33,848 nt of DNA from Thermodesulfovibrio sp. Its GTDB lineage: Bacteria; Nitrospirota; Thermodesulfovibrionia; Thermodesulfovibrionales; Thermodesulfovibrionaceae. The notes beneath the pieces are model-generated. The model did no database searches and was not told where the DNA came from. It saw only the letters and a list, made by a program, of their open reading frames with translations. The DNA lies in assembly GCA_025060075.1 (NCBI GenBank), contig JANXCZ010000068.1, forward strand, positions 1-33,848, in the 5' to 3' direction. Both the position numbers and the translations under genes were made by a program. Of this stretch, positions 1 through 33,848 are shown piece after piece; the first letter of the stretch is position 1, and each line of letters opens with the position of its first letter.

Positions 1-606
1 TTTGTTTACAAGCAAAGGTGGAAAAACTTCAATATATCCTTTTTTAGTATGAAGATCAAGCATAAAGTTAATAAGTGCTCTCTCAAGACGGGCTCCTAAT
101 CCTTTCATTATAGCAAATCTACTTCCTGCAATCTTTCCTGCTCTTTCAAAATCTATTATTCCCAAAAGCTCTCCTATATCCCAATGATTCATTGGTTCAA
201 AATCAAATTTAGGTGGTTCTCCCCATCTTCTAATCTCTACATTTTCAGTTTCATCTTTTCCGACAGGAACTGTTGGATGAGGTATATTTGGAAGAAGAAG
301 CATAAAATTTCGAACTTTATCTTCTATCTCTCTAAGTTTTTCTTCCATTAAGGCTAATTCATCTCCTAAATTACGCATCTCAGATATAAGTTTTTCTATT
401 TTTTCATTTTCATTTGTTTTTTTAAGGCGAGCAATTTCTTGAGAAACCGAGTTTCTTAATGCTCTTTTCTGTTCAATATTTCTTAAAAGTTCAAGTCTCT
501 CCTTTTCAAGTGATAGAAACTCGTCAAAATCAATACTATATCCTCTTTTTTTTAAAGCTTCCTTAATCTTTTCTGGATTTTCTCTTACAAATCTTATATC
601 AAGCAT
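1..606 (-). CDS. serS: Seryl-tRNA synthetase, N-terminal part (3' end outside window)
   Basis: Class II seryl-tRNA synthetase, which charges tRNA-Ser in the cytoplasm. The frame is open from ATG at 606-604 to the window edge, giving 202 residues. The protein begins MLDIRFVRENPEKIKEAL, the usual SerRS start. Residues about 30-100 are charged and heptad-like, matching the antiparallel coiled-coil arm that binds the tRNA long variable arm. The segment LLLPNIPHPTVPVGKDE is the typical transition to the catalytic core. Motifs 2 and 3 lie beyond the window. The start is 8 bases after the gyrB stop, with AGGATACAGA just upstream inside the gyrB end, so it is probably co-transcribed with dnaA-dnaN-gyrB. 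The family call is firm; only the missing C-terminus is unseen. Confidence 0.95.
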   Translation of the reverse strand, partial: MLDIRFVRENPEKIKEALKKRGYSIDFDEFLSLEKERLELLRNIEQKRALRNSVSQEIARLKKTNENEKIEKLISEMRNLGDELALMEEKLREIEDKVRNFMLLLPNIPHPTVPVGKDETENVEIRRWGEPPKFDFEPMNHWDIGELLGIIDFERAGKIAGSRFAIMKGLGARLERALINFMLDLHTKKGYIEVFPPLLVNK

Positions 607-614
607 TCTGTATC

Positions 615-3985
<3,371 letters not shown>

Positions 3986-4001
3986 AGTTTTGCCTCCTTA
4001 C

Positions 4002-5318
4002 TTATTGTCCTGTGATTTTTTTTATAATGTTGTCTATCAATCTGTTTAAAGACTCATTTTTTTCTCTATCTTTTTCAATTTGTTTACAAGCATATATAAC
4101 AGTTGCATGATCCTTTCCTCCAAAGGCATTGCCTATCTCTGAAAGAGAAAGGTTTGTCAGTTTTTTTGCTATATACATAGCTAATTTTCGTGCATTTGAT
4201 ATCTCTTTCGTTCTTTTTTTTGACTTGATATCTTGAACCTTAATACCTAAGGTTTCACACACAACTTTTTGAATTAGATCAATTGTAATAGGTTTATTTT
4301 CATCTGGTAGTAAATCCCTTAGTACATATTTTGCTACATCTATACTTATTGGCACTTTGGTAAGAGAAGTATATGCACAGAGTTTAATTAGAGCACCTTC
4401 AAGCTCTCTTACATTTGATTTTACTCTTGATGCTATAAAATATGCTACGTCTTCTGGTAGCCTAATCCCTTGCATATCTGCTTTTTTATATAAAATTGCC
4501 ACCCTTGTCTCTATTTCCGGAGGTTGAATGTCTGCAATAAGTCCCATCCCAAATCTTGAACGAAGTCTATCAGTAATGTCTGAAATCTCCATTGGAGGTC
4601 TATCACTTGATATAACTATTTGTTTTTGCTTACTGTAAAGCTCATTAAAGGTATGAAAAAACTCTTCTTGTGTTGAATCTTTTCCTGCAATAAATTGGAT
4701 ATCATCTACTAAAAATACATCTACTGTTCTGTATTTACTCCTAAACTCAGGCATTTTTTCATGCCTTATAGCAGAAACAAACTCTCCAGTAAACTGCTCA
4801 GAAGAGACATAACAAACTCTAACTTCGCTATTTTTATCTAATATATAGTTTCCTATGGCTGTTATAAGATGAGTTTTACCAAGTCCAACTCCTCCATATA
4901 TAAAAAGAGGATTATAAGCAAATCCTGGATTTTCAGCCACTCTGAAAGCTGCTGCATGTGCAAACTGATTTGAAGGTCCTACAACAAAAGTATCAAAAGT
5001 ATACTTAGGATTTAAATTACCTCTTTTTATTGTTTGTTTTTTTTCTTCATTAACTGCCAATTCTTGTTCTTTCCCTGGAATGATATATTTTACTTCTACT
5101 TGATTACCTGTAATCTGATAAAATGCTTCACTAATTATTGATGGATAATTGTCTTCTATCCAGTCTCTGAAAAATCTATTTGGAATTTCAACAAAAACCT
5201 CTGAGTTTTTTACATTCAAAAGCTTTATAGGAGAAAACCATAATTCAAAAGTTGATTCTCCCACTTTTTGTGATATAAGCTCTAAAATTTTTTGCCAAAT
5301 TTTATTTATTTCATTCAT
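4002..5318 (-). CDS. dnaA: Chromosomal replication initiator DnaA
   Basis: AAA+ ATPase that binds DnaA boxes at oriC and opens the duplex. It has 438 residues from ATG at 5318-5316. Domain I begins MNEINKIWQKILELISQ with FELWFSPIKLL; a short linker follows. The AAA+ core has Walker A GGVGLGKTHL, Walker B VFLVDDIQF, and a sensor region TDRLRSRFGMGL. Domain IV is the helix-turn-helix ending in FGGKDHATVIYACKQI. Most DnaAs read GGRDHTTV or GGRDHSTV at this DNA-contact loop, so the lysine and alanine are variant positions. A TTG 12 bases upstream could extend the frame by four codons, but ATG is preferred. There is no clear Shine-Dalgarno; instead a TTTTCAACA repeat abuts the start codon, which would allow autorepression. 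Confidence 0.97.
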   Translation of the reverse strand: MNEINKIWQKILELISQKVGESTFELWFSPIKLLNVKNSEVFVEIPNRFFRDWIEDNYPSIISEAFYQITGNQVEVKYIIPGKEQELAVNEEKKQTIKRGNLNPKYTFDTFVVGPSNQFAHAAAFRVAENPGFAYNPLFIYGGVGLGKTHLITAIGNYILDKNSEVRVCYVSSEQFTGEFVSAIRHEKMPEFRSKYRTVDVFLVDDIQFIAGKDSTQEEFFHTFNELYSKQKQIVISSDRPPMEISDITDRLRSRFGMGLIADIQPPEIETRVAILYKKADMQGIRLPEDVAYFIASRVKSNVRELEGALIKLCAYTSLTKVPISIDVAKYVLRDLLPDENKPITIDLIQKVVCETLGIKVQDIKSKKRTKEISNARKLAMYIAKKLTNLSLSEIGNAFGGKDHATVIYACKQIEKDREKNESLNRLIDNIIKKITGQ

Positions 5319-5320
5319 TT

Positions 5321-5608
5321 TTTTCAACAACTTTTCAACATTTGTTAAAAACTTTTATGTTAAAAGCTTGTTAAATTAAAAAGGCTTAAAATTCAAAGAG
5401 TTATAAAAATATACCATCTTCAAACTTTTTTCATTATATCTCATAATTAACAAACTGGGCAATAAATTGTTCAAAACTTATTAGTTTTTAACATCTTTAC
5501 TACACATAAATCAGAAAATGTGAATTTTGTTAAAAAAAACTTAAATTTTTCAACATATAAAAAGCTACAAAAAAGCCAAAATAAAAACCAAAATAAAATT
5601 TTTTAACA
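5321..5608. repeat. Cluster of DnaA-box-like 9-mers TTTTYAACA
   Basis: Exact copies on the plus strand are at 5321-5329, 5332-5340 and 5547-5555 (TTTTCAACA) and at 5485-5493 and 5600-5608 (TTTTTAACA). Exact copies on the minus strand are at 5343-5351 and 5528-5536 (TGTTAAAAA). An 8-of-9 copy is at 5358-5366 and a 7-of-9 copy at 5369-5377. The first two sit 11 bases apart (one helical turn) immediately before the dnaA start codon, as expected for cooperative DnaA binding and autoregulation. Confidence 0.6.
5433..5462 (-). promoter_or_regulatory. Candidate sigma-70-type promoter for dnaA
   Basis: On the minus strand TTGCCC (5462-5457) and TATAAT (5438-5433) are separated by 18 bases. The -10 is a perfect consensus; the -35 matches 4 of 6. 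The predicted transcription start near 5426 gives a leader of about 107 bases running through the DnaA-box-like repeats. In such AT-rich DNA a chance TATAAT is possible. Confidence 0.4.
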
Positions 5609-5658
5609 AAAAACACTTATCTAACTACTTACACAATAAATTACAAAAAATAAAAAAA

Positions 5659-6772
5659 TTAAGATATTGAAGCAAATTTTTTTAAGTATTTTTCTATGAA
5701 AATATCTATATTACCGTCTAAAACATCTTCAACATTGTAAACTTCAATATCAGTCCTATGATCTTTTATTAACTTATAAGGATGAAGAATATATGACCTT
5801 ATTTGATTTCCCCATGCTATTTCTTTTTTCTCACCAGCAATAGATTTAATCTTCTCTTCCTTTTCTTTTTGTAAAAGATTATAGATTTTAGATCTTAAAA
5901 TTTTCATTGCAATTTCTTTATTTCTATGTTGAGATCTTTCCGTCTGACAAGTAACTACAATGCCTGTAGGAATATGAACAATTCTTACAGCAGATGAAAC
6001 TTTATTTACATGTTGGCCACCTGCTCCTGAAGCTCTGAAAGTATCAATTCTTATGTCTTCTTCTTTTATCTCAACATGAATATCATCCTCTATCTCTGGT
6101 AAAACAGAAACAGCTGCAAAAGAAGTATGTCTTCTTTTATTCGCATCAAAAGGAGAAATTCTTACAAGTCTATGAACACCTGCTTCAGACTTTAAATATC
6201 CATAAGCATATTGCCCTTCGACTGTAAATGTAACATCTTTAATTCCTGCTTCTTCACCTAACTGTAAATCAACAATCTCAACTTTAAAACCTTTTTTTTC
6301 AGCCCATCTTAGATACATCCGCATAAGTATTTCAGCCCAGTCTTGACTTTCTGTTCCACCTGCTCCCGGATGAATTGATACTATTGCATTACTTTTGTCA
6401 TGCTCTCCACTTAGTAAAAACCTCACCTCAATTTGTTCAATCTGTGATTTTATATTTTCTATCTCAGTTTCTAAATCTTTAAGAAGTAAATGTCCTTCCT
6501 CTTCAGTTTCAGCAATAGCTAAGCCTTCCTCAATGTATGAAAAACGATTAATAATTCTTTCAATAGGTTCAACTATTTCAAATAATCTATTTCTTTCTTG
6601 TTGAATTTTTTTTAGCTTCTCTAAATCTTTCCAAATCTCCTCTTTTTGAAGTTCTTTTTCTAATATTTCCAATCGATTTTTAATTTTTTCTATTTCAAAG
6701 ATAACCTCTTAGAGAAAAAATCCTTTCTTTAACATCTTTAAGTGAAATCTTTAAATCCTCAGATGTAACCAT
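5659..6772 (-). CDS. prfB: Peptide chain release factor 2, with programmed +1 frameshift
   Basis: RF2 ends translation at UGA and UAA. Reading starts at ATG 6772-6770 (AGGAGG six bases upstream), runs 25 codons (MVTSEDLKISLKDV onward to RGYL) and meets an in-frame TGA at 6697-6695. A +1 slip at CTT-TGA continues as EIEKIKNRLEILEKEL and stays open to the stop at 5659, giving about 370 residues, the normal RF2 length. The recognition tripeptide SPF (RISPFDANKRRHTSF) marks RF2 rather than RF1, and SGAGGQHVNKVSSAVR holds the catalytic GGQ. Without the frameshift the frame could only start at a TTG near 6672 and would lack the N-terminus. The start overlaps the end of lnt by 22 bases, implying coupling. 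No terminator hairpin is seen before the dnaA region. Confidence 0.95.
6695..6709 (-). promoter_or_regulatory. RF2 autoregulatory +1 frameshift site
   Basis: On the minus strand the codons are AGA GGT TAT CTT TGA followed by A. The internal Shine-Dalgarno-like AGAGG (6709-6705), the slippery CTT (6700-6698) and the stop TGA (6697-6695) keep the same spacing as the Escherichia coli site AGG GGG UAU CUU UGA, and the stop is also codon 26. In the known mechanism low RF2 leaves UGA unread and favours the +1 shift, raising RF2 synthesis. Confidence 0.93.
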
Positions 6773-8340
6773 TTCTTACCTCCTACTTTTAGGTTACCAA
6801 TTATGAAAATTAATGATAGTATTATGCATATATAGGCAAATAGATCACCATATTTTGTATAAAAACTAATCTTTTCATTACCCTGAATATCTTCCACCAA
6901 ATAAGTTCTTTCAAATAACTTTGTTTTATTTATTATTCTTCCATAGCTGTCTATAAAACCAGAAATACCTGAATTAGCAGCTCTTATTAGAGGTTTTCTA
7001 TTTTCAATCGCTCTAAAAACAGCCATTGAAAAATGCTGATATGGTCCAGATGTCGTTCCAAACCATGCATCATTTGTAATATTAACAATAAAGCTTCCAC
7101 CCTTTAAATAAAACTTTCTTACTTGTTCAGGAAAAATAATTTCATAGCATATCAAAGTCGCAAAATTTCCAAAAGGAGTGATTGCCATATTATAGCTACT
7201 GCCAGCTTGATAGTCTCCAACACCTACTGTTAGTTTGTCAATAAAGAATAAAATTTTTCTTAAGGGAACATACTCACCAAAGGGAACTAAATGTATTTTA
7301 TCATAATAGTAGGCTATAACGCCATTTAAATCAATCAAAATGGCACTGTTTGTATATTTTTCAACTTGCCTTTCCATTATACTTCCAAAGAGTAAATATA
7401 CTTTTTGTTCTTTAACAAAATTTATTAAATCCATACTAAAGTATTTATTTTTTTCAAATATAAAAGGAACTGCTGTTTCAGGCCAGACAATTAATTGAGG
7501 ATTATAGGTTTTTGCTTTTAATGTAAGATTTTTGTAAATATTTATAATCTCATTTGCCTTATTAAAATCCCATTTTTCATTTTGAGGTATACTTCCTTGA
7601 ACTATAGCAACTTTAATGGTTTTTCCATGAACTGGCTCATAGAGTCTTTTTACTCCATAAAGTACTATAAAAATAAAAACTAAAGAAACGAATACTATGC
7701 TTGCTACAATAGGAATATATGATAAAAGTGGATATTTTAGTTTATTTTTCTTAAAGGTTAATAAGTCAAAAACTAAACAATTAAATAAAATGACAAGATA
7801 AGAAACTCCATAAATCCCTGTTATATCAGCAATTTGAGCTACTAACAAAAATTTATACTGTGTATAACCTATAAGTGCCCAAGGAAATCCTGTAAATAGA
7901 TAATTCCTTAGAACCTCAAGACTAACCCATATAAAAGGAGCATAAAATGATGTTGGAAGTTTACCTTTGGATAAACTTTTATATACTAAAGCAAAAAATG
8001 CAGGATAAAGAGCAAGATATAATGCTAGAAGACCTACTATAAAATAGCTTAAAATCAAAGGAACAGAACCATAGTAATGCAATGAATGATATATCCAATA
8101 GACATTTCCAAAAAAATATAAGAAACCAAAGATTAGACCACCCTTAAAGATTGTTTTATAATCTGTGTTGTTATATAAAAAGAAAAAAAATGGTACAAGA
8201 CAAAACCAAGCAAGAAAATAAAACTCAAAAGGAGGAAAACTTAATATAAGACTAAAAGCTGAAAGAACTACTAAGAAATATCTTTTAAATCCTTCATATA
8301 AAGTTTTTTTTGTTTCTTTTATAAAGTCTGGCCAAATCAT
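6751..8340 (-). CDS. lnt: Apolipoprotein N-acyltransferase
   Basis: Inner-membrane enzyme that adds the third acyl chain to the N-terminal cysteine of lipoproteins, the last step of lipoprotein maturation in Gram-negative bacteria. The 529-residue protein has about six N-terminal membrane helices (residues about 20-235), a periplasmic nitrilase-fold domain (about 245-490) and a final helix (AYICIILSLIFIIG). The catalytic Glu-Lys-Cys triad is visible in WPETAVPF, DKIHLVPFGEYVP and LICYEIIFPEQ. The start is ATG at 8340, but no Shine-Dalgarno precedes it; kdsB begins divergently only 32 bases away. FlgH in this window is a lipoprotein that would be a substrate. The last 22 bases overlap prfB. 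Confidence 0.93.
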   Translation of the reverse strand: MIWPDFIKETKKTLYEGFKRYFLVVLSAFSLILSFPPFEFYFLAWFCLVPFFFFLYNNTDYKTIFKGGLIFGFLYFFGNVYWIYHSLHYYGSVPLILSYFIVGLLALYLALYPAFFALVYKSLSKGKLPTSFYAPFIWVSLEVLRNYLFTGFPWALIGYTQYKFLLVAQIADITGIYGVSYLVILFNCLVFDLLTFKKNKLKYPLLSYIPIVASIVFVSLVFIFIVLYGVKRLYEPVHGKTIKVAIVQGSIPQNEKWDFNKANEIINIYKNLTLKAKTYNPQLIVWPETAVPFIFEKNKYFSMDLINFVKEQKVYLLFGSIMERQVEKYTNSAILIDLNGVIAYYYDKIHLVPFGEYVPLRKILFFIDKLTVGVGDYQAGSSYNMAITPFGNFATLICYEIIFPEQVRKFYLKGGSFIVNITNDAWFGTTSGPYQHFSMAVFRAIENRKPLIRAANSGISGFIDSYGRIINKTKLFERTYLVEDIQGNEKISFYTKYGDLFAYICIILSLIFIIGNLKVGGKKWLHLRI

Positions 8341-8372
8341 CAGATATTTATGTTATCATAATTTTTAATATT

Positions 8373-9143
8373 ATGGTTACCATCTGTATCATTCCTGCAA
8401 GATATGGTTCAACAAGATTTCCTGGAAAGCCACTTGCCTTATTAAAAAATAAACCTATTATTCAGCATGTATATGAGAAGGCAAAAGCTTCAAATTTTAT
8501 TGATGATGTATTTGTTGCAACTGATGATATTAGAGTTTACAATGCAGTAGAATCCTTTGGTGGTAAAGCAATTATGACCTCTAATAAACATCCCTCAGGT
8601 ACAGACAGAATATTTGAGGCAGTTAACAATTTGATCAAAGATGGTTATGAGATTAAGGATAACTCTATAATAATAAATCTTCAAGGGGACGAGCCTCTAA
8701 TTAGAGTAGAAAGCATCAATCAGCTTATAGAAATTATGAAAAATAATGATAAATCAATAGGAACTCTTGCAAAAAAGATAGAAAAAGAGGAAGATTTTAT
8801 TAATCCTAATATAGTTAAAGTGGTATTTGATAAAAATTTTAATGCCTTATATTTTTCCAGATCTCCAATTCCCTTTGATAGAGAAAAATTTATAAAAGGT
8901 TCATCTCAATATAATTTTATGTATAAACATATTGGAATTTATGGCTATAGCTTTGAAGTTCTTAAAAAATTTGTAAATCTTCCACAATCACTATTAGAGA
9001 AAATAGAGTCACTTGAACAACTAAGAGCTTTAGAAAACGGTATTAGAATTAAGATTGCAATAACACCTTATGATTCCTTTGGTATTGATACTCCTGAAGA
9101 TTTAAAAAAAGCTGAGGAATTCCTTAATTTTTTCTTAAACTAA
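8373..9143 (+). CDS. kdsB: 3-deoxy-manno-octulosonate (KDO) cytidylyltransferase
   Basis: Cytoplasmic enzyme that makes CMP-KDO from CTP and KDO, the activated sugar for the LPS inner core. It has 256 residues, the standard length. The N-terminus TICIIPARYGSTRFPGKPLA is the nucleotide-binding signature. Further marks are NKHPSGTDRIFEAV, INLQGDEPLI (metal-binding Asp), YFSRSPIPFDR, KHIGIYGYSFE and ESLEQLRALENG. GIDTPEDL is the usual C-terminal motif. No Shine-Dalgarno is visible before the ATG; a CATAAT ten bases upstream could be a -10 element giving a very short leader. The last 20 bases overlap convergently with the end of the following membrane-protein gene. Confidence 0.95.
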   Translation: MVTICIIPARYGSTRFPGKPLALLKNKPIIQHVYEKAKASNFIDDVFVATDDIRVYNAVESFGGKAIMTSNKHPSGTDRIFEAVNNLIKDGYEIKDNSIIINLQGDEPLIRVESINQLIEIMKNNDKSIGTLAKKIEKEEDFINPNIVKVVFDKNFNALYFSRSPIPFDREKFIKGSSQYNFMYKHIGIYGYSFEVLKKFVNLPQSLLEKIESLEQLRALENGIRIKIAITPYDSFGIDTPEDLKKAEEFLNFFLN

Positions 9144-10218
9144 CTATATACCCTGGTTTAACAAAATGTTCTGCTTTTACTATCCCAAGGGAGTTTTCAT
9201 TAGTTGTTTGTTGAACAATAACTTTTCCTACTGGAACTCCATTTTCATTGTATAGATTTAAAATATCTCCTACTTTAACATTATCTCTTTTGCCTAAACC
9301 AAAGACAATTTCTGTGAGATACTCTCCTCTTCTTACAAAAAACACTTCTGCTTGTCCATTTTGAAGTAATATTTCTTCCATTCTATTTGAAAGTTTTAAT
9401 ATAATCAAAATTGTTAGTGCGATCAGAATTATTGAAGAGACGAAAACTAACCATGGAGAAACTCCTATAGCCCTTGTAATTAATGACATAGAACTTCTAT
9501 TTAGACTTTCAATACTCTCATGTACTCTTATCACAAACATAAAAGGTCTTTTATTTTCTGTTCCTTTAATATTAATGGTGACTTTATATTCTCCAGGAGA
9601 AATTTTAGGATCAACACTTAGTAAACCTCTCCATTCTGTTCCACCAATCCAAAAACCTGAGTAAATTGATTCAAACTGAATTTTGATAAGCTCTGATGTT
9701 GTTGTATATGAGAGTTCACTTACATCGCTTACTTTTTTTTCTAAAGGAGCATTAACTTTTATAGTCTGTCCTGGTAAAGTATTTATTAAATTCATAGGAT
9801 GTAAAAGTCTGTTTACACATCCATCAAGAAAGGAAAAGGCCATTAAAAGAAGAAATAATACGCCTAATTTTCCAAATATAGCCCTTTTTTTTAGTATGGA
9901 TTTAACAGTTGAGGGCTTGTTTAAAACTTCTAAATCTTTTATATTTTTTTCATTTTCTTGAAGTATTGAGTATAGTTCTTTCTGTTTTGAAAAATCCTCG
10001 GTGATTATTTGTGAAAAATCTTCAGTTTTTCTTTTTATAAGTTTTTTTATTACGATTCTTCCTACTATGAAAGTAGGTACTATTAAAAGAACAAAATACT
10101 GAATAAAAATTAATGTCACATTTTCCGGATCTTTACTTGCCTGATATAGACTAAAAACTAACTCTGCAAGGATTATTAAATTAAAGATAACGAGAATTAT
10201 TATATTTCTTATATTCAC
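9124..10218 (-). CDS. Unrecognised membrane protein, four helices, C-terminal soluble domain
   Basis: I do not recognise this family. From GTG at 10218 the protein has 364 residues. Predicted membrane helices are at about 5-25, 35-55, 117-132 and 256-275. Residues 56-115 are charged and probably cytoplasmic. Residues about 136-250 form one extracytoplasmic domain; its part SPGEYKVTINIKGTENKRP looks like a beta-sandwich strand pair. Residues 280-364 are beta-rich (NVKVGDILNLYNENGVPVGKV), similar in style to small SH3-like or KOW-like barrels. An open frame extends to 10278, but that start would lie in a terminator stem, so it is rejected; the GTG has AGGAGG 13 bases upstream and AGGA adjacent. 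It follows the TSUP operon beyond that terminator and may be a read-through accessory gene. The exact start is uncertain. Confidence 0.75.
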   Translation of the reverse strand: MNIRNIIILVIFNLIILAELVFSLYQASKDPENVTLIFIQYFVLLIVPTFIVGRIVIKKLIKRKTEDFSQIITEDFSKQKELYSILQENEKNIKDLEVLNKPSTVKSILKKRAIFGKLGVLFLLLMAFSFLDGCVNRLLHPMNLINTLPGQTIKVNAPLEKKVSDVSELSYTTTSELIKIQFESIYSGFWIGGTEWRGLLSVDPKISPGEYKVTINIKGTENKRPFMFVIRVHESIESLNRSSMSLITRAIGVSPWLVFVSSIILIALTILIILKLSNRMEEILLQNGQAEVFFVRRGEYLTEIVFGLGKRDNVKVGDILNLYNENGVPVGKVIVQQTTNENSLGIVKAEHFVKPGYIVSLRKN

Positions 10219-10267
10219 TCCTAAGGAAATTCCTCCTGCAAGATATAATAGTAAATAGTAATAATAA

Positions 10268-10291
10268 CCCCCCAACAAAGATGTTGGGGGG
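10268..10291 (-). terminator. Intrinsic terminator after the usp-TSUP operon
   Basis: A perfect 10-base-pair stem, CCCCCCAACA (10268-10277) with TGTTGGGGGG (10282-10291), has a 4-base loop. On the minus-strand transcript it is followed by a U-rich run (TTATTATTACTATTT). It begins 11 bases after the stop of the 210-aa gene. The plus-strand side has no T-run, so it acts for the minus-strand operon. It separates the operon from the 364-aa membrane-protein gene. Confidence 0.85.
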
Positions 10292-10302
10292 TGTGAAAGA
10301 TC

Positions 10303-10935
10303 TTATTTCTTGTAGATATCGGTCTTAGTTATATTCATAAATTTATGAGCCTTACCCGGTTCTCTATAGTAGATACGAACCTCATCTCCTGCAATCCAGG
10401 TTTCAGGTGGACGATTAATATGTTCTTCGGGAACTTTAAATGTTGCAAGAAGTTGTTGTCTAGCAGAATAAACAGTTATTGTTCTTTTTTCTTTGTCAAT
10501 TATTGGGAATTTTTTGCCTGCTACAAGAGGATTATCTCTTCTTATATTAAGTTTTTTATCTACTACTTCAATAGGAATATTGAGGAAGTTTTGAGTAGCA
10601 TCATCAAAAATGACAATTATATTTTTTTCCAAGTCAAGCTTCATTCTCTTGCCTGGTGTTGGTTCAGGTCCCATATTTGATGGATTTTCAGGAATCTTAT
10701 AAACACGAGGAGGAAGAGTGTTGTAGTCAGGATTTTTTGCATCTTGTCTTGAATCAGATATTATCGTTACTAATCCTTTTTGTTTATCATATGCTATAAC
10801 TCTTCCTTGATCTACTTGTCCAAACTCCTTTGGATGCAAAGCCAAGAGAGCTACTATAGCTACAACGAAGCTCAGGATAAAGTATATGTATAATACTTTT
10901 TCTATACCAGTAGCATGTTTCCATGATAAAGCCAT
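10303..10935 (-). CDS. Unrecognised single-pass membrane-anchored protein in TSUP operon
   Basis: The 210-residue protein has one membrane helix near the N-terminus (residues about 13-33, VLYIYFILSFVVAIVALLAL) after a short start, and no lipobox or cleavage site. The rest (34-210) is soluble and probably faces outward. It is rich in short beta strands with repeated turns: GRVIAYDKQKGLVTIISD, then GKRMKLDLEKNIIVIFDD and KRTITVYSARQQLLATF, and ends WIAGDEVRIYYREPGKAHKFMNI. This pattern suggests a beta-barrel or beta-propeller-like scaffold rather than an enzyme; no catalytic motif is seen. The ATG has AAAGGGGGG upstream. It follows the TSUP gene by 22 bases and is the last gene before a strong terminator. 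A role as transporter partner is inference. Confidence 0.8.
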   Translation of the reverse strand: MALSWKHATGIEKVLYIYFILSFVVAIVALLALHPKEFGQVDQGRVIAYDKQKGLVTIISDSRQDAKNPDYNTLPPRVYKIPENPSNMGPEPTPGKRMKLDLEKNIIVIFDDATQNFLNIPIEVVDKKLNIRRDNPLVAGKKFPIIDKEKRTITVYSARQQLLATFKVPEEHINRPPETWIAGDEVRIYYREPGKAHKFMNITKTDIYKK

Positions 10936-10957
10936 TTTTGCCCCCCTTTTTAATTAA

Positions 10958-12013
10958 TTAGGATTTTTGTGCCATTTTTTTCATCTGAATTTCCTTTCTC
11001 ATTCCAGCAATAGCCTTAGCAACAATGATAAACATCAACACTGACAGTCCACCAAGAATTGTAACTGTAGAAACATCGTCTAACCACTTAATGTCATATA
11101 TTCTTGCAATAAGCTTTTGTGCAATTGATGTTGCAGCAATACAAACTGCGGCACCAAAAAGAACTCTTATTATCATACCTTTGAAGTACTTTGTTGCAAC
11201 TGCTCCAAACTGTGCACCTACTGCAGCTCCAATAAGCATTATAAACACAGCTAAAAGCTCGGTTCTACCTTTCCATGTATAGGTAAAGGTACCATAAAGT
11301 CCTGATATCATAACTTCAAACAAATCAGTTCCTACTGCAACATGAGTAGGACAGCCAACAAGATATATTAATGCAGGCATTCTAATCAAACCACCACCAA
11401 TTCCAAGAAGTCCTGCAACAACTCCTGTTGCAAACCCTACAAACATAGGTAACCATAGAGATACTGTAATCTGAGCCTGTTTAAATGTCATAACTGGAGG
11501 AATCTTAATTTTATGAAGAGTTTTATACCAAGTAACTCCACTTGCTAATTTGTCTAATTGTTCGCCTTTTTCTTTTGCAAGTTTTTCCTTTTTCTTTAAT
11601 TTTAAATAGTCCAATACTACCGTAGTAAAAATGAAGGCAAGAAGAATAAGATATATTATACGAAGATACAGGTCAACCTTACCTATTCTTTCAAGAAACA
11701 TAACTATCTGAGCACCAACCTCAAAACCTGCCATTGTTCCAAGTATCATAGCAACACCAAGAGGATAGTCAACATTTCCAAATTTAGCGTGTCTTATTGT
11801 AGAGACAATTGATTTTCCAGCTATATGAGCAATATCAGTTCCTATTGCAAAAGCCATTGGAAAACCTAAAATGTTAAGTCCTGGTGTTATCATCCAGGCT
11901 CCACCCATTCCATAAAATCCACCCAAAATTCCAACTCCTAGGCCCAATATGATTAATCCAGGCCAAAAAAGATCAACTCCCGAAATTGGCATGTGAATAT
12001 ATAACCAATCCAT
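10958..12013 (-). CDS. TSUP (TauE/SafE) family anion transporter
   Basis: Integral membrane transporter of the TauE/SafE family, whose members are linked to sulfite, sulfonate, sulfolactate or other sulfur-anion movement. The 351 residues contain the family's internal duplication: GGFYGMGGAWMITPGL with FAIGTDIAHI in the first half, and AGLLGIGGGLIRMPALIYL with VAVGTDLFEV in the second. Hydrophobic segments fit about eight or nine helices. A charged cytoplasmic loop of about 30-40 residues (LKLKKKEKLAKEKGEQLDKL) splits the halves. The ATG has AAAAAGGAGG upstream. Neighbours, each separated by exactly 22 bases, are a universal stress protein, a 96-aa membrane protein and a 210-aa anchored protein, which hints at a multi-component transporter. 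The substrate cannot be read from the sequence. Confidence 0.9.
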   Translation of the reverse strand: MDWLYIHMPISGVDLFWPGLIILGLGVGILGGFYGMGGAWMITPGLNILGFPMAFAIGTDIAHIAGKSIVSTIRHAKFGNVDYPLGVAMILGTMAGFEVGAQIVMFLERIGKVDLYLRIIYLILLAFIFTTVVLDYLKLKKKEKLAKEKGEQLDKLASGVTWYKTLHKIKIPPVMTFKQAQITVSLWLPMFVGFATGVVAGLLGIGGGLIRMPALIYLVGCPTHVAVGTDLFEVMISGLYGTFTYTWKGRTELLAVFIMLIGAAVGAQFGAVATKYFKGMIIRVLFGAAVCIAATSIAQKLIARIYDIKWLDDVSTVTILGGLSVLMFIIVAKAIAGMRKEIQMKKMAQKS

Positions 12014-12035
12014 AGCTTAACCTCCTTTTTATTTT

Positions 12036-12326
12036 TTAGTGTTCAGCAAGTTCTCTCTTAGTAAGATCAATACCAGTTAAGCTTAAGAGATAGTCGGTGA
12101 TAAATCCTATTAAGATTCCAGCTATAGGAGTAATACAACCAGTAAGAATGGTAAAAAGAAGCATATTATCGTTGTAGAGATTTGCCCACCATAAGCTTAA
12201 ACCTGAAAGACCCTTAGTATGAGCTACGACAACAAGAGGTGGAGTCTTATCTTTAGCCATTGCAATACTTGGTAAAAAGTAAATTAAACTAATTGCTGAC
12301 AAAAGAGTGATTAATATTTTTTTCAT
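12036..12326 (-). CDS. Small exported or membrane protein of the TSUP operon
   Basis: Unrecognised 96-residue protein. It starts with a standard signal peptide (MKKILITLLSAISLIYFLPS), with a likely type I cleavage after AMA at residue 24. The mature part has an exposed stretch (LSLWWANLYNDN) and one strongly hydrophobic helix (residues about 54-80, LLFTILTGCITPIAGILIGFI), ending in a short charged tail KRELAEH. This gives an outside N-terminus and one membrane span. Size, topology and tight placement between usp and the TSUP gene suggest a small accessory subunit of the transporter. The start has GAAAGGGGGG upstream of ATG at 12326, and gaps on both sides are 22 bases, which supports a real gene. 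Confidence 0.8.
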   Translation of the reverse strand: MKKILITLLSAISLIYFLPSIAMAKDKTPPLVVVAHTKGLSGLSLWWANLYNDNMLLFTILTGCITPIAGILIGFITDYLLSLTGIDLTKRELAEH

Positions 12327-12348
12327 AATTTACCCCCCTTTCTTTTAT

Positions 12349-12762
12349 TTATTTCACAATTAAGACACTACAAGGTGTTAATGCTACCACTTTTGTGGCA
12401 GTAGTTCCTATTCCTGTACCAGGAAATTCGCCTGCCCCTCTATGTCCCATAATTATCAAATCAAACTTATCCTCTTTCGCCCTTCTTACTATGTTGTCAG
12501 CTGGAGAAACACCCCTTTCGAGAATTGTTTTAACAGAAATTCCTTTTTTGTCAAAGATCTCTTTTGCTTTTTTAATTGCATTTTGAGCTTCTGCATCAAG
12601 CATTTCTCTGATATCGCCTGGATATTCAATATTTGCCAAATCAGCATAAAGAGCAACTGACATTATAGTAACTTCTACTTTTTCCTTCTCTGCTATTTCA
12701 GCTGCTTTGTTTACAGCTTTCATAGCATAATCTGAACCATCAGTTGGTACTAATATTTTCAT
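12349..12762 (-). CDS. Universal stress protein, UspA family
   Basis: A 137-residue single-domain USP. It starts MKILVPTDGSDYAMKAV, the usual first strand and Asp-containing nucleotide loop. Near the C-terminus GHRGAGEFPGTGIGTTA fits the ATP-binding pattern G-2x-G-9/10x-G(S/T), so it is probably an ATP-binding USP, and CSVLIVK is the final strand. USPs often sit beside membrane transporters and are thought to regulate them with ATP or adenylate state. Here it is the first gene of the operon with the TSUP transporter. The ribosome binding site AAGGAGGAGG lies just before ATG at 12762. Two promoter candidates lie in its roughly 120-base leader. Confidence 0.92.
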   Translation of the reverse strand: MKILVPTDGSDYAMKAVNKAAEIAEKEKVEVTIMSVALYADLANIEYPGDIREMLDAEAQNAIKKAKEIFDKKGISVKTILERGVSPADNIVRRAKEDKFDLIIMGHRGAGEFPGTGIGTTATKVVALTPCSVLIVK

Positions 12763-12831
12763 ATCCTCCTCCTTAGAAAAAATTTAAGTTTTTTAAAAAC
12801 CTTGTCTTTTCACCCCCTTTCAATTGATTTG

Positions 12832-12849
12832 AGGAATTATAACATTCCT
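12832..12849 (-). promoter_or_regulatory. Extended -10 promoter within an inverted repeat, usp operon
   Basis: On the minus strand the sequence contains TGTTATAAT (12844-12836), an extended -10 with a perfect TATAAT. It sits inside the inverted repeat AGGAAT (12832-12837), spacer TATAAC, ATTCCT (12844-12849). No good -35 is seen, as is typical for extended -10 promoters. The overlap suggests that a dimeric regulator could block RNA polymerase here. Confidence 0.5.
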
Positions 12850-12863
12850 TACATTATTTAAAT

Positions 12864-12879
12864 TGCAAAATTTGTGCCT
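12864..12879 (-). promoter_or_regulatory. Sigma-54-type (-24/-12) promoter for the usp-TSUP operon
   Basis: On the minus strand AGGCAC-N5-TTGCA is present, with GG and GC separated by exactly 10 bases as in TGGCAC-N5-TTGCW. The predicted transcription start is near 12853, leaving about a 90-base leader to the usp ATG. Only the first T of the -24 box departs from consensus. If real, the operon needs an enhancer-binding activator. Confidence 0.6.
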
Positions 12880-13027
12880 AATTAAAAATTTTAGTTAATA
12901 TTGCTACAAAAGATAAAAGGATAAATATAAATGTTTCATAATGATGCAGTAGTTCATTTTCTATGGATTTCTTTTGTATAGAAATAATATAATACAACAA
13001 AAAGTTTCATATAGATGGTTAAAATTA

Positions 13028-13048
13028 AATGCAATAAAATGTTGCATT
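13028..13048. repeat. Inverted repeat AATGCAA-N7-TTGCATT upstream of trkA
   Basis: A perfect 7-base inverted repeat (13028-13034 and 13042-13048) with a 7-base spacer lies about 110 bases before the trkA start and about 150 bases upstream of the sigma-54 site on the other strand. It could be an operator for either direction, or a chance repeat in AT-rich DNA. Confidence 0.35.
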
Positions 13049-13103
13049 ATTATAAAATATTTCAATTTAGATAATTTTTTGTGGATGTTTAAGAAAGTAA
13101 GTG

Positions 13104-13132
13104 TTTTCATAAAGAATTTTTTGATTTATAAT
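13104..13132 (+). promoter_or_regulatory. Sigma-70-type promoter for trkA-trkH
   Basis: TTTTCA (13104-13109) and a perfect TATAAT (13127-13132) are 17 bases apart. The predicted start near 13139 gives a leader of about 23 bases containing AGAGGAG, the trkA ribosome binding site. Confidence 0.6.
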
Positions 13133-13161
13133 ACTAAAACTACAAAAAGAGGAGTTAAATT

Positions 13162-14502
13162 GTGAGAGTAATAATTGTTGGGGCAGGAGAGGTTGGATAT
13201 CAGATTGCAAAGTTTCTTACCTATGAAGGAGTTGATGTGGTAATTATAGACAGAGATGGAAATAAGCTTAGAAGAATTTCAGAAGAACTTGATATTGCAA
13301 CAATAGAGGCTGAAGGGAGTGATCCTTCTGCTTTTAAAGAAGCAGGTGCGGATAAGGCAGAAATTTTAATTGCTGTAACAAACAGTGATGAAACTAATAT
13401 GATTGCCTGCCTTCTTGGCAAGGCAATGTTTAATATAAAAAGAAAGATTGCAAGAATTAGAAATCCCGATTATTTTTTTAACAAAGAGCTACTTGGCAAA
13501 GCAAATCTTGATATTGATCCAGCTATTAATCCAGAACTTGAAGCAGCAGATGCAGTCTGTAGACTCATTGAAAATCCCTTTGCTAGTGAAGTAATAGATT
13601 TTGAAAAGGGTAAAATAATGGTAGTTGGTTTTAAAATTCCAAGAGAAAGTCCTGTAAATGGTAAGAAGCTTAAATCAATAAGGACACTTTTAAATAAAGA
13701 CTTTATAGTTGGTGTAATAGAAAGAGATGAAAATGTCTTAATTCCCTCTGGTGAAGATATTTTAAACGAGGGAGATATAGTTTATATTCCTATTCCGAAA
13801 GAAGATATACAAGATGTTGCACGAAGCCTTAAAGTATACAGTGGTCCTTCAAAAAAAATTATGATACTTGGTGGGGGAAGGATTGGATATTACATTGCAA
13901 GTAAGATGGAAAACAAGGCAGATATCAAAATCATAGAAAAAGATGCGGAAAGATGTAAGTTTCTCATTAAGCATCTTGGGAAAACTCTAGTTCTTCATGG
14001 AGATGGTGCAGATAAACAACTCTTAATTGAAGAAAATATAAGTAGCATGGACATTTATATTGCCTCTTCAAATAATGATGAATTGAATATTATGGCATCT
14101 CTTCTTGCAAAGAAACTCGGTGCTAAAAAAGTTATAGCACTTGTAAATAGAACAGATTACATACCACTTGCTCATAACTTAGGAATTCAGTCTGTTTTAA
14201 GTCCAAGACTCATTACTGCAAGTATAATCTTGAGATATGTAAGAAAAGGAGAGATTATTTCCCTAACTGCAATTGCTGAAAACAAGGCAGAAATAATGGA
14301 AGTAGAAGTTTCTCATAATTCTAAAATTATAGGAAAAACTCTAAAAGAAGGAGTTTTTCCTAAAAACTCCATAGTTGGAGCTATTATTAGAGGAGACAAG
14401 ATTATTATTCCCACTGGTGAAGATTTGATTAAGGCAAAGGACAAGCTTATAATATTCACTTTAAAAGACTCTATAAAGGAAGTGGAAAAGCTTCTTACAT
14501 GA
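13162..14502 (+). CDS. trkA: Trk potassium uptake regulator TrkA
   Basis: Cytoplasmic NAD(H)- or nucleotide-binding RCK protein that gates the TrkH potassium channel. The 446 residues are two tandem RCK units. The first starts MRVIIVGAGEVGYQIAKFL with a Rossmann GxGxxG and an acidic strand end (VVIID). The second starts KKIMILGGGRIGYYIASKM near residue 232. Each is followed by a TrkA_C half (about 145-225 and 365-446). The start is GTG at 13162 with AGAGGAG seven bases upstream. Its stop overlaps the trkH start (ATGA), so the two are translationally coupled and form the complete transporter. The promoter is called separately. Confidence 0.95.
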   Translation: MRVIIVGAGEVGYQIAKFLTYEGVDVVIIDRDGNKLRRISEELDIATIEAEGSDPSAFKEAGADKAEILIAVTNSDETNMIACLLGKAMFNIKRKIARIRNPDYFFNKELLGKANLDIDPAINPELEAADAVCRLIENPFASEVIDFEKGKIMVVGFKIPRESPVNGKKLKSIRTLLNKDFIVGVIERDENVLIPSGEDILNEGDIVYIPIPKEDIQDVARSLKVYSGPSKKIMILGGGRIGYYIASKMENKADIKIIEKDAERCKFLIKHLGKTLVLHGDGADKQLLIEENISSMDIYIASSNNDELNIMASLLAKKLGAKKVIALVNRTDYIPLAHNLGIQSVLSPRLITASIILRYVRKGEIISLTAIAENKAEIMEVEVSHNSKIIGKTLKEGVFPKNSIVGAIIRGDKIIIPTGEDLIKAKDKLIIFTLKDSIKEVEKLLT

Positions 14503-15947
14503 ACTTTAAAACAGTTTTTAATATAGTTGGAATAATATTGATCATACTTTCGATTTTTATGCTTCTGCCAGTAGGTGTTGCTATTATAAATAATTCTATA
14601 GATTTTAAAGCTTTATTTTTTTCATTTTTGATTACTTTTTTTTCTGGAGCTATCATGCTTGCTTTGACAAAGCAATACAAACATGAAGATTTAATGTATA
14701 GAGAAGCCTTTATGACAGTAACACTTTCATGGCTAAGTGTATCTTTTTTTGGTTGTCTTCCATATATTTTTACTGGTTCAGTAAATTCCTTCACAGATGC
14801 TTTCTTTGAGGCTATGTCAGGGTTTACTACAACAGGTGCAAGTATTTTTTCAGATGTTGAAAGTCTACCTGCAGGACTTCTCTTTTGGAGAAGCATGACA
14901 CAGTGGATAGGTGGTATGGGTATAATAGTCTTTGCTCTTGCTGTTTTACCTATTATTGGAACAGGTGGCATGCAACTTTTTAAGGCAGAAGTGCCCGAGA
15001 TAAGTGTTGATAAATTAAGACCAAGAATTATTGATACTGCAAAGGCACTTTGGCTTATTTATGCAGGACTGACTTTTCTCATAGTTATTCTTTATATTGT
15101 CGCTGGAATGAACCTATATGATGCTGTCTGTCATGCCTTTACAACAATCTCTACAGGAGGATTTTCAACAAAAAATGCAAGCATTGGACATTTTAATGAT
15201 CCAATTATTGATTATACTGTAAGTATAGGCATGTTTCTTGGAGGAGTTAACTTTGCTCTTTATTTTTATTTTATAAGAGGAAATTTCAAAGTATTTTTTA
15301 AAAATACGGAGTTTAAATTTTATTTCCTTTTTATTCTTATAACAGTCTTGATTATTACGGTTAATCTTTGGCTTTATACCTACGATTCAGTTTTTGATTC
15401 TTTAAGATATGCTGTTTTTCAAGTTATATCAATAGTGACTACCACAGGTTATGCTACCGCAGACTATGTAAAATGGAGTTACTTTTGTCAGTTAGTTTTA
15501 TTAATAGTTATGTTTTTTGGGGGAATGATAGGTTCAACAGGTGGAGGAATAAAACAAGTAAGGGTTTATCTTATGATAAAACAGATATTTAGAGAGTTTT
15601 ATCAACTTATTCATCCAAGAGCTATGTTAGCACTAAAGCTTGATGAGAAATTTCTTACCAAGGAAACACTTGGTAGCATTTGGGGTTTTGTTTTTCTTGC
15701 TTTATTTATATGTGCTATATCAAGTATTGCAATGACAGCAACAGGTCTTGATATCATAACATCTATTTCAACTGTTATCTCAGCTATGAATAATGTAGGA
15801 CCTGCTTTAGGAGAGGCTGGTCCAGCAGGAAACTACTCTGGGATTCCTACTTTTGGTAAATGGATACTTATTTTCTGCATGCTTGCAGGAAGGCTTGAGT
15901 ATTATACGGTGTTAATACTTTTTACTCCTGCATTTTGGAAAAGATAG
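14499..15947 (+). CDS. trkH: Trk potassium channel/transporter subunit TrkH
   Basis: Potassium-translocating membrane subunit, 482 residues, superfamily of K+ transporters with four pore-loop repeats. The filter loops are visible in order: MSGFTTTGASIF, TTISTGGFSTKNAS, IVTTTGYATADY and MNNVGPALGEAGP. Hydrophobic segments fit ten or more helices, including the two N-terminal ones typical of TrkH. LEYYTVLILFTPAFW is the usual C-terminus. It overlaps trkA by four bases and needs TrkA for gating. The gene ends 33 bases from the convergent serine-proteinase gene, with only a weak 5-base hairpin there. Confidence 0.95.
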   Translation: MNFKTVFNIVGIILIILSIFMLLPVGVAIINNSIDFKALFFSFLITFFSGAIMLALTKQYKHEDLMYREAFMTVTLSWLSVSFFGCLPYIFTGSVNSFTDAFFEAMSGFTTTGASIFSDVESLPAGLLFWRSMTQWIGGMGIIVFALAVLPIIGTGGMQLFKAEVPEISVDKLRPRIIDTAKALWLIYAGLTFLIVILYIVAGMNLYDAVCHAFTTISTGGFSTKNASIGHFNDPIIDYTVSIGMFLGGVNFALYFYFIRGNFKVFFKNTEFKFYFLFILITVLIITVNLWLYTYDSVFDSLRYAVFQVISIVTTTGYATADYVKWSYFCQLVLLIVMFFGGMIGSTGGGIKQVRVYLMIKQIFREFYQLIHPRAMLALKLDEKFLTKETLGSIWGFVFLALFICAISSIAMTATGLDIITSISTVISAMNNVGPALGEAGPAGNYSGIPTFGKWILIFCMLAGRLEYYTVLILFTPAFWKR

Positions 15948-15980
15948 AAATAGACCCAATAAAGCTTATTTGCACAACTT

Positions 15981-16802
15981 TTATAATAAAACCTTGGTTT
16001 TTCTAATTGGTAGATACTCCACTGTATGTCTTACTGGCTGTGGATATAGATTCATAAGTAGCATAATCTCCTTAGGCATATCTGTTGAAACAGGAAGTCC
16101 AAGTTCTTTTGCCTCTTCTGCGCTTATTGGATAGTCATGAGTCCATTTTCCTGATACAAGCTTTTCAGCAATCTGTCTTGCTTTTTCTTCTGGATGACTT
16201 CTTGATACAATTTCTATTATTGTTTCCTTCATCTGCCTTATCGCCTTTTCAGCTTGATCAGCAAGTATAAGAGTTGAGTCATCAATCTCATTAATTGGTT
16301 TTTTCTGAACTACATTAAGAATTGATACAGCAGGAAACTGACCAATCTGGGGATCAAGCGGACCAAGCACAGCGTGCTCACACATTATGATTTCATCTGC
16401 GGACAGAGCAATCAATGTACCACCAGACATAGCATAGTGTGGAACAAAAACAGTTACCTTTCCTTTATGCCTTGAGAGAGCCCTTGCTATTTGAGTTGAG
16501 GCAATTGCAAGTCCGCCTGGTGTGTGAACTACAAGGTCAATAGGTGTTTCATCATCAGTCATATGAATTGCCCTTAAAACTTCTTCAGAGTCATTGATAT
16601 CAATAAATCTCATTATGGGAAATCCAAGAAAGCTCATTGTTTCCTGTCGGTGAACAAGTAAGATTACTCGGCTTCCTCTCTTTTTTTCAATCTCTGCGAT
16701 AAGCTTCATGCGAGCATTTTCTAAGAGTTTTTGTCTTATTATTGGTTGTATAGCAATTATTATGAGAAAAAGCCAAAAGAATATTATAGGATCAAAATGC
16801 AT
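15981..16802 (-). CDS. SDH-type Clp-fold serine proteinase, membrane-anchored
   Basis: A 273-residue protein of the ClpP/crotonase-fold serine proteinase group known as the SDH family. One membrane helix is at residues about 5-22 (IIFFWLFLIIIAIQPII), followed by a short coiled stretch. The Clp-like core has HTPGGLAIASTQIARAL (oxyanion loop), then VPHYAMSGGTLIALSADEIIM, whose Ser in SGGT is the likely nucleophile, and LGPLDPQIGQFPA, a strong family signature. Probable role is membrane-associated proteolysis or quality control; substrates are unknown. ATG has AAGGAGG six bases upstream. It lies 16 bases after the glycosyltransferase-methyltransferase gene at the tail of the flagellar operon, so it may be co-transcribed, but a flagellar role is not shown. 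Confidence 0.85.
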   Translation of the reverse strand: MHFDPIIFFWLFLIIIAIQPIIRQKLLENARMKLIAEIEKKRGSRVILLVHRQETMSFLGFPIMRFIDINDSEEVLRAIHMTDDETPIDLVVHTPGGLAIASTQIARALSRHKGKVTVFVPHYAMSGGTLIALSADEIIMCEHAVLGPLDPQIGQFPAVSILNVVQKKPINEIDDSTLILADQAEKAIRQMKETIIEIVSRSHPEEKARQIAEKLVSGKWTHDYPISAEEAKELGLPVSTDMPKEIMLLMNLYPQPVRHTVEYLPIRKTKVLL

Positions 16803-16818
16803 CTAAGCCTCCTTTTTA

Positions 16819-18960
16819 TTAAGCTTTGTCTCCTCTTCCCCATATTATCTCAACGGCAGAGTATTTTATGGCTTTTTTAATCATTTCTTCAAGATTAATT
16901 GGAGCTTTGCCTTTTACTGCAATTACATACTGAAAATTACCTAATATCTTTGAGTTAAGATAAAGAGGTATTAATGTTGCTGAGACTATTGATTTCGTTG
17001 TGTTATAGTCAATATCTATGATTTTTCCATCAGAAGTTTTAAGCTGAAAGCTAAGGGGTATTACTCCTTCAAAGACTGTAGCTGGCAAAAGAGGCTCTGT
17101 AAATAGATGAATCTCATCAAATCCGACTTTTTTTATGGCATAATGAAGGCTCCACGGTTTCCATCTTGTTACATGATGGGGGGGATAATCATTATACCAC
17201 CATTTATACTTTCTATAACCTCTTGCTGTATTTTCAAACTTATAGAAGGGTGGACAGCTTAGAATTAAAATTCCATCTTTATCAAGCATTAAATATAAAT
17301 CTCTCAAAAACTTTAATGGCTCATTGAGATGCTCAAGAACCTCAAAGCATGTTATTACTTTATAAGGTCCTTTATATTCTTCAGGAATTTCATCCAGGGA
17401 TAATGCTTTAATAACATTTAGTCTAAACTTTTCCTTGGCTATTTTAACTGCCTCTTCAGAAGCCTCAATGCCATATACTTCAAAACCGAATTTTCTTGCA
17501 ATTAGCATAAAAAATCCTGTTGAACATCCTACATCAAGAAGTCTGCCTCTTGGAATCTGAGAAAGAATAGGAAGTAAAACATTAAATCTGGGAAACTTTT
17601 TCCATTTATTTATCTCTTCCTCTTCATCTTTAATATCTTTATAAGAATCATAGGCAGTATATCCAAAATTTAAGAGATTTTCACATTTTTCTTTATATGC
17701 TTCGTCATAATCCATAACCTTCATTGGATAGGTAAAATGAATACCACATGAAGGACATTCAAAAACTCTTGAGCGATTAATTACTTCAAATAGAGGTATT
17801 TCACCTGAAAAATCACATACTATACAACTTTTAGGCTTTTCATAATTTTTCTGAGTAAGTAACTCAGCATCTTTAAGGGCAAGATATACCACCTTGGGTG
17901 GTATACTCTCTATGCATGGACTGTAAAACTGTCCTTTTGTTTGTGCTTCAATGCATGGTTCCTTAGTGGTATGTCTCATACAAGGTGATACACATGTCTG
18001 CCCTATATAGTTTGGTGATAGAGGTATTACTGTTGAGTAGTTTGATGTTCTTAATTCTGCATCAATGGGACCTGTAATAACTACAGTTGGTTTTTCCAAT
18101 CCTGCTGCTATGTGAAGAGTTGCTGTGTCTGCTGTAATTACAACATCAGAAAGAGCAACAGAAGCAATAAAATATTTTATATCCTTCATAAAAACAGAAA
18201 GATTAGCTGCTCTAATTCCATAGACATCCAAGGCTGTCTCAACTGTTATATCCTCTTCAGGCATTGAGCATACTACAGGAACATACTCATCCCATATTAG
18301 GTCTTCAATCTCTTTTAGAAGCTTAGGAGGAAGAGTTCTATGAATAGATGAGGCAAGATAATGAAACAAGAGCACTTTTTTACCACCTGATGCATCTCTT
18401 ATCTTATCAAAAACTTTTTTCATCTCATCATATGCTTTACTGTCAATTAAAATATCTGGAGTTTCCTTTTCCGCCTTATATATGTAAAGCTTCCATAGAT
18501 AATAATCAACAAGACTTAGATTGTCAAATTGAGGTGTGTTTACCATCTCAATAACTTTAACGATATAGTCAGCTTTTGCAACCTCTTTAAATGGAACAGG
18601 CATTGGTAAAAGCTTATCAATATAGGGTAATCCCTCTAAGACAGGCTTTGCTTTTCCAGATATGGTTACATTAAGTGTCATATCAGGATACTTTTTCTTT
18701 ATTTCTCTTAGTGCTGGAGTCATGCATAAAGCATCTCCTATTGCAGATTGAGATACTACAAGAAGAGTTTTGCCATTTAAAGGTTCACCTTTGTAAAAAG
18801 GAGGGATAACACTATGAGCCTGTTCAAATGCAGCTTTTACATTTTCTGGTAAATGATTAAATACATCATCTGCAAAGAGAAGTTTATCACCTGGTTTAAT
18901 ATTAAAATGATATCCATTAAAGTCAAGCTCAATCTTTCCCTTTGCTTTCCATACTTTCAT
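16819..18960 (-). CDS. GT9-like glycosyltransferase, zinc ribbon and methyltransferase fusion
   Basis: The 713-residue protein joins at least three parts. Residues about 1-60 are a small leader domain (KGKIELDFNGYHFNIKPGDKL). Residues about 62-365 resemble glycosyltransferase family 9 (ADP-heptose type): VSQSAIGDALCMTPALREIK and DVVITADTATLHIAAGLEKP are its donor-site signatures. A four-Cys cluster follows (TCVSPC, EPC, SPC). Residues about 378-410 form a zinc-ribbon pair (CIVC, CPSC). Residues about 465-620 are a SAM methyltransferase with LLDVGCSTGFFMLIA and VYGIEAS. It probably transfers and methylates a sugar. Position 22 bases after fliW suggests flagellin or other surface glycosylation, which is inference. 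No Shine-Dalgarno is seen; a TATAAT lies 10 bases before the ATG. Confidence 0.8.
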   Translation of the reverse strand: MKVWKAKGKIELDFNGYHFNIKPGDKLLFADDVFNHLPENVKAAFEQAHSVIPPFYKGEPLNGKTLLVVSQSAIGDALCMTPALREIKKKYPDMTLNVTISGKAKPVLEGLPYIDKLLPMPVPFKEVAKADYIVKVIEMVNTPQFDNLSLVDYYLWKLYIYKAEKETPDILIDSKAYDEMKKVFDKIRDASGGKKVLLFHYLASSIHRTLPPKLLKEIEDLIWDEYVPVVCSMPEEDITVETALDVYGIRAANLSVFMKDIKYFIASVALSDVVITADTATLHIAAGLEKPTVVITGPIDAELRTSNYSTVIPLSPNYIGQTCVSPCMRHTTKEPCIEAQTKGQFYSPCIESIPPKVVYLALKDAELLTQKNYEKPKSCIVCDFSGEIPLFEVINRSRVFECPSCGIHFTYPMKVMDYDEAYKEKCENLLNFGYTAYDSYKDIKDEEEEINKWKKFPRFNVLLPILSQIPRGRLLDVGCSTGFFMLIARKFGFEVYGIEASEEAVKIAKEKFRLNVIKALSLDEIPEEYKGPYKVITCFEVLEHLNEPLKFLRDLYLMLDKDGILILSCPPFYKFENTARGYRKYKWWYNDYPPHHVTRWKPWSLHYAIKKVGFDEIHLFTEPLLPATVFEGVIPLSFQLKTSDGKIIDIDYNTTKSIVSATLIPLYLNSKILGNFQYVIAVKGKAPINLEEMIKKAIKYSAVEIIWGRGDKA

Positions 18961-18970
18961 TTAGCTATCT

Positions 18971-18979
18971 ATTATAACA
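18971..18979 (-). promoter_or_regulatory. Extended -10 element directly before the GT9-methyltransferase gene
   Basis: The minus strand reads TGTTATAAT, with ten bases from TATAAT to the ATG. The predicted transcript would start within a few bases of the start codon, giving a near-leaderless mRNA. No -35 match is seen. The gene lacks a Shine-Dalgarno, which fits this idea. Confidence 0.4.
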
Positions 18980-18982
18980 TAT

Positions 18983-19396
18983 TCATTTTTTGATAGGTTC
19001 CTTAAAGCTGTATCTTTCATCTTCAAGAAGGATTTGAACTCCTATTTTTTTTATCTTGTTAATAACAAATGGTGACTTAAGATTGGCAGCCACACCTTCA
19101 TCATTATATTTAAGCAATGATACATATATTTCAAGCTCATCTTCGGATTTAGCCTCTAAAACAGAGACAATCTCATCACTTAGTTCAAATCCATAGTTTG
19201 GAAAATACTGAAAAGGCGATACAATAAGCATGGCAACATCAGTATCATCTATGGAAATAAGCCACTTTACTGGTCCAATGAGGTCTTTTATTATAAATCT
19301 ATTAAATGGAACTCCAGGAATACCAAAGGGAAAGAATATTACTTCATTTTCATCAATATGAAGCTCACCAAATCTCTCAGATTTAATTGTTATCAT
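18983..19396 (-). CDS. fliW: Flagellar assembly factor FliW
   Basis: FliW binds free flagellin and also sequesters CsrA, so flagellin translation follows export in a partner-switch. It has 137 residues, close to the usual 130-150. Recognisable segments are GIPGVPFNRFII near residue 27, the WLISIDDTDVAMLIVSPF strand region, and NLKSPFVINKIKKIGVQ with ILLEDERYSF near the C-terminus. It overlaps the end of csrA by 14 bases, the standard csrA-fliW pairing. The flagellin gene that would be the target is not in this window. Confidence 0.93.
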   Translation of the reverse strand: MITIKSERFGELHIDENEVIFFPFGIPGVPFNRFIIKDLIGPVKWLISIDDTDVAMLIVSPFQYFPNYGFELSDEIVSVLEAKSEDELEIYVSLLKYNDEGVAANLKSPFVINKIKKIGVQILLEDERYSFKEPIKK

Positions 19397-19682
19397 GGTA
19401 TTCTCCTGTGTTATGAGATTCTATAGGATTTTTTATCTCGGGATTAGAGGAAGAAGCTTTGGTTTTTTTTATCAAATCATCAATTTTTAATTCTTTTGCT
19501 GTTTTTAATGCTTCTATATTGCTTTCTTTAAGCTTTTCATAGAGTTCTTCTCTGAGGATTATTACTCCCTTTGGAGCTTCAATTCCAACTTTAACTTGTG
19601 AGCCATCAACCTCCACAATTTTTACAATAATATCTTCACCTATTCTTATTGACTGTCCTGTCTTTCGTGTAAGAATCAGCAA
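19383..19682 (-). CDS. csrA: Carbon storage regulator CsrA, long form
   Basis: RNA-binding post-transcriptional repressor that recognises GGA-containing leaders. The frame starts at TTG 19682-19680 with GGAG about 8 bases upstream; the protein begins MLILTRKTGQSIRIGEDI, the usual start. The core also has VKVGIEAPKGVIILREELYEKL, including the RNA-contact LRE. At 99 residues it is longer than the 61-residue enterobacterial and 74-residue Bacillus forms. The extra tail (about residues 60-99, KLKESNIEALKTAKELKI onward) begins as a helix where FliW is known to dock in FliW-bearing species, then becomes polar and probably disordered. It lies 43 bases after flgL and overlaps fliW. Confidence 0.93.
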   Translation of the reverse strand: MLILTRKTGQSIRIGEDIIVKIVEVDGSQVKVGIEAPKGVIILREELYEKLKESNIEALKTAKELKIDDLIKKTKASSSNPEIKNPIESHNTGEYHDNN

Positions 19683-19725
19683 TTGTGAATCTCCAAAAAT
19701 AGTTATGCTTTATGATAACAAAAAA

Positions 19726-21159
19726 TCATTTTAAAAAATCAAAGAGATTACTACCAAAGAAGTTAGTAAGAGTAACTCTCATTGCTTGAAGAACTGTCAT
19801 TCTTTGATTAAGTTTTGAGATAGCCTCAAGAGCATCAGCATCTTGGTCATTTGAAAGACTTTGATTTGTGTTTGTTTTTAATTCAAGATTATAATAAGTG
19901 GTAGTTTCAATTTTATTAAGTCTTGCTCCTATTATTGATTGCTGTCTGTAAAGTTTTTCTGCAATTTTGTCAAAGTAGTCTACTGCTTTCTGAATTCTTC
20001 CTTGATCATTATTTAGGAGAGCAACTTTAAGAAAATGAAGAGCTCTAATATAGTAGTTTTCATTAAGATAGTTATTATTAAAACTGTAGTAGTTTGGATC
20101 ATTTGGATCTGTTATGTAGTTATAGCCATTTATGTTTCCTTCAAGGCTCATGGCTGAAAAGCCAGCTTCAGGATTATATGAAAGGAGATTAAGTCCTGTA
20201 TCAGGATTATCTTGTGTATTCACGTTAATTCTTATTTTATCAGACTTTCCATTAGGCACACTGTTTATTACAATTCTATAGTCATCGGGATCAGTAGGAT
20301 TTTTCTTTACATTTACCACCCATGCTTTAACATAATTACCAGCTTGAGAGTTTATAGCATCTTTTATATCATTAAGAGATGATCCTTGAGAAATTGTAAC
20401 GGATATTGATTCATTTTCTCCAAGTTTTATTGATAGAGTTCCTCCATTAGCCGTAACTGTTACTAATGGATCATTTATTGCTCCAGTTGAAGGCTGTCTC
20501 ATAAGTAAAGCAGAAAAAGGATCTACATCATGTAGCTGTGTTCCTAAGATTGTAACTGTCTGATTATAGGGCGTAAAAACCTTTATATCTCTGTAAGGAT
20601 CAGAGGCGTCAACTTGATATGTAAAGAACTCTGTTGCAGGAAGATTTACTGCAACATCAAGAAAGAAGCTTATATCAAGATATTGAAGATTTGTATCAGA
20701 CTCATAAATACCTGTTGATGTATTAACAGGTGGATTATCAGCTTTATAGCCACCAAATACATATCTACCTGATACTTTAGTATTTATTGTTTCAATACTG
20801 CGCTGAATTAAGGTATCAACTTCTTGTGCCAATGCAACTCTATTTGTAGCAGAAAGTGTATCGGTTGAACCATTTACAGAATGCTCTTTTGCTTTTATTA
20901 TCATATTTTTCAGATCATTGATTGCGGTTTCAATAGAAGAGTTATAAATCTTTGCTACATCAATCACTCTTGCGTATTCGATAAGAGCAGAGATTTCCGT
21001 ATTATATTTGACTATTCGTGAAATAGCTACAGGATCATCACTTGGAGAAAGAATCCTTTTACCTGTTGAAAGTTGTTTTTGATATTTAAACATTTCCTCT
21101 ATATGTTTATTCATGTCATTTATAAAAGTTTTATATAAAAATCCGGTTGTAATTTTCAT
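19726..21159 (-). CDS. flgL: Flagellar hook-filament junction protein FlgL (HAP3)
   Basis: FlgL links the hook-proximal FlgK ring to the filament. Its 477 residues are flagellin-like at both ends: an N-terminal MKITTGFLYKTFINDMNKHI with STGKRILSPSDDPVAISR, and a C-terminal helix with NQRMTVLQAMRVTLTNFFG. It is longer than the 317-residue E. coli protein because of a large central domain. That domain includes a flagellin-hook-IN-like part (ISVTISQGSSLNDIKDAINS). GGAGG precedes the ATG by six bases. It follows flgK by 22 bases; FlgN would be its export chaperone. Confidence 0.93.
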   Translation of the reverse strand: MKITTGFLYKTFINDMNKHIEEMFKYQKQLSTGKRILSPSDDPVAISRIVKYNTEISALIEYARVIDVAKIYNSSIETAINDLKNMIIKAKEHSVNGSTDTLSATNRVALAQEVDTLIQRSIETINTKVSGRYVFGGYKADNPPVNTSTGIYESDTNLQYLDISFFLDVAVNLPATEFFTYQVDASDPYRDIKVFTPYNQTVTILGTQLHDVDPFSALLMRQPSTGAINDPLVTVTANGGTLSIKLGENESISVTISQGSSLNDIKDAINSQAGNYVKAWVVNVKKNPTDPDDYRIVINSVPNGKSDKIRINVNTQDNPDTGLNLLSYNPEAGFSAMSLEGNINGYNYITDPNDPNYYSFNNNYLNENYYIRALHFLKVALLNNDQGRIQKAVDYFDKIAEKLYRQQSIIGARLNKIETTTYYNLELKTNTNQSLSNDQDADALEAISKLNQRMTVLQAMRVTLTNFFGSNLFDFLK

Positions 21160-21181
21160 TTTTTACCTCCATATTTAATTT

Positions 21182-22831
21182 TTAACTTACCATATCAAAT
21201 AAAGTTGTCAGTATTTCATTAGCAACTCTTATTACTCGGGCTGATGCTTCATACATTTTTTGGTATTTTATGAGATTGATTGCTTCCTCATCCAAACTTA
21301 CACCAGATAAGCTCTGTCTTCTTTTTTCCATTTCTTCAACAAGAGCCTGTTGGAAGCTTTTTTGTGTTTTAGCACTTAATGAGTAAACTCCTACTTCAGA
21401 AACTATCTCTCTGTAAAAATCTACTGCAGTTGCATTTCCAATAATCCTGCTGTTTATCAGTGAATATATTGCTCTTGCGTTTTCATTATCCATTACTCCA
21501 CTGTTTGGATCATTAGGATTATTTTTAGCGGCAGCTATTTTTTGAATATCTGTTATTGCAACATTGAATAATAATGCAGAATGTTGCTTTATTTGAAAGT
21601 TGAAGTTAAGATTGTTATCAGGATTTTTTATTGTAATTTCTATACCATTGAAGCTTAATTTATAGTATGTGTCTGTTCCATCTGTCCATGAAGTTACTGT
21701 AAGAGTTACAAAAGAGGATGTTGTGTTGTCTGTTACTGTCCAGTTTGTACCATCAAACTGAATTTGATATTCATTGTATGTATTTGCATTTATATTGTTA
21801 ATTTTAAAAATTATGTCAGAGTATGGAGATATTGGAGGAGATATAATATTTAAATCATAGAGTTGCCCGAAAAAGTTATTTCCAGTTGAGCCATCAAGTC
21901 CATAGCCTCTTCTATGTTGAGCATTTACTGCCTCTGTTAAGTCAAATACAAGCATATTGAGTTTATTCATATACTCAGGAATGGTAGAATCTCTAAGGTC
22001 TATCTCTGCCTTTAACTTTCCACCATAAATTAAATTTGTAACATCAATACTTCCTGAAACAGTCTCAATAGTAAATCTCATATTTTGATTCATGTCAAGT
22101 CCAACATTTAAATGATAAACCCTTCCTCCATCAACCATAGGCATTCCACCAAGTAATATAGAGTATCTTCCTGCATTGTCCTCAAAATATGTTATTTGTA
22201 CGATGTCATTAAGTCTTTTTACGATGTTTTCCCTTTGGTCTTTAGCATCAAGAGAACCGGGACTTGCTGCAATCTTTTCATTAAGCTCGTTTATTTGATT
22301 AACATATTTATTTATCTGGTCAATAAGATTTCGTGTATCGTTATATATTTCTTGTCTTTCATCAATTAAAGATTTATATGAGAGATTTAATCTTTCAGCT
22401 AGATAGTTTGCCTTATCAATAAGAAGAGCTCTTTCCGCTGTTCCTGATGGATTTTGGCTTAACTCTTGCCAAGCATTAAAAAAATCATTTATGGAGTTAC
22501 TAAGAGCAATATCAGAGGCTTCATTAAAGATATGTTCTAATCTAAGCATTCCATTGTATACTACATCCCAATAGGCAAGATTTGAACTTTCTGTTTTAAG
22601 CTGAAGCTCTATAAAAGAGTCATACATCCTTCTTATGTCAACAATTTTTACTCCTCTTCCACCAACTCCTGCAATGCTTGCAGTACTTGATGGCATGTTC
22701 TGAAAAATCACATCTTGTCTTGAATATCCCTCTGTAGAGGCATTTGCTATGTTGTGAGAGACAACCTCAAGAGCTTTCTGATAGGTGAGAACTCCTGTTT
22801 TCCCAATGTCAAAGAGAGCTGTAAGGCTCAT
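21182..22831 (-). CDS. flgK: Flagellar hook-associated protein FlgK (HAP1)
   Basis: FlgK forms the first junction ring between hook and filament. It has 549 residues, close to the E. coli 547. The N-terminus ALFDIGKTGVLTYQKALEVV with HNIANASTEGYSRQDV is the rod/hook/HAP signature. GVGGRGVKIVDIRRMYD and FFNAWQELSQNPSGTAER are typical FlgK blocks. The C-terminal helix has SGVSLDEEAINLIKYQKMYEAS and ends VANEILTTLFDMV. A central surface domain is at about residues 320-420. The ATG follows the flgN stop directly, with GGAGG inside the flgN end, so the two are coupled. Confidence 0.95.
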   Translation of the reverse strand: MSLTALFDIGKTGVLTYQKALEVVSHNIANASTEGYSRQDVIFQNMPSSTASIAGVGGRGVKIVDIRRMYDSFIELQLKTESSNLAYWDVVYNGMLRLEHIFNEASDIALSNSINDFFNAWQELSQNPSGTAERALLIDKANYLAERLNLSYKSLIDERQEIYNDTRNLIDQINKYVNQINELNEKIAASPGSLDAKDQRENIVKRLNDIVQITYFEDNAGRYSILLGGMPMVDGGRVYHLNVGLDMNQNMRFTIETVSGSIDVTNLIYGGKLKAEIDLRDSTIPEYMNKLNMLVFDLTEAVNAQHRRGYGLDGSTGNNFFGQLYDLNIISPPISPYSDIIFKINNINANTYNEYQIQFDGTNWTVTDNTTSSFVTLTVTSWTDGTDTYYKLSFNGIEITIKNPDNNLNFNFQIKQHSALLFNVAITDIQKIAAAKNNPNDPNSGVMDNENARAIYSLINSRIIGNATAVDFYREIVSEVGVYSLSAKTQKSFQQALVEEMEKRRQSLSGVSLDEEAINLIKYQKMYEASARVIRVANEILTTLFDMVS

Positions 22832-23275
22832 TTATGCCTCCATTGAAAGATTCTCTTTTGCTTTAATACCAAAGGTCTCAAGAAATTTGATTGCAGTTGC
22901 TATATGGACAATGGAACGATCAATAAGTTGTTCATTTATTCTTTGAATCTCTGAGATGGCATCTAATATGGTTTTCATGGTATGATAAAGCTCATTTAAA
23001 TGTCTTATTTCAGGAGATTCATTTTTTGTATTGTTTATAATTTCAGAAAGACTCATATTTTCCATACCATTTTTTTTAAGAAGCTTTATTCTTTCCTCTT
23101 CCCATAAAGAAAGCTTGGTAAGAATTTGTTGTTTTTCTGTTAAAACTTTTTCAAGCTCTACAGAGTTAAGTCCAACAATAGCATCTCTTTCCTCAGATAC
23201 TATTCTAAATAAAGTTTCAAGTAGAGCCTTTTCTTCTTTAAGAATTTCTATGAGCTCTTTATACAAGCTTGTCAA
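22832..23275 (-). CDS. flgN: Flagellar export chaperone FlgN
   Basis: FlgN is a cytoplasmic chaperone that delivers FlgK and FlgL to the type III export gate. It has 147 residues, almost all predicted as long amphipathic helices (LYKELIEILKEEKALLETLF and VELEKVLTEKQQILTKLS), as in the FlgN family. Sequence identity is low in this family, so position between flgM and flgK carries much of the weight. The start is TTG at 23275 with GGAGG six bases upstream; it overlaps flgM by 17 bases. Confidence 0.88.
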   Translation of the reverse strand: MTSLYKELIEILKEEKALLETLFRIVSEERDAIVGLNSVELEKVLTEKQQILTKLSLWEEERIKLLKKNGMENMSLSEIINNTKNESPEIRHLNELYHTMKTILDAISEIQRINEQLIDRSIVHIATAIKFLETFGIKAKENLSMEA

Positions 23276-23558
23276 CTAAAGCCTCCTTAATTATTTTTCC
23301 AGCAATTTCACTTCCTCTTATTTCATATGTACCTGAGTTTATAGCATTTTTAAGTTCTTCTACTCTGTCTGTTCTTATATCAGGTAAGTTGCTTACTTCT
23401 ACCATTAATCTTGCTATATTTTTAGCTGCTTCAGATAATGTAACTTGATCTTTTGTAAGAACCTCTTCGCTTCTTTCAGGAGCTTTACCGTGAGATTTTT
23501 CCGGAGCTATCTGTGTATTTGGTGCTATGCCATCTATTCTTATTGGTCCACCTATCAT
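23259..23558 (-). CDS. flgM: Anti-sigma-28 factor FlgM
   Basis: FlgM holds sigma-28 (FliA) inactive until the hook-basal body is complete and FlgM is exported. It has 99 residues, the usual size. The N-terminal half is polar and disordered-looking (GGPIRIDGIAPNT). The C-terminal half has the conserved helices DQVTLSEAAKNIARLM, DIRTDRVEELKNAINSGTYE and IAGKIIKEALVDKL that contact sigma-28. AAGGAGGTG precedes the ATG. It lies 26 bases after flgJ. Its presence implies a sigma-28 tier for late genes that lie outside this window. Confidence 0.92.
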   Translation of the reverse strand: MIGGPIRIDGIAPNTQIAPEKSHGKAPERSEEVLTKDQVTLSEAAKNIARLMVEVSNLPDIRTDRVEELKNAINSGTYEIRGSEIAGKIIKEALVDKLV

Positions 23559-23584
23559 TTATAACACCTCCTTCTTAAGTTTGC

Positions 23585-24313
23585 TTATATAATCGTCGCT
23601 TTTTGGTAATATTTTAATGCTGTAAAAGGATTTATAGGTTTTCCCTCTTTTCTTACTTCAAAATGTAGATGAGGACCAGTTGTTCTTCCAGTTGAACCTG
23701 AAAGAGCAATCACTGTCTGAGGAGACACGTTATCTCCTGTTTTAACAAGATTTTTTGAGTTATGGGCATATAATGTCTGAATTCCATTTTCATGCTCTAC
23801 TAAAACAAAGTTTCCATATGTTTCACTATAACCAGAGTAGACAACCTTTCCAGATAAGACAGGTCTAATTTCTGTACCTTCAGGAACTGCTATATCTATT
23901 CCATTATGATGTTTTAGCTTTCCATCTATTGGATCAGTTCTTAATCCAAAGTATGATGTTATTTTACCTAATACAGGCAAAGAAATTTTATTTTGTAGAT
24001 TAAATTTTTTGTCTTTTTCTTCCTTGTCTAAGCTTGGTTTTAATTCAATCTTTTGGTTTTTTGAAATGCTGTTTAGGAAGTTATTATTTTCTGTTAAGAA
24101 TCTTCCGATGCCTATATCCCTTTCAGCCATCATCTCTGCTATTTGAGGGACAATGGCAGTCATGTAAGTAGAAGATGTTCTTCCCTCATAAAAGGAAGTA
24201 TTTGCTAACATAACCTTTAAAAGCTCAGTAAGAAATAATGTTTCTATCTTTTTTGAAAGCTCTCTTGTTTCTATTGAATTATTAAATTTATCTGCATTAA
24301 CTTTTTCTATCAT
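23585..24313 (-). CDS. flgJ: FlgJ-type rod-cap protein fused to an M23 peptidoglycan endopeptidase
   Basis: The 242-residue protein has an N-terminal FlgJ rod-binding domain (about 15-75): LFLTELLKVMLANTSFY, then SSTYMTAIVPQIAEMMAERDI. A linker follows to about residue 113. Residues about 115-235 are an M23/LytM metallopeptidase: TSYFGLRTDPIDGK, HHNGIDIAVPEGTEI with the zinc HxxxD, LYAHNSKN, and TGPHLHFEVRKEGKPINP with the zinc HxH. All expected ligands are present, so it should be active. In gammaproteobacteria the second domain is a glucosaminidase; here the wall-opening activity would cut peptide cross-links instead. It has no signal peptide and would leave through the flagellar exporter. 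It lies 7 bases after flgI. Confidence 0.92.
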   Translation of the reverse strand: MIEKVNADKFNNSIETRELSKKIETLFLTELLKVMLANTSFYEGRTSSTYMTAIVPQIAEMMAERDIGIGRFLTENNNFLNSISKNQKIELKPSLDKEEKDKKFNLQNKISLPVLGKITSYFGLRTDPIDGKLKHHNGIDIAVPEGTEIRPVLSGKVVYSGYSETYGNFVLVEHENGIQTLYAHNSKNLVKTGDNVSPQTVIALSGSTGRTTGPHLHFEVRKEGKPINPFTALKYYQKATII

Positions 24314-24320
24314 TTTTACC

Positions 24321-25427
24321 TCACATTAATACTAAATCAGCCTTTAAAGCACCTGATGTTTTAAGGGCTTGAAGTATTGATATTAGATCCTTAGGAGTAA
24401 CTCCCAGAGCATTCAATGCACGGACAAGTTCTCCGACTGTTGAACCCTTGACTTCAACAAGAGATGCTTGTTTTTCCTCTGCTTTTATTTCTGTTCTTGG
24501 AACAGACTGTGTTGTTGCTCCTCTTGGAGCCAACGTAGGAGGCTGAATTACTTCAGGTGTTTCTTTTATTGTAATTGTTAAACCACCATGAGCAAGAGCA
24601 ACTGGTGATATTCTTACGTTAGAACCAATAACAACTGTGCCTGTTCTTTCATTTATAACTACACGGGCAGGAACATCAGTATAAACTTCAATTCTTTCTA
24701 CTTCAGCCATGAAATCAACTACATTTCCTCTGTAATTTGATGGAACAATGATTGATATTGTTGATGGATCTAAAGCTTTTGCAATTGAAGATTTAAAAAC
24801 TTCATTTATTTTTTCCGCTATATTTTTAGCAGTAGTTATATCTGGAAACTGTAAAAGAAGTTGAAGTTCACTCTTTGTATTAAGATTAACAGGAACGCTT
24901 TTTTCTACAATAGCTCCCTCTGGAATGTAACCAACATTTTGATGATTTTTAACTGTCTGGGCTGCTCTTCCTGCAGCTATAAATCCACCAATTGATATTG
25001 GTCCTTGAGCTAAGGCATATACCTCACCATCAGGTCCTAAAAGTGGAGTAAGTAAAAGAGTTCCTCCTTGAAGGGATTTGGCATCTCCTATTGAAGATAC
25101 TTGGACATCTATTTTTGTTCCAGGTTTTACATTAGTAGGAAGCTTTGCAGTAACCATTACTGCAGCTACATTTTTAACTTTTCCCTTTAGATCTCTAACA
25201 TTTACAGTAATTCCCATTCTGCTTAACATATTTGCAATTGGTTGATAAAGATATGTTCCGTCTTTGTCGCCTGTTCCGTTTAATCCTACTACAAGTCCAT
25301 AACCTACAAGCTGATTTTCTCTAATTCCTGACCAATTAGCTATATCCTTTATTCTCTCGGCATAGGAATTTGTTGTAAGGAAAAACAAAAGAATTAAGGC
25401 TAAAATATTTTTGAATAAAAACCTCAT
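24321..25427 (-). CDS. flgI: Flagellar P-ring protein FlgI
   Basis: FlgI forms the P-ring around the rod in the peptidoglycan layer, which marks a Gram-negative flagellum. It has 368 residues, standard length. A cleavable signal peptide (MRFLFKNILALILLFFLTTN, cleavage after SYA) leads to ERIKDIANWSGIRENQLVGYGLVVGLNGTGD-type sequence. Other family blocks are NVAAVMVTAKLP, QVSSIGDAKSLQGGTLLLTPL, GFIAAGRAAQTV and ARVVINERTGTVVIGSNVRISP. The C-terminus holds LVRALNALGVTPKDLISILQ. GAGGAGG precedes the ATG by about ten bases. It follows flgH by 14 bases and needs FlgA as its assembly chaperone. Confidence 0.96.
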   Translation of the reverse strand: MRFLFKNILALILLFFLTTNSYAERIKDIANWSGIRENQLVGYGLVVGLNGTGDKDGTYLYQPIANMLSRMGITVNVRDLKGKVKNVAAVMVTAKLPTNVKPGTKIDVQVSSIGDAKSLQGGTLLLTPLLGPDGEVYALAQGPISIGGFIAAGRAAQTVKNHQNVGYIPEGAIVEKSVPVNLNTKSELQLLLQFPDITTAKNIAEKINEVFKSSIAKALDPSTISIIVPSNYRGNVVDFMAEVERIEVYTDVPARVVINERTGTVVIGSNVRISPVALAHGGLTITIKETPEVIQPPTLAPRGATTQSVPRTEIKAEEKQASLVEVKGSTVGELVRALNALGVTPKDLISILQALKTSGALKADLVLM

Positions 25428-25441
25428 ATCTTGTACCTCCT

Positions 25442-26161
25442 CTAAAAGGGCCAGATTTTATCAAGAAATCTTACAAGCCATCCCTGAGACTGTTTGTCTC
25501 CAATACTTCCTTCACCTACAAGATATATTTGCGCATCTGCCACATACTGACTTAGAACTGTATTATTTTGACTTATATCATCTGGCCTTATTATTCCTCT
25601 TAAAACCAGAATTTCCTTTTCATTATTTACAATAATCTCCTTTCTTGATTCAATGACCAGATTTCCGTTTGGTAATACTTCAACCACCTTAGCAGTAATT
25701 GTTCCTATTATATTTCCTGTTCTTGCCGTATCTCCACTTCCTTTAAAGTTACTTGTTGCAGAGCCCTTTACTGAGGGGGAGAAAACATTTCCTGCTTTGT
25801 AAAAGCCATTTATAATTGGAAGATTTTGAATATTAAAGTCTGTATTCATTCCAAAGAATGTATCGAATCCATAGTCTGTTGAAGAGTTTCTTGATGCAGT
25901 AGTTGATGCAGTTTTTTTAGCTGAAGTAGACTCATTTATTATTATGGTTACAAGGTCATTTACTCTACGAGCTTTTTTGTCTTCATAAAGAGAGGCTCTG
26001 TTTGTCCATAAAGAACCTTCGGTTTTAGTTTGAGCTTGAGAGATTTCTGGATAGTACTTTGGAGGCATTCCTGCCTCTTTAATCTCTCTTATTTCTTTGA
26101 GTTCAGAGGAACATGAAATAAGAAAGAATATAAAAATACTTAATAAAATTAATTTTTTCAT
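25442..26161 (-). CDS. flgH: Flagellar L-ring lipoprotein FlgH
   Basis: FlgH is the outer-membrane L-ring subunit. It has 239 residues with a lipoprotein signal (MKKLILLSIFIFFLISC), where LISC is the lipobox and Cys17 the acylated residue. Core motifs are SLWTNRASLYEDKKARRVND, DLVTIIINESTSAKKTAST, and GTITAKVVEVLPNGNLVIES. The C-terminal part has EKEILVLRGIIRPDDIS and VADAQIYLVGEG. The ATG overlaps the flgA stop by four bases. Lnt, encoded in the same window, would acylate it. Confidence 0.96.
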   Translation of the reverse strand: MKKLILLSIFIFFLISCSSELKEIREIKEAGMPPKYYPEISQAQTKTEGSLWTNRASLYEDKKARRVNDLVTIIINESTSAKKTASTTASRNSSTDYGFDTFFGMNTDFNIQNLPIINGFYKAGNVFSPSVKGSATSNFKGSGDTARTGNIIGTITAKVVEVLPNGNLVIESRKEIIVNNEKEILVLRGIIRPDDISQNNTVLSQYVADAQIYLVGEGSIGDKQSQGWLVRFLDKIWPF

Positions 26162-26835
26162 AGCGATACCCTCACTTTATCTTTTTCAATTAATTTGCCT
26201 GCAATTTCTTTGCCAGTCGCAAGACATTGTACACGAACCTTTTCACCGACTGTAGCGTCAACTTTTAGAACACCTTCCGTTACTATCATGACTTGTCCTG
26301 TATCTACTATTACATTTACTATGCTACCTTTTTTTACAGGAATATCACTGTAAAGATAATCTTCTTTTATTATCAGTCCCTTGACAAGAGTTTTTTTGAC
26401 GACTTTTCCTAATATCAAATCTTTGTCTGTAATCGCTCCAGTAGGAAGTTTACTTAATGGATATTTTATTTCCATTATCTTTTCTTCAGTGATTATCTCA
26501 CCTTTTTTGAGAGGTATTTGATTGACATATACCTTAGTTAAGACTTCATAATTTGAAACTGCTCTGTAGTGGCTACTGCCGCATTTAAAGGTAAACTCTA
26601 CTGAGCTTGGTCTTTTAATCTCGCGAATTTTTAGGTTTTCAGGGATGCATTTTTCCTTAGGTTCATATCCTATAAACTTTATCTGTCCGATAAGAACTTC
26701 TGTAGCAATAGGCGATTTTTTTAGCTCATTTGCAAGAAGATTAGAAAGTAAATTTTTATCAAAAGCAAAAACATAACAAGAAAAAGTAAAATTTAAACTA
26801 ATGATTAAAGATATTAAAAACACTCTTCTTTTCAT
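26158..26835 (-). CDS. flgA: P-ring assembly chaperone FlgA
   Basis: FlgA is a periplasmic chaperone for FlgI assembly. It has 225 residues with an N-terminal signal peptide (MKRRVFLISLIISLNFTFSC, ending near YVFA). The C-terminal half is a SAF-type domain: RAVSNYEVLTKVYVNQIPLKKGEII, then KVVKKTLVKGLIIKEDYL and GSIVNVIVDTGQVMIVTEGV. The last part, DATVGEKVRVQCLATGKEI, is the usual FlgA end. SC in the signal is not in a good lipobox, so soluble export is preferred. Only a weak ribosome site (AAGAA) precedes ATG at 26835; it is 15 bases after flgG. Confidence 0.93.
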   Translation of the reverse strand: MKRRVFLISLIISLNFTFSCYVFAFDKNLLSNLLANELKKSPIATEVLIGQIKFIGYEPKEKCIPENLKIREIKRPSSVEFTFKCGSSHYRAVSNYEVLTKVYVNQIPLKKGEIITEEKIMEIKYPLSKLPTGAITDKDLILGKVVKKTLVKGLIIKEDYLYSDIPVKKGSIVNVIVDTGQVMIVTEGVLKVDATVGEKVRVQCLATGKEIAGKLIEKDKVRVSL

Positions 26836-26850
26836 AAGATTCTTCTTAGT

Positions 26851-27639
26851 TTATCTTTTAAGTGCTGCTACTGTTTGTAACATCTCATCAGATGTCTGTA
26901 CAGCCTTAGAGTTAATATCAAAGGCTCTTTGAGCAATTATCATATTAGCAAGCTCTTCAACCACATTTACATTGGACATCTCTAAGAAACCTTGAACGAT
27001 TCTTCCTCTTCCTTCAGTTCCAGGAGCTCCAGTTGTTGGAGTTCCAGAGGCATCTGTTTCAAGGAAAAGATTTTTACCAATTGCCTGAAGTCCTCCTGGA
27101 TTAATAAATCTTGCAAGTTCAATAGTTCCAATCTGCACAGGTGCAACAGTTCCAGGTTGTAAGACTGTCACAGTTCCGTCAGCACCAATTGTTATCTTTA
27201 TTGCATCTGCTGGGACTGTTATACCAGGTTCAATTGGATAGCCATCATTTGTTACAATTCTTCCATCTCTGTCAATCCTAAAGTTTCCTGCTCTTGTATA
27301 GGCAATTGTTCCATCTGGAAGACTTACCTGAAAGAATCCATCTCCATCAATTGCTAAATCAAGGTCATTTCCTGTGTTTATGAGATCTCCTGTAGTAAAA
27401 AACTTTGCTACAGCTACAGGTCTTACACCAAGTCCAACTTGAATTCCAGAGGGATACTGAGTTCCATCATCAGATGGAGCTCCCGGATTAATAATATTCT
27501 GATATAGCAAATCCTGAAACTCTGCTCTTGATTTTTTAAATCCTGTGGTATTGATGTTTGCGAGATTATGGGATATAACATCAAGGTTTAGTTGTTGTGC
27601 ATACATTCCTGTTGATGCTGTAAAAAGAGATCTTAACAT
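26851..27639 (-). CDS. flgG: Distal rod protein FlgG
   Basis: FlgG builds the distal rod. It has 262 residues, as in E. coli (260). The N-terminus MLRSLFTASTGMYAQQLNLD with ISHNLANINTTGFKKSRAEF is the diagnostic rod-protein block. NTGNDLDLAIDGDGFFQVSLPDG and AYTRAGNFRIDRDGRIVTNDGYP are central motifs. The C-terminus EMSNVNVVEELANMIIAQRA with TSDEMLQTVAALKR completes the axial helix pair. AAAGGAGG precedes the ATG. It is 12 bases after flgF. Confidence 0.97.
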   Translation of the reverse strand: MLRSLFTASTGMYAQQLNLDVISHNLANINTTGFKKSRAEFQDLLYQNIINPGAPSDDGTQYPSGIQVGLGVRPVAVAKFFTTGDLINTGNDLDLAIDGDGFFQVSLPDGTIAYTRAGNFRIDRDGRIVTNDGYPIEPGITVPADAIKITIGADGTVTVLQPGTVAPVQIGTIELARFINPGGLQAIGKNLFLETDASGTPTTGAPGTEGRGRIVQGFLEMSNVNVVEELANMIIAQRAFDINSKAVQTSDEMLQTVAALKR

Positions 27640-27651
27640 AGTTTACCTCCT

Positions 27652-28371
27652 TTATATTCTTGCAATTTCACTTACTGCTCTTTGGGCAAGCTCATCAAAG
27701 TTTCTTGTTGCCCTTTGGATAAACTCAAAGTTTCTTATGGCTTGAATCATTTGAACCATCTCACTTAATGGATTTACATTTGAGTTTTCTATCCAACCTT
27801 GTAAAATCTGGCCTTCTGCCTGCCCTGCTTCTTCTCCATCATAAAGGGATTCTCCCACATGTCTAATATTATTTAGTTTTACAAGCTTTAATCTTCCAAC
27901 AGGATTTCCATCAACTAAGATGTTTCCATCTTTACTAAAATCTACCTTTGTACCATCTACTAATATTGGATTGTTATTTTCATCAAGAACTCTTAATCCT
28001 GCTTGTGTTACAAGATAGTTTTCTTTATCTCTTGTAAAAGAACCCTCTCTGGTATAAAAAATCTTGTCTCCTTTTCTTACTGCAAAGAATCCTTCACCTT
28101 GAATCCCAATATCAAATGGATTATGAGTTTGTCTTAAGCTACCTTGAGATGTATCAATGTATTGACCTCCAAAGTAAGTTTGAGCTCTTGCATCTTGATA
28201 TATAGCATTTGGTTCAGGAGGTCTTCCCGAAAGAAGAGGATAAAGTTTGCTTATAAAACTTTGTCTTTTGTAACCTGTTGTATTAATATTGGCAAGATTG
28301 TTGGAGATAGCTGAAAGCTCATTCTCCCTCATGTTCATTCCAGTCATTGTTATGTAAATTCCCTTGTACAT
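27652..28371 (-). CDS. flgF: Proximal rod protein FlgF
   Basis: FlgF is a rod subunit below FlgG. From ATG at 28371 it has 239 residues beginning MYKGIYITMTGMNMRENELS with ISNNLANINTTGYKRQSF. PFDIGIQGEGFFAVRKGDK and FYTREGSFTRDKENYLVTQ match the family; the C-terminus NSNVNPLSEMVQMIQAIRNF is typical. A longer frame from TTG at 28407 would begin inside the -12 box of a sigma-54 promoter, so the ATG is chosen; AAGGAG lies about nine bases upstream. It is the first gene of the flagellar operon and has its own promoter after the chemotaxis operon. Confidence 0.95.
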   Translation of the reverse strand: MYKGIYITMTGMNMRENELSAISNNLANINTTGYKRQSFISKLYPLLSGRPPEPNAIYQDARAQTYFGGQYIDTSQGSLRQTHNPFDIGIQGEGFFAVRKGDKIFYTREGSFTRDKENYLVTQAGLRVLDENNNPILVDGTKVDFSKDGNILVDGNPVGRLKLVKLNNIRHVGESLYDGEEAGQAEGQILQGWIENSNVNPLSEMVQMIQAIRNFEFIQRATRNFDELAQRAVSEIARI

Positions 28372-28401
28372 CTTCACTTTCTCCTTTTTTATAAAATAAG
28401 A

Positions 28402-28419
28402 AAGCAATGATTATGCCAA
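28402..28419 (-). promoter_or_regulatory. Sigma-54 promoter for the flgF-led flagellar operon
   Basis: The minus strand reads TTGGCAT-N5-TTGCTT, almost identical to the consensus TTGGCAC-N5-TTGCT, with GG and GC exactly 10 bases apart. The predicted start near 28392 gives a leader of about 20 bases including AAGGAG. Rod and hook genes are sigma-54 class II genes in many flagellated bacteria, so the match fits its neighbour. Confidence 0.82.
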
Positions 28420-28470
28420 TAAAAAATTTTTGAATTTCAATGATTTTTTCTGAGTTGAAGCTCTTCTAAG

Positions 28471-28487
28471 TAGGAAAAATCTTCCTA
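28471..28487. repeat. Inverted repeat TAGGAA-N5-TTCCTA, possible activator site
   Basis: A perfect 6-base inverted repeat (28471-28476 and 28482-28487) lies about 80-95 bases upstream of the predicted flgF transcription start. That distance suits an enhancer site for a FleQ- or FlrC-like activator. It could also be the hairpin ending the chemotaxis operon, since it starts 10 bases after the stop of the 60-aa gene, but no U-run follows. Confidence 0.4.
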
Positions 28488-28496
28488 ACTGGAATT

Positions 28497-28679
28497 TTAT
28501 GCTTCTATATCTATTATTTGTTCTTGAGATTTTTTATTTGGTGATGGAGTTTCTTTTTCAGTTTCCTTACTTTTTTTAATCTTTTTTCTAATTTTATACT
28601 TTGCAAAAACAGAACCTTCCTTTATGGGTCTTACTCCTCTGTAAGGAACTAATGGGTCTATTTTTTCCTCTGCTGCCAT
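28497..28679 (-). CDS. Small unrecognised protein at the end of the chemotaxis operon
   Basis: The 60-residue protein is not recognised. Its first part is MAAEEKIDPLVPYRGVRPI, a proline- and tyrosine-containing segment that looks like a conserved short binding motif. The rest is very basic and then acidic, without membrane helix or signal: KYKIRKKIKKSKETEKE and a final EQIIDIEA. It is probably mostly disordered. Its ATG follows the HDOD stop with no gap (TAG then ATG), which implies translational coupling; no strong Shine-Dalgarno is seen. A sigma-54 promoter for flgF follows. Coding status rests on this tight junction and on ordinary codon use. Confidence 0.6.
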   Translation of the reverse strand: MAAEEKIDPLVPYRGVRPIKEGSVFAKYKIRKKIKKSKETEKETPSPNKKSQEQIIDIEA

Positions 28680-29519
28680 CTAACTTAGTAAAAACTCTTT
28701 TTGTTTCTCAAATTTTGTCTTAAATAGTCCAATAAGCTCATTTAAGGTTTCTTCAGTAATTCCAAGAGACTCATGGTCTATCTTAGTGGCAAGAGGCTCT
28801 TTTAAACCAATTCCAAGATTAAGACATATCTGGTCTGCAACTCTTACAATGTTACATATATCAGCAAATGCCTGATCTTCATGTTGTGGATATGGGTAGG
28901 TATGATGATAGGTTATCACCATTTCTAATTTTTCAGGAAGCTTCCATTTTTTTGCAATAAGACTACCTATAACTGTATGATTAAATCCCAGTTTTTCCTC
29001 TTCAATCTCTATTATTGAGCGTCCTTCTTTGTATACTCTTTCATATATTTGATTATATACCTCTGGCATAGAGTTGTTTATAACTGTTTTACCCACATCA
29101 TGAATTAATCCACATACTAAGGCATCATCTGATGTTTCACTATGGGTTACCATAGCAAGTAAACTTGAACAAAGAGCTACTCCCAGACTGTGCTCCCAAA
29201 GTCTTTGTTCAAATATTCCAAAGCGTCTGTGTAAATCTCTTAATGAAGTAGCTATAACAAGGGATTTAAGAGTTTCAAAACCTATAAGGAGTAAAGCCTG
29301 GGGAATATTTTCAATTTTTCTGTCACGACCATAGTAAGGAGAGTTTGCTATTCTTAAAAGTCTTGTGGCAAATCCTTGATCCCGAGAGATTATTTCCTCA
29401 AGAGCCTTTAAAGAAGCGTAGTCATCTTGAATAAGGTTCATAACCTTCATAGCAATAGGCGGTAAAGAGGGAATATCAACTGTTTTAAAAACTATTTTTT
29501 CTATGATTTCTTCTTGCAA
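28680..29519 (-). CDS. HDOD-domain signalling protein
   Basis: A 279-residue protein made essentially of one HDOD domain, a relative of HD phosphohydrolases that usually acts in signalling without proven catalysis. Marks are VDIPSLPPIAMKVMNLIQDD, the central RIANSPYYGRDRKIENIPQA block, IGFETLKSLVIATSL, WEHSLGVAL, and GLIHDVGKTVI with the HD pair retained. LGFNHTVIGSLIAKKWKLPE follows. The start is TTG at 29519 with AGGAG about six bases upstream, 9 bases after cheB. HDOD proteins are frequent in chemotaxis and flagellar operons. Confidence 0.92.
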   Translation of the reverse strand: MQEEIIEKIVFKTVDIPSLPPIAMKVMNLIQDDYASLKALEEIISRDQGFATRLLRIANSPYYGRDRKIENIPQALLLIGFETLKSLVIATSLRDLHRRFGIFEQRLWEHSLGVALCSSLLAMVTHSETSDDALVCGLIHDVGKTVINNSMPEVYNQIYERVYKEGRSIIEIEEEKLGFNHTVIGSLIAKKWKLPEKLEMVITYHHTYPYPQHEDQAFADICNIVRVADQICLNLGIGLKEPLATKIDHESLGITEETLNELIGLFKTKFEKQKEFLLS

Positions 29520-29528
29520 GACTTTCTC

Positions 29529-30584
29529 CTATACAGCGTTTATTATTTCTCCTGCCATTTCCTCAAGAGGAATAACTTTATCAGCTATTCCTGCTTCAAT
29601 AACGGCACGAGGCATACCATATACTACACAACTTTCCTCATTTTGAGCAAATACTCTTCCACCTGTTTCCTTTATTTTTCTGCATCCCTTTGCTCCATCA
29701 TTCCCCATTCCTGTAAGTATAACACCAAGACTTCTTCCTGGATAACACTCTGCCACAGATAGCATTAAAACATCAACACTTGGACGATATATAAACTCTT
29801 CTCTATCTTCTGATATAGAGACAAAGGTTTCAATTCCTCTTCTTTTAATTCTCATATGACCTCTTCCTGGTGCTATGTATACAAATCCTGGTTTTATAAC
29901 TTCACCTTCTTCTGCTTCCTTTACTGAAAGCTGACTTAACTGGTCAAGTCTTTCAGCAAAAGGCTTTGTAAAATTTGGTGGCATATGCTGAGCAATCACA
30001 ACTGGTACAGGAAAGTCTTTTGGAAGTTTTGGAATAATCTCTTGAAGAGCCTTTGGCCCTCCTGTAGATGTGCCTATTGCAACAATGCCAACTTTTCTTT
30101 CTGTTGAAACTCTTGTTTTTGGTATCTCAATCTTAGGAGTCTCAATTTTTGTTTCAAGGTTCCTTATTGGAGGTTTTCTTTTTACAATCCCTCTTTTAGC
30201 AATTGTTTTAATTTTTTCAATTAACATTCCTTTAATTTTGACAATATTAACTGAAAGTTCAGAGAGATTTTTAGGAATAAAATCAACTGCACCAAGTTCA
30301 AGTGCTTCAAGAGTTACTTTTGCTCCTTCAGTCGTGAGAGAACTTACCATGATTACAGGAACAGGATATTTATTCATTATTTCTTTTAATGCAGTTATTC
30401 CATCCATTCTCGGCATCTCTACATCCATTGTTACAATATCTGGTTTAAGGTCTTGTACCATCTGAACTGCCTCAACTCCATCTCTTGCTGTACCTATTAC
30501 TTTTATTTCAGGGTCTTCTTGAAGCATAGCAGTTATAGCTTTTCTCATAAAAGCTGAGTCATCTACAACTAAAACTTTAATCAT
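29529..30584 (-). CDS. cheB: Chemotaxis receptor methylesterase/deamidase CheB
   Basis: CheB removes methyl groups from (and may deamidate) chemoreceptors after phosphorylation by CheA, resetting adaptation. It has 351 residues. The receiver domain (1-120) starts MIKVLVVDDSAFMRKAI, has the phospho-acceptor Asp in PDIVTMDVEMPRMDG, and IPKNLSEL at its end. After a linker, the methylesterase domain (about 160-350) has the catalytic Ser in VAIGTSTGGPKALQEI, His in IAQHMPPNFTKPFAERL and Asp in LTGMGNDGAKGC. The start is ATG at 30584 with AAAGGAG five bases upstream; an in-frame TTG at 30605 would overlap the previous gene. No cheR is in this window. Confidence 0.96.
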   Translation of the reverse strand: MIKVLVVDDSAFMRKAITAMLQEDPEIKVIGTARDGVEAVQMVQDLKPDIVTMDVEMPRMDGITALKEIMNKYPVPVIMVSSLTTEGAKVTLEALELGAVDFIPKNLSELSVNIVKIKGMLIEKIKTIAKRGIVKRKPPIRNLETKIETPKIEIPKTRVSTERKVGIVAIGTSTGGPKALQEIIPKLPKDFPVPVVIAQHMPPNFTKPFAERLDQLSQLSVKEAEEGEVIKPGFVYIAPGRGHMRIKRRGIETFVSISEDREEFIYRPSVDVLMLSVAECYPGRSLGVILTGMGNDGAKGCRKIKETGGRVFAQNEESCVVYGMPRAVIEAGIADKVIPLEEMAGEIINAV

Positions 30585-30594
30585 ATACACTCCT

Positions 30595-31779
30595 TTAAAA
30601 ACCAAACTCTTTTAGTAGTGCATCTACATCTTCTTGTGAGACCTTCTCAACTTCTCTCTTGGCGATTTCTTTTTCCTCAATCTTTAAGCCAAAAGTGGTT
30701 ATTAGACGAAGAAGTTCTACCTCAAGGTCTCCTACAAGAGCAATTACCTTTTTTAGAACTTGTCCAGTTAAATCTTGAAAAGATTGAGTAGTAAGAATCT
30801 CTGTTAAGTCATCTTCAAGAGAGTTTTTAAAATTCCTAAGAAATTCTACACTTTCAGATGGTCCTTGAAGATTTCTTATATGGTTTGCTAAATCATCCAT
30901 TTTTAAAATATATTTTTCAACAATCTCCATTGTTTTATTTGCTGCTTCTTCTGTTTTATCAATAACCATCTGTAGCTGATCAACTGCTCTTGGCATTCTT
31001 TCTATAGCTATTTCTTTTAGTTTTGGATCAAGTGCTTCTTTGAAACTCTTTAAAGATTCGTGTAGTTTTCTTGCCACTTTTCCTACTTCTTTAAATAAAT
31101 CACTTTGGCTTTTTTGAATTATACTGTTTATTATCTTATTGGCTTGTTCGTAGTCTCCATGGGCAACCATATTCATAAAATTTGTTATTTCCTGAATAAG
31201 AACATATCTTGGATCATCTTTGGAAACGCCTTTTTCCTCATAAAACTTTAAAGGATCCACAATTTCTTTGACTGTAACTTCTCCTGCAATTCCACTAACT
31301 TTTTTGACGACCTCAACCTTGTTGCCTTCATCATGAATTTCTACTATTTCATCTTCAAAAAGGCTTTGATCCTCATAAGGAATTAGTTTTTTAGGCTCAA
31401 GCAAAACAAGTAGCCTATCATTAATCCGAGCAACTCCCTCTATCTGGTTTTGTCCATGTTGCATAAATTCCTCTGCAGGTTCAATATCTGTTTCATCTAT
31501 ATTTATGACACCTGTAATATCATCAACCAATGCACCAAATGTTATCTTACCTGATGAAACAACAATTACTTTATTGCCATTGTTTTCCTCTGGAATACCA
31601 AGAATTCTCTTTAGATTTACAATAGGTATTACTCTTCCACGGAGATTTGTAACTCCTTCAACATAATAAGGAACTCCGGGCATTTTTGTAATCTGAGGTA
31701 GTTTAATAATTTCTTGAACCTTAAGTATAGGAACTGTGTATTCATTTTTTTCAAGAATAAAACCAATGTACTGTTTCAT
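30595..31779 (-). CDS. CheW-CheZ fusion: array coupling protein with CheY-P phosphatase
   Basis: This 394-residue protein joins two chemotaxis proteins. Residues about 1-140 are CheW: MKQYIGFILEKNEYTVPILK, then GVPYYVEGVTNLRGRVIPIVNL and the VDDITGVINID strand. A charged linker runs to about 190. Residues about 200-394 are CheZ: DLFKEVGKVARKLHESLKSF, ERMPRAVDQLQMVIDKTEEA, and the active-site helix FQDLTGQVLKKVI. The last holds the catalytic pair Asp336 and Gln340, matching Asp143 and Gln147 of E. coli CheZ. It ends SQEDVDALLKEFGF, the CheY-binding tail. The start is ATG at 31779 with GAGGAG seven bases upstream; a TTG at 31794 is rejected. It is 17 bases after cheA and 10 before cheB. No separate cheW is seen. 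Confidence 0.95.
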   Translation of the reverse strand: MKQYIGFILEKNEYTVPILKVQEIIKLPQITKMPGVPYYVEGVTNLRGRVIPIVNLKRILGIPEENNGNKVIVVSSGKITFGALVDDITGVINIDETDIEPAEEFMQHGQNQIEGVARINDRLLVLLEPKKLIPYEDQSLFEDEIVEIHDEGNKVEVVKKVSGIAGEVTVKEIVDPLKFYEEKGVSKDDPRYVLIQEITNFMNMVAHGDYEQANKIINSIIQKSQSDLFKEVGKVARKLHESLKSFKEALDPKLKEIAIERMPRAVDQLQMVIDKTEEAANKTMEIVEKYILKMDDLANHIRNLQGPSESVEFLRNFKNSLEDDLTEILTTQSFQDLTGQVLKKVIALVGDLEVELLRLITTFGLKIEEKEIAKREVEKVSQEDVDALLKEFGF

Positions 31780-31796
31780 TTTGACACTCCTCAAAT

Positions 31797-33488
31797 TTAT
31801 TTTACAGTTAAAACTTTTCTTGAAAGTATTGCAAGATCAAGAATTAAAACAACTTTACCGTCTCCTGTAATTGTAGCTCCCATTATTCCACACTCTTCAG
31901 AGTCAATTCCATTTATAGTTTTTATAACAATTTCTTCTTGCCCGATTACAGAGTCTACAGAGATACAAAATCTTTTATCTCCTACACCGGCTACAAGAAT
32001 ATATTTTCTTTTATTCTCTGTTGTAGTGGCAGTTCCAAGGATCTCATTAAGTAAGAAAACTGGTAATACTTTGTCTCTTATTGTAAGAACTTTTTGCCCT
32101 GTTATTTCTTTGATTTCATCTATATTTACTCTTAATGTTTCTTCAATCATTGACTGAGGTATGGCATAGGTCTCATCTCCTACTTGAACCATCATAGCCT
32201 GAATTATTGCTAATGTAAGAGGTAAGCTTATTCTAAAGGTTGTTCCCTTATCTTTTTCTGTAAAGATCTCTACATATCCATTAAGTTTTGCTACATTGGA
32301 TTTAACAACATCCATTCCAACTCCTCTGCCACTTAGTTCTGTAGAGACATCCTTTGTAGAGAATCCAGGAAGAAATATTAAATTTATTATTGATTCTTCA
32401 GACATCTTTTCAGCTTCTTCTAAAGTAATAAGTCCCTTTGTGATTGCCTTTGCCTTAACAGCTTCAATATCTATGCCTCTTCCATCATCAGATATATCTA
32501 TAACAATTTGAGTTCCCTTTTGATAAGCATTTATTACAATCTTGCCTTTTGGAGACTTTCCTTTTGAAACTCTCTCATTAGGAAACTCTATTCCATGATC
32601 TATTGAGTTTCTTATTATATGAACAAGGGGGTCTCCAATATGCTCAATGACTGATTTGTCAACCTCGGTATCTTCACCAATAATTTCAAGATCAACTTCT
32701 TTACCAAGTGTTCTTGCAAGGTCTCTTACCATCCTTGGAAACTTTACAAAAACTTTCTGCAGTGGCTGCATTCTCATCTTCATAACTGCAAGTTGTAAAT
32801 CTGAAGTAACTCTGTCAAGAAACGAAGTGGTCTCTACAAGTCCTTCTATGTGTTCATCTCCGCTATATTTTGCCTCAAGTTTACTTACAAGATTAAGTAA
32901 TCTGTTACGGGCAAGAACTATCTCTCCTGCAAGGTCCATTACTTTGTCTATTCTTTCAACATCAACCCTTAGTGTGGCAACTTCTTTTTCTTTTGGAGCT
33001 TGAGTTACAACTTCTTCAGGTTTTGATACTTTAGCTTCAACTTTTTCTACTTCAGCTTTCTCTATTTTTTGTTCAATTTCTTCAGTTTTTTCAGGTTTTA
33101 AAGAGGCTTTCTCAAGAGCCCTGTCAAGTAAATCTAAAACTGGCTGAATATTCTCTTTTTTGTCTTCTTTTAATTTAATATTTAATATTAGAATCCTTAA
33201 TGTATCTACAGCTTTCAAAATAGCATCATTTATCTCTGCAGAAAAAGGTATCTCACCTTCTCTTACTTTTTTTAGAATGGTTTCTGCTTTGTGGGCAACA
33301 TCAACTATATTTTGAAAACCAAGAAATCCAGCAGCTCCCTTTAAGGTATGCATTCCTCTGAATATTTCATTTACAATCTCAGGGTCTTTTTTATGTTCAA
33401 GTTCAACAAAGAGAGGATCAAGTTGTTCAAGTATTTCTTCTGCTTCTATAATAAATTCGTTTATTATCTCATCCATCTCATCAGCCAT
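31797..33488 (-). CDS. cheA: Chemotaxis histidine kinase CheA
   Basis: CheA is the receptor-array kinase that phosphorylates CheY and CheB. It has 563 residues. P1/Hpt is at about 1-105, with phospho-accepting His47 in RGMHTLKGAAGFLGF. A Lys/Glu-rich linker of about 40-60 residues follows with no recognisable P2 domain. P3 (about 175-235) starts LRVDVERIDKVMDLAGEIVL. P4 has the ATP-site boxes HIIRNSIDHGIE, DISDDGRGID, GFSTKDVSTELSGRGVGMDVV and GTTFRISLPLTLAI. P5 is CheW-like (about 430-563, AIPQSMIEETL). AAAGGAGG precedes the ATG, which shares one base with the cheY stop. The missing P2 would mean that CheY is recruited less strongly by the kinase itself. Confidence 0.95.
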   Translation of the reverse strand: MADEMDEIINEFIIEAEEILEQLDPLFVELEHKKDPEIVNEIFRGMHTLKGAAGFLGFQNIVDVAHKAETILKKVREGEIPFSAEINDAILKAVDTLRILILNIKLKEDKKENIQPVLDLLDRALEKASLKPEKTEEIEQKIEKAEVEKVEAKVSKPEEVVTQAPKEKEVATLRVDVERIDKVMDLAGEIVLARNRLLNLVSKLEAKYSGDEHIEGLVETTSFLDRVTSDLQLAVMKMRMQPLQKVFVKFPRMVRDLARTLGKEVDLEIIGEDTEVDKSVIEHIGDPLVHIIRNSIDHGIEFPNERVSKGKSPKGKIVINAYQKGTQIVIDISDDGRGIDIEAVKAKAITKGLITLEEAEKMSEESIINLIFLPGFSTKDVSTELSGRGVGMDVVKSNVAKLNGYVEIFTEKDKGTTFRISLPLTLAIIQAMMVQVGDETYAIPQSMIEETLRVNIDEIKEITGQKVLTIRDKVLPVFLLNEILGTATTTENKRKYILVAGVGDKRFCISVDSVIGQEEIVIKTINGIDSEECGIMGATITGDGKVVLILDLAILSRKVLTVK

Positions 33489-33848
33489 TACTGTCCTCCT
33501 TTAAGAGAGGGTCTTTTCTGAGCAATCTTTTCAAGTTTTTCCTTTAAAACTTCTCCAGTAAAAGGTTTTACTATATAGTTATCCACACCTGCCTTTATTG
33601 CCTCAATAACTTTCTCCTTTTCAGCTTCAGCTGTTACCATTAAAAAGGGTATATCTTTTAGTGTAGGATCATTTCTCACTTGTCTTAAAAGTTCTATTCC
33701 TTCCATCACCGGCATGTTCCAATCTGAGATTATAAGTCCATATTCTGTGCTTCTTAGCTTTCTTAATGCATCTTCTCCGTTTTCTGCTTCATCAATATTT
33801 TCAAATCCAAGTTGTTTAAGAAGATTTTTTATAATTCGGCGCATTGTT
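33488..33848 (-). CDS. cheY: Chemotaxis response regulator CheY (5' end outside window)
   Basis: Single-domain receiver that binds the flagellar switch when phosphorylated. At least 118 C-terminal residues are visible, and the frame stays open to the window edge. The first visible residues, TMRRIIKNLLKQLGF, match the end of the first CheY loop, so about 10-15 residues including the acidic pair are missing. LIISDWNMPVMEG carries the phospho-acceptor Asp, MVTAEAEKEKV the conserved Thr, and IVKPFTGEVL the conserved Lys. An internal ATG at 33844 is only an apparent start. The partner phosphatase is the CheW-CheZ fusion and the kinase is the adjacent CheA. Confidence 0.93.
   Translation of the reverse strand, partial: TMRRIIKNLLKQLGFENIDEAENGEDALRKLRSTEYGLIISDWNMPVMEGIELLRQVRNDPTLKDIPFLMVTAEAEKEKVIEAIKAGVDNYIVKPFTGEVLKEKLEKIAQKRPSLKGGQ

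Follow-up and report, generated by a model that had tools for sequence, protein, structure and literature searches.

A chemotaxis gene of Thermodesulfovibrio encodes a CheW-CheZ fusion protein that is conserved in many Nitrospirota

Results

CheW and CheZ domains are encoded in a single reading frame

We analysed a 33,848-nucleotide stretch of DNA from Thermodesulfovibrio sp. (contig JANXCZ010000068.1, hereafter the window) and found that its flagellar chemotaxis operon carries a gene, cheWZ (30595..31779, minus strand, stop codon included), whose 394-residue product joins an N-terminal CheW domain to a C-terminal CheZ. CheWZ is a new, conserved architecture of two known domains. Its conserved residues and gene context suggest that it probably acts as a single-chain adaptor-phosphatase, docking into the chemoreceptor array via CheW and removing CheY-P via CheZ.

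The cheWZ frame starts with an ATG at position 31779, its last sense codon ends at 30598, and a TAA stop codon occupies positions 30595-30597 (minus strand). Its 394 codons are free of internal stops. A Pfam search of the product returned PF01584 (CheW) on residues 3-133 (E-value 2e-34, 118.6 bits vs a cut-off of 23.5) and PF04344 (CheZ) in the C-terminal half as two stretches, the best of which spans residues 227-305 (2.7e-31, 109.5 bits vs a cut-off of 30.7). The same search gave no match to Response_reg. Our results confirmed that CheW and CheZ reside in one polypeptide, as the original prediction had claimed from the open reading frame.

The source assembly of the window is only 68% complete and is divided into 95 contigs, a state in which a sequencing or assembly error could have merged two separate genes. 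However, over 100 independent genomes encode the fusion in the same single frame, one-contig assemblies (G168, G052, G079 and G014) among them, and none of these independent homologues places a stop and start between two genes. We therefore regard a frameshift or assembly artefact as extremely improbable and, in practice, ruled out. An internal start yielding a separate CheZ, comparable to that of short CheA, was also considered, and none is evident because the only good Shine-Dalgarno site in cheWZ, GAGGAG, is located at the first ATG.

Both halves retain functionally important residues

The CheW domain (residues 3-133; 31381..31773, minus strand) was delimited by Pfam, alignment to E. coli CheW, conservation among homologues and fold match. 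A Phmmer search against the PDB matched six CheW sequences to residues 2-145, and in these alignments V21, E23 and R47 of CheWZ correspond to V36, E38 and R62 of E. coli CheW, which are functionally important residues contacting the receptor or CheA. In an alignment of 30 homologues, E23 and R47 are invariant and V21 is at least 90% conserved.

A linker and helices (residues 134-226; 31102..31380, minus strand), defined by alignment and by a structural model with low confidence at residues 143-173, connect this domain to the CheZ helical hairpin (residues 227-363; 30691..31101, minus strand), which Pfam and the model both place here and which comprises two long helices (residues 252-302 and 308-363). 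E. coli CheZ (1kmi) matched residues 222-362 by Phmmer against the PDB. When the CheZ half alone was used as the query, D336 and Q340 of the catalytic motif D336-L-T-G-Q340 (30760..30774, minus strand) aligned exactly with D143 and Q147 of 1kmi, two residues that are functionally important in the CheZ family. The original assignment of Asp336 and Gln340 to an FQDLTGQ motif is borne out, and both residues are invariant in the 30 homologues. Invariant positions across these 30 fusions include E23, R47, Q335, D336, T338, G339 and Q340, and their presence in both the CheW and the CheZ halves indicates that both halves are under selection.

The protein ends with a conserved tail, SQEDVDALLKEFGF, of the DVDxLLxEFGF type, which is nearly invariant in the 30 diverse fusions. 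Residues 382-394 (30598..30636, minus strand) make up the C-terminal peptide QEDVDALLKEFGF, which follows a tether (residues 364-381) modelled with low confidence and resembles peptides that bind CheY. The tail had been noted previously as a likely CheY-binding element, and on sequence grounds CheY binding remains its predicted role.

We also built an AlphaFold2 model of CheWZ from the 30-fusion alignment; its overall confidence is moderate (pLDDT 69, pTM 0.36). From the N terminus, the model shows a CheW barrel, then the low-confidence linker (143-173) and the two long helices, and finally a terminal helix (382-391) that the low-confidence tether joins to the hairpin. Comparison of the barrel with known CheW structures, including those in array models, gave Z scores of about 19-20 (20.6 to 2qdl and 20.1 to 2ch4). 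The hairpin superposes on 1kmi with a Z score of 9.1 over 112 residues, which is no better than that of unrelated helical hairpins; therefore, the fold alone is no proof of CheZ identity, and the proof comes from the sequence.

cheWZ is a member of the flagellar che operon

The gene order in the window is cheY-cheA-cheWZ-cheB-HDOD, followed by flgF, flgG, flgA, flgH, flgI and flgJ. cheY (33488..33844, minus strand), at the contig edge, encodes a receiver domain only. cheA (31797..33488, minus strand), directly upstream of cheWZ, encodes Hpt, dimerisation, HATPase and CheW-like domains, and Pfam found no receiver domain in its product. Directly downstream, cheB (29529..30605, minus strand) has its ribosome-binding site within the end of cheWZ and is followed by a gene encoding an HDOD-domain protein (28680..29519, minus strand), whose position after cheB is conserved in the genus. 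Relatives carry a longer operon in which flhF-flhG-fliA precede cheR-cheY-cheY-cheA-cheWZ-cheB, and the order cheY-cheWZ-cheA is found at three other loci (L078, L083 and L191). The same slot is filled by a stand-alone cheZ, in the order cheY-cheZ-cheA, in two other Nitrospirota (L188 and L184) and in a gammaproteobacterium (L126). cheWZ is a member of the flagellar che operon and holds the cheZ slot in several lineages.

The fusion is widespread in Nitrospirota

In a search of 61 near-relative genomes, 14 of the 16 that belong to the genus, counting the source genome of the window, encoded a full-length homologue (query residues 1-394; 74-100% identity); the two without a match have completeness values of 56% and 63%. 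Homologues with 40-63% identity are encoded by many further genera of the same order. A profile of 30 fusions run against 230 genomes from the class recovered stop-free full-length fusions in 107 of them, and many of the roughly half that gave no full-length match may be non-flagellate or incomplete. Partial matches are cut by contig ends in two genomes (G310 and G396), and those in a one-contig assembly (G385) resemble frame breaks. The named carriers are all Nitrospirota and include Thermodesulfovibrio sp. SKYB4, Thermodesulfovibrionales bacteria and Candidatus Magnetomicrobium cryptolimnococcus. Four genomes (G309, G160, G292 and G398; L205-L208) encode two CheW-CheZ fusions each, and the second copies of G309, G160 and G292 are located away from the main che operon.

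Among 398 sampled Pseudomonadota genomes, no CheW-CheZ fusion was found at an E-value cut-off of 1e-40, a strict threshold that diverged fusions could escape. Only matches to the CheZ half or the CheW half were obtained, the former starting near profile positions 144-199 in open reading frames of about 230-300 residues. A candidate proteobacterial fusion in Thiohalobacter (L126), which seemed to be a partial full-length match, proved to be a stand-alone cheZ.

The fusion has formed more than once or its halves have been exchanged

In a tree of the CheZ half, gammaproteobacterial CheZ groups with the Thermodesulfovibrionia fusions, and CheZ of other Nitrospirota groups with the fusions of family f20 and of locus L083. 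For this half, a single origin of all fusions was rejected (p-AU 4.8e-14), and a single clade of the main 32 Thermodesulfovibrionia fusions was not (p 0.21). For the CheW half, one clade of all fusions was weakly rejected (p 0.019) and one clade of the main set was not (p 0.105); the tested groups were named after the trees had been seen, which weakens these p-values, and the CheW tree is based on only 138 columns. The rejection for the CheZ half points to at least two fusion events or to exchange of domain halves. The CheW halves of the fusions branch separately from stand-alone CheW, as a lineage of their own. The fusion at L083 (5971-7083) has a HAMP-like linker (E-value 2.4e-4, below the cut-off).

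In family f28 of the same phylum (L179-L182), the open frames for CheZ span 347-398 residues and include an N-terminal CheW-like domain that is degenerate and has lost the NLRG/R62 motif. This domain was detected by Pfam below the cut-off in two of the four members (9e-5 and 3e-4) and by hhalign with a probability of 95.8, one of the four aligned rows being trimmed imperfectly. Furthermore, in genome G351 (contig C51, L200:1266-2006), in the order fliA-cheY-cheZ, the CheZ encoded directly after cheY keeps the CheWZ linker and has no CheW half, which could reflect secondary loss or an assembly error. The decayed CheW half of f28 and its apparent absence in G351 suggest that docking has not always been kept.

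CheWZ coexists with a separate CheW

The original prediction that no stand-alone cheW lies nearby held within the window and failed genome-wide, as an orphan cheW is present on contig C90 of the same genome. In five relatives (L073, L074, L075, L076 and L082), a stand-alone cheW lies immediately 3' of cheWZ. All genus genomes searched for CheW encode a separate one, and the orphan cheW of G052 adjoins a PgpA gene. CheWZ does not replace CheW and is an additional CheW-type protein. Given the orphan cheW elsewhere in the genome, CheWZ is probably an extra adaptor, comparable to CheV, that carries a phosphatase. With the orphan CheW present, the CheW half could also make only a small contribution to the array, or it may have shifted towards a different binding partner.

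These observations also bear on whether CheWZ merely tethers CheZ, binding CheA without substituting for CheW as the link from receptors to kinase, so that all coupling would fall to the orphan CheW. A separate CheW throughout the genus, its adjacency to cheWZ in several relatives and the distinct lineage of the fused CheW halves are consistent with such a tether. However, the E38 and R62 equivalents are invariant in the 30 fusions and the V36 equivalent nearly so, which argues against it, and we consider the tether explanation unlikely. The best-supported reading is instead integration of the phosphatase into the array by way of CheW, as suggested by the conserved V36, E38 and R62 equivalents together with the position of the gene in the flagellar che operon and, in some relatives, in the cheZ slot.

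Other CheW-type proteins were observed in the genus. A protein of about 502 residues with three tandem CheW domains is encoded in some Thermodesulfovibrio genomes (L161, G052 C1:107012-108439; also G096 C29 and G299 C121). In the window's own genome, contig C89 carries a second chemosensory cluster at about 13-20 kb (L195), encoding a dCache_3 protein, a receiver-DUF4388 protein, a divergent CheA, an MCP and a short CheW-like protein of 150 residues whose domain was matched only in part.

CheWZ is the sole representative of known CheY-P phosphatase families found in Thermodesulfovibrio

Neither CheX nor CheC was matched in six Thermodesulfovibrio genomes, five of which are at least 99% complete, and FliY was not found in the same six; the CheC model also detects FliY-type proteins, and G083 and control genomes did give CheX/CheC matches. 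The genus also yielded no CheZ separate from the fusion. CheWZ is therefore the only protein from a known family of CheY-P phosphatases that we found in Thermodesulfovibrio.

This result weighs on another explanation, in which CheWZ would be a CheV-like adaptor for particular receptors, its phosphatase acting locally on their output and not as a general signal terminator. CheV, which combines CheW with a CheY-like receiver, has been proposed to serve as an additional adaptor and as a phosphate sink (PMC4742279), and CheWZ likewise coexists with CheW. Nevertheless, a receptor-specific role fits poorly with the lack of any other known-family phosphatase and with the location of cheWZ in the main flagellar che operon, in the slot held by cheZ in relatives, and we judge it quite improbable.

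Discussion

We infer that CheWZ docks in the array, dimerises, dephosphorylates CheY-P and affects CheY-P gradients, as follows. The CheW half would dock into the chemoreceptor/CheA array, as CheW or CheV do, and the CheZ half would dimerise via its helical hairpin. The flexible C-terminal peptide could then capture CheY-P, and Q340, together with D336, would accelerate its dephosphorylation where CheA produces it. CheZ would thereby be obligatorily localised at the array. CheWZ would be the main or only CheY-P phosphatase of the Thermodesulfovibrio flagellar pathway, operating alongside a separate CheW.

CheWZ resembles E. coli CheZ in the Asp/Gln pair within FQDLTGQ, the predicted hairpin, the tether, the CheY-binding-type peptide and the location in a flagellar che operon. 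In contrast, E. coli CheZ is a stand-alone protein that short CheA brings to the receptor cluster (PMC1447658, PMC7750401), whereas CheWZ has a CheW domain fused at its N terminus. CheZ reaches the pole by other routes through ChePep in Helicobacter and independently of CheA in Azorhizobium (PMC7750401); in these cases it is anchored by a partner protein or by its own motifs, whereas the likely anchor of CheWZ is the CheW domain of the same chain. Like CheV, which has been linked to lowering CheY-P, CheWZ couples a CheW domain to a second signalling domain; the partner in CheV is a receiver, which CheWZ lacks, and in CheWZ it is the CheZ phosphatase. The stand-alone CheZ of family f27 (other Nitrospirota, mostly 200-225 residues) belongs to the same CheZ family and occupies in L188 (cheR-cheY-cheZ-cheA) the slot that cheWZ occupies in some relatives, but has no CheW domain and a tree position apart from the Thermodesulfovibrionia fusions.

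The original prediction knew of no characterised CheW-CheZ fusion, and we likewise found no prior description in the searchable open literature, although it may be included in published surveys (Wuichet and Zhulin 2010; Vass et al. 2022, on CheW architectures) or in databases of protein families.

The reason for the localisation of CheZ to receptor clusters has long been sought. In simulations of E. coli, cluster-placed CheZ flattens the CheY-P gradient and thereby exposes every motor to an equal level (PMC1447658). Prior studies used separable partners such as short CheA and ChePep, whereas the link in CheWZ is covalent across many species. We tentatively propose, as a possibility rather than an expectation, that a large part of this bacterial class holds its CheY-P phosphatase covalently in an array adaptor, that this arrangement arose at least twice in Nitrospirota and places kinase and phosphatase in one array unit, and that one CheZ dimer could bridge a pair of CheW sites and thereby shape the array.

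CheWZ, the stand-alone CheZ of f27, the decayed CheW half of f28 and the possible deletion in G351 offer natural comparisons for the study of localised signal termination. Furthermore, CheZ joins the receiver of CheV as a further type of partner among CheW-fusion adaptors, and CheWZ could serve laboratory chemotaxis circuits as a phosphatase that comes with its own anchor.
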